Assembly (NCBI RefSeq): GCF_018070045.1 | Contig: NZ_JAGPYK010000002.1 | Coordinates: 62,001 to 126,000 of the forward strand | Reading direction: 5' to 3' | Length of the DNA: 64,000 nucleotides | Source of the DNA: Micromonospora sp. U21 | GTDB taxonomy: Bacteria; Actinomycetota; Actinomycetes; Mycobacteriales; Micromonosporaceae | Shown: positions 1-64,000 of the stretch, piece after piece | How the letters are laid out: each line of letters opens with the position of its first letter | Numbering within the stretch: the stretch's first letter is position 1 | The notes under the pieces: generated by a model | Told to the model about the DNA's origin: nothing | Seen by the model: the letters and a program-made list of their open reading frames with translations, nothing else | The model's database searches: none | Translations under genes and position numbers: made by a program

Positions 1-1045
1 TGTCGTCGGGGTGGGTGAACTGCACGACCGCATCATGCCGGCCCAGGCTCACCGGGGTGTGGTAGTAGCCGAAGCGGAACGGCCTGGGCTGCCTGCCGTC
101 CAGCACGCGGGTGATCGACACCGCCGCGTGCACACCGGTCGGCATGCCGCTCTGGCAGGTGCCGTGCATGACGCCGTAGCCCTGACGGATCGCCGCCGCG
201 TCGCCGATCGCGTACACGTCGGGATGCGACACCGACCGCAGTGTGGCGTCGGTGACGACACGACCGCGTTGGTCGACGGTCAGGCCCGCGGCGGCCGCCA
301 GCGGTGACACGCGCGTACCGCCCGTCCACAGGACGACGTCCGCCGCGATGGTCGTCTCGCCCGCCAGTTCGACCGAGTCGGGCAGCACCTTCGTCACCGC
401 CGTCCCGCTGCGCACCTGGACACCGAGACGATCGAGCGCGGCCCGCACATACGCCCGGGCCCTGGGGTTCATGGTGGCGCCCGGCTCCTGCCGGCCCGCC
501 AGTACGACGTTCAGCCGCGGGTACCGCTCGGCGATCTCCGCGGCCGACTCGACCCCGGTCAGGCCACTGCCGACGACCACCACCGTGCCCTCGGCGAGCC
601 GCGCCAGCCGGTCGGCCAGCGACACCGCGTCCTGGGCGTTGTCCAGGGTGTACGCGTGGTCCTCGACCCCCGGCACCAGCGTCGTGTCGGCCACGCTGCC
701 CAACCCGTACACCAGCGTGTCGTAGTGCAGCACCCGGCTGTCGTCGATCCGGACGGTCTTCGCGTGCGCGTCCACCGCCGTGACCCAGCCGCGGACGAAC
801 TGTGCGCCCGCGTCGGCCAGGAGCGCCGGGATGTCCCTCTCGTGCAGCTGCTGACCGGTCGCCACCATGTGCAGCCGCAACCGTTCAGTAAACCGCTCCT
901 GCGCGTTCACCAGGGTCACCTGCACGTCGGCACGCCGCTTCGTTCGCGCCGCGAGCTGGATCGCCGCGGCCATGCCCGCGTAACCCGCGCCCAGGATCAG
1001 CACGCGGTGCGTGGTGGCCGTTCCGCCTTCGTGTGATGTGCTCAT
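1..1045 (-). CDS. NDH-2-like FAD/NAD(P) oxidoreductase, C-terminus cut by window edge
   Basis: Flavoprotein of the pyridine-nucleotide disulfide oxidoreductase superfamily, closest in layout to type II NADH dehydrogenases and AIF/FSP1-like quinone oxidoreductases. The reading frame stays open from ATG 1045 to the left edge. Near the N-terminus is an FAD-binding Rossmann motif (LILGAGYAGMAAA); a second one for NAD(P) follows at about residue 155 (VVVGSGLTGVESA), and an FAD-contacting YAIGDAA motif lies near residue 285. A GAGAGG ribosome site sits just upstream of the ATG. It probably passes electrons from NAD(P)H to a quinone or small acceptor at the membrane. The last residues lie outside the window. 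The substrate is not predictable from the sequence. It diverges from the MFS gene across about 120 bp. Confidence 0.85.
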   Translation of the reverse strand, partial: MSTSHEGGTATTHRVLILGAGYAGMAAAIQLAARTKRRADVQVTLVNAQERFTERLRLHMVATGQQLHERDIPALLADAGAQFVRGWVTAVDAHAKTVRIDDSRVLHYDTLVYGLGSVADTTLVPGVEDHAYTLDNAQDAVSLADRLARLAEGTVVVVGSGLTGVESAAEIAERYPRLNVVLAGRQEPGATMNPRARAYVRAALDRLGVQVRSGTAVTKVLPDSVELAGETTIAADVVLWTGGTRVSPLAAAAGLTVDQRGRVVTDATLRSVSHPDVYAIGDAAAIRQGYGVMHGTCQSGMPTGVHAAVSITRVLDGRQPRPFRFGYYHTPVSLGRHDAVVQFTHPDD

Positions 1046-1168
1046 CGTCGGGCCTCTCTCGTTGTGTGACGACCACGAGATGCGCGTCGCCCGGCGATTC
1101 GTGACATGGGTCCGTGTGACGCCCGGCACAGCCGATGCCTGGCGGTCACGCCCACTACCCTCGTCGCC

Positions 1169-2455
1169 ATGAGCCGACCTGTCGGTGCGGTCCGGTCTCC
1201 GCTCTGGCGGGACCGCACGTTCGGCACGTACTGGATCGCGCAGTCGCTCTCCGCGGCCGGCGACTCGTTCGCGTACCTCGCGGTGCCGCTGCTGGTGCTC
1301 CAGGCGACCGGGTCGGTGGCCCGGATGGGCCTGCTCACCGCCGTCGCGGGCGCGGCGTCCGTCGTCGCCGGGATCTTCGGCGGTGTGCTGGTCGACCGGT
1401 ACGACCGGCGGACCCTGATGATCGTGGCGGACCTGGCCCGGCTGGTGCTCTACGGCCTGGTGCCACTGGCCTGGCTCGCCGGGCCGCAGGTCTGGCTTCT
1501 CTTCGTCGTGCTGCCGATCTGCGAGGCGGCCGGGATGGTGTTCCAGGTCGCGGCGGTGACCGCGGTCCGCAACCTGGTCGACCGGGATCGGATCACCGAG
1601 GCCAACGGCCGGTTGCAGGCGACGTACGCGGCGGCGGCCGTGGTCGGGCCACTGCTCGCCGGCGTGGTGTCGGCCCGGTTCGGCCCGGCGGTGGCGATCG
1701 CCGTCAACGCGGCGAGCTTCGCGTTCTCCGCGGTCGGCCTGTGGCTGATCCGATTGCGACCCGTCCAGGCCGACGACGTCGCCCCGGTGCCCCGGCAGCG
1801 ACCGCTGGTCGAGTTCCTGGCCGGGGCGCGGTTCCTGTGGCGTCAGCCCGTGCTCCGCGCGCTGACCGTGCTGCTGTCGGTCTTCATCTTCCTGACCTAC
1901 GGCTTCATCGACGTGCTGATCTACCACGTCACGCACGACCTCGGCGGCTCCGAGGGCACCGTCGGCACGGTGCTCGGCCTGGCGGCGGTGGGCACGATCG
2001 CCGGAGCGCTCCTGGTGGCCCCGCTGCGCCGCCGGCGCGGCTTCGGCGTCACCTGGATCGGCGCCCACGCGATCTGTGGCCTCGCAGTGGCCGGCATCGG
2101 CCTCGCGACGACGGTGCCGGCGGTCACCGTGCTGACCGCGGTGTACCTGTGCTGCCTGAGCGTGGGCGGGATCTGCTCCATGTCCCTGCGGCAGGAGATC
2201 ACCCCCGATCATCTGCTCGGCCGGGTCACCTCGGCGTTCTGGAGCACGCACTACGCCCTCGGGCCGGCCGGTGCCGTGGCGCTGACCTGGGCCGCCGCTC
2301 GCTACGGCGTCGCGGCGGTCGCCCTCGTGGCGGGGGCGGGATGTCTGCTGGTCGCGGTCGGTGGCCTGTTCACCCCGATCCGCCGGGCCGGCGCGGAGCC
2401 GGCCGTCCGGCCGCCGGGACTCCAGCCGGCCCCGGTCGGCAGCGCCGGGCCGTGA
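1169..2455 (+). CDS. MFS transporter, probable drug/siderophore exporter
   Basis: A 428-aa integral membrane protein of the major facilitator superfamily, MFS_3/EntS-like group. The N-terminus (FGTYWIAQSLSAAGDSF) and the loop GGVLVDRYDRR between helices 2 and 3 are typical of proton-driven exporters. About 12 hydrophobic segments can be counted, with a central loop near residue 200. The reading frame opens earlier (1106), but ATG 1169 places the conserved start MSRPVGAVRSPLWRDRTFG at the N-terminus as in relatives. The C-terminal 30 residues are proline/glycine rich and presumably cytosolic. It diverges from the flavoprotein on its left. The exported substrate is unknown. Confidence 0.88.
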   Translation: MSRPVGAVRSPLWRDRTFGTYWIAQSLSAAGDSFAYLAVPLLVLQATGSVARMGLLTAVAGAASVVAGIFGGVLVDRYDRRTLMIVADLARLVLYGLVPLAWLAGPQVWLLFVVLPICEAAGMVFQVAAVTAVRNLVDRDRITEANGRLQATYAAAAVVGPLLAGVVSARFGPAVAIAVNAASFAFSAVGLWLIRLRPVQADDVAPVPRQRPLVEFLAGARFLWRQPVLRALTVLLSVFIFLTYGFIDVLIYHVTHDLGGSEGTVGTVLGLAAVGTIAGALLVAPLRRRRGFGVTWIGAHAICGLAVAGIGLATTVPAVTVLTAVYLCCLSVGGICSMSLRQEITPDHLLGRVTSAFWSTHYALGPAGAVALTWAAARYGVAAVALVAGAGCLLVAVGGLFTPIRRAGAEPAVRPPGLQPAPVGSAGP

Positions 2456-2569
2456 CGGAGGCAGGCTTCGCGGTCGCCGCACCATCAGTAGTTGAGTCCC
2501 TGTGGAGCTGACCACCACGTCGGCCGGCACGTCGAGCCGGCCGGCCGTCTCAGGGGAGGCCCGGCGCGG

Positions 2570-3055
2570 TCAGAACTCCTGGTACATGACGTGCAGGCCG
2601 ACCCGGCCGAGGGTGGGATGACGGAACGCCCTCGGCACCGTGCCGACCACCTCGAAGCCCTCCCGGCGGTACAGCTCCACCGCCGACCGGTTGCACTCCA
2701 CCACGACGTTGAATTGCATGCCGGCGTACCCCCGCTGGCGGGCCCAGGCCAGAGCGTCACGGCACAGCGCGGTGCCCACGCCCCGGCCCCGCACATCGGC
2801 GGCGACCATGAAGCTCGCGGTGGACACGTGCGCGCCGGGCCCGGGCCGGTTGGTGCCCATCTTCGCGGTGCCGAGCACCCGCTCGCCATCCACCGCGACG
2901 ACCGTGCGGCCCGGCGGGGCCTCCGCCCAGATGCCGTACGCCACGTCGGCGGTCATCGCCGGGTCGAAGGGGAAGGTCTCCCCAGCCAGGATCACTTCCT
3001 CGACGATCGGCCAGACCTGCGACCAGTCCTCCGCCACGAACTCTCGAATCAGCAC
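2570..3055 (-). CDS. GNAT family N-acetyltransferase
   Basis: A 161-aa cytosolic acetyltransferase of the GNAT fold. The acetyl-CoA pyrophosphate-binding motif A is VRGRGVGTALCRDA near residue 90, followed by motif B ending in YRREGF. The substrate could be an amine, an amino acid or an antibiotic. The start is GTG 3055, and no clear Shine-Dalgarno precedes it. It lies only 9 bp after the stop of the broken phosphotransferase gene and is on the same strand. It was probably the third gene of a LacI-kinase-acetyltransferase operon and may now be cut off from its promoter by the insertion at 3200-4531. Confidence 0.85.
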   Translation of the reverse strand: MLIREFVAEDWSQVWPIVEEVILAGETFPFDPAMTADVAYGIWAEAPPGRTVVAVDGERVLGTAKMGTNRPGPGAHVSTASFMVAADVRGRGVGTALCRDALAWARQRGYAGMQFNVVVECNRSAVELYRREGFEVVGTVPRAFRHPTLGRVGLHVMYQEF

Positions 3056-3199
3056 CGGCGCAGGCTACGGGCGGTGATCCGGCCGGACAACCGGTTTGTC
3101 GAGCGCGGCGAGTTCCGCGCCCAGCAGCGTCGCGAGCCGGGCGTGCCGCCGCGGATGGCTGCCCGCCGTCATGCCACGGCTGGGCATCTCCACCGTCAT

Positions 3200-4531
3200 C
3201 GGTGTCGCGGCGTGGATACCCCTGCCTTCACGCGGGGGAGAAACGCCGCTCCCCTCAGGGATGGTCTTACGTGAACTACTGGTAAAATGTGAGGCATGGG
3301 TGAGGTGGCGAAGCGGGCATACAAGTACCGCTTCTATCCGACCCCAGGGCAGGCCGATCAGCTCAACCGCACCTTCGGATGCGTCCGCAAGGTGTACAAC
3401 CTGGCGCTGGATGTGCGCACCCGCGCGTGGGCGGTCGACCGGCAGCGCAGCACCTATGTGCAGTCCTCGGCGTGGCTGACCGAGTGGAAGCGCACCGAGG
3501 AGCTGGTGTTCCTCAATGAGGTCAGTTCCGTGCCGTTGCAGCAGGCGCTGCGGCACCTGCAAGCCGGGTTCGCGGCGTTCTGGGGCAAGCGGTCGCGCTA
3601 CCCGCGGTTCAAGTCCAAGCGCAAGTCCCGGGCGTCGGCGGAGTACACCCGCTCGGCATTCCGCTGGCGCGACGGGCAGCTCACCCTGGCCAAGATGGAC
3701 GCCCCGCTGACCATCGTGTGGTCCCGGCCCCTGCCTGACGGCGGCGAGCCGTCCACGGTCACGGTGTCCCGCGACCCGGCCGGTCGGTGGTTCGTGTCCC
3801 TGCTGGTCGAGGATCCCACCGTGATGCCGCTCCCGCCGGTCGACACGGCGGTAGGGGTGGACGCGGGCATCACCAGTCTGCTCACCTTGTCCACCGGTGA
3901 AAAAGTCACCAACCCGCGCCACGAGCGCGCCGACCGACGCAAACTGGCCAAGGCGCAACGCACTATGGCCCGCAAGGCCAAGGACTCCGCCAACCAGGCC
4001 AAAGCCCGCCTTGCGGTGGCCCGCATCCATGCCCGCATCGCCGACCGGCGGCGGGATCACCTGCACAAGCTGTCGACTCGACTCGTCCGCGAGAACCAAA
4101 CGGTCGTGATCGAAGACCTCAGCGTGCGCAATATGCTGCGCAACCACAGTCTGGCCCGCGCCATCTCCGACGCGGCGTGGACACAACTGCGCAGCATGAT
4201 CGAGTACAAGGCCGCCTGGTACGGGCGGCAGGTTATCGCCGTCGACCGCTGGCATCCGAGCACGAAGACCTGCTCGGCGTGCGGGCGGATCAACACCGCC
4301 ATGACCCTCGGCGTTCGCGCCTGGACGTGTCCCGGCTGTGATGCCGTGCACGACCGGGACGTCAACGCCGCCAGGAACATTCTCGCCGCCGGGCTGGCGG
4401 AGAGGTGAAACGCCTGTGGAGGGCCGATAAGACCCGACCCGCGAAAGCGGTGAAGGCACGGCCCGGTGAAACAGGAACCCCATCGGGCGACCGAGGGAAT
4501 CCCCGCCCTTCAGGGCGGTGGAGGATGTCAA
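3200..4531 (+). mobile_element. tnpB-only IS200/IS605-type element (IS1341-like)
   Basis: A 1332-bp element whose ends are defined by restoring the interrupted kinase gene, which leaves no target duplication, as expected for single-strand IS200/IS605 transposition. The left end directly follows TCAT (3196-3199) and the right end finishes in TCAA (4528-4531). Subterminal hairpins are present: near the left end around 3219-3240, and CCGCCC-TTCA-GGGCGG at 4503-4518 near the right end. It carries tnpB only; no Y1 transposase (tnpA) is present, so movement would need one in trans. Its length is a multiple of three, so the host frame reads straight through it. A TAAAAT -10-like box at 3283-3288 inside the left end probably drives tnpB. 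Confidence 0.92.
3296..4408 (+). CDS. tnpB: RNA-guided endonuclease TnpB (IS200/IS605 family)
   Basis: A 370-aa TnpB/OrfB protein. All expected landmarks are intact: an N-terminal helix-turn-helix-like region (YRFYPTPGQADQL), the RuvC-like catalytic residues Asp-189 (VGVDAGI), Glu-273 (VIEDLSV) and Asp-355 (HDRDVNAARN), and a four-cysteine zinc finger CSACG...CPGC at 326-348. TnpB proteins cut DNA next to a target-adjacent motif under guidance of an RNA encoded at the transposon right end, which favours retention of the element. Nothing suggests inactivation. The length is slightly below the usual 380-410 aa. Expression probably starts from the TAAAAT box just upstream, with a short or absent leader. 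Confidence 0.93.
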   Translation: MGEVAKRAYKYRFYPTPGQADQLNRTFGCVRKVYNLALDVRTRAWAVDRQRSTYVQSSAWLTEWKRTEELVFLNEVSSVPLQQALRHLQAGFAAFWGKRSRYPRFKSKRKSRASAEYTRSAFRWRDGQLTLAKMDAPLTIVWSRPLPDGGEPSTVTVSRDPAGRWFVSLLVEDPTVMPLPPVDTAVGVDAGITSLLTLSTGEKVTNPRHERADRRKLAKAQRTMARKAKDSANQAKARLAVARIHARIADRRRDHLHKLSTRLVRENQTVVIEDLSVRNMLRNHSLARAISDAAWTQLRSMIEYKAAWYGRQVIAVDRWHPSTKTCSACGRINTAMTLGVRAWTCPGCDAVHDRDVNAARNILAAGLAER

Positions 4532-4551
4532 CAGCAGGTACAGGTGCAGCA
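4409..4551 (+). ncRNA. Predicted omegaRNA (reRNA) scaffold and guide
   Basis: TnpB guide RNAs cover the 3' end of tnpB and the right end of the element and continue into flanking DNA, which serves as the guide. Here the non-coding segment between the tnpB stop and TCAA has a strong hairpin (4503-4518) close to the end. The bases from 4532 (CAGCAGGTACAGGTG...) would be the guide and match the interrupted kinase gene. The 5' limit probably lies inside tnpB and is not defined; the 3' limit assumes a guide of about 20 nt. Confidence 0.5.
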
Positions 4552-5431
4552 GCCGGTAGAGACCGAGTCGGCGGCGGGCCGCGGCGTCCAGCACCAGCGG
4601 CTCGGCGGCGGTAGCCGCGCAGCAGCGGATGCTCGGGCTCGTCCTCGATCCGCCGGAAGAGCAGTGGCGAGACCAGGTCCAGCAGCGGATCGCCGTGCAG
4701 GAACCGTTCGCCGTCCACCAGCCCGCACAGTCGTAGCCGGCCGTCGGGACCGGGCGCGGTCAGCACGTTGCCGTCCCAGCAGTCGAAGTGCAGCAGCGCC
4801 GGGCGGCGCACCTCGTCCAGCACGCCGGCGTGCCGCCCCACCAGCGCGCGCAACCGGTCCGCGGTGACCGGAAGCCGAACGTCCCAGTCGACCGCGTCGG
4901 CGAGCATCGCGTCGAGCATCGCGGTGAACGCCGCCCGCCAGGTCGACCCGCTGGCCCGGTCGCCGTCGTAGCCGAACCTGTCGCCGGTGATCTGATGAAG
5001 CGCGGCGAGAGCCGCACCGAGGTCGTACCGCGCCGGGCCGTCGTCGACCGTCGCGCCGGCCTCGGCCAGCTCGTGCAGCGACCTGCCGGGCAGCATCCCG
5101 GTGACCAGCCACTCGCCGTACGCCGGGTCGGTGCCGTGGTGCAGCACCGGGGGTACGGGCACCTGCGGGGCCTGTTCGGCGACCAGCCGGAAGTAGCGCG
5201 CCTCGGCCGCGCAGAGCCCGCGCTCGTAGCGCAGCAGCCGCGTACCGGCCGGCGGGGCCAGCTTCAGCACCACCCGACGGTCGTCGTCGAGCAGCGCCCA
5301 CCAGACCGTGGCGTACCCGCCGCCGGCCAGTGGCCCGCTCTCGCGTACCCGCGTGCCCGGTCCGAACGACGCGCGGACCAGGTACGCCACGTCGTCCGTC
5401 GTGAGTGGACGCTGCGTCGGGCTGGTCACGG

Positions 5432-6505
5432 TCACGAGCCGGCGGCGCCCCGCCGCGGGCTCGGTGCCGCGCCGGCGGTGCCCTGCACGGCCTGCGGGGC
5501 GGGGCCGGCGGTGTCGCGGCGGACCAGTTCGGCGGGGAGCACCTCGACCCGGGGCGCCGGCGCCTCCACCCCGAGCACCAGGGACATCGCGCGGACCCCC
5601 ATGTCGACCAGGGGCAGCCGTATGGTGGTCAGCGCCGGGGTCACGTCCCGGGCGATGGGCATGTCGTCGAAGCCCAGCACGGAGACCCGCTGCGGCACGG
5701 CTAGCGAACGGGCCCGCAGGGTGGCGAGGGCGCCGATGGCCATCGAGTCGTTGAGTGCGGCGATCGCGGTCAGCTCCGGGTCGGCGTCGAGCAGTCGGGC
5801 GGTGGCCTCTGCGCCGCCGTCGCGGTCGAACTCGGCGTACCGGATTCGCCGCTCGGGCAGGTCGAGACCCTGCTCGGCGAGGGCTTGCCGGAGCCCGGCC
5901 AGCCGGTCGGTGGTGGTGGTGAGGATGCGCGGGCCGGCGACCACGCCGATCGCCCGGTGCCCCAGCTCGCACAGCTCCTGACCGGCCAGGTAGCCGCCGG
6001 CGCGGTTGTCCGGCATCACGGCGTCACCCGAGTGCTCGTGTCGGCCGATCACCGCGACCCGCCCACCGGTCGCCTCGTAGGCGGCGAGCTTCTCGTTGAG
6101 CTGTCGGGTGAACGTGTCGTCGTGGTAGCCGGAGCCGGCCAGGATCAGCGCCGCCACCTGGTGGCCGCGCAGCAGTTCCACGTACTCCAACTCGCGGTCC
6201 GGGTCGCGGTAGCTGTTGCAGATCATCAGCAGCCGGCCCTGGTCGGTGGCGACGCGTTGCAGCCCGCGGGTGATCTCGGCGAAGTACGGGTCGGAGACGT
6301 CGTGCACGATCACGCCGACCGCGCTGCGGTGCGAGCGGGCCAGCAATTGGGCGTGCGCGTTCGGCACGTACTGCAACTCGGCGACGGCCGCGAGCACCCG
6401 CTCGCGCAGCTCGTCGGTGACGGGCTTGCTGCTGCCGTTTATCACGCGGGAGGCGGTGGCGGGCGAGACGCCCGCGCGCCGCGCCACGTCGGACAGGGTC
6501 GCCAT
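5432..6505 (-). CDS. LacI family transcriptional regulator
   Basis: A 357-aa LacI/GalR-type repressor. The N-terminal HTH reads MATLSDVARRAGVSPATASRVINGS, followed by the hinge ending YVPNAHAQLLARSHR. The rest is a periplasmic-binding-protein-like sugar-sensing domain (VGVIVHDVSDPYFAEI through VLGFDDMPIARDV). It overlaps the downstream kinase gene by GTGA, so the two are probably translationally coupled. It diverges from the cupin gene; the palindromic GAAAGCCCTTTC between them is a likely autoregulatory operator. Similar sites before the ABC permease (7719, 7760) and the ThuA protein (18625, 18691) suggest it controls that whole catabolic region. The inducer is unknown. Confidence 0.93.
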   Translation of the reverse strand: MATLSDVARRAGVSPATASRVINGSSKPVTDELRERVLAAVAELQYVPNAHAQLLARSHRSAVGVIVHDVSDPYFAEITRGLQRVATDQGRLLMICNSYRDPDRELEYVELLRGHQVAALILAGSGYHDDTFTRQLNEKLAAYEATGGRVAVIGRHEHSGDAVMPDNRAGGYLAGQELCELGHRAIGVVAGPRILTTTTDRLAGLRQALAEQGLDLPERRIRYAEFDRDGGAEATARLLDADPELTAIAALNDSMAIGALATLRARSLAVPQRVSVLGFDDMPIARDVTPALTTIRLPLVDMGVRAMSLVLGVEAPAPRVEVLPAELVRRDTAGPAPQAVQGTAGAAPSPRRGAAGS

Positions 6506-6568
6506 GGCCCGCCCCCTCGGTCTGTTGACGGCGTTTCGCCGTGCCGGCTAGCGTCACGGTACCGCAGA

Positions 6569-6580
6569 GAAAGCCCTTTC
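6569..6580. promoter_or_regulatory. Predicted LacI operator
   Basis: GAAAGCCCTTTC, an inverted repeat GAAAG/CTTTC with an imperfect two-base centre, located between the divergent lacI-type gene and the first cupin gene. Confidence 0.55.
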
Positions 6581-6598
6581 CCGCAGGGAGGCCCGGCC

Positions 6599-6943
6599 AT
6601 GTCCGAACGCTTCGCGGTGCTTCAACTCGACGACCTTCCCACCAGACGCTGCTCCTGCGGCACCACCCGCCGGGGCTTCATCGCCGAGAGCGACGGCCAG
6701 GCCAGCGTGCACCTGCTTGAGGTGCAGGACGCGGTCACCCACCACCACCGGATCGCCACCGAGTACTACATCGTGCTGGCCGGTGAGGGCGAGGTCGAGC
6801 TGGACGGGGTACGCCACCCGGCCCGGCCGATGTCCGCGTTCCTGATCAAGCCGGGTTGCCGGCACCGGGCCATCGGCGACCTCACCGTGCTGCTGGTCTC
6901 GCTGCCGGCGGCGGACGACACCGACGAGTACTTCGATGCCTGA
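6599..6943 (+). CDS. Small cupin-domain protein
   Basis: A 114-aa single-domain cupin. The first cupin motif carries metal-ligand-type residues in THHHRIATEYYIVLAGEGEVEL, and the second includes IKPGCRHRAIG. Cupins of this size are often sugar isomerases/epimerases, dioxygenases or ligand sensors. The start ATG 6599 has GGGAGG seven bases upstream. It overlaps the next cupin gene (ATGCCTGA), so the two are probably co-translated. It faces the LacI gene, so it probably belongs to the regulated catabolic locus, where it may act on the same substrate. The specific reaction cannot be assigned. Confidence 0.85.
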   Translation: MSERFAVLQLDDLPTRRCSCGTTRRGFIAESDGQASVHLLEVQDAVTHHHRIATEYYIVLAGEGEVELDGVRHPARPMSAFLIKPGCRHRAIGDLTVLLVSLPAADDTDEYFDA

Positions 6944-7652
6944 CCGTTCGGCCCCGCTACCCGGCGGTATCGGGGTCTCCCGGCTGCGCGTCTACGACAC
7001 CGTCGCGCCCGACGGCGTGGTCGGCGGCACCCCGCACGTGCACCTGTGCTGCACCGAGGGGTACGTGGTGACCGGCGGCGAGGGCGCGGTACAGACCCTC
7101 AGCGCGGCCGGCTACCGGGAGACCCCGCTGCGGCCGGGCGCGGTGGTCTGGTTCGAGCCGGGCACCGTGCACCGCTTGGTCAACGGTGGCGGACTGACCA
7201 TCGTGGTGCTGATGCAGAACAGCGGCCTGCCCGAGGCCGGCGACGCGGTGCTCACCTTCCCGCCCGAGGTGCTGGCCGACCCGGCCGCGTACGTCGCCGC
7301 CGCGGCGCTGCCCGGCGGGGGAGCGCCGGGCTCCGACGTGACCGCCGCGTACCGCCGGCGGGATCTGGCGGTGACCGGCTTCCAGGCGCTGCGGGCCGGC
7401 GGGCCGACGGCGCTGGCCGCGTTCCACTCCGCCGCGCTGGCGCTGCGCCGGCCGCTGCTGGCGCGCTGGCGAGAGCGGTGGGCGGCCGGCGCGGGACGGG
7501 CCGCCGCCGGCACCGGTGAGCAGCTCGACGCCCTGGACCGGGGCGATCCCGGGCACCTGGGCGAGGCCGGGGTGTACGCGGTGGACGAGCCGGTCGAGCG
7601 GGGCCGGCTGGGCATGTGCGGCCTGCTCGACACCTATCCGGCCACCGTCTGA
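6936..7652 (+). CDS. Cupin-domain protein, 238 aa
   Basis: The N-terminal half is a cupin fold: HVHLCCTEGYVVTGGEGAV near residue 35 and PGAVVWFEPGTVHRLVNGGG near residue 75 contain the His/Glu metal-ligand pattern. The second half (about 120-238) is Ala/Arg-rich and helical and was not recognised. It overlaps the preceding small cupin by 8 bases. The long helical extension makes it larger than a simple cupin; it may be a regulatory or isomerase-like accessory of the sugar locus. The two tandem operator-like sites that follow suggest that the ABC genes downstream can be transcribed separately. Confidence 0.8.
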   Translation: MPDRSAPLPGGIGVSRLRVYDTVAPDGVVGGTPHVHLCCTEGYVVTGGEGAVQTLSAAGYRETPLRPGAVVWFEPGTVHRLVNGGGLTIVVLMQNSGLPEAGDAVLTFPPEVLADPAAYVAAAALPGGGAPGSDVTAAYRRRDLAVTGFQALRAGGPTALAAFHSAALALRRPLLARWRERWAAGAGRAAAGTGEQLDALDRGDPGHLGEAGVYAVDEPVERGRLGMCGLLDTYPATV

Positions 7653-7718
7653 CCATCCATTCGGGACGGTCCCGGGGCCGAGGCTGAGCTGGTCGCCCAG
7701 GCGGGGCAAACAGATCGA

Positions 7719-7773
7719 GGAAAGGCCTTGCCTGGCGCCGAGGGGCCGCCTACGCTCCAGGAAAGCGTTTGCC
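7719..7773. promoter_or_regulatory. Tandem LacI-type operators before the ABC importer operon
   Basis: Two related 14-mers, GGAAAGGCCTTGCC (7719-7732) and GGAAAGCGTTTGCC (7760-7773), lie 41 bp apart centre to centre. That is close to four helical turns and would place two repressors on the same face of the DNA. They sit in the 178-bp gap before the permease gene. Confidence 0.6.
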
Positions 7774-7830
7774 TGATACGCCGACCGGCCCGGTCCGCGG
7801 GTGTCGTGCCGGGCCCCGAGGAGGTTCCGC

Positions 7831-8787
7831 GTGACCGAGAACGCTCTGGACACGGCGGGCCAGCAGGCCGCCGCCGCGATGGCGGCCGGTGCACCCGCCG
7901 CATCGGCGGCGACCCCGTCGACCGAGGGCCCCGGACGGTCCACGGTGGCCGGTCCACCACCGGGCACCGGTGGCCACCCGCCACGACCGACGCTCGGCCG
8001 ACGGGCGCTGGCCCTCGCCGACTCGCTCTGGCGTCCGGCACTGGTGCTGGCGGCGTTCTTCGCCGCCTGGTGGTTCGTCGCCGCCCGGGAATACGTGCCC
8101 AACTACCTGGTGCCCACGCCCGGCCAGGTCTGGACCACCATGACCGACCAGTGGTCCGAGCTGGCTCGGCACACCATGGTCACCCTCTACGAGACGGTCC
8201 TCGGCTTCGTGCTGGCCGCCGCGTTGGGGCTGGCCACCGCGGTCGCCATCGCCTACTCGCGCACCCTGGACAAGGCGCTCTACCCGATCGTCCTGTTCGC
8301 ACAGGTCATCCCGAAGATCGCCATCGCCCCGCTGCTGGTGGTCTGGTTCGGTCTCGGCCTCACCCCGAAGATCATTCTGGCGGTGCTCATCGCGTTCTTC
8401 CCGGTGGTCATCTCCGGCGTGGCCGGGCTGCGCTCCACCGATCCGGAGCTGCTCGACCTCGCCGCCACGATGGGCGCCGGGCCGTGGCGCACCTTCCGCA
8501 AGATCCGTTTTCCGAACGCGCTGCCACACCTGATGGCCGGCCTCAAGGTGGCGGTCACCCTCGCGGTGGTCGGCGCCGTGGTCGGCGAGTTCGTCGGCGC
8601 CAGTGAAGGGCTCGGCTACGTCCTGTTGCTGGCCAACGGCAACCTCGACGCCCCGCTGCTGTTCGCCGACCTGATCCTGATGTCCGCCATCGGCATCGTC
8701 CTGTTCGTCCTGGTCGAGATCGCCGAGGCACTGCTCATTCCGTGGCACGCCAGCCGCCGGGCCGGCGTGTCCCTCACCACCTCCTGA
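7831..8787 (+). CDS. ABC transporter permease (SsuC/TauC/ThiX type)
   Basis: A 318-aa membrane permease of the BPD_transp_1 family used by NMT1/SsuA-type importers. Six or so hydrophobic segments are visible. The EAA-like coupling motif appears as ATMGAGPWRTFRKIRFPNALPHLMAGL near residue 220. The first 60 residues are a low-complexity Ala/Pro-rich cytosolic extension. GTG 7831 was chosen because GAGGAGG lies six bases upstream. It is the first gene of a tight run with the binding protein and the ATPase. Confidence 0.9.
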   Translation: MTENALDTAGQQAAAAMAAGAPAASAATPSTEGPGRSTVAGPPPGTGGHPPRPTLGRRALALADSLWRPALVLAAFFAAWWFVAAREYVPNYLVPTPGQVWTTMTDQWSELARHTMVTLYETVLGFVLAAALGLATAVAIAYSRTLDKALYPIVLFAQVIPKIAIAPLLVVWFGLGLTPKIILAVLIAFFPVVISGVAGLRSTDPELLDLAATMGAGPWRTFRKIRFPNALPHLMAGLKVAVTLAVVGAVVGEFVGASEGLGYVLLLANGNLDAPLLFADLILMSAIGIVLFVLVEIAEALLIPWHASRRAGVSLTTS

Positions 8788-8810
8788 CCGACCCCATCAC
8801 GGAGGCACCG

Positions 8811-9815
8811 ATGAAACGCACCGCCACCACCATCCTGACCACCGCCGCCCTACTCCTCGCCGCGACCGGCTGCGGTGGGGACGACCCCGCCGGCAGCACC
8901 AACGCCGACGGCAGCAAGCAGGTCACCCTCACCCTGAACTGGGTGCCATACGGCGAGCACGCGCCCTTCTACTACGGTCTGCAGAAGGGTTACTACTCCG
9001 CCGAGGGCATCGACCTGAAGATCCTGCCCGGCAACGGCTCGGGCAACACCGTCAAGCAGGTCGCCCAGAAGCAGACCGACTTCGGCTGGGCGGACAGCCC
9101 GGTACTGCTCAAGTCCGTGGCCACCGGGATGCCGGTGCGCAGCCTCGGCGCGTACCTGGAGAAGGGACCCTCCTCGGTGGAGTTCTTCACCGAGGAGAAC
9201 ATCAAGACGCCGGCCGACCTCAAGGGCAAGACCGTCGGCGGCACCCCCGGCGACGCCCTCTACGCGACCTTCCCGGCCTGGCTGGAGAAGAACGGCCTCA
9301 AGAAGGACGACGTCAAGGTGGTCAACGTCGACGCCGCCGGCAAGATCGCCGCCCTGGCCGAGGGCAGGGTCGACGCCATCATGGGCTTCTTCCACGATCA
9401 GGCGCCCACCATCGAGAGCAAGACCGGCAAGAAGGTCGACGTGCTGCTCTTCGCCGACTACGGGATGAATCTGCTAGGCACGGGTCTGATCGCCAACACC
9501 CAGACCCTGGAGAAGGACCCGGAGCTGGCCCGCAAGTTCGTCCGGGCCACCCAGAAGTCCTGGGCCGAGGCCGCGCGTGATCCGGCCGGCGCGGTGAGCG
9601 CGATGGCAGCCCTGGCCGAGAACGAGCCGGCGCCCGAGGTGCTCACCAAGCAGCTCACCCTCAACCTGCCGCTGATCGGCCCGGAAGGCCCGCCCGGGGT
9701 GAACACCGAGGCCCAGTGGACCGAGACCATCGACCTGATGTCCCGCTACGCGGAGCTGAAGAACCCGGGCGCGCCCAACGCGTACTGGGACGCCTCGTAC
9801 GCGGCCCAGGGGTGA
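8811..9815 (+). CDS. ABC substrate-binding lipoprotein, NMT1/THI5-like
   Basis: A 334-aa extracytoplasmic solute-binding protein. It has a lipoprotein signal with lipobox LLAATGC near residue 22. The mature part begins with VTLTLNWVPYGEHAPFYYG, the hallmark of the NMT1/THI5 group, which binds pyrimidine thiamine precursors, riboflavin, sulfonates or similar small molecules. Later motifs include GWADSPVLLKSVATG and DLKGKTVGGTPG. GGAGG precedes ATG 8811. The substrate cannot be named. No TPP riboswitch is visible upstream, so thiamine uptake is not supported, and the neighbours point to carbohydrate-like catabolism. Confidence 0.9.
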   Translation: MKRTATTILTTAALLLAATGCGGDDPAGSTNADGSKQVTLTLNWVPYGEHAPFYYGLQKGYYSAEGIDLKILPGNGSGNTVKQVAQKQTDFGWADSPVLLKSVATGMPVRSLGAYLEKGPSSVEFFTEENIKTPADLKGKTVGGTPGDALYATFPAWLEKNGLKKDDVKVVNVDAAGKIAALAEGRVDAIMGFFHDQAPTIESKTGKKVDVLLFADYGMNLLGTGLIANTQTLEKDPELARKFVRATQKSWAEAARDPAGAVSAMAALAENEPAPEVLTKQLTLNLPLIGPEGPPGVNTEAQWTETIDLMSRYAELKNPGAPNAYWDASYAAQG

Positions 9816-9819
9816 CCCG

Positions 9820-10614
9820 GTGACCGCCGCGCCGGCACAGGCCGGCACCGCCATCGGGATGTCCGGGCTGACCGTCCGGTTCAGCTCCCGGCGGTCGCAG
9901 ACCACCGCGCTGGACGACGTGTCGCTGGACATCCAGCCGGGCGAGTTCGTCACCATCGTCGGTCCGTCCGGCTGCGGCAAGTCCACGCTGCTGAAGATCG
10001 TCGCCGGGCTGGTCCGGCCGACCAGCGGCGAGGTGTCGCTGCTGGGCCGCCCGGTCCGCGGCCCGCAGAAGGAGATCGGCTTCGTCTTCCAGAAGGCCGC
10101 GCTGCTGGAGTGGCGCGGCGCCCGGGCCAACATCCTGCTCCAAGCCGAGATGCGCGGCATGGACCGGGCGCAGGCGGCCCGCCGGGCGGACGAGCTGATC
10201 GAGATGACCGGCCTGACCGGCTTCGAGAAGGCGCTGCCGCACGAGCTCTCCGGCGGAATGCAGCAGCGGGTGGCGCTCTGCCGCGCGCTGCTGCACTCCC
10301 CGCCGGTGCTGCTCATGGACGAGCCGTTCGGTGCCCTGGACGCGCTGACCCGGGAGCAGATGAACGCCGAGCTGCACCGGATCTGGCGGGAGACCGGCAC
10401 CACGGTGGTGCTGGTGACCCACTCCATCGCCGAGGCGGTCTTCCTCGGCACCCGGGTCGTGGTGATGAGTCCCCGGCCCGGCCGGATCATCCGCACCTTC
10501 CCGGTCGAGCTGCCGGCGCACCGCGACTACGCGCAGGTGATGTCGGATCCCCGCTTCGACCGGCTCGCCACCGACCTGCGCGGGTTGCTCGGCAGCGCGG
10601 CCGCCAACCACTGA
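9820..10614 (+). CDS. ABC transporter ATP-binding protein (SsuB/TauB type)
   Basis: A 264-aa ATPase that powers the importer encoded by the two preceding genes. The Walker A is GPSGCGKST, the Q-loop lies in GFVFQKAALLEW, the signature is LSGGMQQR, the Walker B is LLMDEPFGALD and the switch His is in LVTHSIAEAV. GTG 9820 follows the binding-protein stop by a few bases. Confidence 0.93.
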   Translation: MTAAPAQAGTAIGMSGLTVRFSSRRSQTTALDDVSLDIQPGEFVTIVGPSGCGKSTLLKIVAGLVRPTSGEVSLLGRPVRGPQKEIGFVFQKAALLEWRGARANILLQAEMRGMDRAQAARRADELIEMTGLTGFEKALPHELSGGMQQRVALCRALLHSPPVLLMDEPFGALDALTREQMNAELHRIWRETGTTVVLVTHSIAEAVFLGTRVVVMSPRPGRIIRTFPVELPAHRDYAQVMSDPRFDRLATDLRGLLGSAAANH

Positions 10615-10652
10615 GCCTGCATCGGCACGACCAGCACGACGGAAGGAACATC

Positions 10653-11804
10653 ATGACCCGCAGGTCGATCGGCATCATCGTCAACGGCGTGACCGGAAGG
10701 ATGGGCTACCGGCAGCACCTCGTCCGCTCGCTGCTGGCCATCCGCGAGTCCGGCGGCGTGACGTTGGCCGACGGCACGACCATCTGGCCGGAACCGGTCC
10801 TGGTTGGGCGCAACGAGACGAAGCTCCGCGAACTCGCCGAGCGACACGGGCTGACCGACTGGACCACCGACCTGACCTCGGCGCTGGCCCGTGACGACGT
10901 CGAGATCTACTTCGACGCCCAGGTCACTCAGCAGCGGGAGAAGGCGATCCGGCAGGCGATCGAGGCCGGCAAGCACATCTACACCGAGAAGCCGCTGGCC
11001 GAGGACACCGCCGGCGCGCTCGACCTGGCCCGGGCCGCCGACGCCGCCGGGGTACGCACCGGCGTGGTGCAGGACAAGCTCTTCCTGCCCGGGCTGCGCA
11101 AGCTCAAGCGGCTCATCGACGGCGGCTTCTTCGGCCGGATCCTCTCGGTGCGCGGCGAGTTCGGCTACTGGGTCTTCGAGGGCGACTGGCAGCCGGCCCA
11201 GCGTCCGTCCTGGAACTACCGGGCCGAGGACGGCGGCGGCATCGTGGTCGACATGTTCCCGCACTGGCACTACGTGCTGGAGGAGCTGTTCGGCCGGGTG
11301 GCCGCCGTCTCCTGCGTGACCGCCACCCATGTTCCCGAGCGGATCGACGAGGACGGTCGCACCTACCCCGCCACCGCCGACGACGCCGCGTACGGCATCT
11401 TCGAGCTCGACGGCGGGGTGATCGCCCAGCTCAACTCGTCCTGGTGCGTGCGGGTGTTCCGCGACGAGCTGGTGGAGTTCCAGGTCGACGGCACGGAGGG
11501 CAGCGCCGTGGCGGGGCTGCGCCGCTGCCGGGCGCAGCACCGGGCGGTCACCCCGAAGCCCGTGTGGAACCCGGACCTGCCGGTCACCGAGGACTTCCGG
11601 GCACAGTGGACCGAGGTGCCCGACAACGAGGAGTTCGACAACGGCTTCAAGGTGCAGTGGGAGGCGTTCCTGCGGCACGCGGTGGCCGGTGAGCCGTTCC
11701 GCTGGAACTTCCTGGCCGGCGCACGCGGCGTACAGCTCGCCGAACTGGGACTGCGCTCGGCCCGCGAGGGCGTCCGCGTCGAGGTGCCGGAGCTGAACTC
11801 ATGA
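10653..11804 (+). CDS. Gfo/Idh/MocA family NAD(P)-dependent oxidoreductase
   Basis: A 383-aa dehydrogenase. The N-terminal Rossmann part (IGIIVNGVTGRMGYRQH) is an unusual variant of the family's GxGxxG loop, with NGVTGRMG in its place. The conserved EKP motif is present (YTEKPLAEDTAG near residue 110) and supplies the catalytic Lys. The C-terminal alpha/beta domain has DMFPHWHYVLEELFG. The family oxidises or reduces sugars, inositols and their derivatives. It is followed by an ATGA overlap with the DUF993 gene. This dehydrogenase, DUF993 and the TIM-barrel protein occur as adjacent overlapping genes, so they probably catalyse sequential steps. Confidence 0.9.
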   Translation: MTRRSIGIIVNGVTGRMGYRQHLVRSLLAIRESGGVTLADGTTIWPEPVLVGRNETKLRELAERHGLTDWTTDLTSALARDDVEIYFDAQVTQQREKAIRQAIEAGKHIYTEKPLAEDTAGALDLARAADAAGVRTGVVQDKLFLPGLRKLKRLIDGGFFGRILSVRGEFGYWVFEGDWQPAQRPSWNYRAEDGGGIVVDMFPHWHYVLEELFGRVAAVSCVTATHVPERIDEDGRTYPATADDAAYGIFELDGGVIAQLNSSWCVRVFRDELVEFQVDGTEGSAVAGLRRCRAQHRAVTPKPVWNPDLPVTEDFRAQWTEVPDNEEFDNGFKVQWEAFLRHAVAGEPFRWNFLAGARGVQLAELGLRSAREGVRVEVPELNS

Positions 11805-12952
11805 CTGCGGAGGTGGTGCTGCCCGGCAGGCGGCGGCACCGGCTGGCCGGGGGGAGCGGGTTCCCCCGCCCGGCCGCCCCGGCCACCAGCCGGATCGCGT
11901 ACGCGGCCGCGCACGTGGTGGCCGATCCCGGCGCGGAGAACGTGCCGGGCGCGCCGGCGGCGGTGGACTGGGACACCACGCTGGCCTTCCGGCAGCACCT
12001 CTGGTCGTACGGGTTGGGGGTCGCCGAGGCGATGGACACCGCCCAGCGGGGGATGGGGCTGGACTACCCGGCCACCCGGGAACTCATCCGACGCAGCGCC
12101 GCCGAGGCCCGCGCGGTGGGCGGACGGATCGTCGCCGGGGTGGGCACCGACCAGCTGCCGACCGGCCCGGCCACCCTGGCCGAGGTCAGCGCGGCGTACC
12201 GGGAGCAGCTCGACGACGTGCGGGCGGCCGGCGCCCGGCCGGTGCTGATGTGCAGCCGGCACCTGGCCGCCGCGGCCCGCGGCCCGGAGGACTACCTGCG
12301 GGTGTACGACGACCTGCTGACCGCCGCCGAGGAGCCGGTGGTGCTGCACTGGTTGGGCCCGATGTTCGACCCGGCGCTGACCGGTTACTGGGGTGCGGTC
12401 GACCTGGACCTGGCCGCCGACACGGTGGTTGAGCTGATCAAGGCGCACCAGTCCAGGGTGGACGGGATCAAGGTGTCTCTGCTGGACGCCGACCGGGAGG
12501 TCGCGTTGCGCCGCCGCCTGCCGGCCGGGGTACGCCTCTACACCGGTGACGACTTCCACTACCCCGAGCTAATCCGCGGTGACGAGGTGGGTCACTCCGA
12601 CGCGCTGCTCGGGGTGTTCGCGGCCATTGCGCCGGCCGCCGCCGCCGCGCTGGCCGCCCTGGACCGGGGGGACCTGACGGCGTACGACGAGATCTTCGGG
12701 CCCACCGTGCCGCTGGCCCGGCACCTGTTCGCGGCGCCGACCTGGCACTACAAGACGGGGATCGTGTTCCTGGCCTGGCTGGCCGGGCACCAGGACCACT
12801 TCACGATGGTCGCTGGCGCGCAGTCCGGCCGGTCCCCGGCGCACCTGGCCACCCTGCTCACCCTGGCCGACGCCGCCGGGCTGCTGCCCGACGCCGACCT
12901 GGCCGCCGCCCGCGCCCGAGCCTTCTTCACGGTGGCGGGGGTGGAGCAGTGA
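11801..12952 (+). CDS. DUF993 family protein (aldolase-like TIM barrel)
   Basis: A 383-aa protein recognised as DUF993, which is remotely related to dihydrodipicolinate synthase-type TIM-barrel lyases. Features include VDWDTTLAFRQHLWSYGLGVAEAMDTAQRG near residue 50, VVLHWLGPMFDP near 185, a putative Schiff-base Lys in VDGIKVSLLD near 222, and YTGDDFHYPELI near 247. A retro-aldol or dehydratase role on a keto-sugar is plausible but unproven. It starts within the stop of the oxidoreductase (ATGA) and its own stop overlaps the next GTG, so translation is coupled through three genes. Confidence 0.85.
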   Translation: MTAEVVLPGRRRHRLAGGSGFPRPAAPATSRIAYAAAHVVADPGAENVPGAPAAVDWDTTLAFRQHLWSYGLGVAEAMDTAQRGMGLDYPATRELIRRSAAEARAVGGRIVAGVGTDQLPTGPATLAEVSAAYREQLDDVRAAGARPVLMCSRHLAAAARGPEDYLRVYDDLLTAAEEPVVLHWLGPMFDPALTGYWGAVDLDLAADTVVELIKAHQSRVDGIKVSLLDADREVALRRRLPAGVRLYTGDDFHYPELIRGDEVGHSDALLGVFAAIAPAAAAALAALDRGDLTAYDEIFGPTVPLARHLFAAPTWHYKTGIVFLAWLAGHQDHFTMVAGAQSGRSPAHLATLLTLADAAGLLPDADLAAARARAFFTVAGVEQ

Positions 12953-13752
12953 GCCTCGCGCGGTTCTCGTTCAACCAGGCCACCGCCCAGCGCTGGCCGC
13001 TGCCCGAGGTGGTGGTCGGGTGCGTGGCGGCCGGTGTGCCGGGCATCGGCCTGTGGCGGGAACCGGTGGCCGAGTACGGGCTGGCCCGCTCGGCGAAACT
13101 GGTCCGCGACGCCGGCCTCGCCGTCACATCGCTGTGCCGGGGCGGGTTCTTCTCCGCCGACGACTGGCGCGCGGAGAACCTGCGGGCCATCGAGGAGGCC
13201 GCCGTCCTCGGCGCCCCGGAGCTGGTGCTGGTCTCCGGTGGGCTGCCGGCCGGCAGCCGGGACATCGACGGTGCACGGCGTCGGGTCGCCGACGCCATCG
13301 GCGAGCTGGCCCCGCACGCCGAGGCCGCCGGGGTACGGCTGGCCATCGAGCCGCTGCACCCGATGTTCGCCGCCGACCGGTGCGTGATCGCCACCCTCGG
13401 CCAGGCGCTGGACATCGCCGAGCGGTTCGACCCGGCGGTGGTCGGCGTGGTCGTCGACGCGTACCACGTCTGGTGGGACGACACGGTGTACGCGCAGATC
13501 GCGCGGGCCGCCGCCCGGATCGCCGCGTTCCAGGTTTGCGACTGGGTGACCCCGCTGCCCGAAGGGGTGCTGCTCGGCCGGGCGTTGCCCGGGGACGGCT
13601 GCATCGAGCTGCGTCGGCTGCGCGAGGCGGTGGACGCGGCCGGCTACGTCGGCCCGATCGAGGTGGAGGTCTTCTCCGCCGAGGTGTGGGCGCGTCCGGG
13701 CGCGGAGGTGCTCGACGCGGCGATCGCCGGCTACCTGCGCCACGTTGCCTGA
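12949..13752 (+). CDS. Sugar phosphate isomerase/epimerase (xylose-isomerase-like TIM barrel)
   Basis: A 267-aa AP_endonuc_2/xylose-isomerase-like TIM barrel. Metal-ligand positions are visible as Glu in RLAIEPLHPMF (about 130), Asp/His in VVVDAYHVWWDD (about 168) and Glu near the C-terminus in GPIEVEVFS. These match divalent-metal isomerases and dehydratases such as IolE/IolI-like enzymes. It lies between DUF993 and the membrane protein with overlaps on both sides. With the Gfo/Idh/MocA enzyme and DUF993, it supports an oxidise-isomerise-cleave pathway for a sugar or cyclitol. Confidence 0.88.
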   Translation: MSLARFSFNQATAQRWPLPEVVVGCVAAGVPGIGLWREPVAEYGLARSAKLVRDAGLAVTSLCRGGFFSADDWRAENLRAIEEAAVLGAPELVLVSGGLPAGSRDIDGARRRVADAIGELAPHAEAAGVRLAIEPLHPMFAADRCVIATLGQALDIAERFDPAVVGVVVDAYHVWWDDTVYAQIARAAARIAAFQVCDWVTPLPEGVLLGRALPGDGCIELRRLREAVDAAGYVGPIEVEVFSAEVWARPGAEVLDAAIAGYLRHVA

Positions 13753-14899
13753 CGTCCCCGAACGGCGGTGGCCGGCGGCGGTCGGCGCCTGGCTGGGCAT
13801 CGGCACCGCACCCGCCACCCTGGTGCTCGGCGCGGCGATGGCGGCCCGACACGGTGGCGCGGTGCCGGTGGCCGGGCTGCTGGTCGGCGGGGTGCTGATG
13901 GCGGCTCTGCTCTGGGGGCAGGGCCGGATCGGGCTGCGCCGACCGCTCGGCGACGGCGGGACGTTGACGGCGGTGCTGCCCGCGTACCTGGGGGACACCT
14001 CGCGGCTGCTGCTGGCGGCGGTGCTGGCCGTGTCGATGGTCGGTTGGAACGGGTTCAACGTCGGGCTCGGCGGGGCCTCGCTGGCCGCGCTGACCCACCT
14101 GCCGGGCTGGGCCGGGCCGGTGCTGCTGGAGGTGGCGGTCCTCGCCGTCTCCTGGGCGCCGGCCCGGCTCGGCAACCGTGTCGCGGTGCTCACCACGCTC
14201 AGCGCGGTGGTGCTGGTCGGATGGTGCCTGACCGCTCTGCCGCCGCCGGGCGCTCCCGTCCGCGTCGCCGCCGGTGGGCTCGCCGACGCCGCCGCGTTGA
14301 TCGGCTACGCGGCGGTCTTCGCGCTGCGCGCGCCGGACTTCAGTGTCGGCCTGGCCCGGCGGCGGGACCTGGTCTGGTGCGTGGGACTGCTGATCGGGCC
14401 GGCGCTGCTCGGGGTGCTCGCCGGTGCCGGCCTGTGGCTGCGGACCGGTTCGGCTGACGTGGTCGCGCTGCTCGCCACCGGATCAGGGCTGGCCGGGTAC
14501 GCGAATCTGTTTGTCGCCGTGGCGGTGTTCGCCGCCGCGCTGACCACCACGTACTCCGGGGCGCTGGCGATGCGCGGCCTGGCGCCGCGGGTGCCGGCCC
14601 GCGCGGCCATGCTCGCGATCGCGGTGCTCGGCGGGGTGCTGGCGGTGGCGCGCTTCGACCGCCTCGTGCTGCCCTGGCTGACCCTGCTGGCCGCTGCGCT
14701 GCCGGTGCTGGTGGTGCCGATGGCCGCGGAAGCCGCCGCTCGTCGGCGCGGTCGTGCGCCGCGAACCGTGCCGGCCTGGTGCTGGGTGCCGCCGGCGCTG
14801 CTCGCGGTCGCCTGCACCCTCGCCGGCGTGGGCGTCGCCCCGCTGCTCGGGCTGGTCCTCGCCGGGATGCTCACCCTGCTCTGGTGGCGTCGGCGCTGA
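13745..14899 (+). CDS. Polytopic membrane protein, NCS1/cytosine-permease-like
   Basis: A 384-aa protein with 11-12 predicted membrane helices. MVGWNGFNVGLGGASLAAL near residue 100 and GYAAVFALRAPDFSVGLARRRDL near residue 185 resemble the core of NCS1 (purine/cytosine) permeases, but the match is distant. It starts at TTG 13745 inside the stop of the isomerase gene; a later start cannot be excluded. As the last gene of the operon it may be a second uptake route or an exporter for the same compound or an intermediate. Confidence 0.65.
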   Translation: MPDVPERRWPAAVGAWLGIGTAPATLVLGAAMAARHGGAVPVAGLLVGGVLMAALLWGQGRIGLRRPLGDGGTLTAVLPAYLGDTSRLLLAAVLAVSMVGWNGFNVGLGGASLAALTHLPGWAGPVLLEVAVLAVSWAPARLGNRVAVLTTLSAVVLVGWCLTALPPPGAPVRVAAGGLADAAALIGYAAVFALRAPDFSVGLARRRDLVWCVGLLIGPALLGVLAGAGLWLRTGSADVVALLATGSGLAGYANLFVAVAVFAAALTTTYSGALAMRGLAPRVPARAAMLAIAVLGGVLAVARFDRLVLPWLTLLAAALPVLVVPMAAEAAARRRGRAPRTVPAWCWVPPALLAVACTLAGVGVAPLLGLVLAGMLTLLWWRRR

Positions 14900-14949
14900 C
14901 GCAGAACCCTTCGTGTGTCGGGGTTGCCGGCTGATCCGGTCCAGTCGTG

Positions 14950-15027
14950 CGCCCTTTGCTCTGCTTCAACGGGCGCAACGAAAAGGTGCTGTCACTGTTG
15001 CGCCGAGTGAAGCAAAGCAAAGGGCGC
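14950..15027. repeat. Long imperfect inverted repeat
   Basis: The arm GCCCTTTGCTCTGCTTCA (from 14951) pairs with TGAAGCAAAGCAAAGGGC (15008-15025) with a single mismatch. An inner arm GGGCGCAAC (14971-14979) pairs with GTTGCGCC (14997-15004). The whole can fold into a cruciform of nearly 30 bp around a short AT-richer loop. It is placed just after the catabolic operon and before the bidirectional terminator. It may be a terminator or a dispersed repeat family. Confidence 0.7.
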
Positions 15028-15084
15028 GCACGGCACGGACGCGCGAGCACTGCGGTTTGTGCGGGCCGGGCCACGGTCCGCCGT

Positions 15085-15122
15085 GCCGGTGGCGGGCGGG
15101 ATCAATCCCGCCCGCCACCGGC
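15085..15122. terminator. Bidirectional terminator hairpin
   Basis: A perfect 18-bp stem, GCCGGTGGCGGGCGGGAT at 15085-15102 against 15105-15122, with a two-base loop. It lies between the convergent NCS1-like and ThuA genes, six bases from the stop of the latter. Confidence 0.85.
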
Positions 15123-15128
15123 AGGCGG

Positions 15129-18100
15129 TCAGCTGACCGTGATGGTCAGGTTGGCCGAGCGGGTCTCCCCACTGGTGTAGGTGACCGTCACCCGGGCGGT
15201 GAAGGTCCCCCTGCGGGGGTAGCTGTGGCCGGTCGACCGCAGCGTCGCGCCGTGCGTGACGGCGGTGTTGTCGCCGAAGTCCCACGCGTAGTCGGTGATG
15301 CTCTGCCCGGATGGCGCCGTCGCGGTGGCGGTCAGGGTGCTGGTCAGCGGCGCGGTGCCGCTGCGGGGGCTGGCCGCGAGGGAGAGCGTACCGCCGGGCT
15401 CCTGCTTGACGCCGGCCCCGTTGAACCGCAGCCAGTCCAGGGCGAGCAGGTCCGGGGTGCCGTTGACCTGGGCGGCGTTGACGAACTTCGCGTAGAGGGT
15501 GGTGGTGCCGGCGGGCTTGTTGGTCAGCGTGACGGTGGGGGAGACCAGGTTGTCCCAGCCGCCGGTCGAGCCGATGGTGGCCCTGCCGATCAGCGTGCCG
15601 GTGGGTGAGCCGGTCCGCAGCTCGATGTCACCGCCGACCCCACCGTTGGTCATCCCGAGCGTCACCGAGCCGATGTTGCGCAGGTCCACCGGCCCGTACG
15701 CCGCCCAGTCGTTGTGGTCGACGTCGCCGAGCCGCTTGCCGGCGCGGGCGGTTGGCCGGTCGTTCACCGTGATGCCGGACTGGGCGGTGAGGTGCTCGGC
15801 CTCCTTGCTCTTGGGCTGCAACTGCGCCCGGGTCGAGCCGGTCAGAGTCGGTACGCCGCCGGCCGCGCCGCCGTCGGTGTACTGCGCGGTGACCACCGTG
15901 TAGAGGTTCTGTCCGGGTCCGTGCCCGTCACCGGCGTCCGCCTCGGTGGCCAGCAGCCCCGAGCAGCCGGTGTACACGTCCAGAGGGTGGGCGTGCGAGT
16001 CGTGGCCGAGTTGGGTCTGCACGGTCACCTTCGCGCAGTCGATGGTGGCGTCCTCCGGATCGGTGACCGTCACCGTGTACGGGATCTTGTCGCCGAAGTC
16101 GAAGAAGCCTCCGTCGGGGACCGTGATGGTCACCGTGGGCCGGGTGTTGCCGACCACCACGTCGGTGACCGCGCTGGCGGTCAATCCGTTGCCGCTGTTG
16201 CGCACGGTCAGCCGGGCGGTGAACTTCCCGGCCGACGGGTAGGTGTGGCTCGGGTTGGCGGCGGTGGAGTCGGTGCTGCCGTCGTTGGTGAAGTCCCACG
16301 CGTAGCTGAGCGCGGAGCCGTCGCCGGCGGCCGATCCGGCCGAGGAGAACGCCACCGTCAGCGGCGGTCGTCCACTGTCCGGATTGGAGGCGATCTTGGC
16401 GGTCGGCGGCCGACCGTTCGCCACGTAGTCGATCCGGTAGATGCCGGCGCCGGCGTTGCTGCCGCCCCGACCGCTGCCGGTGCCCTCGCCGAAGTCGATG
16501 ACGTAGAGCGAGCCGTCCGGGCCGAACTCCGCCTCGAAGGGCTGGGTCCAGCTCATGTTGCCGAAGATCCCGTTGATCGACTGGAGGTGGCCCACGGCGG
16601 TGGGGCCGAAGCGCGCGTTGGTGAACGTCTGTGCCGTCCTGTGGATCGACAGCGTCTTGAACCACTTGCGGGTGAACTCGTAGGTGATCCACTTGCCGTC
16701 GAAGTACTCCGGGAACTTCGTGGTGCGGGTGTTGGCCGGGTCGTGGTCGTAGACCGGGCCGCTCATCGGCCCGCCACCGCCGGTGCCCACCTCCGGGAAC
16801 TGGCTGGAGGCGGAGTACGCGTACCAGACCAGCGCCGACTTCGCCGCCGGCAGGGTCGTCAGGCCGGTGTTGTTGGGGGAGTTGTTCACCGGCGCGGCGC
16901 AGTTGAACTTCGCCCCGGGGGTGCTGGTGGCGAAGTTGTAGTCGTTGAACGGGATGTTGTTGCCCACGCAGTACGGCCAGCCGTAGTTGCCGGCGGCGGT
17001 GATCCGGTTGAACTCGACCGTCCCCTCCGGGCCGCGGTTGGGATCGGTGGCGCGGGCGTCCGGCCCGTAGTCGCCGACCAGCAGCGCGTTGGTGTGCGGG
17101 TCGATGGTGACCCGGAACGGGTTGCGCATGCCCATCGCGTAGATCTCCGGGCGGGTCCGCGCGGTGCCGGCGGGGAACAGGTTGCCGCTCGGGACGGTGT
17201 ACGTGCCGTCGGCCTGCGGGGTGATCCGCAGGATCTTGCCGCGCAGGTCGTTGGTGTTGCCGGCGGTGCCCTGGGCGTCCCAGGCGGCCCGGCCGGCCTG
17301 CTCGTCGATCGGCGTGTACCCGCTGGAGGCGAACGGGTCGGTGTTGTCGCCGATGGCGGCGTAGAGCCGCCCGGCGGCGTCCATGGTCAGCGAGCCGCCC
17401 ATGTGCGAGTTGGCCCGGCCCACCCCGCGGAAGGTGGGGATGGCCAGCAGCCGCTTCTCCGACGAGAGCGCGACGCTGTTGTTGGCGACCGTGAAGCGGG
17501 ACAGGTTGAGCTGTTTGAGGGTCTTGTCCGACCAGAGCAGGTAGATCCAGCCGTTGCTGGCGAAGTTGCGGTCCAGGGTCATTCCGAGCAGCCCGTCGGA
17601 CTGGTCGGTCATCGCCGAGGTGTAGGCGAGGTCCAGCAGCGTGGTGACCTGGAGGGTGTCCTGGTTGACGACCTTTAGCGCGCCGGTGCGCTGGATGTAG
17701 TAGACCTTGCGGTCGGGGGCGACGGCCAGCTCGAACGGGTCGGCGAGGTTCTCGGTGACCAGCCCCACCCGCTCGAAGTTGCCGGTCTCGGTGGCCGAGC
17801 AGTCGCCGGCGACCGCGCCGGCCGCCCACTCGATGCCGTAGCGCAGGTGCTCCAGGAAGGCCGGCTCGCTGAACCGGGAGCTGGCGTGCCCGCCGGCGGT
17901 GAACCAGGACCGGCCGCCGTCGTAGCGCTGACACCAGGAGTACGCGTGGTCGACGCCCTCGTCCAGCCCGCTGATCCCGTCGCGCACCTTGATCTGCGCG
18001 AGCGTGTGCACGTTGCCGGTCGGGTTGGTCCGCCAGTTGTACCACTCCTCGCTCTGCTCCCACAGCTCCGGCAGGTTCCGCGTCGAGGGGTGCGCCCGGT

Positions 18101-18593
18101 CGAGCACCTTCACCCGGCCGGGATAGGTACCGCCGGTGGCGGAGAAGTCGGGGTGGAAGTCGAAGATCGTGCCGACCAGGCCCTCGTACCAAGGCCAGTC
18201 GCGTTCGCTGGCTGAGGCGGCGTGCAGGCCGGCCCAGCCACCGCCGTTGCGGATGAAGGTCTGCAACGCCGCCCGGTGGCTGGCGTTGAGCAGGTCACCG
18301 GAGGCCGGGGTGGAGTTGGTGTTGTTGAACACCAGGGCGTCGAAGGTGGCGAGGTTGGCGTCGGTGAAGGCCGCCGCGTCGGTGGTGGCCACGACCTCGA
18401 AGTTGTGGGCGGTGCCGAGCTGCTGGATCGCGGCGATGCCGGCCGGGATCGAGTCGTGGTAGAAGTTCGTGATCTTGGAGAAGACCAGCACCCGGAAGCG
18501 GGGGGCGGCCTCGGCGGGCAGGGCGGTGGTCGTGCTCAGGACGGTGGCGACGGCGAGCAGGGCGAGGCAGAACGCGCGCAGGATTTTGGGCAT
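15129..18593 (-). CDS. Secreted ThuA + PQQ-type sugar dehydrogenase + PKD/CBM protein
   Basis: A 1154-aa exported protein. Domains in order: signal peptide (about 1-29, ending PAEAA); ThuA/trehalose-utilisation domain (about 33-250, with LVFSKITNFYHDSI and GGGWAGLHAAS); six-bladed glucose/sorbosone dehydrogenase (GSDH) propeller (about 265-700, with LLGMTLDRNF, GDYGPDAR and GNYGWPYC); PKD domain (about 735-815, YAWDFTNDG); an unassigned beta domain; a CBM6-like domain (about 935-1060, EAEHLTAQSG); and a C-terminal PKD domain (YAWDFGDN). It probably oxidises a sugar or polysaccharide end outside the cell while attached to a glycan. ATG 18593 is chosen for its AGGGAG site. The LacI-type palindrome 30 bp upstream links it to the facing catabolic operon. 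Confidence 0.9.
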   Translation of the reverse strand: MPKILRAFCLALLAVATVLSTTTALPAEAAPRFRVLVFSKITNFYHDSIPAGIAAIQQLGTAHNFEVVATTDAAAFTDANLATFDALVFNNTNSTPASGDLLNASHRAALQTFIRNGGGWAGLHAASASERDWPWYEGLVGTIFDFHPDFSATGGTYPGRVKVLDRAHPSTRNLPELWEQSEEWYNWRTNPTGNVHTLAQIKVRDGISGLDEGVDHAYSWCQRYDGGRSWFTAGGHASSRFSEPAFLEHLRYGIEWAAGAVAGDCSATETGNFERVGLVTENLADPFELAVAPDRKVYYIQRTGALKVVNQDTLQVTTLLDLAYTSAMTDQSDGLLGMTLDRNFASNGWIYLLWSDKTLKQLNLSRFTVANNSVALSSEKRLLAIPTFRGVGRANSHMGGSLTMDAAGRLYAAIGDNTDPFASSGYTPIDEQAGRAAWDAQGTAGNTNDLRGKILRITPQADGTYTVPSGNLFPAGTARTRPEIYAMGMRNPFRVTIDPHTNALLVGDYGPDARATDPNRGPEGTVEFNRITAAGNYGWPYCVGNNIPFNDYNFATSTPGAKFNCAAPVNNSPNNTGLTTLPAAKSALVWYAYSASSQFPEVGTGGGGPMSGPVYDHDPANTRTTKFPEYFDGKWITYEFTRKWFKTLSIHRTAQTFTNARFGPTAVGHLQSINGIFGNMSWTQPFEAEFGPDGSLYVIDFGEGTGSGRGGSNAGAGIYRIDYVANGRPPTAKIASNPDSGRPPLTVAFSSAGSAAGDGSALSYAWDFTNDGSTDSTAANPSHTYPSAGKFTARLTVRNSGNGLTASAVTDVVVGNTRPTVTITVPDGGFFDFGDKIPYTVTVTDPEDATIDCAKVTVQTQLGHDSHAHPLDVYTGCSGLLATEADAGDGHGPGQNLYTVVTAQYTDGGAAGGVPTLTGSTRAQLQPKSKEAEHLTAQSGITVNDRPTARAGKRLGDVDHNDWAAYGPVDLRNIGSVTLGMTNGGVGGDIELRTGSPTGTLIGRATIGSTGGWDNLVSPTVTLTNKPAGTTTLYAKFVNAAQVNGTPDLLALDWLRFNGAGVKQEPGGTLSLAASPRSGTAPLTSTLTATATAPSGQSITDYAWDFGDNTAVTHGATLRSTGHSYPRRGTFTARVTVTYTSGETRSANLTITVS

Positions 18594-18624
18594 AGGGGCG
18601 CTCCCTGTCGGACGGCGAGGGTCG

Positions 18625-18704
18625 GAAAGCGCTTTCTTCGCTGCCCGCGTCACGGTACTGACAGCCAGTGATGACCGTCAATAGGCGCAAGGTAAGCGTT
18701 TTCC
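18625..18704. promoter_or_regulatory. LacI-type operators upstream of the ThuA gene
   Basis: A perfect 12-bp palindrome GAAAGCGCTTTC (18625-18636) and a second looser site GGTAAGCGTTTTCC (18691-18704) lie upstream of the secreted ThuA/dehydrogenase gene. Both match the pattern of the sites at 6569, 7719 and 7760. Confidence 0.6.
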
Positions 18705-18735
18705 TGTCCCGTCCGTCCGGATCCCTCCAGCGCCG

Positions 18736-20295
<1,560 letters not shown>

Positions 20296-20483
20296 GCCGC
20301 CGCGCTCCCTGCTCACCGCTGTGGTTGAGGCGCGGCGCGTACCCGTTCTGCGGCGGACTTCACCCCCGCGGCGGTGCCGGTATGTGACGGTTTCGGCTCC
20401 GGCGGGGCGCGCGGCGGCGTACAACGGGAAGGGCGGCGCCCCCGCGCGGAGGGTGGGCCGGGGCGGACCGGGGGAGCGGGCGG

Positions 20484-21719
20484 ATGCGCCGGTGGCGGAG
20501 CGGCCGGGGGCGCGCGACGGCGCTCGCCGCCCGGCTGGCCGCTGCGGCCCGGTCCGGCGCAGGGCTGGCCCGCCGGGTGCCGGCGCCCTGGCCGTACCTG
20601 CTCGGCCTGTTCCTCGGCGCGAAGCTGCTGCTCACCCTGGTCGGGCTCCTGGTCCTGCACGCCTGGGACGGCATCCCCGGCGCGCCGCCGGCCGACGAGA
20701 CGTTGATGTGGACGCAGCAGCGGGAGGTCTCCGGGCACCGGTGGGTCTCCTTCTGGTTCGCCTGGGACGCGCTGCTCTACCTGCGGCTGAGCGAACTGCC
20801 GCTGACCGGGCCGTGGCGGGACTTCGGCTTCCCGCTGCTCTACCCGTTCCTGGCCCGGCCGGTCGGCGCGCTGCTCGGCGGCGACAACGCGCTGGCCCTG
20901 CTGCTGATCAGCAACGTCGCCTTCCTGCTGGCCCTCTGGTACGGCTGTCGACTGGCCGAGCTGCTGCTCGGCGACCCGGACGCGGCCCGCCGGTTCACCC
21001 GCTACCTGGTGCTGCTGCCGACCGCGTTCCTGTTCCAGGCCGCGCTGACCGAGTCGCTCTTCGTCTGCCTCGCGCTGGCCGCGTTCTACCACGCGGAGCG
21101 CCGCCAGTGGCTGCTGGTCGGCGTGCTCGGCTACTTCCTGGCGATGAGCCGCTCGGTCGGCTTCGTCGTCGCGCTGCCACTGGCGCTGGTGCTGCTGCGC
21201 CAGCACGACTGGCGGCTCGGCCCACGCGCTCTGCTCGGGTACCTGCGGATCGGCTGGCCGTTGCTGCTGCTGCCCGCCGGCTGGTTCACCTTCATGGCGT
21301 TCTGCCGGTGGCGGGGCGGGGACTGGTTCGCCTACCAGCACGCCCAGCAGACTGGGTGGGGGATCAGGGTGCAGAACCCGGTGCCGGTGCTGCTGGGCGG
21401 ACTGGCCGGAGAGCCACGCGACGCCGCCCGGGTCTGGTTCGCCGTGGCCGTGCTGGCCGTGCTCGTCGCCGGGTTCCGCCGCCGCGAGCTGGCCTACCTG
21501 GTATACGGCGTGCTCATGGTGCTGGTGCCGCTGTCGATGGGCCCGCCGGTCTACAAGAGCCTGCTGCGCTACCTGCTCGCCGCCTTCCCGGTCGCCCTGG
21601 TGCTGGCCCGCTGGGCACGCCGCGCCACCGTCGACGTGTGGCTGACCGCGGCTCTCGCCCTGGTCCAGGGTGCGCTGTTCGTGCTCTGGCTCAGCTACTG
21701 GACCCACATGATCATTTGA
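20484..21719 (+). CDS. PIG-V/GPI-mannosyltransferase-like membrane glycosyltransferase
   Basis: A 411-aa polytopic protein with about nine hydrophobic helices. A large first extracytoplasmic loop carries [18 protein letters not shown], the counterpart of the Asp-containing loop of lipid-phosphomannose-dependent (GT-C) mannosyltransferases. [24 protein letters not shown] is the typical PIG-V/DUF2029-like segment. It probably adds mannose from polyprenyl-phosphate-mannose to a lipid or protein on the outer face of the membrane. The N-terminal 35 residues are Arg/Ala-rich. The start at ATG 20484 is reasonable but the upstream ribosome site is weak. Confidence 0.82.
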
Positions 21720-21831
21720 GCGCGCCCCGGGCGGCCTGAGCGCCGGCGTGACCCGCCCCGCGCTGGGTCCGGCCGGCGGGCCTGTGCGAACCTGCTACCC
21801 GACGTCCCGACCCGCACCCCGTGGAGGCCCG

Positions 21832-22404
21832 GTGTTCGCCCTGCCGTTGACCGAGGAGGTCGAGCTGCGCCCGCTGGACCCGTGGCGGGCCGAGGAGTTC
21901 CTCGCCAATCTGGACCGGGCCCGGGAGCACATCCAGCCCTGGGTGTCGCCGTCCTTCGTCGCCACCGACCTGCCCTCGGCCCGGGCGGTGCTCCAGCGGT
22001 ACGCGGAGCGCTGGGCCCGTGACGCCGGCGGCATCTGGGGCCTGTGGTGGCGCGGCACGCTGGTCGGTGGGGTCATGTTCGTGTCGTTCGACGCCGCGCT
22101 GGGTGTCTGCGAGGTGGGCTGCTGGGTGGAGCCCGCGGCGCAGGGGCGCGGCATGGTCGCGCCGGCGGTCCGCCGGATCGTCGACTGGGCGGTACGCGAG
22201 CGCGGCATCCAGCGGGTGGAGTGGCGCACCAACGCCGACAACGCCCGCAGCATCGCGCTCGCCCGCCGTCTCGGCCTGCGTCACGACGGCACGCTCCGCC
22301 AGGTCTACCCGGGTCCGCACGGGCGGATCGACCTCGAGGTCTGGTCGGTGCTGGCCGACGAGTGGCTGGCCGGGCGGGCCGCCCCGCGGCCCACCGTCCA
22401 CTGA
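21832..22404 (+). CDS. RimJ/RimL-type GNAT acetyltransferase
   Basis: A 190-aa N-acetyltransferase of the Acetyltransf_3 group. Key features are the N-terminal LTEEVELRPLDPWRAEEF, PWVSPSF, the beta-bulge segment VCEVGCWVEPAAQGRGM with acetyl-CoA motif A, and NADNARSIALARRLGL. Relatives acetylate ribosomal protein N-termini or small amines. Start GTG 21832 has GGAGG at the right distance; an upstream in-frame start at 21748 lacks one. Confidence 0.85.
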   Translation: MFALPLTEEVELRPLDPWRAEEFLANLDRAREHIQPWVSPSFVATDLPSARAVLQRYAERWARDAGGIWGLWWRGTLVGGVMFVSFDAALGVCEVGCWVEPAAQGRGMVAPAVRRIVDWAVRERGIQRVEWRTNADNARSIALARRLGLRHDGTLRQVYPGPHGRIDLEVWSVLADEWLAGRAAPRPTVH

Positions 22405-22445
22405 CGAAGGCGGGTTCTGTCGTACCCGGGCGGCACCATGCATCC

Positions 22446-22859
22446 ATGGCCGTCCCCGCGCTCACCCCGCACCCCGACCCGCCGCGCTCCGTGCCGCTGC
22501 GCGAGGCGCGCACCCGGTTCAGCCAGCTCGTGGCGCTGGCCGAGCTGACCGACGTGGTCACCGTCGTCACCCGCGACGGCGACCACCGCCCGGTCGCCGC
22601 GATCGTCCCGGCCGCCGCTGCCCGCAGTGGCGCACAGGCCCGCGCCGACGCCGACCGGCTCGCCGCGGTCACCGCCGGTTGGGCCCGTCGCCTCGACGAG
22701 CAGCACCGGCGCAGCAGTCACCGGCACGCCGCCGAGCTGGGTGCCGTGCGCGCGGCGCTGGCCGAGGTGTGGGCCGAGCTGGACCGACGCGTCGTTCCGG
22801 GCAGCGACCCGGCGCTGGCTCGGCTACGGGCCGCGCACGCAGACCTGCTCGCCGGCTGA
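22446..22859 (+). CDS. Phd/YefM-like antitoxin, no toxin beside it
   Basis: A 137-aa protein whose first half fits the Phd/YefM fold: SVPLREARTRFSQLVALAELTDVVTVVTRDGDHRPVAAIVP. The second half is a charged Ala/Arg helix where toxin-binding segments usually lie. No PIN, RelE or Doc toxin is encoded next to it; the next gene converges on it and is modC. It could be an orphan antitoxin or a free-standing transcription factor. The ATG 22446 start lies 42 bp after the acetyltransferase gene. Confidence 0.68.
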   Translation: MAVPALTPHPDPPRSVPLREARTRFSQLVALAELTDVVTVVTRDGDHRPVAAIVPAAAARSGAQARADADRLAAVTAGWARRLDEQHRRSSHRHAAELGAVRAALAEVWAELDRRVVPGSDPALARLRAAHADLLAG

Positions 22860-22935
22860 CCCGGTGCTGGCCGGCGGCCCACCGCGCATACCGACCTGCG
22901 TCGTCGGCTGATCGCGGCCGGGCCGAGGGTCGGGG

Positions 22936-24003
22936 TCAGCCGGTGGCCGGGTAGGCGTGCGTCTCGGTCGCCTTGACCGCCACCCAGACCCGCTGGCCGG
23001 GGATCAGCCGCAGCTGGGCGGCGGCGGCCGGGGTGACGTCCGCGGCCACCCCGATCGGCCCGTCCAGCTGCACCCGCACGTTGTCGCCGTGCCGCTGGAC
23101 GCCGGCCACGGTGCCCGCCCAGGTGTTGCGCGGGCTGCCTTCCGGCCGGGCGGGGTGCAGGGCCACGGCCGCCGGGCGGAACGCGACGAACGCCTCGCCG
23201 TTCAGCCGGTCGGCGACGGTGAGGGTCAGCTCCGGCGCGACCCGCACGCCGTGCCCCTCCGCCCGCCCCCGATAGAGGTTCAGCCCGACCAGCCGGGCCA
23301 CGTAGTCGGTGCGCGGCCGGGCCGTGACACTCGGGCCGTCGCCCTCCTGGACCACCCGCCCACCCTCCACGATGACGAGTCGGTCGGCCAGCGCCAGCGC
23401 GTCCAGCGGGTCGTGGGTGACCAGCACCGTCGCGCCCTGGTGCGCGGACAGGTGGCGGTGCAGCTCCGCGCGGGTGTCCAACCGGGTGCGGGCGTCCAGC
23501 GCGGCGAGTGGCTCGTCCAGGAGCAGCAGCGACGGCTCGACGGCCAGTGCCCGGGCCAGCGCCACCCGCTGCGCCTGCCCGCCGGAGAGCTGCCGGGGCC
23601 GGCGGTGCGCCTGCCCGGCCAGCCCCACCCGGCCGAGCCAGTCCCGGGCCGTGGCCCGCGCCGCCCGCCGGTCGATGCCGTGCCGGCGCGGGCCGAAGGC
23701 CACGTTGTCCAGGGCACTCAGGTGCGGAAAGAGCAGGTAGTCCTGGAAGACCACGCCGATGGGCCGGCGTTCGGTGGGCACCCAGCCCCGGCTCGCCGGC
23801 CGGTCCAGGTCGACGCCGTCGAGGGTGACGTGCCCTGCGGTGAGCGGGTGCAGCCCGGCCAGCGCGCGCAGCGCGGTGGTCTTGCCGGCACCGTTGGGCC
23901 CGAGGAGCGCGACCACCTCGCCGGGCGCGACCCGCAACGGCACCTCGAGCCGGAAGGCGTCCCGGTCGACGACGAGCCGGGCGTCGAGCAGCGGCGCGGT
24001 CAT
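22936..24003 (-). CDS. modC: Molybdate ABC transporter ATP-binding protein ModC
   Basis: A 355-aa ATPase with a C-terminal TOBE-like regulatory domain. Walker A GPNGAGKTT, signature LSGGQAQR, Walker B LLLLDEPLAALD, switch His in LVTHDPLDAL. After residue 235 comes the molybdate-sensing region (LRLIPGQRVWVAVKATETHAYP). It is the last of four overlapping genes (HTH-Mop, modA, modB, modC). It powers uptake of molybdate, which the PaoABC-like enzyme of this window would need. Confidence 0.92.
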   Translation of the reverse strand: MTAPLLDARLVVDRDAFRLEVPLRVAPGEVVALLGPNGAGKTTALRALAGLHPLTAGHVTLDGVDLDRPASRGWVPTERRPIGVVFQDYLLFPHLSALDNVAFGPRRHGIDRRAARATARDWLGRVGLAGQAHRRPRQLSGGQAQRVALARALAVEPSLLLLDEPLAALDARTRLDTRAELHRHLSAHQGATVLVTHDPLDALALADRLVIVEGGRVVQEGDGPSVTARPRTDYVARLVGLNLYRGRAEGHGVRVAPELTLTVADRLNGEAFVAFRPAAVALHPARPEGSPRNTWAGTVAGVQRHGDNVRVQLDGPIGVAADVTPAAAAQLRLIPGQRVWVAVKATETHAYPATG

Positions 24004-24815
24004 GGGCCGGTGATCCAGCGGTCACGCAGCGCGGCCAGGATGCCCACCGAGACGGTGAGCAGCACCAGGCTGAGCACGATCGCGGACTCCAGGTCGGTCT
24101 CCAACGCCAGGTAGACGGCGAGCGGCATGGTCTGCGTCCGGCCCGGATAGTTGCCGGCGAAGGTGATGGTGGCGCCGAACTCGCCGAGCGCCCGGGCCCA
24201 GCAGAGCACCGCGCCGGCGGCCAAACCCGGCGCCACCAGCGGCAGCGTGACGTGGGTGAAGGTGGTCCACCGGCCGGCGCCCAGCGTCGCGGCGGCCTCC
24301 TCGTAGCGGTGGTCGGCGGCCCGCAGCGCACCCTCCACGGCGATGACCAGGAACGGCATGGCGACGAACGACTCGGCCAGCACCACGCCCGCGGTGGTGA
24401 ACGGCAGGGTGACGCCGAACGTGGCGTCGAGCCACCCGCCGATCAGACCGCGCCGGCCGAAGACCAGCAGCAGCGCCACCCCGCCGACCACCGGCGGCAG
24501 CACCAGCGGCACGGTGACCAGGGCGCGGACCAGCCGTCGGCCGGGGAACTCGACCCGGGCCAGCAGCCAGGCCAGTGGCACCCCGAGCAGCAGGCAGAGC
24601 ACGGTGGCCAGGGTCGCGGTCTGCACCGACAGTCGCAGCGCGGTCAGCGCCCCCGGCTCGGTGAGCCGCTGCGGCAACGTCGTCCACGGTGCCCGGACGA
24701 CCAGCCCGGCCAGCGGCAGGACGAGGAAGAGCAGCCCCATCCCGGCCGGGATCAGCAGCGCTGCCGGCACCCGGCCGCGCCGCCGGGGCGCGGCGGCGTC
24801 GAGGACCCGGCTCAC
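24000..24815 (-). CDS. modB: Molybdate ABC transporter permease ModB
   Basis: A 271-aa inner-membrane permease with five to six helices. The EAA loop is AAATLGAGRWTTFTHVTLPLVAPGL near residue 180, followed by ARALGEFGATITFAGNYPG, a signature of molybdate/sulfate permeases. Start and stop overlap the neighbours by four bases (ATGA), which supports co-translation with modA and modC. Confidence 0.93.
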   Translation of the reverse strand: MSRVLDAAAPRRRGRVPAALLIPAGMGLLFLVLPLAGLVVRAPWTTLPQRLTEPGALTALRLSVQTATLATVLCLLLGVPLAWLLARVEFPGRRLVRALVTVPLVLPPVVGGVALLLVFGRRGLIGGWLDATFGVTLPFTTAGVVLAESFVAMPFLVIAVEGALRAADHRYEEAAATLGAGRWTTFTHVTLPLVAPGLAAGAVLCWARALGEFGATITFAGNYPGRTQTMPLAVYLALETDLESAIVLSLVLLTVSVGILAALRDRWITGP

Positions 24816-25606
24816 AGGCCCTGGAACCCGGCCTCGGCGAGGACCGCCTGCGCCGGCGCCGAGCGGACGTACGCGACGAAGGCCGGCGCGCCCGCCCGGT
24901 TCGGTGCGTCCTTGAGCGCCACGATCGGGTAGTCGTTGACCGCCCGCGCCGACTCGGGGAACTCGACGCCGGTCACGTCGGCGGTCGCCGCGCGCGCGTC
25001 CGTGCGGTAGACCAGAGACGCGTCGACCTCGCCCAGCTTCACCTTGGCCAGCGCGCCCTTGACGTCCTGCTCCAGGGTGACCGGCGTCAACGCGACCCCG
25101 GCCGCGTCCAGCGCGGACCGGGCAGCCGTGCCGCAGGGCACCTGGTCGGCGCAGAGCGCCACCTTCACGCCCGGCCGGGTCAGGTCGGCCAGCCCGGTCA
25201 CCCCCGCCGGGTTGCCCCGGGGCACCGCGATCACCAGCTGATTGCGGGCGAAGGTTGCCGGCGTGCCGTCGGCGTCGCCGGCCTCGGTCACCGTGGTCAT
25301 GTTCCGCGCAGCGGCGGAGGCGAACACGTCCGCCGGCGCGCCCTGGTTGATCTGGTTGGCCAGGGCCGAGCTGCCCGCGAAGTTGAACGTCACGGTGCTG
25401 CCCGGGTACGCGGCCTCGAAGTCCCTGCCGATACGGGTGAACGACTCGGTCAGTGAGGCGGCGGCGAACACGGTCACCGTGCCGTTGACCCGGCCGTCCC
25501 CGCTGCCGCCCGGCGCCGGGTCGTCGCCCCCGCCGCAGCCGGCCACCGCCAGCCCGGCCAACGCCACCAGCGCGGCCAGCGCCGTGCGCCTCGCCCGCGC
25601 GCTCAT
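24812..25606 (-). CDS. modA: Molybdate-binding lipoprotein ModA
   Basis: A 264-aa solute-binding lipoprotein with lipobox LAVAGCGGG near residue 23. VTVFAAASLTESFTRIGRDFEAAYPG and FNFAGSSALANQINQGAPADVFASA are the classical ModA segments that ligate the oxyanion through Ser residues. It delivers molybdate (or tungstate) to ModB/ModC. Confidence 0.94.
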   Translation of the reverse strand: MSARARRTALAALVALAGLAVAGCGGGDDPAPGGSGDGRVNGTVTVFAAASLTESFTRIGRDFEAAYPGSTVTFNFAGSSALANQINQGAPADVFASAAARNMTTVTEAGDADGTPATFARNQLVIAVPRGNPAGVTGLADLTRPGVKVALCADQVPCGTAARSALDAAGVALTPVTLEQDVKGALAKVKLGEVDASLVYRTDARAATADVTGVEFPESARAVNDYPIVALKDAPNRAGAPAFVAYVRSAPAQAVLAEAGFQGL

Positions 25607-26022
25607 CCGCCCGACCTTCCCCTGGCCGGCGCGGCGGGAGCGGCCCGCTCCACGACGACCGTGGTCGACTTGATCACCGCCACGGCCACCGAGCCGACCC
25701 GCAGGTCCAGCTCGTCGACCGCCTCCCGGCTCATCAGCGACACGATCCGGAACGGGCCCGCCTGGATGTCGACCTGGGCCATCACGGCGTCCTTGCGCAC
25801 GTCGACGACGATGCCGCGCAGCCGGTTACGGGCGGAGGAGCGCTCGGCGCCCGCGGCCGGGTCGGCGGCCTGGGCGCGGGCGAAACCCGCCAGGTCGGCG
25901 CCGTCGATGACCCGATGGCCGTGCTCGTCGCGCCCGGCGGCCAGGCGCCCGGCGTCCACCCAGCGGCGCATCGTGTCGGCGCTCACCCCGAGGAGGTCGG
26001 CCGCCTCGCCGATCCGGAACAT
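25603..26022 (-). CDS. HTH plus molybdenum-pterin-binding (Mop/TOBE) protein
   Basis: A 139-aa two-part protein. Residues 1-50 form a MerR/excisionase-like HTH (FRIGEAADLLGVSADTMRRWVDAGRL); residues about 65-132 are a Mop/TOBE domain (LRGIVVDVRKDAVMAQVDIQAGPFRIVSLMS) that binds molybdate. It leads the mod operon and probably regulates it by sensing molybdate, a job done by ModE in proteobacteria. ATG 26022 is preferred to GTG 26028 because the AAGGTGAG site then has normal spacing. Confidence 0.88.
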   Translation of the reverse strand: MFRIGEAADLLGVSADTMRRWVDAGRLAAGRDEHGHRVIDGADLAGFARAQAADPAAGAERSSARNRLRGIVVDVRKDAVMAQVDIQAGPFRIVSLMSREAVDELDLRVGSVAVAVIKSTTVVVERAAPAAPARGRSGG

Positions 26023-26163
26023 CGTCACCGGCTCACCTTAGCGGGCGCATCTGCGAGTGCGAAAGCCCGCAAGAGCCAGGTTCTGCGTACCCCTCGGGGT
26101 TGTTCAGACCGCAATTGCGGGACATCTGGTGGCGCTGCGCCCCGGCCGTCACGCCCCGCAGTG

Positions 26164-26200
26164 CCGGTGGACCCGCCGGCGCGGCCGACGGGTCCACCGG
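26164..26200. terminator. Terminator hairpin after the SCO5389-family gene
   Basis: A 12-bp perfect stem, CCGGTGGACCCG (26164-26175) with CGGGTCCACCGG (26189-26200), and a 13-nt loop. It lies a few bases past the stop of the minus-strand gene at 26207. Confidence 0.7.
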
Positions 26201-26206
26201 GCGCGC

Positions 26207-26599
26207 TCAGCAGTTGCGCAGCTCGGGCGACTGGTTGAGCAACTGACCACGCGGCGAGACGAAGCGGCGGTAGGCCGGCCCGTCCACCGCCGCCGGGCGG
26301 AAGGCCGCCACCCGGTGGCAGTTCTGGAATGCGAGCCGAACCCCGAAGTGCCGCTCCAGGCCGGCGCGGATCGCGTCGCTGGCCAGTGCCCGGAGCAGTT
26401 GCCCCCGGTCGGCGTCGGTCGGCGGGGGCACGACGTTGTCGGCGCGGTCGGATCCGCTGGATTCCAGTTCGGCGACCACCCGGCTGACGGTGGCCCAGGC
26501 GTACGGCAGTGAGTCGCGGACGCAGGCGACGAAGGCGTCGTCGTCGACGGGGCCGCGTTCGGCGGCATCGAGCAGGGCGGGCGGGACGGTGAGCGACAT
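26207..26599 (-). CDS. SCO5389 family protein
   Basis: A 130-aa cytosolic protein of the actinobacterial SCO5389 family, function unknown. Recognisable blocks are MSLTVPPALLDAAERGPVDD, VRDSLPYAWATVSRVVAEL, RGQLLRALASDAIRAGLERHFG and SPRGQLLNQSPELRNC at the end. ATG 26599 is chosen over an upstream in-frame ATG because GGAGGAGAA sits directly before it. It has its own terminator and is not overlapped by neighbours. Confidence 0.88.
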   Translation of the reverse strand: MSLTVPPALLDAAERGPVDDDAFVACVRDSLPYAWATVSRVVAELESSGSDRADNVVPPPTDADRGQLLRALASDAIRAGLERHFGVRLAFQNCHRVAAFRPAAVDGPAYRRFVSPRGQLLNQSPELRNC

Positions 26600-26739
26600 G
26601 GTTCTCCTCCACTTCAAGCCAATGAACACCGTTTCCATTAACGGTGCCGACTGAGCACACCACGTCCTCTGGACGACGTCAACGATGTCCGGGCGCGCCG
26701 CCCCGCATACCGCGCCACCGGGAGGGCGGCCAGATGGGG

Positions 26740-27231
26740 TCAGACCCGGCGGGGGTGGCCCTTGAGGTGGCGGCCCAGCTCGCGGGCCATCTCCCGGTTG
26801 GCGTCCCGCTCGGCCAGCGCCTGCCGCTTGTCGTACGAGCGCTTGCCCCGGGCCAGGGCCAGCTCGACCTTGGCCCAGCCGTTGTCGAAGTACATCGACA
26901 GCGGCACCAGGGTCACCCCACCCTCGCGGACCTTCTCCAGGATCCGGTCGATCTCGGCCCGGCGCAGCAGCAGCTTGCGGGTGCGCCGGGGGGTGTGGTT
27001 GGTCCAGCTGCCGTAGCCGTACTCGGCGATGTGCAGGCCGTACAGCATCAGCTCGCCGTCGCGCTCGTGGGCGAACGCGTCCGCCAGCGACGCCCGCCCC
27101 TCGCGCAACGACTTCACCTCGGTGCCGACCAGCACGATGCCCGCCTCGTACGTGCGGAGCACGGTGTACTCGTGCCGGGCCTTCTTGTTCGAGGCGATGA
27201 GCCGGCGCTCGGGCTGCCTGGACGCGGTCAC
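26740..27231 (-). CDS. smpB: SsrA-binding protein SmpB
   Basis: A 163-aa protein that brings tmRNA to stalled ribosomes in trans-translation. Landmarks: [57 protein letters not shown] and the Lys-rich C-terminal [18 protein letters not shown] that enters the mRNA channel. Full length. The start is GTG 27231. It follows the large membrane protein by 25 bp on the same strand. No ssrA gene was found nearby. Confidence 0.96.
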
Positions 27232-27256
27232 CCGACGACGATATCCGGCCGCCCGC

Positions 27257-29494
27257 TCAGCCGGCCCGCCGCCGGCCCGCGCGCAGCCGCTCGGTCAGGT
27301 CCCGTTCCGCGGCCGCGAACGCCTCGTCCGACTCGCACGGCCAGTGCCCGATGATCGGCGGCGGCACGCTGTCGTACGGCGGCGGCACCACGTCGTGCGG
27401 GTCGATCAACCGGCGGTCCACCGCCGCCTCCGGCCCGGTGCGCGTCCGGCGGTCCCCGGGACGGTGCGAAGCGAAGATCCAACCGCCGATGGGGTCGGTT
27501 TCCCGCCACAGGTTCAGCCAGCGCCAGCCGACCCGCTCGCCGATCTCGCGCAGCACGTCGTCGTCGACGTACGCGGGAAACAGCTGCGAGTACATCCGCT
27601 GCAGCGGCGTCCCGTAGGTCAGCAGAGCGACCCGGTCGGTGACCCGGGGCGGCAGTTGCAGCACCGTGGCGGCGAGCAGCACGGAGCCGTGGCTGTGCCC
27701 GGCCAGCAGCACCGACTCGCCCTCGTCGACCAGATAGGTGATCCGCCGGGTCAACTCCGGTACGGCCCGCTCGGCGTAACACGGCGGGGCGAAGGGGTGC
27801 GCGGCCCGGGGCCAGAAGGTTCCCAGGTCCCAGAGCACGCCGACGTACCGGCGGAACTGCGCCGTCCGGTAGGCGAAGATGCCGCCGATCACCAGCCCGA
27901 GCAGGATCGCGGCGATCGCGTAGCTGCCCATCCCGATCAGGAAGTTGACCATGTCGGCGGGCACCCCGACGTAGCGCTGGATCACGTCACCGGGATAGAG
28001 CTGGAGCAGGCCGAGCACGCTGGCGGCCAGGCCGAGCGCGGCCAGCCCGGCGTAGACCACGGTGAGCGGGGGCAGCCGCTCGGTGAACCGGGCCCGGGCC
28101 ACCGCCTGTTCGACCTGGCGCAGCCGCTCCGCCGCCTCGGGCGGTGCGTGCGGGAAGTCGGCGGCCACGATCGCCTCCGCGGCCCGCCTCCGCTCGCGCC
28201 GGGTCAGCACCGTGACCACGCCGCCGACCAGCAGGGCGGTCAGCACCGCGATGAAGAACCCGAAGATCGCCCACTTGTACGCCAGTGGCGGGCTGGTGGC
28301 CAGTCGCTCAGCGGTCTCCCCGTCGCGGTCCAGCAGATCCGACACGCGGTACACCAGCTCGGCGGAGAACGCCACGGCGAGGCCGGCGGCCATCGTGACG
28401 AAGGCCGGCGCGCCCAGCGCGCGCAGCGGCGAACCCCCCGGCGGGCCGCCCCGTCGCCAGATCACCAACACGGCGAGTACGACCAGCAGCGCGGTCTGGC
28501 TGGCGAACAGCCAGGCCACGATGGCGCCGTACCCGGGCAGCTCGCGGCCCTGCGGCCACGGCTCCGGACTGCTGATCGTGTGCACGATCACCAGGATGGT
28601 CAGGCCGCAGGCGATCGTACGGAGCCCGCGTGTGAGGTTGTCGATTCGGGCCGACGGGCCGGGCCGGTCGATGCTCTGCACCGTGGAGAGCAGGACGAGG
28701 CAGGCGAGCAGCACCGCCCCGGTGGCCACGACCAGCACCGCCATCTCCCATGAGGCACCCTCGCTGTCCCGGGCGGCCAGCAGGCTGCCGTCCAGGGTGG
28801 CGAACGCGGCGGCGACGTGCACCGAGCGCAGCCGGCTCACCAGTGGGGTGCCGTCCCACTGGCCGACCGCGCTCAACTGGGGGTGCGCGGAGGCTGCCGG
28901 CTCCCGGGTCCGGAACGCGTCGAACGAGTGGCCGGGGCGGGCGCCCAGCCACCAGACCACTCCGACGGCGGCGACCGGCACCAGCGCCAGCAGGCCGAGG
29001 CGCAACCCGGGCGAGCGCCCGCCGAGCCAGGACAGCCAGCTCCGCCCGGCCATGCAGGACGGGGTGCCCATGCAGCGCCAGGCGATCAGGTCCAGCGCCA
29101 CCCCGACGATGGAGAGCACGTAGAGCATGGTGAGGGTGAGCGCGAGCACCCGGCACAGCGCGACGATGCCGTGCTTCGAGGCGTGGCTCGCCGGGCGCAT
29201 CCAGAGCGCCACGTTGCAGAGCATGAACGGCAACAGGAACACCAGCGACAGCGTCCGCACGGCCGTGCCGGACGGCAGGTCGCTCCAGCGGTACGCCTCC
29301 AGCGTCATCCCGCCGGTGCCCTTGGAGTCCGGATAGCCCTCACGTGGGCGGTAGAACCCGCCGCTGCGGTCCCCGGCGACCTGATTGACGTGCGGCCGGT
29401 CCAGCACCTGGTCGGCCCCCGCCCCGGAGACGCCGTGCACCCGCAGCTCCACGACCCGATCCGATGTCGGTCCGGTCGTCGACGCGTCCGCCAT
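27257..29494 (-). CDS. Large membrane protein with GHSHG alpha/beta-hydrolase domain
   Basis: A 745-aa protein. The first 20-80 residues contain [19 protein letters not shown], an N-terminal block seen in actinobacterial membrane proteins with lipase-like tails. Roughly ten hydrophobic helices follow (about residues 85-560). The cytosolic C-terminal part has [17 protein letters not shown] near residue 600, a serine-hydrolase nucleophile elbow (G-H-S-H-G), then [16 protein letters not shown]. It is probably an esterase, lipase or sensor anchored in the membrane; the substrate is unknown. ATG 29494 is the most likely start although the reading frame continues upstream. Confidence 0.78.
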
Positions 29495-29645
29495 GGGCCC
29501 CCCGGAAGGTGTGCGCGGCTGCCGGCGGGTCGTCGGTGTGCGGCCACCCGCGCGGCGACCCGGCTTACCCGCCCGATGCCTGGCCAACCCTGTATCGGCG
29601 CCCCGGCCCGCGCCCCGCGCGGTGGACCCCCGGCAGGGTGGTTTC

Positions 29646-30063
29646 ATGGGCGCCATGGCGAACCCGGTGATCCTGACCGTCGACGACGACCCGGTGGTGT
29701 CCCGGGCGGTGGCCCGGGACATCCGTCGCCGTTACGGCGACCGTTACCGGGTGCTGCGGGCCGCCTCGGGTCCGGAGGCGCTGGACGCGCTGCGGGAGGT
29801 CAAGCTTCGCGGCGAGCAGGTGGCGCTGCTGCTGGCGGACCACCGGATGCCGGAGATGACCGGCGTCGAGTTCCTGGAGGCCGCGGTGGACATCTTCCCG
29901 GCCGCTCGCCGGGTGCTGCTCACCGCGTGCGCGGACACCGACGCCGCGATCGAGGCGATCAACGTGGTCGACCTGGACCACTACCTGCTCAAGCCCTGGC
30001 ACCCGCCGGAGGAGAAGCTGTATCCGGTGGTGGACGGCCTGCTGGAGACCTGGGCGGCGCTGG
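29646..30063 (+). pseudogene. Response-regulator part of a receiver/thioredoxin-reductase fusion, truncated
   Basis: The first 139 residues are a good receiver domain: ILTVDDDPVVSRAV (acidic pocket), LLLADHRMPEMTGVEF with the phospho-acceptor Asp, LLTACAD and DHYLLKPWHPPEEKLYP with the conserved Lys. From memory of the family, this exact N-terminus belongs to actinobacterial proteins in which a receiver is fused to a thioredoxin-reductase-like flavoprotein of about 550 aa. Here the receiver stops at LLETWAAL and the flavoprotein half is missing. The frame then runs out of register through the following kinase segment to a stop at 30401, giving a nonsense tail of about 110 residues. ATG 29646 is used; ATG 29655 is also possible. 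Confidence 0.82.
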
Positions 30064-30639
30064 CTCACCTACACCGTCGACACCGAGCTGCTGATGCGCG
30101 AGATCGGCGACGCGGTGACCCGGATCTCCGGCCTGGTCGGTGCCGCCAGGCAGTACTCCCAGCTGGACCGCGCGCCGCACCGGGTGGTGGACGTGCACGA
30201 CCTGCTCGACGCCACGCTGGTGATGGTCAAGGGCAAGATCCCCGCCCAGGTCAAGCTGGTCCGCGAGTACGACCGCAGCCTCCCGCCGGTCCCGGCGTAC
30301 GCCGCCGAGCTGAACCAGGTGTGGACCAACCTGATCGACAACGCGCTGGGCGCGATGGGGGAGAAGGGCGTGCTGACCGTCCGCACCGGACGCGTCGGTG
30401 ACCTGCTGGCGGTGGAGATCACCGACACGGGGCCCGGCATCCCGCCCGACGTGCGCCCCCGCATCTTCGAGCCGTTCTTCACCACCAAGCCGGTGGGGGC
30501 GGGCACCGGGCTGGGGCTGGACATCTCGTACCGGATCGTGGTGCACAAGCACCACGGCGACATCCGGGTGGAGACCGAGCCCGGGCGGACCACCTTCCGG
30601 GTGCTGCTGCCGGTCACCGAGGGCCCGCCACCAGCCTGA
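30061..30639 (+). pseudogene. C-terminal fragment of a sensor histidine kinase
   Basis: In a different frame from the receiver, translation from 30061 gives LTYTVDTELLMREIGDAVTRI and then an intact HATPase domain: N box ELNQVWTNLIDNALGAM, G1 DTGPGIPP, F box PRIFEPFFTT and G2 GTGLGLDISY. The family partner is normally a protein of about 500-560 aa with a cyclic-nucleotide-binding domain and an HELNNPAAA phospho-His motif, encoded next to the receiver/thioredoxin-reductase fusion. Both those parts are absent. An internal ATG at 30094 could still allow expression of a 181-aa ATP-binding domain, but it would lack the phospho-acceptor His. Confidence 0.8.
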
Positions 30640-30721
30640 CCCGCTGACCTGGCTGGCGGGGCGGACCCGGAACGGTCGTTTCGGCGGGGGCCGAAGGATG
30701 GCGGCCGTACGGCCGGCGACC

Positions 30722-31003
30722 ATGACGATCAGCCACACACCAACGGTCACCGAGCACCTGACGATCACCCCGAGCATCCTGTACTTCGGTACCCCGGTGG
30801 CGCTGCTGAGCACCGAGAACGACGACGGCAGCGCGAACCTGGCCCCGATCTCCTCGGCGTGGGCCCTCGGCCAGGTCGTCGTGCCCGGCACCAACCATGT
30901 CGACCCGGCGGCCTGGCATCCGTTGATCTACAACTTCCGCCACTACTTCGGACTCGGCGCCGAACTGGGTCACAGCTTCCGCTCGGAGACGCCGACCGGC
31001 TGA
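30722..31003 (+). pseudogene. Flavin reductase-like split-barrel protein with in-frame internal deletion
   Basis: Encodes about 93 aa. The start (EHLTITPSILYFGTPVALLSTEN, NLAPISSAWALG) and the end (VDPAAWHPLIYNFRHYFGLG, ELGHSFRSETP) match the two ends of an FMN-binding split-barrel flavin reductase-like family whose members are near 200 aa (from memory). The middle of roughly 110 residues is missing between WALGQ and VVVPGTNHV, at about 30871-30886, without loss of frame. A short protein could be made, but the FMN-binding core would be absent. The start is uncertain; ATG 30698 is an alternative. Confidence 0.72.
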
Positions 31004-31141
31004 CCTGGCCGTCTCGGGATCATCCGGTTGGCGCCAACACGCCATTGGCACACCCGTGCGACGCGCCGATCACCTGAAGACATCGGACGGTTGCGCGCAG
31101 TAGTGTCGAGCGGCATTCTGATCCCGTCCCGAGGAGGGTCC

Positions 31142-33085
31142 GTGGAGTCGATGACCCGCCAGCGCACCGCTCCCCAGGACGACGATCAGCCGGGCGACCC
31201 TTCGATGCTGCCGGAGCTGGAGGACGCCGTCTGGATGCACCACGCTAGGGAGTTCGCTCACACCAGCTTCTGGACGGTGGCCCGTCGGCTGCCCCGCCTG
31301 GTCCGCGAGGCGGTCGCGCTGGCCTGGGCCACCAGCCGGCGGGACGCGGTCGCCTCGATCGGCCTGAACGTCGCCGCCGGGGTGATGACCACGTTCGGCC
31401 TGCTCGCCACGACCAGCGTGCTGCGCGAGCTGTTCGCCTCCGGTCCCACGCCCGACCGGGTCCGCTCGGCCCTGCCGGCGCTGATCGTGGCCGCGGTTGC
31501 GGTGTCGGCGCGCGGTGGCCTGACGATCGCCGCCGGTTGGGCTCAGGCCCGGTTGACCCCGCAGATCAACTACCAGGTGGAGCTGCGACTGTTCGAGGCG
31601 ACCACGGCGGTGGACCTGGCCGCGTTCGACGACGCGGGGTTCGCCGAGGAGATGGACCGTGTGCGGGACCGGGGGATGGGCGAGGCGGCGTACATCGTCG
31701 ACCACACGGTCAATCTGGTCACCGGCGTGGTCGGAATGCTCGCCACCGCGGTCGCGGTGACCGTCATCCAGCCGCTGCTGCTGCCGTTCCTGCTCCTCGC
31801 CGCGGTGCCGCAGGCGGTCACAGCGGTGCGGATGGCCCGCCGTGAGTACCTGGCGATGCTGGCCCGGATCACCCGGCGACGTCGGATGTGGATGCTCGCC
31901 CATCTGATGGCCAACCGACGCACCGCCGCGGAGGTCCGCGCCTACCAGATGCGCGACTTCCTGCTGGCCGAGTACCGGGCTGTGATGGCCGTCGAGACCC
32001 GGGCCCAGTTGCGGCTGGTCCGCTCGCAGACCGGCACCCGCGTGGTCGGCGCCACGGTGGCGGGGCTGGCCACCTTCGGGGTGTACGCGGTCCTCGGCGG
32101 CCTGCTGCTGAACGGAATGGTCGCCCTCGCCGCCGCGGCGACCGCCATGCTCGCCCTGCAGTCGGCGCGGACCAGCCTGGGCGTGGCGGTCGTGGCCACC
32201 AACTCGCTCTACGAGGACGCCCTCTACTACCAGGACTACCGCGACTTCCTCGACCGTGCTCACACCCGCGTGCCGGTCGGCGGCGACCGGGTGGCCGACG
32301 GTGTCGATGCGATCGAGGTGGACGAGGTGAGCCTGCGCTACCCGGACACCGACGCGCCCGCGGTCGACCGGGTCAGCCTGACCGTTCGTCGCGGCGAGGT
32401 GATCGCGTTGGTCGGCGAGAACGGTTCTGGCAAGACCACCCTGGCCAAGCTGATCGCGGGGCTCTACCGGCCGACCGGCGGGGTGATCCGCTGGGACGGC
32501 GTCGATGCCGTCGAGCTCGACCCACGCGCGCTCGGCGCGCAGGTGGCCGTGATGACGCAGGAGTGGTGGAAGTTCCCGTTCACCGCCGGGCAGAACATCC
32601 GCGTCGGCCGGCACGACCGCCCGTCGGATCGACCCGGCCCCAGCGTGCAGGAGGCGGCCGCGTCGGCTGCCGCGCATGACATGATCGTCGGCCTGCCGCA
32701 CGGCTACGACACCCTGCTCGACCGGGAGTTCAAGAATGGCCACGAGCTGTCCGGCGGGCAGTGGCAGCGCCTGGTCGCCGCCCGGGGCCTCTACCGGGAC
32801 GCCGCCCTGCTGATCTGCGACGAGCCGTCAGCAGCCCTGGACGCCCGCGCCGAACACGCCCTGTTCCAGCATCTGCGTCGCCGACCGGACCGGGCGGTCG
32901 TCCTGCTCACCCACCGGCTGGCCAACGTCCGGCACGCCGACCGGATCTTCGTCATGGACCGCGGTCGACTCGTCCAGCACGGCAGTCACGACGAGCTGAT
33001 GGCGGCCGGTGGTCTCTACCGCGAGTTGTTCGACCTCCAGGCCAGCGGCTACCTCGCCGGCACCGACGACGCGCTGCCCCGCTGA
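31142..33085 (+). CDS. ABC exporter, fused permease-ATPase half transporter
   Basis: A 647-aa half transporter. An N-terminal cytosolic region of about 70 residues precedes about six membrane helices (75-330). The ATPase follows: Walker A GENGSGKTT near 430, Q-loop TQEWWKFPFT, signature LSGGQWQR, Walker B LLICDEPSAALD, switch His LLTHRL. Exporters of this ABC_membrane type in actinomycetes often export peptides or lanthipeptide-like products, but no such precursor is seen here. GTG 31142 has GAGGAGGG four bases upstream; ATG 31151 is the alternative. It stands alone between decayed genes and a NUDIX gene. Confidence 0.88.
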   Translation: MESMTRQRTAPQDDDQPGDPSMLPELEDAVWMHHAREFAHTSFWTVARRLPRLVREAVALAWATSRRDAVASIGLNVAAGVMTTFGLLATTSVLRELFASGPTPDRVRSALPALIVAAVAVSARGGLTIAAGWAQARLTPQINYQVELRLFEATTAVDLAAFDDAGFAEEMDRVRDRGMGEAAYIVDHTVNLVTGVVGMLATAVAVTVIQPLLLPFLLLAAVPQAVTAVRMARREYLAMLARITRRRRMWMLAHLMANRRTAAEVRAYQMRDFLLAEYRAVMAVETRAQLRLVRSQTGTRVVGATVAGLATFGVYAVLGGLLLNGMVALAAAATAMLALQSARTSLGVAVVATNSLYEDALYYQDYRDFLDRAHTRVPVGGDRVADGVDAIEVDEVSLRYPDTDAPAVDRVSLTVRRGEVIALVGENGSGKTTLAKLIAGLYRPTGGVIRWDGVDAVELDPRALGAQVAVMTQEWWKFPFTAGQNIRVGRHDRPSDRPGPSVQEAAASAAAHDMIVGLPHGYDTLLDREFKNGHELSGGQWQRLVAARGLYRDAALLICDEPSAALDARAEHALFQHLRRRPDRAVVLLTHRLANVRHADRIFVMDRGRLVQHGSHDELMAAGGLYRELFDLQASGYLAGTDDALPR

Positions 33086-33128
33086 CCACCGGACAGGTCG
33101 CGCGGCGCCGGGGCGGGGGAGTGGGAGG

Positions 33129-33641
33129 TCAGGCGCGGCCGCCCGGGGTGAGGAAGTCGGCGAGCACCCGGGTGTGGGTCGAGAATGCCAGCTCGACCGG
33201 CTCGGTGAGCACCAGCCACTCGGTCGCCTCCTCGGTCGGCGCCGACGGCGGCAGCTCCTCCGCTCGACGCTCGGGCAGCACCCCGAAGACCATCATCGTG
33301 CCGCCCGCCGGGGCACCGTGCACCGCGAACAACCGGGCGTCCTCGGCTGCCGCCACCAGCCCGGTCTCCTCCCGCAGCTCACGGACCAGCGCGTCGGACC
33401 ACTCCTCGCCGTACTCGATGAAGCCACCCGGCAGCGCGAGCAGCCCGCGGGCCGGCTCGATGTCCCGGCGGACCACCACCACACCCAGGCCCCCGGCGGT
33501 GCGGACCGGCAGCACCGCCACCGCGACGGGCAGCGGGTTGCGCCAGACGGTCTCCCCGCAGGCCGGGCAGGCCCGCGGCCAGCCCGCCGCCGCGTAGACG
33601 GCGCCGCAGTATGAGCAGTGCGAGTACGCCGTACCGGTCAT
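33129..33641 (-). CDS. NUDIX hydrolase with N-terminal zinc ribbon
   Basis: A 170-aa NUDIX protein. A Cys4-type zinc ribbon is visible at residues about 9-30 (HCSYCG...CPACG). The NUDIX box is complete: GGFIEYGEEWSDALVRELREETGL near residues 72-95, with the REXXEE metal-binding glutamates. Zinc-ribbon NUDIX enzymes of this layout hydrolyse NAD(H), ADP-ribose or related dinucleotides. It is transcribed toward the ABC exporter. A long hairpin repeat lies just upstream of its start. Confidence 0.9.
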   Translation of the reverse strand: MTGTAYSHCSYCGAVYAAAGWPRACPACGETVWRNPLPVAVAVLPVRTAGGLGVVVVRRDIEPARGLLALPGGFIEYGEEWSDALVRELREETGLVAAAEDARLFAVHGAPAGGTMMVFGVLPERRAEELPPSAPTEEATEWLVLTEPVELAFSTHTRVLADFLTPGGRA

Positions 33642-33656
33642 GCCCCAGCACCTTAC

Positions 33657-33722
33657 GCGTCGATCTAGGGAGAATCACTGCCAGGTGATCTCTGATCACC
33701 ACGATTCTCCCTAGATCGACGC
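33657..33722. repeat. Perfect 20-bp inverted repeat with nested hairpin
   Basis: GCGTCGATCTAGGGAGAATC (33657-33676) is perfectly repeated in inverse orientation at 33703-33722. Inside is a second stem, GGTGATC (33684-33690) with GATCACC (33694-33700). It lies between the NUDIX start and the end of the SRPBCC gene, so it could end the latter's transcript. It is more complex than a simple terminator. Confidence 0.85.
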
Positions 33723-33792
33723 GGCCGGGGGCGGCGCGGCGGCGACGGCGGCGCGGCGGCCCGGCGGCGACGGGGGGGCGGGGGCGCGGGGG

Positions 33793-34434
33793 TCAGGTGG
33801 CTGGGGTGCCGGTGTAGAAGGCGGTGGTGCGGTCGGCGGCGGCCTTTGCCTCGTCGGCGTCGGTGCCGGCGGCGATGCTCGCCTGCCCCCACAGCTCGCT
33901 GCTCAGCTCCGTGAACCGCCGGCCCTCCTCGGAGGCGCTCCACTCGACGCTCTGCTCCGGCGAGACCCCGCTGCCGTCCCCGGCGAGGTACGAGGCGAGA
34001 CCGAGCAGGCCCAGGTCCCAGCCGACGCCGACGGCGCCCGGCCCGAACTGGGTCCACCGGTCCTGGTCGACGTGCGCGATGTGGTCCAGCTCGAAGCGGG
34101 TCCGCTCGTCGTCGACGGGGGTGAGCCGCACCTCGATCCAGCTCACCTCGCCGCCGAACTCCCAGGTGGCGGTGAAGCGGTGCGGCGGGTCGCAGCTCTC
34201 GATGGTGCCGCTGGCGTTGCCCTCGAGCTGGTACCGGCCGTGCAGCCGCAGGTCTCCGGAGACCGGCAGGAACCAGCGTGGGATGCGCTCGGCGTTGGTG
34301 CAGGCGTCCCAGAGATCCTCGACCGTCGCGTGGTACGTCTGGCTGAGCGTGCTCACCCGGGCCTCCCCGGCCTCCAGGGTGCGGCTGCCGACGTGGCGCT
34401 GGACGGCGTTGATCTGCTCGATCGCGTCGATCAT
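33793..34434 (-). CDS. SRPBCC (START/AHSA1-like) domain protein
   Basis: A 213-aa protein of the AHSA1/activator of Hsp90-like SRPBCC family. Typical segments: STLSQTYHATVEDLWDACTNAERIPRWFLPVSGDLRLHGRYQLEGNASG and FELDHIAHVDQDRWTQFGPGAVGVGWD. Such proteins bind hydrophobic ligands in a cavity. Its start overlaps the stop of the ArsR-type regulator (ATGA), a pairing common in actinobacteria, where the regulator controls the ligand-binding protein. Confidence 0.88.
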   Translation of the reverse strand: MIDAIEQINAVQRHVGSRTLEAGEARVSTLSQTYHATVEDLWDACTNAERIPRWFLPVSGDLRLHGRYQLEGNASGTIESCDPPHRFTATWEFGGEVSWIEVRLTPVDDERTRFELDHIAHVDQDRWTQFGPGAVGVGWDLGLLGLASYLAGDGSGVSPEQSVEWSASEEGRRFTELSSELWGQASIAAGTDADEAKAAADRTTAFYTGTPAT

Positions 34435-34799
34435 TGTGGGTTCCTCTCCTCGGGTGGGTCGGCGGGCCCGCGCAGCCGACGTTCGCGTCGGCCCCGGGCC
34501 AGCTCGGTGGCGAGTGCCGCCAGGGGCGGGGCCCAGAACCGGCGGAAGTGCTCCAGCCAGCCGTCCACCTCGCGCAGGGGGCGCGGGTCGACCGCGTAGA
34601 GCCGCCGGGCGCCCTCCGGTCGCACGGTGGCGAAGCCGTTGTCCCGCAACACCTTGAGATGCTGGGACACGGCGGGCTGAGAGATGCCGAACTCCTCGCG
34701 GATCACCGCGCTGACCGCGCCGGCGGTCTGCTCGCCGTCGGCGAGCAGCTCCAGGATGCGGCGCCGGACCGGATCGCCCAGCACGTCGAAGGCGTGCAC
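34431..34799 (-). CDS. ArsR-family winged-helix regulator
   Basis: A 122-aa HTH_20/ArsR-type repressor: FDVLGDPVRRRILELLADGEQTAGAV, with the recognition helix in FGISQPAVSQHLKVLRDNGFATVRPEGARRLYAV. No metal-binding Cys pair (ELCVCDL) is visible, so it is probably not a metal sensor. It overlaps and likely regulates the SRPBCC gene. Its promoter would lie in the short AT-richer stretch 34800-34830, right against the end of the molybdoenzyme operon. Confidence 0.9.
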   Translation of the reverse strand: MHAFDVLGDPVRRRILELLADGEQTAGAVSAVIREEFGISQPAVSQHLKVLRDNGFATVRPEGARRLYAVDPRPLREVDGWLEHFRRFWAPPLAALATELARGRRERRLRGPADPPEERNPQ

Positions 34800-34827
34800 G
34801 ACGACCTTTATATCAGCACGAGCTTAT

Positions 34828-36927
34828 TTAAGCCAAACCTGATAGCCCGATCAGCTTGTCGAGCCGGACCGGCAGGTCCCGGATCCGTACGCCGGTGGCG
34901 TGGTGCACCGCGTTGGTGATCGCCGCCGCGGTGCCGACGATGCCGATCTCGCCGATGCCCTTCACCCCGGCCGGATTCAGCTCGCCGTCCCGCTCGTCCA
35001 GCCAGTGCGCCTCGATCCGCTCCACGTCCGCGCAACCCGTGATGTGGTAGGTGGCCAGGTCATGGTTGACCCAGTCGCCGTACCGCTCGTCGAGCACGCC
35101 CTCCTCGTGCAGCGCCATCGACAGGCCCATCGTCATGCCGCCGATGAGCTGGCTGCGCGCGGTCGTCGGGTTCACCACCCGCCCGGCGGCGAACACCCCG
35201 AGCAGCCGGTTCACCCGCACCTCGCCGGTGTCCGCGTCCACCCGCACCTCGGCGAAGTGCGCCCCGTACGCGTACCGGGGCAGCGCGGGCTGGTCGCGTA
35301 CCTCGTCGGCGGTGCTCACCTCGGCGGTCACCTCGCCGTCGGACGGCCCCCCTCCGGGGGTGTCCCGGAGCTTCGCCCGCAACGCCTCACACGCCCGGAT
35401 CACCGCCCAGCTCCACGAGGCGGTGCCCATCGAGCCGCCAGCCACCCCGGCCGGCGGCAGGTCGCTGTCGCCGATCTGGACCTCCACCCGCTCCGGAGGC
35501 ACCCCCAGCGCGTCGGCCGCCACCTGCCAGAGCGCGGTCCGGGCACCGGTGCCGATGTCGGTGGCGTCGATCCGGACCAGGAAACCGCCGTCGCGGCGCG
35601 CGGTGGCCGTCGCGGCGGCGGCGCGCGACCGGGCCGGGTAGCTCGCGCCGGCCACGCCGGTGCCGACCAGCCAGCGCCCGTCGCGCCGGGCCCGGGGGGT
35701 GGGATCCCGCTCGGCCCAGCCGAAGCGGCGGGCGCCGTCGCGCAGGCAGGCGACCAGGTTGCGGCTGGTGAACGGCCGCCCCAGCTCGGGGTCGACCGCC
35801 GGGTCGTTGCGGATCCGCAGCTCCACCGGGTCGATGCCGACCACGGTGGCCAGCTCGTCCATGGCCGACTCGAGCGCGTACGCGCCAGGGCACTCGCCCG
35901 GCGCACGCATCCAGAACGGCGTGGGCACGTCGAGGCGGACCAGCCGGTGCGTGGTGCGTCGGTGGGGCGCGGCGTACATGCTGCGGGTGTAGACCGCCGT
36001 CTGCTCGGCGAACTCCCGGAGCGTCGACGTCTGGCTGATCGCGTCGTGGCAGATCGCGGTGAGCCGCCCGTCGGTGTCGGCGGCCAGCCGGACCCGCTGG
36101 ATGGTGGGGGTGCGGTAGCCGACCGGCCCGAACACCTGCTGCCGGGTCAGTGCCAGCCGGACCGGCCGGTCCACCTGCCGGGCCGCCAGCGCGGCCAGCA
36201 CCACGGCGGCTTTCGCGTACCCCTTGCCGCCGAACCCGCCGCCGACGTGCTTCGTGATCACCCGGACCGACTCCCGGGGCAGCTCGAACAGCTCGGCGAG
36301 GGTGGCCTGCACCGGCGCGGCTCCCTGGTTGGAGTCGTGCACCAGCAGCCGCCCGTCCCGCCACTGCGCGGTGGTGGCATGCGGCTCCATCGGGTTGTTG
36401 TGGTAGGCCGGCGTCCGGTACGTGGCGTCCATCCGTACCGGCGCGGCCGCGTACCCGGCGTCGAAGTCGCCCTCGGCGGTGTCCGTCGGGTAGCTGGGGT
36501 TGACCTGGTCCGGCCGGTACAGGCCGGGGTGGTCGGCGGTGAGGACGGTGCTGTGCGGCCCGGCGTCGTAGTCGATCCGGACCAGCCGGGCACCCTCCCG
36601 GGCCGCCTCCAGGCTGGTGGCCACCACCACCGCGATGAGCTGCCCCCGGTAGTGCACCGCGGGCTCCTGCAACAGCCACAGGTCCGGCTCCGGCCCGGGT
36701 GCGAGTCGGGGCGCGTTGCCGTGGTGCACCACGGAGAGCACGCCGGGCAGCGCGAGCGCCGGCGCCGCGTCGACCCGGGTGATCCGTCCCCGGACCACCG
36801 CCGCCGGCACCGCCCAGCCGTAGGTGACCCCGTCCACCGGGTACTCCACCGCGTACCGTGCCGCGCCGGTGACCTTCTCCCGACCCTCCAACCGGGGGTA
36901 CGCCTGCCCAACCGCGCCGGTGGTCAT
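34828..36927 (-). CDS. Molybdenum hydroxylase large subunit (PaoC/YagR-like)
   Basis: A 699-aa molybdopterin-cytosine-dinucleotide-binding subunit of the xanthine oxidase family. Motifs include KVTGAARYAVEYPVDG, the Mo-cofactor-binding GGGFGGKGY near residue 232, TPFWMRAPGECPGAYALESAMDELA near 345, and the active-site Glu in GVKGIGEIGIVG near the C-terminus. It forms a heterotrimer with the FAD and 2Fe-2S subunits encoded upstream. The set most resembles periplasmic aldehyde oxidoreductase PaoABC, but no Tat signal is visible on the small subunit, so a cytosolic location is likely. The substrate is probably an aldehyde or heterocycle. It overlaps the FAD subunit by four bases. Confidence 0.92.
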   Translation of the reverse strand: MTTGAVGQAYPRLEGREKVTGAARYAVEYPVDGVTYGWAVPAAVVRGRITRVDAAPALALPGVLSVVHHGNAPRLAPGPEPDLWLLQEPAVHYRGQLIAVVVATSLEAAREGARLVRIDYDAGPHSTVLTADHPGLYRPDQVNPSYPTDTAEGDFDAGYAAAPVRMDATYRTPAYHNNPMEPHATTAQWRDGRLLVHDSNQGAAPVQATLAELFELPRESVRVITKHVGGGFGGKGYAKAAVVLAALAARQVDRPVRLALTRQQVFGPVGYRTPTIQRVRLAADTDGRLTAICHDAISQTSTLREFAEQTAVYTRSMYAAPHRRTTHRLVRLDVPTPFWMRAPGECPGAYALESAMDELATVVGIDPVELRIRNDPAVDPELGRPFTSRNLVACLRDGARRFGWAERDPTPRARRDGRWLVGTGVAGASYPARSRAAAATATARRDGGFLVRIDATDIGTGARTALWQVAADALGVPPERVEVQIGDSDLPPAGVAGGSMGTASWSWAVIRACEALRAKLRDTPGGGPSDGEVTAEVSTADEVRDQPALPRYAYGAHFAEVRVDADTGEVRVNRLLGVFAAGRVVNPTTARSQLIGGMTMGLSMALHEEGVLDERYGDWVNHDLATYHITGCADVERIEAHWLDERDGELNPAGVKGIGEIGIVGTAAAITNAVHHATGVRIRDLPVRLDKLIGLSGLA

Positions 36928-37919
36928 GGTGCGGGGGTTCCCTCGGCCAGTTCGGTCAGGGCCCGCACCGTGATCGCCCGGGTCAGCGGCAGCTTGAAGC
37001 CGTTGTGCCGTAACGGTCGGGCCTCGGCCAACTCGGCGTCGGCGGCCCGCGCGGCCAGCTGCGGGCTGAACGGCCGCCCGCGCAGCTCCTCCTCGGCCCG
37101 GTACGCCCGCCACGGCCGGTGCGCCACCGCTCCGTACGCCAGCCGGACGTCGCGGACCACGTCGCCGTCGAGGTCCAGCACCGCGGCCACCGAGCCGACG
37201 GCGAAGGCGAACGACGCCCGGTCGCGCACCTTGAGGTACGCCGAGCGGCGCGCCGCCGGCAGGTGCGGCAGCCGGACGGCGGTGATCAGTGCTCCCCGGG
37301 CCAGGGTGGTCTCCCGTTCCGGGTGCTCGCCGGGTGAGCGGTGCAGCGCCGCCAGCGGGACGTCCCGGGGACCGTCGGGCTCGTGCACCTCCACCACGGC
37401 GTCCAGCGCGGCGAGCGCGACCGCCAGGTCCGACGGGTGGGTCGCCACGCAGAGGTCGGACCAGTCCAGCACGGCCAGGTCGCGGTTCTGGCCGTGCCGG
37501 GCGGCGCAGCCGCTGCCCGGCTCGCGCTTGTTGCAGGCCTTGCCGGTGTCCTGGAAGTAGACGCAGCGGGTGCGCTGCAACAGGTTGCCGCCGGTGGTGG
37601 CCAGGTTGCGCAGCTGCCCGGAGGCGGCGGCGAGCAGCGCGCGGGCCAGCACCGGGTAGTCGCGCCGGACCACGGGGTGGGCGGCCAGGTCGCTGTTGCG
37701 GACCGTCGCGCCGATCCGCAGCCCGCCGCCGGGCAGCTCCTCGACGGCGTCCAGCGGCAGCCGGGTCACGTCCACCAGCAGGTCGGGCCGCTGCACCCCG
37801 AGCTTCATCAGGTCGACCAGGTTGGTCCCGCCGGCCAGGTACGCCGCCTGCGGCTCGGCGGCCAGCACGGCGACCGCCTCGGCCACGCCGGCCGGCCGGT
37901 GGTAGCGGAACGGTCTCAC
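36924..37919 (-). CDS. Molybdenum hydroxylase FAD subunit (PaoB/YagS-like)
   Basis: A 331-aa FAD-binding subunit (CO dehydrogenase flavoprotein family). FAD-binding stretches are AYLAGGTNLVDLMKLG near residue 30 and LATTGGNLLQRTRC near 110. The insertion RCVYFQDTGKACNKREPGSGC matches the cysteine cluster that in E. coli PaoB holds an additional 4Fe-4S centre, which separates this group from ordinary xanthine dehydrogenases. Start GTG 37919 overlaps the stop of the 2Fe-2S gene (GTGA). Confidence 0.92.
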   Translation of the reverse strand: MRPFRYHRPAGVAEAVAVLAAEPQAAYLAGGTNLVDLMKLGVQRPDLLVDVTRLPLDAVEELPGGGLRIGATVRNSDLAAHPVVRRDYPVLARALLAAASGQLRNLATTGGNLLQRTRCVYFQDTGKACNKREPGSGCAARHGQNRDLAVLDWSDLCVATHPSDLAVALAALDAVVEVHEPDGPRDVPLAALHRSPGEHPERETTLARGALITAVRLPHLPAARRSAYLKVRDRASFAFAVGSVAAVLDLDGDVVRDVRLAYGAVAHRPWRAYRAEEELRGRPFSPQLAARAADAELAEARPLRHNGFKLPLTRAITVRALTELAEGTPAP

Positions 37920-38467
37920 CGCGCCGTCGCCGTCTCGCGAATGGCCGCGACGATGTGCGGGTACGCGGCGCAGCGGCACAGGTTGCCGGCCATCCGCTCG
38001 CGGATCTCCGCGTCGGTCAGCTCGGCCGGGGTGGTGAGGTCGTCGGTGACCGCGCTGGGCCAGCCCCGGGTGACCTCGTCGAGCATCCCGCGGGCGGAGC
38101 AGAGCTGTCCGGGGGTGCAGTAGCCGCACTGGAACGCGTCGTGCGCGACGAAGGCGGCCTGGAGCGGGGACAGCTCGTCCGGCCCGGCCAGCCCCTCGAC
38201 GGTGACCACCGACCGGCCGTCCAGGGTGACCGCGAAGACCAGGCAGCTCTTCACCCGGCTGCCGTCCAGCAGCACCGTGCACGAGCCGCACTGACCGTGG
38301 TCGCAGCCCTTCTTCGCCCCGGTGAGGCCGAGCCGTTCGCGCAGCGCGTCCAGCAGGGTGGTGCGGTTGTCCAGGGTCAGCTCGCGCCGCGCGTCGTTGA
38401 CGTCGAACGCCACCTGGGACGAGTGCCGCTCGTCGGTGGTTGTCTCGCTCTCCGGTCCGCCCCGCAC
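37916..38467 (-). CDS. Molybdenum hydroxylase 2Fe-2S subunit (PaoA/YagT-like)
   Basis: A 183-aa iron-sulfur subunit. The N-terminal plant-ferredoxin-type cluster is GCDHGQCGSCTVLLDG with the later Cys in VKSCLVF; the second 2Fe-2S cluster in the helical domain is FQCGYCTPGQ and GNLCRCAAYPHI. It passes electrons between the Mo centre and FAD. It lacks the Tat signal peptide of E. coli PaoA. First gene of the operon; the 72-bp gap to the divergent MobA-like gene must hold both promoters. Confidence 0.93.
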   Translation of the reverse strand: MRGGPESETTTDERHSSQVAFDVNDARRELTLDNRTTLLDALRERLGLTGAKKGCDHGQCGSCTVLLDGSRVKSCLVFAVTLDGRSVVTVEGLAGPDELSPLQAAFVAHDAFQCGYCTPGQLCSARGMLDEVTRGWPSAVTDDLTTPAELTDAEIRERMAGNLCRCAAYPHIVAAIRETATAR

Positions 38468-38488
38468 CGGCTCAGACTAGCTTTACTG

Positions 38489-38496
38489 GTATATAC
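38489..38496. promoter_or_regulatory. Palindromic AT-rich site in the divergent promoter region
   Basis: GTATATAC is a perfect 8-bp palindrome in an otherwise GC-rich 72-bp gap between the molybdenum hydroxylase operon and the MobA-like gene. It may be an operator or a shared -10 region. Confidence 0.35.
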
Positions 38497-38539
38497 ACGG
38501 CCGAACAACGCATACACCCTCGCACGGAAGGTGGGATCG

Positions 38540-39118
38540 GTGCCGGACCTGCCGGTGATCGCCGGGCTGCTGCTGGCCGCCGGCGCCGGCCGGCGCTACG
38601 GCCGGCCCAAGGCGCTGGTCGAGCTGGCCGGCGAGCCGCTGGTGCGGCGCGGGATCCGGCTGCTGCGGGACGGGGGCTGCGCGCCGGTGCACGTGGTGCT
38701 CGGAGCGGGCGCGGACGAGGTGCCGGAGCTGCCCGGCGCGGTGCCGGTGCGCCACGACCGCTGGCCGGAGGGGCTGGGATCGTCGCTGCGCCGGGGCCTC
38801 GCCTCGCTGCCGGTCGACGCGCCGGCGGCCGTGGTGATTCTCGTCGACCAGCCGCTGATCAGCCCGGTCGCGGTCGGCCGGGTGCGGCGGGCGCACGCCG
38901 CCGGCGCCGCCGTGGCGGTCGCCACCTACGCCGGCCGGCCGGGGCATCCGGTGCTGCTGGGCCGGGCGACCTGGCCGCTGCTGGACGGGTACGCGGTCGG
39001 CGACCGGGGGGCCCGCGACCTGCTGCGGGCCCGCCCGGACCTGGTGGTCGAGGTGCCCTGCGACGACGCCGGCTCACCGGTCGACGTGGACACCCCGGCC
39101 GATCTGCCCGGGGCGTGA
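38540..39118 (+). CDS. MobA/MocA-like nucleotidyltransferase (molybdenum cofactor cytidylyltransferase)
   Basis: A 192-aa NTP_transf_3 protein: IAGLLLAAGAGRRYGRPKALVELAGEPL is the nucleotide-binding LAAGxGxRxGxxK motif, and VVILVDQPLISP carries the Mg-binding Asp. In E. coli, MocA converts Mo-molybdopterin to the cytosine dinucleotide form needed by PaoC-type enzymes. The divergent position beside a PaoABC-like operon supports that role. GTG 38540 has GGAAGG eight bases upstream. Confidence 0.88.
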   Translation: MPDLPVIAGLLLAAGAGRRYGRPKALVELAGEPLVRRGIRLLRDGGCAPVHVVLGAGADEVPELPGAVPVRHDRWPEGLGSSLRRGLASLPVDAPAAVVILVDQPLISPVAVGRVRRAHAAGAAVAVATYAGRPGHPVLLGRATWPLLDGYAVGDRGARDLLRARPDLVVEVPCDDAGSPVDVDTPADLPGA

Positions 39119-39147
39119 CCGGCCGCGGGGATGCCTCATCCAGGGGG

Positions 39148-39819
39148 TCAGCGACCCACGGCCCGCCGGCGGCGCAGTCCTTCGCTGGTGAACGCGTGAT
39201 ACATGATCATGACGATGACGCCGATCAGGCCCAGCATGGGATTGACGAACCAGCCGAGCAGACCGCTGAGCCCGTAGAGAACCAGGCCGGTCACCGGTCG
39301 CAGCCGCTGCGTCCGCACGTACTCGGGACTGACCTCACGCTGGAGCAGCGCCGGGTGGCGGCGCAGGTAACCGAAGAACACCAGCCAGGGGGCCGACATC
39401 AGGGCGGCAGCCAGCGCGTACAGGGCGACGGCGGCGCGGCGGTCGGCGGTGTCGCCGTGGGTGAACGCGGACGCCAGCACGGCGGTGGGGAATGGAATGA
39501 TCACCGCGCCGAAGAGGATGCCGAGGTTGATCCAGCTCAGTGCGAGGGTGGTGCCCCGGATCAGCCGGACCAGCGCGTGGTGGTTGAGCCAGAGGACCCC
39601 GACGTAGACGAAGGACACCACGAAGGCCAGGTAGGACGCTCCCTCGTCGAGCAGCCCGGCCAGCAACTCACCCTTGTGGTACTCCGGAACCCGCAGCTCA
39701 ATGACCAGCAGCGTGATGACGATGGCGAAGACGCCGTCGCTGAACGCGGTCAACCGGTCCGTCTCGGACATTCGCGGCCCGGTGTCGGGCTGCTCGATCT
39801 CGTCGGCTGCTGCGGCCAT
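39148..39819 (-). CDS. TMEM175/DUF1211 family membrane protein, probable potassium channel
   Basis: A 223-aa protein with about six membrane helices. The family signature RLTAFSDGVFAIVITLLVIEL lies on the first helix; it lines the pore in bacterial TMEM175 channels. VLWLNHHALV and HPALLQREVSPEY are also typical. Bacterial homologues are leak-type K+ channels. The gene converges on the MobA-like gene and shows no operon partner. Confidence 0.88.
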   Translation of the reverse strand: MAAAADEIEQPDTGPRMSETDRLTAFSDGVFAIVITLLVIELRVPEYHKGELLAGLLDEGASYLAFVVSFVYVGVLWLNHHALVRLIRGTTLALSWINLGILFGAVIIPFPTAVLASAFTHGDTADRRAAVALYALAAALMSAPWLVFFGYLRRHPALLQREVSPEYVRTQRLRPVTGLVLYGLSGLLGWFVNPMLGLIGVIVMIMYHAFTSEGLRRRRAVGR

Positions 39820-39942
39820 TGCCGCAGGCTAATCGCCAGGGCGAGCGCGGGTGGCGCTTTGTCCCGAACCGGCGGGACATGCCGACACCCTGGGCGCCGA
39901 TCGGCGCGGCGCCCAGGGTGCCCCGGTCTCGCCCACCCCCGT

Positions 39943-40350
39943 TCAGGCCACCGGCGCGGTCCCGGTCGTGTGGGCGAGGCGCTGGTGGGCGCGGATCAGC
40001 TCGGCGTAGCGCAGGCCGCTCGCCTTCACCGCCCGGGCGCTGGGTGGCGTAGTCCACGTGCACCAACCCCAAGCGCTTGTCATGCAGAGCGGTTCGTTGA
40101 CGGTGTTCCAGTCGGTCACCCGGTCACCGAGGTGGGCGGCGACCACAGCCGCGTAGTCGGCGAGCGCCTCGGCGGTGGCGCGCTCCGGCCAACCGCCCCC
40201 GTCCTGCAACGCCTGCGGCAGGTCCCAGTGGTAGAGCGTGACGAACGGCCGGATGCCGTCGGCGAGCAGCGTGTCCACCAGCCGGTCGTAGAAGTGCGGC
40301 GTTGACCCGGCCGACGCCGTCGGGCATCACCCGGGGCCAGGCCACGTGGT
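39943..40350 (-). pseudogene. GH1 beta-glucosidase remnant
   Basis: Pieces of a glycoside hydrolase family 1 enzyme (normally near 450-480 aa) are spread over three frames. In transcription order: [10 protein letters not shown] (about 40346-40300); then, in another frame, [36 protein letters not shown] and DWNTVNEPL, which carries the catalytic acid/base Glu; then directly [12 protein letters not shown] from near the C-terminus in a new frame; then [20 protein letters not shown] in yet another. More than 200 residues between NEPL and LGLVHVDY are missing, including the nucleophile ITENG region, and the N-terminus is gone. Confidence 0.85.
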
Positions 40351-40510
40351 GGGGGTCCGCCGGCCTCCGTCGTCGATAGGGGTGTGGGCGACGGACGGCC
40401 GGCTGCGGACGGGGTTTCGGGGTGCGCCGCCGGGCGGTCCGTCGGCGTTTCCCGACAGTGTTATAGATCGATGTCTTGACGCCGTCGCAATGTCGCCGCA
40501 ACACTCCTAT

Positions 40511-40522
40511 GAGAGCGCTCTC
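40511..40522. promoter_or_regulatory. LacI-type operator GAGAGCGCTCTC
   Basis: A perfect 12-bp palindrome about 100 bp upstream of the discoidin/beta-helix gene. It resembles both the GAAAGCGCTTTC sites of this window and the known CebR-type TGGGAGCGCTCCCA operators of cellulose utilisation, which would fit the neighbouring beta-glucosidase remnant. Confidence 0.55.
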
Positions 40523-40622
40523 CGACCCGCGTCGCCGCATCGGCGGCACCACCCACGGCACCGCGGGGCGAGCCCGATCCCAACCGCGTGGCGTCCGTAA
40601 CCCCCTATCGACAGGCGATGTC

Positions 40623-43256
40623 ATGACATCTCGCGCTACATCCGCACGTCCGCGCCCCCGGCGTGGCGTCCGGCACCTGCTCCTCGGGCTGGCCGTGGCC
40701 CTGGTCGCGGCGCTCACGCCGGCCGGCGCCACGACACCCGCGCAGGCCGCACCCACCCTGCTCTCTCAGAACCGCCCGGCCACCGCCTCGTCCACCGAGA
40801 ACGCCGGCACCCCCGCGTCCGCCGCGGTCGACGGCAACACCGGCACCCGGTGGGCCAGCGCGTTCAGCGACCCCCAGTGGCTCCAGGTCGACCTGGGCGC
40901 CCGGGCCACCATCAGCCAGGTGAACCTGCTCTGGGAGGGGGCCTACGGTCGCGCCTTCCAGCTCCAGACCTCCGAAGACGGGGCCGCCTGGACCACCATC
41001 TACTCGACCACCACCGGCGCCGGCGGCACGCAGACCCTCGCCGTCACCGGCGCCGGCCGGTACGTGCGGATGTACGGCACCGCGCGGGGCACCGGCTACG
41101 GCTACTCGCTCTGGGAGTTCCAGGTCTACGGCGAGACCGGGGGTACCACGCCCACCTGCGGCGGCATCAACGCCGCACAGGGCCGCCCGGCCACCGCCTC
41201 CTCCACTCAGGACGCCGGCCTCGCGGCGTCCGCCGCCGTTGACGGCAACGCCGGCACCCGCTGGGCCAGCGCCGCCAGCGATCCCCAGTGGCTGCGCGTC
41301 GACCTCGGCAGCACCCGGTCGATCTGCCGGGTGGTGCTCAGCTGGGAGGCCGCGTACGCCCGGGCCTTCCAACTCCAGAGCTCGGCCGACGGCAACACGT
41401 GGACCACCATCTACTCGACCACCACCGGCACCGGCGGCACGCAGACCCTCGCCGTCACCGGCAGCGGCCGCTACCTGCGGATGTACGGCACCGCCCGGGG
41501 GACCGGCTACGGCTACTCGCTGTGGGAGCTGGCGGTGAACACCACCGGCGGCACCAGCGAGCCGCCGGTCGACACCACCGACCCGCGCAACCCCAACCTC
41601 GGGCCGAACACGTTCGTCTTCGACCCGAGCACCCCCACCGCCACCATCCAGAGTCGACTCAGCACCCTCTTCACCCAGCAGGAGACCAACCAGTTCGGCC
41701 CGCAGCGTTACGCGGTGCTCTTCAAGCCCGGCACCTACACGGCCGACGTCAACCTCGGCTTCTTCACCCAGGTCGCCGGCCTCGGCATGAGCCCGGACGA
41801 CGTCAACCTCAACGGCCATGTCCGCGCCGAGGCGTTCTGGATGGGCGGCAACGCCACCCAGAACTTCTGGCGGGCCGCGGAGAACCTCTCCGTCACCCTG
41901 CCGGCCGGGCAGACCGTGGAGCGCTGGGCGGTGTCGCAGGCCGCGCCGTACCGACGGATGCACCTGCGCGGCGCCCAGAACCAGATCCAGCTCTGGAACG
42001 GCGGCGACGGCTGGTCCAGCGGCGGCCTGCTGGCCGACACCCGCATCGACGGACTGGTCGTCTCCGGCTCGCAGCAGCAGTGGTACTCGCGCAACAGCGA
42101 GTTCGGCAACGGCTGGACCGGCTCGGTCTGGAACATGGTCTTCCAGGGCGTCACGGGCGCACCGCCGCCGCACTTCCCCAACCCGTCGCACACCGTCATT
42201 CCGCAGACCCCGCAGGTACGGGAGAAGCCGTTCGTCTACGTCGACGGCACCGGCGAGTACCGTGTGTTCGTGCCGGCGCTGCGCAACAACTCCACCGGCA
42301 CCAGCTGGTACAACAAGACCCCCGCTGGCTCGTCCATCTCGCTGTCGCAGTTCTTCATCGTCCAGCAGGGCACCAGCGCGGCAACCATCAACGCCGCCCT
42401 GGCCCAGGGGAAGCACCTGCTCTTCACCCCGGGCGTCCACCGTGTCACCGAACCGATCCAGGTCAACCGGGCCGACACGGTGGTCCTCGGCCTCGGCCTG
42501 GCCACCATCCAGGCCGACAACGGCACCGTCGCGATGCGGGTCGCCGACGTGGACGGTGTAAAGGTGGCCGGCATCATGTTCGAGGCCGGCACGACGAACT
42601 CGCCGGTCCTCATGGAGGTCGGGCCGGCCGGCTCGGCGGCGAGCCACGCCGCCAACCCCACGTCGCTGCACGACGTCTTCTTCCGCATCGGCGGGCCGCA
42701 CGTCGGCAAGGCAACCAACACGCTGACCGTCAACAGCGACAACGTGATCGGCGATCATATGTGGCTGTGGCGGGCCGACCACGCCGCCAGCGGCGTACCC
42801 ACGGGATGGACGCTGAACACCGCCGACACCGGACTCACTGTCAACGGCGACAACGTCACCGCGTACGGCCTCTTCGTCGAGCACTACCAGAAGTACCAGA
42901 CGGTCTGGAACGGCAACGGCGGGCGGACGTACTTCTACCAGAACGAGATGCCCTACGACCCGCCCAACCAGGGCGCCTGGATGAACGGCGCGACCCGCGG
43001 GTACCCCGCGTACAAGGTGGCCGACTCGGTCACCAGTCACCAGGCGTGGGGGATGGGCAGCTACTGCTACTTCAACGTGAACCCGGCCGTCATCGCCGAC
43101 CGGGCCATCGAGGCGCCCACCAACCCGAACGTGCGGTTCACCAACATGGTCACCGTCTCGCTGGGCGGCGTGGGCACCATCAACCGGGTGATCAACAACA
43201 CCGGTGGCACCGCGAACGCGGCCAACCAGCAGGTGTACCTGACCACCTATCCCTGA
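40623..43256 (+). CDS. Secreted beta-helix protein with two F5/8 type C (discoidin) domains
   Basis: An 877-aa exported protein. The signal peptide ends near residue 40 (ATTPAQAA). Two F5/8C/CBM32-like domains follow (about 45-175 and 182-310; both contain RPATASST, AVDGN.GTRWAS and QWL.VDLG). The remaining 550 residues begin NLGPNTFVFDP and look like a right-handed beta-helix of a polysaccharide-acting enzyme (QVAGLGMSPDDVNLNGHVRAEAFWMGGNATQNFWRAAENLSV). A glycoside hydrolase of the GH55/GH87 kind is possible; the family cannot be fixed by eye. A LacI-type palindrome lies upstream and a bidirectional terminator downstream. Confidence 0.85.
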   Translation: MTSRATSARPRPRRGVRHLLLGLAVALVAALTPAGATTPAQAAPTLLSQNRPATASSTENAGTPASAAVDGNTGTRWASAFSDPQWLQVDLGARATISQVNLLWEGAYGRAFQLQTSEDGAAWTTIYSTTTGAGGTQTLAVTGAGRYVRMYGTARGTGYGYSLWEFQVYGETGGTTPTCGGINAAQGRPATASSTQDAGLAASAAVDGNAGTRWASAASDPQWLRVDLGSTRSICRVVLSWEAAYARAFQLQSSADGNTWTTIYSTTTGTGGTQTLAVTGSGRYLRMYGTARGTGYGYSLWELAVNTTGGTSEPPVDTTDPRNPNLGPNTFVFDPSTPTATIQSRLSTLFTQQETNQFGPQRYAVLFKPGTYTADVNLGFFTQVAGLGMSPDDVNLNGHVRAEAFWMGGNATQNFWRAAENLSVTLPAGQTVERWAVSQAAPYRRMHLRGAQNQIQLWNGGDGWSSGGLLADTRIDGLVVSGSQQQWYSRNSEFGNGWTGSVWNMVFQGVTGAPPPHFPNPSHTVIPQTPQVREKPFVYVDGTGEYRVFVPALRNNSTGTSWYNKTPAGSSISLSQFFIVQQGTSAATINAALAQGKHLLFTPGVHRVTEPIQVNRADTVVLGLGLATIQADNGTVAMRVADVDGVKVAGIMFEAGTTNSPVLMEVGPAGSAASHAANPTSLHDVFFRIGGPHVGKATNTLTVNSDNVIGDHMWLWRADHAASGVPTGWTLNTADTGLTVNGDNVTAYGLFVEHYQKYQTVWNGNGGRTYFYQNEMPYDPPNQGAWMNGATRGYPAYKVADSVTSHQAWGMGSYCYFNVNPAVIADRAIEAPTNPNVRFTNMVTVSLGGVGTINRVINNTGGTANAANQQVYLTTYP

Positions 43257-43295
43257 CCGGGCGCACCGCGCCCGACCAGACCGACCGAAACAGCC

Positions 43296-43329
43296 GCGGG
43301 CCGGGCTTCCGCTTGGAAACCCGGCCCGC
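43296..43329. terminator. Bidirectional terminator hairpin
   Basis: GCGGGCCGGGCTTCC (43296-43310) pairs with GGAAACCCGGCCCGC (43315-43329) with one mismatch around a GCTT loop. It separates the convergent beta-helix and C39-like peptidase genes. Confidence 0.85.
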
Positions 43330-43348
43330 CGCCGTGCAACGCTCGACG

Positions 43349-44011
43349 TCAGCTGGAGTAGCCGCGCTTGGCGACCCAGTCGGCGACGTCCTCGTCGTCC
43401 ATCCAGTAGTCCTTGCTCCGGTCATACGGGTCGGCGATCTTCAGCGTGTCACCGCCGTCCTCGTAACCGACGATGCTCAGGTAGTGCCCACCCGTGTACG
43501 AGTACTGCTTGCCGTTGGTGTCCTCCGCGATACCGGTGATGTTGGCGACCACGGCACGGTTGTCGTCAACCGCCTCCACCACGTCCGTACGCAGCTCCTG
43601 GACCTGTTGCGGCTGGGCCTCGACACCGTCGATCTCCGTGGTCTCGTACCCGCCACCGGTCATCTCGTTGAGCACCCGGGTCGTATCGTCGACCGATTCG
43701 GTGCCATCCGTGGTGGTGCCGAGCTTGTTGGCAACCTCGCGCTGGCTGACGGACTTGCCCTGGGTGGACAAGGCGATGGCGGTTGCCGCCGGCGCACAGT
43801 AGTACTCGGTCTTCTGCCGCTGGTAGTCGTAGTGGAGCAGTTGCTTGTCATCACCCTCCGCTGGCGGCGGGGGCGGCGGCTGCGCCGTGGCGACCGGGGG
43901 GTCTCCCGTGGCCGGCGGCCGTTCCATCGCGACCGCGGGACCTGCGGCAAAACCGCTCGCGATCATGAAACCAGCAATCGACAGCGCGCTCCTGCGGATA
44001 ATCGGGTTCAT
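43349..44011 (-). CDS. Secreted C39-like cysteine peptidase family protein
   Basis: A 220-aa exported protein with a signal peptide (about 1-28, PAVAM), a Pro-rich linker (TAQPPPPPPAEG) and a Peptidase_C39_2 domain. A plausible triad is Cys-72 (TEYYCAPAATAIAL), His-176 (YTGGHYLSIVGY) and Asp-194 (KIADPYD). These extracellular papain-like proteins are widespread in actinomycetes and mostly uncharacterised. It lies downstream of the poly-glutamate-type operon on the same strand but beyond a hairpin, so it is probably transcribed separately. Confidence 0.85.
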   Translation of the reverse strand: MNPIIRRSALSIAGFMIASGFAAGPAVAMERPPATGDPPVATAQPPPPPPAEGDDKQLLHYDYQRQKTEYYCAPAATAIALSTQGKSVSQREVANKLGTTTDGTESVDDTTRVLNEMTGGGYETTEIDGVEAQPQQVQELRTDVVEAVDDNRAVVANITGIAEDTNGKQYSYTGGHYLSIVGYEDGGDTLKIADPYDRSKDYWMDDEDVADWVAKRGYSS

Positions 44012-44185
44012 CGTGAAGCTCCCATCGAATCGGCTTCCCGGCCTTGCGCCTACCGATTACCCGAGCCAGTTTTCGGATAACGCTGCTGGCGGGCCCGCAT
44101 AGGAGGAGGATGAGCCGCACTTCGGGTTCCGGCATCGCCGGCGCCGGTGAAATCGGCCCCGATGTCCCTCCATGGCACGCACGCG

Positions 44186-44227
44186 GGCCGTCCACCTGTG
44201 ATACACACGCATACCAGGTGGACGGCC
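44186..44227. terminator. Hairpin after the NlpC/P60 gene
   Basis: The 12-bp perfect stem GGCCGTCCACCT (44186-44197) with AGGTGGACGGCC (44216-44227) and an 18-nt loop lies 70-110 bp past the stop of the minus-strand NlpC/P60 gene, in the 284-bp gap before the C39-like gene. Confidence 0.65.
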
Positions 44228-44295
44228 ACCCTGGGGCCCACATCGACCCGCGGTCTGCCCGCCGTGCGGACCCTACCGACACTCGGCGGGTGGGA

Positions 44296-45351
44296 TCAGA
44301 GCCGGCGGGCGGTGAGCCACCGGTCCGGCCAGTAGCCGATCCCGTCGAGCAGTGGAGCACCGGAGAGGTCGCCCATCGTCGGACCGTCCGTCTGGGACCG
44401 GCTGGAGACGAACCGGTGGTGTCCGCCGTCGTCGACACCCAGGTAGATGCCCGAGTGGTCGATCTGGGCGTTGGGCACCGGCTGGGCGTTGAAGAACAGC
44501 AGGTCACCGGGGAGCAGGCGCTCCATCCCCCGGGCACGCTGGCCGGAATTGGGCATCAACTGGACCCCCGGGCCGAACTGTGCCATCGCGTACGCCCGGC
44601 GGGGCAGGCCCTCACCGGGTGTGTTGGTGCCTCGAAGGGGATAGTTGAGTCGATGGCCGTACACCATCCGCAGGTAGCCGGAGCAGTCCAGGGCCAGGAC
44701 GCGGCTCGGGTCGGGCACTACGGCCTTGCCGTCCGGAAAGGACCACGGCAGGCCCAGATAGTCGTAGAAGTCGGAGCGCTCCGCGCGGCCATCGGGATCT
44801 TCCGGGTCGGGCGGCCCGAACGAGGCGTCACCGGAATACTGCTGTCCCTGGTTGTCCCTCTTCACCGGCGCTCCGGTGACGTACTCGAACGCGATCGCCA
44901 GCACGTCCGGTGAGCGGTCCGCCCGGGCCGCGGCGAGCCATTCGGTGAACCACAGCTCCCGCTCGGCGCCCGCGCGCCAGCTCTGCGGTGCGAGCCGGAC
45001 CCACACGTCGGTCTCGATCTTCGCATCGGTGTATTGCGGTTCCTCGAACGTCCGGGACGGACCGTAGAGGTGCACGGTGCGCGCGCCGTCGGTCATGACG
45101 GCCACGGGCTGGCCGGAGGAGTCGGTGATCTCGGTGCGATCCGGTTTCGACAGGCGCTGGTAGATGTAGCCGGAGGCGCCGCGGGGCTGCTCGTCACCGG
45201 ACGCCTTCGCCCCGCCCAGGGTCAGCACCGGCTGGTCGGCCGGCGACGGTCGTACCACCACGTAGGTCAACGTGCTCGCGGCGATCAGCAGCACGAATCC
45301 GGCGATGGTCAGCAGTACGGTCGGCCTGGGGAGGTGTTTCCGGAACTTCAT
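44296..45351 (-). CDS. Membrane-anchored NlpC/P60-type peptidase
   Basis: A 351-aa protein with a short cytosolic N-terminus, one membrane helix (about 11-33) and an extracytoplasmic part. The NlpC/P60 catalytic Cys-223 lies in LALDCSGYLRMVYG and His-299 in QIDHSGIYLGV; GDLLFFN precedes it as in the family. NlpC/P60 enzymes cleave gamma-D-Glu-containing peptide bonds in cell wall, and in Bacillus PgdS they cut poly-gamma-glutamate. Being 36 bp downstream of pgsC, it may trim or release the polymer. ATG 45351 is used because AAGGGAGAAG precedes it. Confidence 0.85.
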   Translation of the reverse strand: MKFRKHLPRPTVLLTIAGFVLLIAASTLTYVVVRPSPADQPVLTLGGAKASGDEQPRGASGYIYQRLSKPDRTEITDSSGQPVAVMTDGARTVHLYGPSRTFEEPQYTDAKIETDVWVRLAPQSWRAGAERELWFTEWLAAARADRSPDVLAIAFEYVTGAPVKRDNQGQQYSGDASFGPPDPEDPDGRAERSDFYDYLGLPWSFPDGKAVVPDPSRVLALDCSGYLRMVYGHRLNYPLRGTNTPGEGLPRRAYAMAQFGPGVQLMPNSGQRARGMERLLPGDLLFFNAQPVPNAQIDHSGIYLGVDDGGHHRFVSSRSQTDGPTMGDLSGAPLLDGIGYWPDRWLTARRL

Positions 45352-45387
45352 GCCCGCTTCTCCCTTCACGACGGGGCTTCTGAGCGC

Positions 45388-45876
45388 TCACGTCACCGGC
45401 ACGAAGCCGGCGACGACACCGCTGAAGGCGATACCGAACGTGATCGCGGTCACCACGACGGTCGCCAGGATGGTGGCCCGTGGCGGTTGACGCACGAGCT
45501 GGTACGCGATGAGCCCCGGGATGACGAATCCCAGTGTCTGATGGGCGAACAGCAGCGGCAGGTCACGCTGGACGATGAGGAACAGGGTCAGCTGCAGGAG
45601 AACGCTGACCAGCACGATCGCCGCGAAGAGCCGCTTTCCGTAGAGGATGACCACCCGCTGTATCAGTTTGGCGATGAGGTAGGTGAGGATCGTCGCCCCC
45701 ACCACGACCACGGCTTGCAACTGGTCCTCGATCAGTGTCAACGCGACCCAGCCCGGCGTGATCATTCCGCCGGGCGAGAGGTTGGTGGTCAGGTAGCACA
45801 GCAACGCGAACACCAGTCCGATGCCCAGGCTGGCGGTGGCGAGCTGTGCGCTGAATTCTCCGCCGAAGGTGGTCAT
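45388..45876 (-). CDS. pgsC: Poly-gamma-glutamate biosynthesis membrane protein PgsC/CapC-like
   Basis: A 162-aa protein with four to five hydrophobic helices, the size and layout of PgsC/CapC. LGIGLVFALLCYLTTNLSPGGMITPGWVAL near the N-terminus and HQTLGFVIPGLIAYQLVRQP near residue 115 fit the family. It forms the membrane part of the synthase with PgsB. Its ATG overlaps the pgsB stop (ATGA), so the two are translationally coupled. Confidence 0.88.
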   Translation of the reverse strand: MTTFGGEFSAQLATASLGIGLVFALLCYLTTNLSPGGMITPGWVALTLIEDQLQAVVVVGATILTYLIAKLIQRVVILYGKRLFAAIVLVSVLLQLTLFLIVQRDLPLLFAHQTLGFVIPGLIAYQLVRQPPRATILATVVVTAITFGIAFSGVVAGFVPVT

Positions 45877-47114
45877 CGTTGGATCCTTTCTCCGCTCGGC
45901 GCACGCAGCGTGGCAGCCGACGGTGAACCGTCGTCGCAGGACCAGCCCGGCAGGCTCGCCAGTTGATGGACCAGCACCTCGCCCTGGCCGTGGATGTTCC
46001 CCACCGCGACGATCGACGAGTCGTTCGGCGTCGCCGCCGTCACGCTCTCCAGCAGGCCGGCCGGGTCGGGTTTGCCGCCGAGATCGATGATCCGGTCCTG
46101 GAGTTCCGCCGGGACGGACGTGCGCGCGCTCTTCGTCACCTCGCCGATGAGGATGATGTTCTCCGGGCGTACCCGACCGCTCAACTCGCCCATCTGACCG
46201 TTGCGTTCGATCCGGTCCGGTCGGCAGTTGATCACCATCGTCAGCGGACGGGTGATGAGCTGCTGGCTTTCCAGTTGCTCGATGTTCATGAAGGTGGACT
46301 CGGGATCGTTCGCGGCGAAGATGTTGGCGAACCGGAACCGCTTCGTCCCGTGCATGACCCGCGCCACGGAGAGCACACCCGGGTCCGCGGGCGCCTCCCA
46401 CATGCCCTTCAGCGCACTCCGCCGGTCGACGCCCAGCAGCTCGGCGACGGCCAGCGCGATGGCGACGTTCTCCTTGAAGGTGATCCAGCCGAAGCCCTCC
46501 ATCTCCCGGTCGGTCACCGACTCCGGGTCGACCGAGATGAGGCGGCAGTCGCGACGTTCCGCCTCCTCCTGAATGATCGCCAGCCGTTCCCGTTCGGCGG
46601 TGACGCAGACGCCCCCCTCCGGCATCGACCTGCTCAGCGACCGCGCGACGTCGTCCAGGGTCGGCCCCATCTCCATGAGGTGGTCCTCACGTACGTTGCA
46701 CAGAACTCCGATGTTGGAGCGGATCAGCTTGCTCTGGTTGATCTCCTGCAAAGCCGGCATCACCGCCATGCACTCCATCACCAGGACGTCCGGGTGGTAC
46801 ATGGCGGCGCGGCGGACGATGCCGATCTGCTCGGCCACGTTCGCGATGCCGAACTTGCGGTGCACCGGCTCCTCGCTGGCGTCCGGGAAGATGAACCGAG
46901 CGGCGGTCCCGGTGGTCTTTCCCACCACCAACCGGCCGCCGCCGCGCAGGGCACCGGCGCAGAGCCGGGTGATCGAACTCTTGCCCCGGATGCCGTTGAC
47001 CAGCACCCGGTTCGGGATCCTGTCCAGGTTCCGGTAGTGGTTGCGCTGCTCGACAACCCCGGCGATGAGCAGGGCCGAACAGCAGAGAACGAGAACGAGA
47101 TACAGATATGTCAC
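45873..47114 (-). CDS. pgsB: Poly-gamma-glutamate synthase PgsB/CapB-like ligase
   Basis: A 413-aa Mur-ligase-type amide ligase with one N-terminal membrane helix (about 3-20). The ATP-binding loop is VNGIRGKSSITRL (about 40-51); VVGKTTGTAARFIFPD, ECMAVMPALQ, NVREDHLMEMGPTLDD and FAANDPESTFMNI follow the order seen in Bacillus PgsB, as does VGNIHGQGE near the end. It activates glutamate carboxyl groups with ATP and extends the chain at the membrane. GTG 47114 is preferred because AGAGG lies five bases upstream and the helix then begins at once; ATG 47138 is an alternative. The product could be another gamma-linked polyamide. Confidence 0.9.
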   Translation of the reverse strand: MTYLYLVLVLCCSALLIAGVVEQRNHYRNLDRIPNRVLVNGIRGKSSITRLCAGALRGGGRLVVGKTTGTAARFIFPDASEEPVHRKFGIANVAEQIGIVRRAAMYHPDVLVMECMAVMPALQEINQSKLIRSNIGVLCNVREDHLMEMGPTLDDVARSLSRSMPEGGVCVTAERERLAIIQEEAERRDCRLISVDPESVTDREMEGFGWITFKENVAIALAVAELLGVDRRSALKGMWEAPADPGVLSVARVMHGTKRFRFANIFAANDPESTFMNIEQLESQQLITRPLTMVINCRPDRIERNGQMGELSGRVRPENIILIGEVTKSARTSVPAELQDRIIDLGGKPDPAGLLESVTAATPNDSSIVAVGNIHGQGEVLVHQLASLPGWSCDDGSPSAATLRAPSGERIQR

Positions 47115-47115
47115 G

Positions 47116-49413
47116 TCAACCTCTACCTTCCCGATCATCGGTCTGATCGTCGGCTCGGCCGGTGGCTGGCGGCGCCGGCGCGTCGGCGTCGGACTGCGGG
47201 ACCTCGGGAAGCACGACGGTGCGGTCATCCTCCGTGCCGCGCAGCCGACTGGCACCGCCCAGCCGGTCGGAGCCGGTGTGCCGAACCTGGCGGCAGACCT
47301 CCAGACACATGGCCAACGCCCCGATGTCGTCGTGCCGTTGCGGCGAGATCGGCTCCTCGACCGAACCGTCGCTGATCCGGTCCGCCGCGGTGGCGAGTCG
47401 ACGCAGCGGCCGGGCGAACACGTAGTACTGCCACATCTGGGTGAGCAGCACGATGCCCGTCACGGCACCGGCGACCAGCAGGGTCCACCGCCGCCCGTCG
47501 CTCTCGGGCAGCCGCAATCCGGCCAGATCCTGCTCCACGACGATCGACCATTTCAGCGGAGCCACCGTGTTGGGCTTGTTCAGACCGGCGGCGGCGACGA
47601 GCGCAGGCTCCCCGTCGGGTGTCTCCGCCATCCCCACCGTGCCGCCCTTCAGCGCCTCGCTGGCGGCGACCCGGGCATTGCCCTGCAACGCCTCGAAGGC
47701 GCGGAATCCCTCCGAGTCGAACACCGTGCGCAGATCCTCGTCGACGATCCGGGCCTGCCCGTCCACCGAGCGCAGGACGTCCAACAGGTAGTCGATGTCG
47801 AACTCGCCGACGGTCGCGACACCGTTGTCCGCCACCCGGAACGCGTAGACCACCGGGACGCGGGACGTCTCGCCGTCCAGGTCGATCCCGGTCTCGCCGC
47901 GCAGCGGCTCCTTGCGTAGCGGTTCGCGACCCGCCGAACTGAGCACGGACCCGCCGGGATCCATCAGGTAGAAGGCGCGGAACCGGTTCTTGTCGGCCAG
48001 CTCCTGCTTCAGAGCCGGGGTCATCTGGCTCGGATCCGTGGCTTCGGCGGCCTGGGAGGTACGGGTGACCGTCTGCAGACCGTTGTTCAGGATCTTCCCC
48101 AGCACGGTGCTCGCCCCCTCGGCCTTGCTCTCCTCATCACTGACGAGCTGGTCGGGCAGTGCCGCCTCGGGCTCACGCAGCGTGTACGCAACGGCTGCCG
48201 CCGGCCAGAGCAGAGCCACCACGGTCGCCGCGGCCATACCTTGGACCACGGTCGGCCGCCAACGCCATCGCCACCTGCGCGCGGCGGGAGGCGAGCGATC
48301 CCCGGACGTGAGAGCCAACGCCCGAGCGATGCGGTGCGCCTCCGCGACCCGCAGCGGATACCGCTTGGTCGGAACGGCGCCGCAGGCGTTGTCCTTGGCC
48401 TGCTTTAACAGCGACCGCACCGGGCCGACGAGCGACATCCGCATCAGCAGGAAGCTGGGTACGGCCAGTGCCAGCAGGGTCAGGCCCAGCACGATGCCCT
48501 GGACCGTGGACGTGCCGCCTGTCTCGTCGGCGACGATCAGGGTGGCGACGGTCGCGCCGGTCTCGCCGACCGGGGCGGAGGAGACCACCAACTGCCTGTT
48601 GACCCACTCGGTCACCCTGATCGGGTGACCCTCGTTCGACGTGGACCCGGCCAGTCCCTGGAAGGCCACGGGCAGGTGAACCTCGGGTACGGCGCTGACG
48701 CCCTGCATCAGGGTGCTCTTGCCATCCGGCGTGATGACGAAGACACCCTGCCGGGCCTTGGGGTTGAGCCGCAGCTCGTCCATGTCGAGCGGTTGCGTCG
48801 CGAGCAGGGTCTTTGAGCCGTCCAGGGCGAGGCTGCGGACCAGGGCCGGGCCGTTGGGCGTGGTGATCGGGAAGGTGTCCTTGGCGGGCAACGCCGGCGG
48901 CAGCAGCTCCAGGGGCACGCCCGAGCCGGCGGTCGCCAGCGGCCGACGGGTGGCTGTCTCCACGATCGTGGCCCCGGTCCATTCCGTCCCGTTGGCCACC
49001 ACCTGTTTCAGGAGTTCAGGATCGGGCGTCGTCGGTGACCGGCCGGCGATCCGCTGGTCGAGGTCCTCGACCGAGTGGTTGATGGTCAGCCGCATGCTCG
49101 AGGCGACCTTTGCCACGTTGTCCCGCTGCGACTCGACGACGGCCGGGGGCACACCCCGTTGGCTGTTCACGGCGAACCCGAGCACGATGGCGGCAGCCAG
49201 CACCATGGTCGCCCAGATGTAGACCAGTGACGGCTTGTTGGAGCCCGCCGGAAACCCGGCGGCCGGCAGCTGCTGGTCGAGCGCCCGCCGCCGCCATGGG
49301 ACGACCTGTTCCGGAGGTGGGGTGGGGCCCGCTACCCGAGCGCGTCCGTGGAACCGCCTCCGCCCCGTGCTCTGGTCCGGCGCGGACTCATCGCCTCTGT
49401 TCTCACTCGTCAT
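47116..49413 (-). CDS. Membrane protein with two Cache-like extracellular domains and a HAMP domain
   Basis: A 765-aa protein not recognised as any named family. A disordered N-terminus is followed by TM1 (about 62-83), a first extracytoplasmic domain (84-303), TM2 (305-325), a short cytosolic segment, TM3 (388-411), a second extracytoplasmic domain (412-640), TM4 (642-662) and a HAMP-like linker (FARPLRRLATAADRISDGSVEEPI, to about 710). The two outer domains look like dCache/PAS-type sensor domains and share a layout (VVNGTEWTGATI..., VFVITPDGKSTL versus FYLMDPGGSVL). The acidic tail carries no kinase, cyclase or chemotaxis domain. It ends one base before pgsB. It occupies the place where a PgsA/CapA-type partner might be expected, or it senses the polymer. 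Confidence 0.8.
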   Translation of the reverse strand: MTSENRGDESAPDQSTGRRRFHGRARVAGPTPPPEQVVPWRRRALDQQLPAAGFPAGSNKPSLVYIWATMVLAAAIVLGFAVNSQRGVPPAVVESQRDNVAKVASSMRLTINHSVEDLDQRIAGRSPTTPDPELLKQVVANGTEWTGATIVETATRRPLATAGSGVPLELLPPALPAKDTFPITTPNGPALVRSLALDGSKTLLATQPLDMDELRLNPKARQGVFVITPDGKSTLMQGVSAVPEVHLPVAFQGLAGSTSNEGHPIRVTEWVNRQLVVSSAPVGETGATVATLIVADETGGTSTVQGIVLGLTLLALAVPSFLLMRMSLVGPVRSLLKQAKDNACGAVPTKRYPLRVAEAHRIARALALTSGDRSPPAARRWRWRWRPTVVQGMAAATVVALLWPAAAVAYTLREPEAALPDQLVSDEESKAEGASTVLGKILNNGLQTVTRTSQAAEATDPSQMTPALKQELADKNRFRAFYLMDPGGSVLSSAGREPLRKEPLRGETGIDLDGETSRVPVVYAFRVADNGVATVGEFDIDYLLDVLRSVDGQARIVDEDLRTVFDSEGFRAFEALQGNARVAASEALKGGTVGMAETPDGEPALVAAAGLNKPNTVAPLKWSIVVEQDLAGLRLPESDGRRWTLLVAGAVTGIVLLTQMWQYYVFARPLRRLATAADRISDGSVEEPISPQRHDDIGALAMCLEVCRQVRHTGSDRLGGASRLRGTEDDRTVVLPEVPQSDADAPAPPATGRADDQTDDREGRG

Positions 49414-49537
49414 GGCCACCCCTTTCTTCCGAGGAGATGTGGCGTGGCAGGACCGATCCTCATGGTCCGACCGGGTGGGATGAGTCGCCCTCACCCCACC
49501 GGGATGAACCGAGCGCGAGGTCGGCCGCGGGCGGACG

Positions 49538-51418
49538 TCAGCCCCCTGCCGCGGTACCGTCTCTGCGGCGGTCCGCCGCGCCGAGGAGCTGGTCGCCGTG
49601 GACCTGGATAGCGGTGGAGCCGCTGTCCAGTGCCACGAGCCTCGGGCAGGGATGCTGGAGTGTCACGAAGTCGGCGAGGCGGGTGGCCACCCCCCGGTCC
49701 GCCTCGAGTTCGGAGGGGGCGCCGACCTTCCGGCCGCACTTGCGGGTGATGTCCTGCCCGCTGAAGTGCCCCTGATCGAGTGCCTTAACCGGGCTCATCT
49801 TGTCCACCACCACGCCGACCAGTGCCTGGACGACGTAGTCGGGGATGTGGGAGCCGCCGGCGGCGCCCACCACCAGCCGCAGCTTCCGCCCGTCCTTGTC
49901 CAGCACGATGGTGGGTGCCATCGAGGCGGTGGGCCGCTTCTGTGACTCCTGGACGTTCACCGGCTTGCCCGGCGAGACGGACGACGTGTCGGTGAAGTTG
50001 TTCAGCGCGTTGTTGAGGATCATTCCCCGCGCTTCCAGGTGCGACCCGAAGTGGGTGTTGTTGGTCGTGGTCATGGCCACGGCGTTGCCGTCCGAATCCA
50101 CGATGCTGACGTGGCTCGTCGGGTCACCCACGTCCACCGTGCTGGGGACGGCATCCTTCGGCGGGCCGGCGGGAGGGACGACGCCCGGAGGATCCCCCGG
50201 GGTGATCGGATCGATCGCCTTGTCCGGGTCGAAGAGCGAGAAACGCCGGTCGAGGTAGGCGTTGTCGAGCAGCCCGTCCACGGGCACGTCGTGGAACTTC
50301 GGGTCGCCAACGTACGCCCGGCGGTCGAAGTTCGCCAGACGGCTGACCTCGACCGAGAGATGCAGCCGTTCTCCCGAACCCGGTTTCGTCTTTGCCACCT
50401 GGCCGCGTTCGAGCATCCCGAGCATTTCCAGGACCGTCACACCTCCGAACGCCGCCGGCGCCGACGTGCACACCTTCACGCCGAAGACGTTGCGGCAGAG
50501 TGGTTCCCGCTCGATGGCCTGGTAGTCGGCGAAGTCGTCCGCTGTCATGAGGCTGGGAATCACCACCGGGCCGGCGGTGTTGCCCTTGAGCTTGATCGGG
50601 CCCTTCGCCGCGTGGTGGGCGATCGCGGGAGCGATCGTGCCGTTCGGGTCGTAGAACGCCTCCGCGCCGCCGTCGCGGACCTCGCGCAGCACCTGGGCTA
50701 TCTCCGGGTTCTTCAGCGTCGTCCCCGGCGACTTGGCCCGGTCGCCGTTGCAGTACCGGGGCCGCAGGTCGGGATAGTTGCACCGTTTACGTCCGTTGAA
50801 GCGGTCGTTGACACCGCTGCTCAGGGACTCGGACATCGGAAAGCCATTGGCGGCCAAGCGGATGGCGTCGTCGAAGAGCCGGTCCCAGTCGAGGGTGCCG
50901 TACACGTCGTGCACGTCCTTGAGCACTTTCAGCGTTCCGGGAACGCCGAAGGCGCGCCCGGTCGCCGACACGTCCCAGGGAAAGCGGTCGACGTCCAGCC
51001 TTCTGCTCTCCTCCTCGGTGGGAGTCATGAGGTTCTGCGTCACGGTCCTCGGTGCTGTGGACATTCCGTCGAAGAGGCGTACCGTGCGCTTGTCCGGATC
51101 CCAGTAGTTGATGAGCGTGCCGCCCGCCAGACCGGAGGCGTGTGGCTCCACCACGGCGAGGACGGCCTGCACCGTCACCGCGGCATCGGCAGCGTTGCCG
51201 CCCCTGGCCAGGATCCGGCAGCCGGCCTGGACTGCGAGCGGGTTGGCCGCCGCCACCATGAACTTCGTGCCGACCGCATCGGAATCCCGGCCGCTAGTCA
51301 AATTCGCGCAAGGGTCCGCTGGCGCAGCCTGGGTGTTTCCTGGCTCTTTCGCCAGGACCGTCAACCCGAGCGCCAGTACCAGAGCGGCAGCCAGGAAACG
51401 CAGCTTACGTGCGTGCAT
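49538..51418 (-). CDS. ggt: Gamma-glutamyltranspeptidase, secreted
   Basis: A 626-aa Ntn-hydrolase precursor with a signal peptide (about 1-31, NTQAA). The large-subunit motif NPLAVQAGCRILARGGNAADAAVTVQAVLAVVEPHASGLAGG is intact; the autocleavage/nucleophile Thr is at about 434 in DPTSHVSIVDSDGNAVAMTTT, followed by the Gly-rich oxyanion region (VVGAAGGSHIPDYVVQAL). It hydrolyses or transfers gamma-glutamyl groups outside the cell. As first gene of the operon with pgsB/pgsC it could trim the polymer, hand it to an acceptor (as Bacillus CapD does), or recycle glutamate. ATG 51418 has CCGGAG upstream. The C-terminal 60 residues are unusual. Confidence 0.92.
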   Translation of the reverse strand: MHARKLRFLAAALVLALGLTVLAKEPGNTQAAPADPCANLTSGRDSDAVGTKFMVAAANPLAVQAGCRILARGGNAADAAVTVQAVLAVVEPHASGLAGGTLINYWDPDKRTVRLFDGMSTAPRTVTQNLMTPTEEESRRLDVDRFPWDVSATGRAFGVPGTLKVLKDVHDVYGTLDWDRLFDDAIRLAANGFPMSESLSSGVNDRFNGRKRCNYPDLRPRYCNGDRAKSPGTTLKNPEIAQVLREVRDGGAEAFYDPNGTIAPAIAHHAAKGPIKLKGNTAGPVVIPSLMTADDFADYQAIEREPLCRNVFGVKVCTSAPAAFGGVTVLEMLGMLERGQVAKTKPGSGERLHLSVEVSRLANFDRRAYVGDPKFHDVPVDGLLDNAYLDRRFSLFDPDKAIDPITPGDPPGVVPPAGPPKDAVPSTVDVGDPTSHVSIVDSDGNAVAMTTTNNTHFGSHLEARGMILNNALNNFTDTSSVSPGKPVNVQESQKRPTASMAPTIVLDKDGRKLRLVVGAAGGSHIPDYVVQALVGVVVDKMSPVKALDQGHFSGQDITRKCGRKVGAPSELEADRGVATRLADFVTLQHPCPRLVALDSGSTAIQVHGDQLLGAADRRRDGTAAGG

Positions 51419-51938
51419 ATGACAACTCCGGTTCGATGTGGAAACGGGTGCGTCATGCTCGACCTGCGTTGCTCGTAGGGACCGGCACGCGCGGGTTCGG
51501 TAGGAACTCAGCGTCGGCGGGGCCGGCAGACCCGACATCGGAATCATCTTCGGCGCTGGGATGACGGCGCAGGAGATCACGAAAAGTCGTGGCCCTCGGG
51601 ACTGGCGTGCCGAAGGTGGCGCCGTGGAGTTCGATGGGCCGAGCATTATGTTCCCCATCCACGATGAATCGGGTCGGCTAAAGGGAATGTGGCCGTCGAC
51701 GTCCCGATCAGCGTGTTTGTCCGCCGCGTCTGGTGCCGGATGCTGCGGGCACATATTGTCGGCCGGCAATGAATAGGCCACCGGTCATCGTGCCGTGTTA
51801 GCGTCGGCAAATGAGGGCGCCATGACATGCGCCGCGCCCGGTCGCCCGGTCGTCTCACCGGGCAGCGGGTAACGACCTGCGGTTCGAGCCGTCACATTCG
51901 TCCAACACCCGGCGCGACATCCACCCTGAGGAGGAATC
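51419..51938. other. 520-bp divergent intergenic region
   Basis: Separates ggt (minus) from the DUF6230 gene (plus). It is locally lower in GC (for example around 51640-51680 and 51750-51800), as expected for two promoters. A 71-codon plus-strand frame at 51561 has no recognisable domain or ribosome site and is not called. No RNA gene or repeat was identified. Confidence 0.5.
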
Positions 51939-52550
51939 GTGCAGGATCGGATCGACAACCCGGGTCACACCCGGTGGCGGCGCTCCGCCGCACTGCTGGT
52001 TCCGGTGGCCGTGGTCGCGGGCGCCATCGTGCTCGGCATGGCCAACGGCGCGGTCGCGGCCTCGTTCGCCGTCTCCGGCCAGACGTTCAAGGTGTCCGCG
52101 TCGGAGCTGCAGGGCACCGGCTTCGTCCAGTACGGCGGCGTTGCCCGGGAGGTGGACGGCAAGGAGCACCCGGTTGCGGTCACCGGCATCCGCGAGGCGC
52201 GACTCTACGACCTCTGTCAGTCGGTGAAGACGCCCGGCCTCCCCGTGGTGCTCACCATCAACGCCGGCGGCGGCGGTAGACCCGCCACCGCGAGCGACCT
52301 CTTGATCGACGCCGAGTCGCTCGAGGGTGACGTCGTGTTCAAGAACGTCAACATCGGGCAGGACGCGTCGACCCTGCAAGGCGGTCCGGACGGTGCGCAG
52401 GGTCCCCCGAAGGGCTTCGGTCAGCAGGCCGACGCGGTGACGATCAAAAACCTTCGCCAGGTGGCCCGCTCCACCCAGGCCGGGACGTTCAACCTGACGG
52501 GAATGCGGCTGAAGGTCAACGTGGGCGCCGCCGCGAAGGAATGCTTCTGA
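51939..52550 (+). CDS. DUF6230 family exported protein
   Basis: A 203-aa protein with one hydrophobic N-terminal segment (about 14-40, SAALLVPVAVVAGAIVLGMANGAVAAS) acting as signal or anchor. The rest is beta-rich: FAVSGQTFKVSASELQGTGFVQYGG, then LLIDAESLEGDVVFKNVNIGQDAS. Actinomycete relatives were once annotated as cholesterol esterase without support; function unknown. GTG 51939 has a strong GAGGAGGAA. It is the first of three plus-strand genes and is paired, as commonly in actinomycetes, with a DUF6114 gene. Confidence 0.85.
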   Translation: MQDRIDNPGHTRWRRSAALLVPVAVVAGAIVLGMANGAVAASFAVSGQTFKVSASELQGTGFVQYGGVAREVDGKEHPVAVTGIREARLYDLCQSVKTPGLPVVLTINAGGGGRPATASDLLIDAESLEGDVVFKNVNIGQDASTLQGGPDGAQGPPKGFGQQADAVTIKNLRQVARSTQAGTFNLTGMRLKVNVGAAAKECF

Positions 52551-52630
52551 GCTGACCACCGGAGTCCGCGGGAGGGCTTGGCGGCTCCGTGCCGGCCCTC
52601 AATTTTCCCTTCTCCGGCAGGAGGCCATGC

Positions 52631-53110
52631 GTGACGACCGCCGAACCGCAAACTGCCGGGTCCAGCCGGTTCCGCGACACGCTGGGCGGCTTCCGACTCT
52701 GGCGGCGGACCCGTCCGTTCTGGGGTGGCCTGCTCACCGCACTGGCCGGTCTGGAGATCTTCGGCACGACCCAGATGTCGCTCGGTGGTCTGGCATTCCA
52801 GTTGGGGCCGACCGGCTTCCTGTCCTGGTTGATCCCCGCCATTCTGGTGACCTGCGGGATGTTGATGTGGTTCAAGCCGCAACACCGGATCCTCTACGCG
52901 GTGGTCGCGGCGGTTACCGCACTCTTCTCCCTGATCGGGGTGAACCTCGGCGGCTTCTTCATCGGGCTGCTGCTGGGCGCGTTCGGCAGCGCCCTCGGCT
53001 TCGGCTGGATGCCGGACACCCACCGGACCGTCCGGTCGGATGACCAGCCGGCTGACGACACCGCGCGCACGCCGCCGAGCGCGGGCGGCCGGCGCTCCTC
53101 GACGAGTTGA
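52631..53110 (+). CDS. DUF6114 family membrane protein
   Basis: A 159-aa protein with four closely spaced hydrophobic helices (about 25-115): FWGGLLTALAGLEIFGTTQMSLGGLAFQLGPTGFLSWLIPAILVTCGMLMWF and the Gly-rich IGVNLGGFFIGLLLGAFGSALGFGW. The hydrophilic tail is Pro/Thr rich. GTG 52631 has AGGAGG seven bases upstream. It is placed between DUF6230 and a secreted protein; together they may form a membrane-associated export or surface-structure module. No biochemical role is known. Confidence 0.85.
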   Translation: MTTAEPQTAGSSRFRDTLGGFRLWRRTRPFWGGLLTALAGLEIFGTTQMSLGGLAFQLGPTGFLSWLIPAILVTCGMLMWFKPQHRILYAVVAAVTALFSLIGVNLGGFFIGLLLGAFGSALGFGWMPDTHRTVRSDDQPADDTARTPPSAGGRRSSTS

Positions 53111-53226
53111 TGACCGGCCGGGACGGCACCGGGCGGGGTGGGTCGCCGCCGGCGTCCACGGTCTACGGGGTGTGCGGTGCGCGCCGTGGTTCTCGGCGGT
53201 TCGGGCGACCGGAGGCGGCGGAGCCG

Positions 53227-53871
53227 ATGCCCTGGCACACCGACCTGCGGGTCGTCACGGTACTGCTGGGTATCTCCGCCGCCGTTGCCCTGGCGGCGCC
53301 CGGCCCGGGCCGGGCGTCCGGTCCCGGCACCCCGACGCTGGACGGACCCACCTGTCCGACCATCGACTGCACTCCGGGGCCGCCACGGACCACCACCGGC
53401 GGCGCCGAGGCCCGGAAGCCGTTGCCCCTGGTCTCGCCTGAGCCTGGACAGCCGGTGGTGGCGACGACGCCGTCACACTGGACCGGGTCGCGGGTGACGA
53501 TGACCGGGCTCCGGATCGAGGGGATCGTCAAGCTGCCCACAGCGGACGGCACGGTCACGACGTTGAAGTTCAAGCTGGACCGTGCGGTCACCGACGATCT
53601 CCTGCTCGACGCACCCGCCCCGGCGGGCCGGATGCTGCACCTGCGCACCAGTGAGCTGACGCTCGACGGGAATGTTGCCTTCTACGCCACCAGGTTCGTC
53701 GGAAAGCTTCTCGACAACAAGATCACACTTGCCCCGGACCTGCCGCTCCCGGACGGCATCCCGCTCGCGTCAGCCGTCTCGATCACGGTCACAGAGCCGG
53801 CGATCGACATGGTCTCCGTCGGCAGTGACACGCTGACCGCGCGGTCGACGCTGAAGCTCACCTCGAACTGA
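53227..53871 (+). CDS. Secreted protein of unknown function, DUF6230-associated
   Basis: A 214-aa protein. A signal peptide (about 1-29, VVTVLLGISAAVALAAPGPGRA) is followed by a Pro/Thr-rich linker with two Cys (GPTCPTIDCTPGPP) and a beta-rich domain (GLRIEGIVKLPTADGTVTTLKFKLDRAVTDDLLL, LHLRTSELTLDGNVAFYAT). The C-terminal domain shows the same repeating beta pattern as the DUF6230 protein two genes upstream, so they may share a fold. ATG 53227 puts the signal at the N-terminus; ATG 53110, overlapping the DUF6114 stop, is the alternative. Confidence 0.72.
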   Translation: MPWHTDLRVVTVLLGISAAVALAAPGPGRASGPGTPTLDGPTCPTIDCTPGPPRTTTGGAEARKPLPLVSPEPGQPVVATTPSHWTGSRVTMTGLRIEGIVKLPTADGTVTTLKFKLDRAVTDDLLLDAPAPAGRMLHLRTSELTLDGNVAFYATRFVGKLLDNKITLAPDLPLPDGIPLASAVSITVTEPAIDMVSVGSDTLTARSTLKLTSN

Positions 53872-54010
53872 CCGCGCCGCCGGCCCGCCCACCATCCGAC
53901 CCGGGGCACTGACCGACAACGCCGCCGAACAGACCTTCCTCAGCGGGCGGGCGGCGGCCGTGGCACCGGACCGACCGTGCCGGGCCGGCTGCCGGTGCGG
54001 CATCGCCTAC

Positions 54011-55795
54011 TCAGCGGATGTCGTGCGTCTGGAGCCAGAGTTCCAGCAGCCCGAGCTGCCACAGCTTGTTGCTGCCGGCCGCCGCCTCCGCCCGGTCCGG
54101 TTCGGCGAGCAGCCGTGCCACGTACTCCGGGCGGAACAGCCCCCGCTCCCGCGCGGCCGGCGCCTGCAACGCCTCGGCCACCAGCTCGCGCACCGGCCCG
54201 TCCACGTTGCGCAGCGCCGGCACCGGGAAGTAGCCCTTCGGCCGGTCGATGACCTCGGCCGGCAGCACCTCCCGGGCAACCTCCTTCAGCACACCCTTGC
54301 CACCCTGGGCCACCTTGTGCTCCGGCGGGCAGTGCGCGGCCAGGGTGACCAGGTCCTGGTCGAGGAAGGGGGTGCGCACCTCCAGGCCCCACGCCATGCT
54401 CATGTTGTCCACCCGCTTGACCGGGTCGTCGGGCAGCATCAGGTGGGTGTCCAGGCGCAGCACCGCGTCCAGCGCGGTCTGTGCACCGGGTGCCGCGAGG
54501 TGCTCGGTCAGCAGGTCGCGGCTGGCGTCGTGGTCCAGCGCGTACACCGGGCCGACGATCCGGCGCAGCTCGTCGTGGCCGCGGTCGAAGAACGCGGCGG
54601 CGAACGTCTCGGCGGCGCCGTGCCGGGGCGCCTCGGTCAGTGGCTGGTGGTAGCCGTAACCGGCGAACACCTCGTCGGCGCCCTGCCCGGACTGGGCCAC
54701 CTTCACCTGCTGGGCCACCTGCTCGGAGAGCAGGTGGAAGGCGACCACATCGTGGCTGCCCATCGGCTCGGCCATCGCCAGAACGGCGCGCCGCACGGCG
54801 GGCACCAGGTCGTCGTTGGACAGCCGGATCCGGTCGTGGTCGGTGTCGTACGCGCGGGCCACCAGGTCGGAGTAGTGGAACTCGTCGCCGGATTCGCCGT
54901 CGCGGCTGTCGAAGCCGATGCTGAACGTGCGCAGGTGCCGCTGGCCGGCCTCGGCGAGCAGCGCCACGATGAGGCTGGAGTCCAGCCCGCCGGAGAGCAG
55001 CACCCCGACCGGCACGTCCGCGACCAGCCGACGGCGTACCGCTGTGCGGAGCGCGTCCCCGATGGCGGCCCGCCAGTCCGCGGCGTCCATCCCGGCGTCG
55101 GCCGGTTCCCGCACGTAGTCCGGCCGCCAGTACACCTCCTCCCGGCTGCGCCCGTCCGCCTCGATTACCCGCAGGGTGGCTGGCGGCAGCTTGCGTACGC
55201 CGCGCAGCACGGTCCGCGGCGCGGGCACGATCGAGTGCCACGACAGGTAGTGGTGCAGCGCCACCGGGTCGATGCTGGTGTCCACGTCGCCGGCGCGCAG
55301 CAACGCGGGCAGGGTGGAGGCGAACCGGAGCCGCCCGGGGGTCTCGGCGAGGTAGAGCGGCTTGATACCGAGCCGGTCGCGGGCCAGCACCAGCCGCCGC
55401 CGGGCCCGGTCGACCAGCCCGATCGCGAACATGCCGACCAGGTGGTCGACGAAGCGGTCACCCCAGTGCGCGTACGCCACCAGGATCACCTCGGTGTCGC
55501 TGGTGGAGTGGAAGGCGTACCCGGCGTGGGTGAGTTCCTCGCGCAGATCCGGATAGTTGTAGATGCAGCCGTTGAAGATCAGCGCCAACCCCAGGTCCTC
55601 GCGCACCATCGGCTGGCCGCCCGCGTCGGACAGGTCGATGATGGTCAGCCGGCGGTGTCCGAGGGTCACCCAGTCGTCGGTGAACAGCCCCTCGCCGTCC
55701 GGGCCGCGGGACCGCATCGCCTCGGCCATCCGGGTGACCGCCGTCGCGTCGGGCGGCCTGCCGTCGAATCGGGCCTCCCCGCTGATCCCGCACAT
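54011..55795 (-). CDS. AsnB-type amidotransferase, N-acetylglutaminylglutamine amidotransferase-like
   Basis: A 594-aa class II glutamine amidotransferase/ATP-PPase. Cys-2 (MCGI) is the glutaminase nucleophile; GHRRLTIIDLSDAGGQPM and FNGCIYNYPDLREELTHAGY complete that domain. The synthetase part has the PP-loop VLLSGGLDSSLIVALLAE near residue 260 and QSGQGADEVFAGYGYHQPL near 365. The overall pattern recalls the N-acetylglutaminylglutamine amide (NAGGN) osmoprotectant amidotransferase more than general AsnB. The usual NAGGN synthetase partner is not next to it, so ordinary asparagine synthesis or another amide product remains possible. It stands alone between convergent and divergent neighbours. 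Confidence 0.85.
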   Translation of the reverse strand: MCGISGEARFDGRPPDATAVTRMAEAMRSRGPDGEGLFTDDWVTLGHRRLTIIDLSDAGGQPMVREDLGLALIFNGCIYNYPDLREELTHAGYAFHSTSDTEVILVAYAHWGDRFVDHLVGMFAIGLVDRARRRLVLARDRLGIKPLYLAETPGRLRFASTLPALLRAGDVDTSIDPVALHHYLSWHSIVPAPRTVLRGVRKLPPATLRVIEADGRSREEVYWRPDYVREPADAGMDAADWRAAIGDALRTAVRRRLVADVPVGVLLSGGLDSSLIVALLAEAGQRHLRTFSIGFDSRDGESGDEFHYSDLVARAYDTDHDRIRLSNDDLVPAVRRAVLAMAEPMGSHDVVAFHLLSEQVAQQVKVAQSGQGADEVFAGYGYHQPLTEAPRHGAAETFAAAFFDRGHDELRRIVGPVYALDHDASRDLLTEHLAAPGAQTALDAVLRLDTHLMLPDDPVKRVDNMSMAWGLEVRTPFLDQDLVTLAAHCPPEHKVAQGGKGVLKEVAREVLPAEVIDRPKGYFPVPALRNVDGPVRELVAEALQAPAARERGLFRPEYVARLLAEPDRAEAAAGSNKLWQLGLLELWLQTHDIR

Positions 55796-55930
55796 CAGGC
55801 GGAATGGTGAGTCAGATGGGACACCAGCGGCACGGCCATCCTCCTGTCACCTCGCCCGGCCCGTCACGGCCGGTCCCGCCGACCGGACGGGGCGCTGGCT
55901 ACCCGGGCGCGGGGTGGGCAAACCCGCTGT

Positions 55931-55984
55931 TAGGAAGGGGCCCTTCCTATGCACCAGGCGTTAACAAGGGGCCCTTCCTTGCAT
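55931..55984. repeat. Pair of GGGGCCCTTCC repeats with palindromes
   Basis: TAGGAAGGGGCCCTTCCTA (55931-55949) is a perfect palindrome around one central base. A second copy, AAGGGGCCCTTCCTTGCA, follows at about 55966-55983. The motif with a preceding GTTAACA is, from memory, a frequent intergenic repeat in Micromonosporaceae. It lies just beyond the stop of the MarR gene and may also end transcription. Confidence 0.7.
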
Positions 55985-55985
55985 C

Positions 55986-56414
55986 TCAGCAGAGCAGGGT
56001 GCGCAGGATGCGGGCGAGTTGGTCGCGGTCGGCGTCGTCCAGGTGGCCGAAGAAGCGGTCGGCCTCGGCCCGGCGGGCGGCCCGGATGGCGGCGCTGACC
56101 CGGTTGCCCTCCCCGGTGAGCGCGACCAGGGTCGCCCGCCGGTCGGCCGGGTCGGGTCGGCGTTCGACGAGCCCCCGGGTCTGGAGGTCGTCGACGACCT
56201 CGGTGGCGGAGCGGGGCGCGATGCGCAGGTGCTCGGCGATGGTGCCGGGGCGCAGCTCACCGTGCCGGGCCAGCACCCCGAGTGCTCGGGACTGGCTGGG
56301 GGTGACGTCCCACGGCGCCAACGACTCCCGCGCCTGCCGGCGCAGTCGCCCGGCCACCGCCCAGAACGTCTCCGCCAGGCTCTCGTCGTCGCCGTCCGCC
56401 GTGCGCTCCGTCAC
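55986..56414 (-). CDS. MarR family transcriptional regulator
   Basis: A 142-aa winged-helix regulator: LAETFWAVAGRLRRQARESLAPWDVTPSQSRALGVLARHGELRPGTIAEHLRIAPRSATEVVDDLQTRGLVERRPDPADRRATLVALTGEG, the full MarR DNA-binding core. Start GTG 56414. It diverges from an ABC exporter, and a 15-bp palindrome lies between them. The likely role is repression of its own gene and of the exporter until a toxic ligand binds. Confidence 0.88.
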   Translation of the reverse strand: MTERTADGDDESLAETFWAVAGRLRRQARESLAPWDVTPSQSRALGVLARHGELRPGTIAEHLRIAPRSATEVVDDLQTRGLVERRPDPADRRATLVALTGEGNRVSAAIRAARRAEADRFFGHLDDADRDQLARILRTLLC

Positions 56415-56445
56415 GGGGAATACGGTAGCAGGGGACGCGGTTGCT

Positions 56446-56460
56446 ACCTCATGATGAGGT
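56446..56460. promoter_or_regulatory. Predicted MarR operator
   Basis: ACCTCATGATGAGGT is a perfect 7-bp inverted repeat around a central G, halfway between the divergent MarR and ABC exporter genes. The wider TTGCTACCTCATGATGAGG segment is clearly less GC-rich than its surroundings. Confidence 0.7.
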
Positions 56461-56496
56461 AACCTCAGCAATATCGCCGACGAGAGGCAGGGCCCC

Positions 56497-58290
56497 TTGG
56501 AACCCACCCCCACCGGCCGCGACCGCGGCCACCGCACCGTCAGCGCCGACGAGAAGGCGCAGGCCCGCCAGGTGTCACTGCGCCGCATCGGCCGGCTGTT
56601 CACCGCCCACCGGCCCGCGGTGGCCGCCGTGACCGCGATCATCGTGGCCTCCTCGATCATCGCGATGGCCACCCCGTTCCTGCTGCGTGCCGTCATCGAC
56701 CGGGCCCTGCCGCAGGGCGACGTGACCCTGCTGGTCTGGCTGGTCCTCGGCATGGTCGCGGTGGCCGCGGTGACCGCCGCCCTCGGCGTCGTCCAGACCT
56801 GGATCTCCACCCGCGTCGGGCAGCAGATCATGCACCGGCTGCGCACCGACGTCTTCAGCCACCTCCAGCGGCAGTCGCTGGGCTTCTTTATCCGGACCCG
56901 CAGCGGGGAGGTGCAGTCCCGCATCACCAACGACATCGGCGGCATGCAGTCGGTGGTCACCTCGACCGCCACCGCCGTCGCGTCCAACCTCACCACCGTG
57001 ATCGCCACCGCCGTCGCCATGGTCGCGCTCTCCTGGCAGCTCTCCCTGGTCTCGCTGGTGGTGCTGCCACCGGCGATCTGGCTGACCCGCCGGGTCGCCC
57101 GGATGCGCCGGGAGATCACCGCCCAGCGCCAGCGGGAGCTCGCCGACCTCAACGTCACCGTGGAGGAAGGGCTGTCGATCAGCGGCGTCCAACTGGCCAA
57201 GACCCTCGGCACCGGGCCCGCGCTGATCGACCGGTTCAACGCCTCGTCGGCCCGCCTGGTCGACCTGGAGCTGCGTAGCGAGCTGGCCGGTCGCTGGCGG
57301 ATGGCCTCGATGAGCATCATCTTCGCCGCCGTCCCGGCGGTCATCTACCTCGCCGCCGGCCTGCCCGGCACCGCCGGCACGCTGAGCATCGGCACCCTGG
57401 TCGCCTTCACCGCGTTGCAGGGCGGCCTGTTCCGGCCGCTGATGGGCCTGCTCAACGTGGGCGTGTCGCTGACCGCCTCGCTGGCGCTGTTCGCCCGGAT
57501 CTTCGAATACCTCGACCTGCCGGTCGACGTGGCCGACCCCACCGAGCCGATCCGCCTCGACCCCGCCCAGGTGCGCGGCCGCCTGCGCCTGGAGGACGTC
57601 ACCTTCGGCTACCCGGGCAGCGACACCGCCGCGCTCGCCGGGGTCACCCTGGACGTGCCCGCCGGCACCAGCCTCGCCCTGGTCGGCGAGACCGGCTCCG
57701 GCAAGAGCACCCTCGCCGGGCTGGTCAGCCGGCTGCACGACCCGACCGCCGGCCGGGTCACCATCGACGGGGTCGACCTGCGCGACCTGCGCCTGGCCGA
57801 CCTGGCCTCGATCGTCGGCGTGGTCAGCCAGGAGACGTACCTGCTGCACACCACCGTCCGGGAGAACCTGCGCTACGCCCGGCCGGACGCCACCGACGCG
57901 GAGATCGAGGACGCCGCCCGCGCGGCCCAGATCCACGACCTGATCGCCGGCCTTCCCGACGGGTACGACACCGTGGTCGGCTCGCGCGGCCACCGGTTCT
58001 CCGGCGGCGAGAAGCAGCGGCTGGCCATCGCCCGTACGCTGCTGCGCGACCCGCGCATCCTGGTCCTCGACGAGGCCACCAGCGCGCTGGACACCGAGAC
58101 CGAACGGGCCGTGCAGCGGGCGTTCGACGTGCTGGCCGAGGGACGTACCACCATCACCATCGCGCACCGGCTCTCCACCGTCCGCGACGCCGACCAGATC
58201 GCGGTGCTCGACCACGGCCGGATCGTCGAGGCCGGCACCCACGACAGCCTGCTGCACCGCAACGGCCGCTACGCCACCCTGGCCGCCTGA
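56497..58290 (+). CDS. ABC multidrug-type exporter, fused permease-ATPase
   Basis: A 597-aa half transporter. Six helices lie in residues about 40-320 (VTAIIVASSIIAMATPFLLRAVIDRALP starts the first pair). The ATPase has Walker A GETGSGKST near 405, Q-loop VSQETYLLHTT, signature FSGGEKQR, Walker B ILVLDEATSALD and His-loop IAHRLSTV. It presumably acts as a homodimer exporting drugs or lipids. Start TTG 56497 follows GAGAGGCAGGG. Expression is probably controlled by the divergent MarR protein. Confidence 0.9.
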   Translation: MEPTPTGRDRGHRTVSADEKAQARQVSLRRIGRLFTAHRPAVAAVTAIIVASSIIAMATPFLLRAVIDRALPQGDVTLLVWLVLGMVAVAAVTAALGVVQTWISTRVGQQIMHRLRTDVFSHLQRQSLGFFIRTRSGEVQSRITNDIGGMQSVVTSTATAVASNLTTVIATAVAMVALSWQLSLVSLVVLPPAIWLTRRVARMRREITAQRQRELADLNVTVEEGLSISGVQLAKTLGTGPALIDRFNASSARLVDLELRSELAGRWRMASMSIIFAAVPAVIYLAAGLPGTAGTLSIGTLVAFTALQGGLFRPLMGLLNVGVSLTASLALFARIFEYLDLPVDVADPTEPIRLDPAQVRGRLRLEDVTFGYPGSDTAALAGVTLDVPAGTSLALVGETGSGKSTLAGLVSRLHDPTAGRVTIDGVDLRDLRLADLASIVGVVSQETYLLHTTVRENLRYARPDATDAEIEDAARAAQIHDLIAGLPDGYDTVVGSRGHRFSGGEKQRLAIARTLLRDPRILVLDEATSALDTETERAVQRAFDVLAEGRTTITIAHRLSTVRDADQIAVLDHGRIVEAGTHDSLLHRNGRYATLAA

Positions 58291-58344
58291 CCGTCCGGCC
58301 GGGCGGTTCACAACCGTCTCGAAACCGTCGCTAAAACCGTCTCG

Positions 58345-59076
58345 TTATTGCTCGTCCAGATGGCGGTAGACGGTGGCCCGCGAGACGCCCAGGGTGGCGG
58401 CGATGGCGTCCACCGAGTGGGTGCCCGCCGCGTGCATCCGCCGGGCCGTTTCGATCTGCTCACGGCCCAGCGCCCGCGGCCGCCCCGGTCGCCGCCGACG
58501 CTCACCCGGCCCGACGGCGGAGACCGTGGCGGACGGCGCCGCCAACAGACGGCGTGCGCCGTCGAGCATGTCGGCGCGCAGCACCTCATCGGGCACGTCG
58601 GTGAAGAAGACGATCGGATCGCTGCACGTGGCGACCGCCTGCACCGCCCGGACCCGCTCCCGCCGCCCGGCCGCCGGTCCGGCGATGAGGTCGTTGGCCC
58701 GCATCGCGATCCCCATCAGCCGGTGGTACGTGTCGCCCCGGCCCACTAGCGCGATGTCGTGGAAGAGCATGCCGAGCGGCCGACGGTGGGCGAGCAGGGT
58801 GTCCACCCAGCCCTCCAGCACAGTCCACCGGGCCTGCTCCGTGGGCTGCTCCCGGGCCGCGTCGAGCAGCGCCTCCAGGTCGGCCAGCAGTGGCTCGACC
58901 AGTGCCGCCAGCAGGTGCTCCTTGGCCGGGAAGTGGTACAGGATCGCGGCCTTGGTCAGCCGCAGCCGCTCGCCGATCTGGCGCAGCGAGGTGCGCTGGT
59001 ATCCGTGCACGGCGAAGAGGTCGAGCGCGGCGCGCAGGATCCGGGTACGGGTGTCGTCCGCGGGATCGGCGGTCAT
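58345..59076 (-). CDS. TetR regulator with an additional C-terminal resolvase-type HTH
   Basis: A 243-aa protein. The N-terminal TetR HTH is standard (TRTRILRAALDLFAVHGYQRTSLRQIGERLRLTKAAILYHFPAKEHLLAAL). The ligand domain extends to about residue 190. An Arg-rich linker (RRRRPGRPRALG) then leads to a second HTH, EQIETARRMHAAGTHSVDAIAATLGVSRATVYRHLDEQ, of the kind at the C-terminus of Hin-type resolvases. Two different DNA-binding units in one TetR-size protein are unusual. It diverges from the two-gene ABC exporter it probably controls. Confidence 0.88.
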   Translation of the reverse strand: MTADPADDTRTRILRAALDLFAVHGYQRTSLRQIGERLRLTKAAILYHFPAKEHLLAALVEPLLADLEALLDAAREQPTEQARWTVLEGWVDTLLAHRRPLGMLFHDIALVGRGDTYHRLMGIAMRANDLIAGPAAGRRERVRAVQAVATCSDPIVFFTDVPDEVLRADMLDGARRLLAAPSATVSAVGPGERRRRPGRPRALGREQIETARRMHAAGTHSVDAIAATLGVSRATVYRHLDEQ

Positions 59077-59121
59077 GCCGGCCAGCCTAACCGGCGTCCT
59101 GACCGGTGGCTGACGTCACCG

Positions 59122-59151
59122 TTGATTGTGCTGACCGGCGGTCAGTACAGT
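59122..59151 (+). promoter_or_regulatory. Promoter and TetR operator for the ABC exporter operon
   Basis: A -35-like TTGATT (59122-59127) and a -10-like TACAGT (59146-59151) are separated by 18 bp. Between them is the inverted repeat CTGACC-GGC-GGTCAG (59131-59145), where a bound repressor would block RNA polymerase. Confidence 0.65.
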
Positions 59152-59186
59152 GGGGACGGTCGACGCATCCAACGGCTGGAGGGGCG

Positions 59187-60122
59187 ATGCCCGTCATCTC
59201 GATCGACAACCTGGTCAAGACCTTCGGCGGAATCCGGGCACTCGACGGGCTCGACCTGCGGGTCGAGGCGGGGGAGGTGCACGGCTTCCTCGGGCCCAAC
59301 GGGTCCGGGAAGTCCACCACCATCCGGATCCTGCTCGGGCTGCTCCGCCATGACTCCGGCGAGGCGCGGGTGCTCGGCGCCGACCCCTGGCGCGACGCGG
59401 TGCGCCTGCACCGCCGGCTGGCGTACGTGCCGGGCGACGTCAGCCTCTGGCCGAACCTCTCCGGCGGGGAGGCGATCGACCTGTTCGGTGAGCTGCGCGG
59501 CGGCCTCGACCGGCGTCGCCGCGACGAGCTGCTGCAACGCTTCGATCTGGACCCCACCCGCGGGTGCCGCACGTACTCCAAGGGCAACCGGCAGAAGGTC
59601 GCCATCGTCGCCGCCTTCTCCTCCAACGTGGAGCTGTACGTGCTCGACGAGCCGACCTCCGGCCTCGACCCCCTGATGGAGGCGGTGTTCCAGGACGAGG
59701 TGCGGCGGATCAAGCAGGCCGGCGCCACCGTGCTGCTGTCCAGCCACGTGCTCGCCGAGGTCGAGGCGCTCTGCGACCGGGTCAGCATCATCCGCGAGGG
59801 TCGCACCGTCGAGTCCGGCAGCCTCGCCGAGCTGCGTCACCTCACCCGCACGGCGGTGATCGTCGAGACGGCCCGACCGGTGACCGGCCTGGACGCGCTG
59901 CCCGGTGTGCACGACGTGCGCGAGGTCGACGGGCGTACCCACCTGGAGGTCGAGCCGGCGCACCTCGACGAGCTGCTCGGCCAGCTCATCCGCTTCGGCG
60001 TCCGCGCGCTGACCAGCACCCCACCCACCCTGGAGCAGCTGTTCCTGCGCCACTACGGCGACGAGCGCGTCGCCGCCGACGACCCCGAGTCGGCCGAAGC
60101 CCAGCGGGCCGGTACCCGGTGA
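59187..60122 (+). CDS. ABC exporter ATP-binding protein
   Basis: A 311-aa ATPase of the CcmA/DrrA-like group: Walker [12 protein letters not shown]-loop-region [17 protein letters not shown], signature-like YSKGNRQK, Walker [13 protein letters not shown], switch His [11 protein letters not shown]. The signature LSGGQ is replaced by YSKGN, as in other members of this exporter subgroup. GGAGGGG precedes ATG 59187. It works with the membrane protein whose gene overlaps its stop. Confidence 0.9.
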
Positions 60123-61744
60123 CCGCCCTCACCGGCACCCGCCGGCTGGCCCGGCTCGTGCTGCGCCGCGACCGGATCCGCCTGGTGATCTGGGTGCTCG
60201 GCACGCCCCTGCTCGGCTACGCCCTCGCCGGCAGCGTCGCCGGCATCTACCCCGACGAGGCCGCCCGGCAGGGCTACGCCACCACGTCCGCATCCAGCCT
60301 GGTCGCCCGGGCCTTCAACGGCCCCATCGCCGGCACCGACGTCGGCGCCGTGGTGGTCGCCGAGACGTACGTGACGCTGGCCCTGATCGTCGCGCTGCTG
60401 AGCACCTTCGCGGTGACCCGGCACACCCGCCAGAACGAGGAGACCGGCCGCGCCGAGCTGCTCGGCGCCTCCGTCGTCGGCCGGTACGCGCCGCTCACCG
60501 CCGCGCTGCTGGTCGTGGTCGCGGCGAACCTTGCGGCCGCGGCGCTGCTCGCCGTCGCCCTGACCGGCGCGGGCCTGCCACTGGCCGGCTCTGTCGCGGC
60601 AGCCGGCGCGGTCGGCGGCGTCGGGGTGGCCTTCACCGGCGTCGCCGCGGTCACCGCGCAGGTCTCGGTCACCTCCCGGGGCGCCAACGCGCTCGCCGCC
60701 GCCGTCGTCGGGCTCTCCTTCGTGCTACGCGCCGCCGGTGACGTGCTCGGTGACACCAGCGCCGACGGCACCCGGGTGGAGAGCGGCTGGCCGTCCTGGC
60801 TCTCCCCGCTCGGCTGGGGCAACCAGGTGCGGGCCTTCGGCGGGGAACGCTGGTGGGTGCTCGCCCTGCCCGTCGCACTGCTGCTCGCCGGGGTGGCGCT
60901 GGCGTACGCCCTCGCGGAGCGGCGGGACCAGGGCGCCGGGCTGGTCGCCCCCCGACCCAAGCCCGCGACCGGTGCGGCGTGGCTGCTCAGCCCGGCCGGG
61001 CTGGCCTGGCGGATGCAGCGCGGCACACTGCTCGGCTGGGCGGTCGGGATCGCCGTGCTCGGCGTCTCGATGGGCGTCGCCGCCGACGAGTTCAACGCCA
61101 TGATCGAGCAGAATCCGGCCGCCGCCGAGGCGATCAACGCGATGGGCGGCGGAGCCGACCTGGTCGACGCGTACCTGGCCGCGATGCTCGGGCTCTTCGC
61201 CCTGACCATCGGGGCGTACGTGGTGCAGGCCCTGCTCCGGATACGTGGCGACGAAGCCGACGGGGTGCTGGAGGCCGCCCTCGCCACCGCGGTGAGCCGC
61301 ACCCGATGGCTCGGCACCCAGGTCCTCGCCGCGGCGCTCGGCACGCTCGCCCTGCTGCTGCTCGCCGGCCTGACCACCGGGCTCGGCTACGGCCTGGTCA
61401 CCGGCGACCCGCTCGGCGAGGCCATCGCCCTGGGCGGTGCCGCGCTGCTGCGGCTGCCGGCCCTGCTCGTGGTGGCCGGGGTGGTGACCGCGCTCTTCGG
61501 CCTGCTGCCCCGCCGGTCGGTGGTGCTCTCCTGGACGGCGCTGCTGGTCTTCCTGCTCCTCGGGCAACTCGGCGCGGTGCTGGAGCTGCCACAGGCCGCG
61601 CTCAACGTCTCGCCGTACACCCATGTGCCGTCCGTACCCGCGGTCGACCCGGCGGTGCTGCCGCTGGTGCTGCTCGCCGGGGTGGCGGCGGCGCTGCTCA
61701 CGGTCGGCGTCACGGCCTTTCGGCACCGCGACGTCCCGAGCTGA
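60119..61744 (+). CDS. ABC exporter membrane subunit, 12-helix
   Basis: A 541-aa polytopic protein with about 12 helices, two similar halves (each starting with a helix after [17 protein letters not shown] or [19 protein letters not shown]) and [19 protein letters not shown] and [20 protein letters not shown] at equivalent points, which suggests an internal duplication. It matches the actinobacterial exporter permeases found with DrrA-type ATPases and TetR regulators. GTG 60119 overlaps the ATPase stop (GTGA). Confidence 0.88.
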
Positions 61745-62031
61745 CGTGCCTCTTTCCTGGTGATCGTTGGCCTCTGGGCGACTCGACACGCCGAGGCACG
61801 CCTTGCTGAGCTGCCACCGATCGCTTCGGCTAGCAGAAATCGAGCGGTGAGTGGGTGTCCTCCACAGGTTGGCGGGTGTCCACAGGGGGAGGAGTGATGT
61901 GGTTGCGGGGGGTTGAGGTGGAGCGACACGGTCGGTGGTGTGAATTCGGTGCTTCTGGAACTGGTGGAGCTTGGTGGAGGGCTGGTGACGCGTGGGGTCG
62001 CCAGGCAGGTAGTGCCACAGTGGACGCTAGA

Positions 62032-63052
62032 TGATCGATTCCAAGGGATGCGGGACAGCAAGCAGACGCGAGGGCGTCCATGATCGGCGTTGCCTAGGCA
62101 ACGAGACCATGGAGGCCACGTGCACGTCGATCTGGACACCCTCGCGACCGCACTCTACGTCAGGATCGACGACGAATTGAAGGCGTCTCCGCAGCTCAAT
62201 CGGTGGCGGCCTAAGGTCGGGATCGCTCCGCAGATCACCGACGCCGAACTGATCACGGTGTCGGTCATGCAGGCCCTGCTGGGCTATCACAACGAGAGTC
62301 GCTGGATCCGCTACGCCCGCAAGTCGATCATCCACTTGTTCCCCTACTTGCCCAAGCAGCCTGGCTACAACAAGCGCCTGCGAAGTCTGGGCGCCCAGAT
62401 CAGCCACCTCATCGCGGTGCTGGTCACCGACACCGACCTCTGGCGGCACCCGATCAGGATCGCCGACTCCACCCCGGTGCCGTGCGGCATGTCCCGCGAG
62501 ACGGTTCAACGCTCCGACCTGGCTGGCTGGGCCGGCTATGGCTACTGCGCCTCGCACTCCCGGCTCTTCTGGGGCCTGCGGCTGCACCTGGTCACCACCG
62601 TGCACGGCCTGCCCGTCGCGTTCGCCCTGAGCAACGCCAAAACCGACGAACGTGAGGTCCTCACCGACCTGGTGACCCTGCAGCCGAACATGTTCCACCA
62701 CCCGGACGGGCTGATCCTCATCGTCGACAAGGGCTACCGCGACCGCGACACCGAAACCTGGCTCAACGACAGCGGTATTACCCTCGTGCGACCCGCGTAC
62801 CGCACCGAACCGGCACGCCCCGGTCGTGGCCTGCTGCGGGCCGTCCGGCAGAGCATCGAATCGGTCAACCAGACCATCAAAGGCCAACTCGATCTCGAAC
62901 AACACGGTGGCCGTACCATCACCGGCGTCGCCGTCCGGGTCCTGCAACGCGTCCTCGCCCTGACCGCCGCGATCTGGCACAACTGGCACACCGGCCAACC
63001 AATCATGCGATCACTGATCGCCTACGACCACTGACCCCTTGGAATCGATCAT
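62032..63052 (+). mobile_element. IS982-type insertion sequence
   Basis: About 1021 bp. Terminal inverted repeats are TGATCGATTCCAAGGG at the left end (62032-62047) and its inverse CCCTTGGAATCGATCA (63036-63051) at the right. It is flanked by CTAGA on both sides (62027-62031 and 63053-63057), of which only one copy is needed to restore the host gene, so this is a 5-bp target duplication. Because CTAG is itself palindromic, the ends could be shifted by a base. The IS looks complete and recently inserted. Confidence 0.9.
62120..63034 (+). CDS. IS982 family transposase
   Basis: A 304-aa DDE transposase: DTLATALYVRIDDELK at the N-terminus is typical of IS982. Catalytic acidic positions are in IRIADSTPVPC (first D), LILIVDKGYRDRDTE (second D) and RQSIESVNQTIKGQLDLEQHGGRT (E). 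GTG 62120 has GGAGG four bases upstream; TTG 62090 is an alternative. No frameshift is present, so it should be active. Confidence 0.92.
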   Translation: MHVDLDTLATALYVRIDDELKASPQLNRWRPKVGIAPQITDAELITVSVMQALLGYHNESRWIRYARKSIIHLFPYLPKQPGYNKRLRSLGAQISHLIAVLVTDTDLWRHPIRIADSTPVPCGMSRETVQRSDLAGWAGYGYCASHSRLFWGLRLHLVTTVHGLPVAFALSNAKTDEREVLTDLVTLQPNMFHHPDGLILIVDKGYRDRDTETWLNDSGITLVRPAYRTEPARPGRGLLRAVRQSIESVNQTIKGQLDLEQHGGRTITGVAVRVLQRVLALTAAIWHNWHTGQPIMRSLIAYDH

Positions 63053-63926
63053 CTAGACCAGGCTTGCCGCAACGGTGAGCTGGTGCGGGTGTTGCCCGAG
63101 GTGTTCGTCGCGGCCCAGCTGTTGGGCGGTCGACCGGGTGGCCCTGCCCTGAGTCGACTCGACCCTGCACTGGGTCACCGTGCGGTCCTCGCCTGGGCCG
63201 ACGGCTGCGGCGCACTCAGTCACCTAAGCGCGCTCAGCGCATGGGGCCTGCTCCCGCAGGCAGTCGGCGACCCGGTGCACCTGAGCACGCCGGCGGACGC
63301 CAGCCTGCGCACCCGACCCGGGGTGGTCGTGCATCGACGCCGGGGCCTCGTCATCGGGCCGCCGCACGTGGTGATCCGGCGGGGATTGGTGGTCACCCGC
63401 CTTGAGCAGGCACTCGTCGAGTCGTGGCCGATGTTGCCGTCCACCGAGCGGCGGGCACCGGTGATCCGGGCGGTCAACGATTGGCTGACCACGCCCGAAC
63501 GCCTGGCGGAGGCCTTGGGCACTGTGCCGAAGCTGAACGACCGAGCAGCTTTCCGAACGCTGCTGACCCGGCTCGCCGACGGCTGCCGCAGCCCCTTGGA
63601 GATCTGGGGGCACGAGCACGTCTTCACCGGCCCGAACATGCCGGCGTTCCGCCGACAGGTGCCGCTACGCGTCGGGCGGCGCACCCTGTACCTCGACATG
63701 CTCGCCGAGCGGGAGCGAGTCAACATCGAACTCGACGGGGCCAGCACCCACGGCGACCCACGCCAGCGGGAGATCGACCTGCGCCGGGACGCCTTGCTGG
63801 CGACCACCGGAATCCTGGTGGTCCGCTTCGCCCACCGCCGCCTGGTTCATGAGACCGACGCGGTACGCCGGGAAACCCTGGCCATCCTCGCGACCCGCCG
63901 GGCGGGCGCGACCGCCTGAGGATCAC

Positions 63927-63956
63927 TTGCACAAGCGGAAAGTGTTCGCATACGCT
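63927..63956 (+). promoter_or_regulatory. Predicted promoter for the right-edge gene
   Basis: TTGCAC (63927-63932) and TACGCT (63951-63956) are spaced 18 bp apart and end 7 bases before a GTG, as for leaderless transcripts. GGAAAG (63937-63942) and CTTTCC (63955-63960) form an inverted repeat around the -10 region. Confidence 0.45.
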
Positions 63957-63963
63957 TTCCGGC

Positions 63964-64000
63964 GTGGAAAGTACTGGTATTGAGGAGCAGCTCAGGGCGG
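63964..64000 (+). CDS. Start of a gene cut by the window edge
   Basis: GTG 63964 opens a frame reading VESTGIEEQLRA to the edge. There is no ribosome site, but the promoter-like boxes end just before it, so a leaderless message is likely. Only 12 residues are visible and no family can be named. Confidence 0.4.
   Translation, partial: MESTGIEEQLRA

What the first reader, a model, noticed from the sequence alone, without database searches (positions are those of the whole stretch)
3196..4551. TnpB element with base-exact ends, an inferred TAM and a natural guide
Excising 3200-4531 restores LYLLMTVEM of the kinase exactly. The strand parallel to the element has TCAT before the left end and TCAA at the right end, close to the TTAC/TCAA arrangement of IS608. 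The TnpB RuvC residues and zinc finger are intact. This predicts a TCAT-type target-adjacent motif and a guide beginning CAGCAGGTACAGG.
Basis: partly seen in the sequence, partly recalled or inferred. Interest (0 to 1): 0.7.

Follow-up and report, generated by a model that had tools for sequence, protein, structure and literature searches.

The report
Jumping gene that hits start codons

Summary
Confirmed and extended. Window 3200-4531 is a TnpB-only IS200/IS605 (IS1341-type) element in a Micromonospora-like genome. All 11 fetched relatives that span the junction have the empty site base-exact, so TCAT is target DNA and nothing is duplicated. In 31 BLAST rows reaching the left end, TCAT stands there in 30 and 2 nt away in one. 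The guide-RNA scaffold covaries; the ends fit the IS608 pairing code.

Beyond the finding: TCAT is the complement of ATGA. Of 144 TCAT insertions in the family, 106 lie at a start codon (background 502/2982); 84 also have the host Shine-Dalgarno just outside the right end (background 226/2982; odds ratio 17). 105 of 112 left ends of other types carry an outward Shine-Dalgarno 4-8 nt before that ATG; 0 of 32 of the focal type do. 56 of 144 sit in former ATGA stop/start overlaps, where the right end re-creates the stop. One sits at its genome's only gatB. Six paper searches listed no such report. The focal copy lacks the replacement site and lies inside a kinase gene that is also frameshifted. 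Expression was not tested.

The parts
3196..3199 (+). TCAT: left cleavage/target tetranucleotide, inferred TAM; host DNA, not element
   Evidence: Present in 11 of 11 empty alleles; 30 of 31 BLAST rows that reach the left end have it exactly, the other 2 nt away
3200..3295 (+). Left end: outer stem GCGGCG 3207-3212 / CGCCGC 3244-3249 (by eye), inner hairpin 3219-3238; left-end type without an outward Shine-Dalgarno
3215..3218 (+). GATA: probable left guide (GL), pairs T-A, C-G and T-A with bases 1, 2 and 4 of TCAT
   Evidence: GATA, GAAA and GAGA are the three commonest 4-mers just 5' of the left hairpin, 51 of 144; IS608 code from PMC5934647 passages
3296..4408 (+). tnpB, 370 aa
   Evidence: Pfam, PDB relatives 8h1j/8bf8
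4382..4531 (+). Omega RNA scaffold region, overlapping the 3' end of tnpB (5' boundary not determined)
   Evidence: 23 of 35 consensus pairs have at least one compensatory change over 25 chosen sequences; sub-threshold Rfam HgcC 4419-4541 and RAGATH-18 4413-4477
4497..4500 (+). GAAT: probable right guide (GR), identical to IS608 GR
4501..4521 (+). Right-end hairpin
4528..4531 (+). TCAA: right cleavage site, last bases of the element; complement TTGA contains a TGA stop
   Evidence: TCAA in 153 of 161 distinct copies, CCAA in 7, AAGC in 1
4532..4547 (+). Predicted 16-nt natural guide CAGCAGGTACAGGTGC
   Evidence: Follows TCAT in 9 of 11 empty alleles
4532..5432 (-). Interrupted APH-family kinase gene, main part; its tail continues left of 3199 in another frame

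Best explanation
The element is a TnpB-only member of the IS200/IS605 family that inserts as single-stranded DNA directly 3' of TCAT. Target choice is by base pairing of the left guide (GA[T/A/G]A) with TCAT, and excision also uses the right guide GAAT with TCAA. A Y1 transposase acting in trans is assumed. TnpB, loaded with the omega RNA that reads out of the right end into the flank, would cut the emptied TCAT site and bring the element back by repair (inferred from ISDra2 and related systems, recalled). At family level: because TCAT is the complement of ATGA, the commonest home is a start codon (ATG followed by A) of a gene running leftwards, exactly between its ribosome-binding site and its ATG. 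Most left ends outside the focal type carry an outward Shine-Dalgarno 4-8 nt (mostly 5-7) from that ATG, and the right end TTGA re-creates the TGA stop when the site was an ATGA stop/start overlap. The likely effect is that both neighbouring genes remain translatable, so the insertion is cheap and survives. The focal left-end type (defined by its GCGGCG or TCTGGCG motif, not by a tree) keeps the start-codon bias but has no outward Shine-Dalgarno, and the focal copy lies inside a gene.
For: Empty sites 11 of 11 base-exact. TCAT at 30 of 31 BLAST-derived left ends. Start codon 106/144 against 502/2982 background ATGA sites; start plus native Shine-Dalgarno 84/144 against 226/2982, p 1e-50; 100 of 136 when one insertion per target gene is kept. 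Outward Shine-Dalgarno (contiguous match of 4 or more) in 105/112 left ends not of the focal type; mean duplex energy with anti-SD -8.0 kcal/mol against -2.7 for shuffled left ends. Single-copy gatB in G099 with the element (left end ...GGAGGTTTGCG|ATG), where 20 of 20 fetched loci from other genomes (the window's own genome among them) have an uninterrupted native SD plus ATGA. The plasmid gene table puts the downstream start exactly at TCAT and the upstream stop in the right-end TCAA in 3 of the first 5 plasmid copies inspected (checked). 56/144 insertions in former ATGA overlaps against 126/2860 background. Omega RNA covariation; IS608 code.
Against: No expression, transcription or cleavage data. 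The focal left-end type has no outward Shine-Dalgarno (0/32) yet still 19/32 at start codons, including the only argG of the window's own genome, so the Shine-Dalgarno is not needed for the bias; the difference from Shine-Dalgarno types (83/105) is modest, p 0.036. In some left ends part of the motif seems (by eye) to overlap the base of the left-end stem, so structure may explain part of its conservation. No transposase was found beside any copy. 33 of 144 insertions are neither start nor in-frame internal by my rule, and 5 are internal. In the two other plasmid copies of the first batch, and in 4 of 5 more distant ones, no gene is annotated as starting at the left end; one of those records is not annotated there and the plasmid gene table is incomplete.
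Confidence: 0.78

Rival explanations
1. Ordinary TnpB-only IS605 element; the start-codon bias merely reflects the TCAT target in GC-rich genomes plus purging of insertions inside genes, and the AGGAG-like motif is part of a transposase-recognised left-end structure.
For: The bias exists also in the left-end type without a Shine-Dalgarno (19/32) and one Azotobacter copy without such a motif sits exactly at the annotated start of a LysR gene. Part of the motif appears, by eye, to pair with the left-end stem in some copies. TCAT alone is set by the guide code.
Against: Background start-codon share of the same tetramer is 17%, not 74%. Both AAGGAG and GGAGGT forms occur, at 4-8 nt spacing, mostly 5-7. 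In the Nonomuraea-type left end CTCCTT appears to lie outside the stem (by eye). Without a working ribosome-binding site, start-codon insertions should be purged like insertions inside genes (inference).
Confidence: 0.2
2. The element is translated straight through on its complementary strand, so that a TTG at the right end (overlapping the upstream stop) starts an antisense frame that ends in the TGA of ATGA and couples to the downstream start.
For: A full-length antisense frame ending at ATGA exists in 15 of 18 focal-type and 39 of 66 Shine-Dalgarno-type copies that have that frame offset; 30 and 96 copies of these types were examined in all.
Against: Left-end length differences between 45 independent relative pairs are multiples of three in only 17 (p 0.31); GC-rich genes commonly have open antisense frames (recalled); in most Shine-Dalgarno-type copies the TTG frame stops after 6 codons.
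Confidence: 0.05
3. IStron-like or other RNA-level removal of the insertion.
For: IStrons are IS elements made harmless by self-splicing (start of the abstract of PMC4227781).
Against: No group I or II intron match in window 3000-4800 at E up to 1, nor at gathering score in 6 relative loci.
Confidence: 0.02

Closest known systems
IS608 / ISDra2 (IS200/IS605 family)
   Same: Insertion 3' of a fixed short target without duplication, subterminal hairpins, guide-to-cleavage-site pairing (right pair GAAT/TCAA identical to IS608), TnpB and right-end RNA
   Different: Target TCAT instead of TTAC or TTGAT; no tnpA in the element; most relatives sit at start codons and most left ends of other types carry an outward Shine-Dalgarno
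IS1341-type TnpB-only elements (group definition recalled)
   Same: tnpB without tnpA, same end organisation
   Different: No outward ribosome-binding site or start-codon siting turned up for this group in the paper searches made here
IStrons (group I intron plus IS element)
   Same: A transposon that carries a device making its insertion harmless to the host gene
   Different: There by RNA splicing, here (proposed) by restoring translation initiation; no intron found
IS607 TnpB with RAGATH-18-derived guide RNA (PMC11061315, passages read)
   Same: TnpB with a right-end guide RNA; weak sub-threshold RAGATH-18 resemblance
   Different: TAM AGGAG/GAGGG, RNA independent of the coding sequence; here inferred TAM TCAT and overlap with tnpB

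Membership tests
IS200/IS605 | Insertion directly 3' of a fixed short target, no target duplication | tested here: met
   11 of 11 empty sites exact; TCAT at 30 of 31 aligned left ends
IS200/IS605 | Subterminal hairpins with guide tetramers matching the cleavage sites | tested here: met
   GATA/GAAA/GAGA are the three commonest 4-mers 5' of the left hairpin, 51 of 144; GGAA (then T) is commonest 5' of the right one, 59 of 144. The simple finder missed or misplaced many, so this is supportive rather than exact; IS608 code
IS200/IS605 | Y1 (HUH) transposase TnpA in the element | tested here: not met
   No TnpA hit in the 211 loci then held except the three TnpA loci themselves (one query, E 1e-4); three Y1 genes elsewhere in the genome
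IS1341-type (TnpB-only) group | tnpB present, tnpA absent, IS605-type ends | tested here: met
TnpB RNA-guided nuclease | RuvC D-E-D and zinc finger intact | tested here: met
   Alignment with 8h1j; residue roles recalled
TnpB RNA-guided nuclease | Omega RNA at the right end with conserved structure | tested here: met
   23 of 35 pairs have compensatory changes; single-sequence fold only z -1.7, 9 of 200 shuffles as good
TnpB RNA-guided nuclease | Guide- and TAM-dependent cleavage | not testable with these tools
   Needs biochemistry
IStron | Self-splicing intron in the element | tested here: not met
IS607 / RAGATH-18 TnpB | RAGATH-18 RNA above gathering score | tested here: not met
   29.9 bits against 44.9
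Start-codon-sited, RBS-bearing variant (proposed) | Outward Shine-Dalgarno in the left end | tested here: not met
   Focal copy and its left-end type 0/32; met in 105/112 other left ends
Start-codon-sited, RBS-bearing variant (proposed) | Insertion at a start codon | tested here: not met
   Focal copy is inside a kinase gene; met in 106/144 of the family

The most novel reading that the evidence does not exclude
A widespread actinobacterial TnpB transposon family is built to be translationally silent. Its TCAT/TCAA ends place it in start codons and ATGA stop/start overlaps, where the upstream stop is re-made by the right end and the downstream gene receives a strong Shine-Dalgarno from the left end, so it can occupy even essential operon genes such as gatB without killing the host.
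Probability: 0.6. Interest if true: 0.85.

Novelty: new variant of a known kind. Interest (0 to 1): 0.7.

Why it matters
TnpB elements are relatives of the ancestors of Cas12 and among the most abundant RNA-guided nuclease genes (recalled), yet how TnpB-only elements persist without harming the host is open. Self-splicing introns (IStrons) are one known answer; a replacement ribosome-binding site at a start-codon target would be a second, simpler answer and is directly testable. It also points to a TCAT TAM with natural guides at many gene starts, and flags that genes annotated downstream of such insertions may be expressed from a transposon-borne signal.

Tried and rejected
Antisense through-translation: attractive because TCAT puts a TGA in the +1 frame and the antisense frame is open, but left-end lengths are not conserved modulo 3 (17 of 45 independent pairs, p 0.31). 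TTG at the right end as a substitute start: the frame stops after 6 codons in most Shine-Dalgarno types. A local TnpA partner: none beside any copy (one query); the three Y1 genes in the genome have, by eye, different ends. A recurrent insertion at gatB: of 41 genomes searched, 26 have the junction in one piece and 15 have other sequence between gatA and gatB, without TnpB. A TnpB cleavage scar in the focal right flank (3 extra bases at guide position 17-22): one case only, also explained by slippage in a CAGCAG run; not tested further. LexA-box-like sites upstream of tnpB: full site in only 2 of 144.

Limits. The end refinement looks for TCAT within 6 nt, so its 144/161 leans towards TCAT; before refinement it was 137/161. 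The unrefined BLAST ends are the cleaner test: 31 rows begin within the first 12 bases of the element; they include the window itself and three second records of the same insertion (L040, L041, L048), so 28 distinct insertions. In one search the other 17 of 161 were dropped from the start-codon count: four TCAC (GTG start complement), two CTCG, two GCCC and nine others. The start-codon classes use ORF length and third-position GC, not curated gene models, and the rule for the 79 background overlaps is a little looser than the start class used for the insertions. The 144 still hold a few repeats of one target gene (136 clusters). 'Focal type' is set by a left-end motif, not by a tree. Many of the genome matches counted are short or partial.

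Papers. Nine searches ran. Six bear on start-codon siting, ribosome-binding site or TCAT; none listed such a report, but one search showed only 15 of 52 papers, and only titles and abstract openings were seen. The others were on the RNA families, the IS608 code and IStrons. I read passages of PMC11061315 and PMC5934647. Most subscription papers are not held.

Full report
The observation. Window 3200-4531 (1332 bp) holds one intact tnpB (3296-4408, 370 aa; Pfam OrfB_IS605, Cas12f1-like TNB and HTH_OrfB_IS605 above cut-off). Its closest solved relatives are a designed nuclease and the ISDra2-type TnpB chains 8h1j and 8bf8, and the RuvC and zinc-finger residues align. The host genome (7.47 Mb, 99 contigs) gave seven full or partial matches, this one included, and 96 of 151 genomes of the genus (the window's own among them) have a match at E 0.001, many of them short. 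The closest named relatives are Micromonospora.

Ends and target. I searched the two joined flanks in 151 genus genomes and fetched 12 loci. One is the window; the other 11 all span the junction and show the uninterrupted site ...TCAT|CA... with nothing gained or lost at the junction. TCAT is therefore host DNA left of the element, as TTAC is in IS608. In a BLAST comparison that did not look for TCAT, 31 rows reach the left end; TCAT stands exactly there in 30 and 2 nt away in the last (28 distinct insertions, window included). Over 161 distinct insertions with both ends found, TCAT precedes 144 (137 before a refinement that favours TCAT), TCAC precedes 4, and the right end is TCAA in 153, CCAA in 7 and AAGC in 1.

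Guide code and omega RNA. PMC5934647 (passages) gives IS608 as left cleavage site TTAC with guide AAAG, right cleavage site TCAA with guide GAAT. Here the right pair is identical, and the left guide GATA (GAAA, GAGA in relatives) pairs by the same rule with TCAT. The right-end RNA has 35 consensus pairs, 23 of them with compensatory changes, over 25 sequences that I chose from the types. Single-sequence folding is only mildly better than shuffles (z -1.7). Rfam gives sub-threshold HgcC and RAGATH-18 matches. TCAT plus the first 16 guide bases is present in 9 of the 11 empty alleles, so a 16-nt guide would match the unoccupied allele of related species.

The transposase. No copy has tnpA beside it, so this is the TnpB-only kind. 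Three Y1 transposases exist elsewhere in the genome; by eye their ends look different, so the helper is not identified.

What the family does. TCAT read on the other strand is ATGA, an ATG followed by A. I classified each of 144 TCAT insertions by whether the left flank, read outward, is coding in the ATG frame and the right flank is not, and applied the same rule to 2982 other ATGA sites in the same loci. Start codons: 106/144 against 502/2982. Start codon with a native Shine-Dalgarno just beyond the right end: 84/144 against 226/2982 (odds ratio 17, p 1e-50). An earlier, smaller set with a stricter rule gave 56/95 against 183/2036. One insertion per target gene leaves 100/136.

Targets. I sent 20 target proteins (19 distinct; L180 twice by mistake), most cut to 330 aa, to NCBIfam. 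With the N-terminus at or near the junction, gatB, galU, rfbB, argG, D-Ala-D-Ala ligase and homoserine dehydrogenase score above cut-off; a biotin carboxylase, P-II, lipoamide dehydrogenase and HMG-CoA synthase are best matches below it; L016 matched nothing. The plasmid gene table places the downstream start exactly at TCAT, and the upstream stop in the right-end TCAA, in 3 of 5 plasmid copies (checked); the other two have no gene annotated there. Of five more distant plasmid copies one, in Azotobacter, has a LysR gene beginning exactly at the left end, and one more has the upstream stop in the right-end TCAA (L256).

The outward ribosome-binding site. In 105 of 112 left ends not of the focal type, the strand leading out of the element has 4 or more contiguous bases of AAGGAGGTGA, mostly AAGGAG or GGAGGT forms 4-8 nt before the ATG. 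Predicted pairing with anti-SD averages -8.0 kcal/mol against -2.7 for shuffled left ends (p 3e-20), but +0.6 in the focal type, where 0 of 32 left ends have it. Start-codon share is 83/105 with the Shine-Dalgarno and 19/32 in the focal type (p 0.036).

The strongest single case. In genome G099 gatB is single-copy. The element stands between gatA and gatB with its own GGAGGT before the ATG, where the 20 loci fetched from other genomes all have the gatA stop, AGGAG or GGAG, then ATGA. Of the 41 genomes searched, 26 have the junction in one piece and 15 carry unrelated sequence between gatA and gatB. That gatB is essential in such bacteria is recalled knowledge.

ATGA overlaps. In 56 of 144 insertions an upstream coding frame runs to the TGA formed by the right end (TTGA); 47 of these also have a coding start on the left. 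Background: 126 and 79 of 2860, the latter by a slightly looser rule. So the right end re-creates the stop of the upstream gene with only one base of the overlap changed. TCAA is also the IS608 right site, so this may be an accident of the pairing code that selection then exploits.

What is shown and what is inferred. Shown: ends, empty sites, TCAT, omega RNA covariation, start-codon enrichment, outward Shine-Dalgarno-like motif. Inferred: that the Shine-Dalgarno works, that transcription reaches it (from the upstream operon promoter through the element, or from the element itself), that survival rather than targeting causes the bias, and that TnpB uses TCAT as TAM. Unexplained: the focal type keeps the start-codon bias without a Shine-Dalgarno and includes the only argG of the window's own genome.

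Verdict on the focal copy. It is an ordinary member of its type: no outward Shine-Dalgarno, inserted inside an APH-family kinase gene that is also frameshifted elsewhere. The family-level pattern is what deserves attention.

Noticed in passing
window 4548-4553 (about guide position 17-22): Right flank has 3 extra bases (a duplicated AGC) that none of 11 empty relatives has, in the zone where TnpB enzymes are recalled to cut; could be an end-joining scar or simple CAGCAG slippage.
   Followed up: partly
window about 4600-4620: The APH-family kinase is frameshifted independently of the insertion; its tail lies in another frame.
   Followed up: partly
L004 (G000 C34) and L027 (G044): A focal-type element at the start codon of single-copy argG is shared by the window's genome and another species, which suggests an old, tolerated insertion without a visible Shine-Dalgarno.
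   Followed up: partly
L016 and L034: Elements with two different left-end types occupy what looks like the same orthologous start codon in two Micromonospora genomes.
   Followed up: no
L172, L177, L178: Elements of the same end type with a diverged middle part (BLAST matches only at the ends) are preceded by TCAC, the complement of a GTG start plus A.
   Followed up: no
L054, L081 upstream of tnpB: LexA/SOS-box-like sites CGAACnnnnGTTCG upstream of tnpB (box recalled); half sites in 12 of 144.
   Followed up: partly
L179, about 4126 and 4281: A copy with two right ends in tandem.
   Followed up: no
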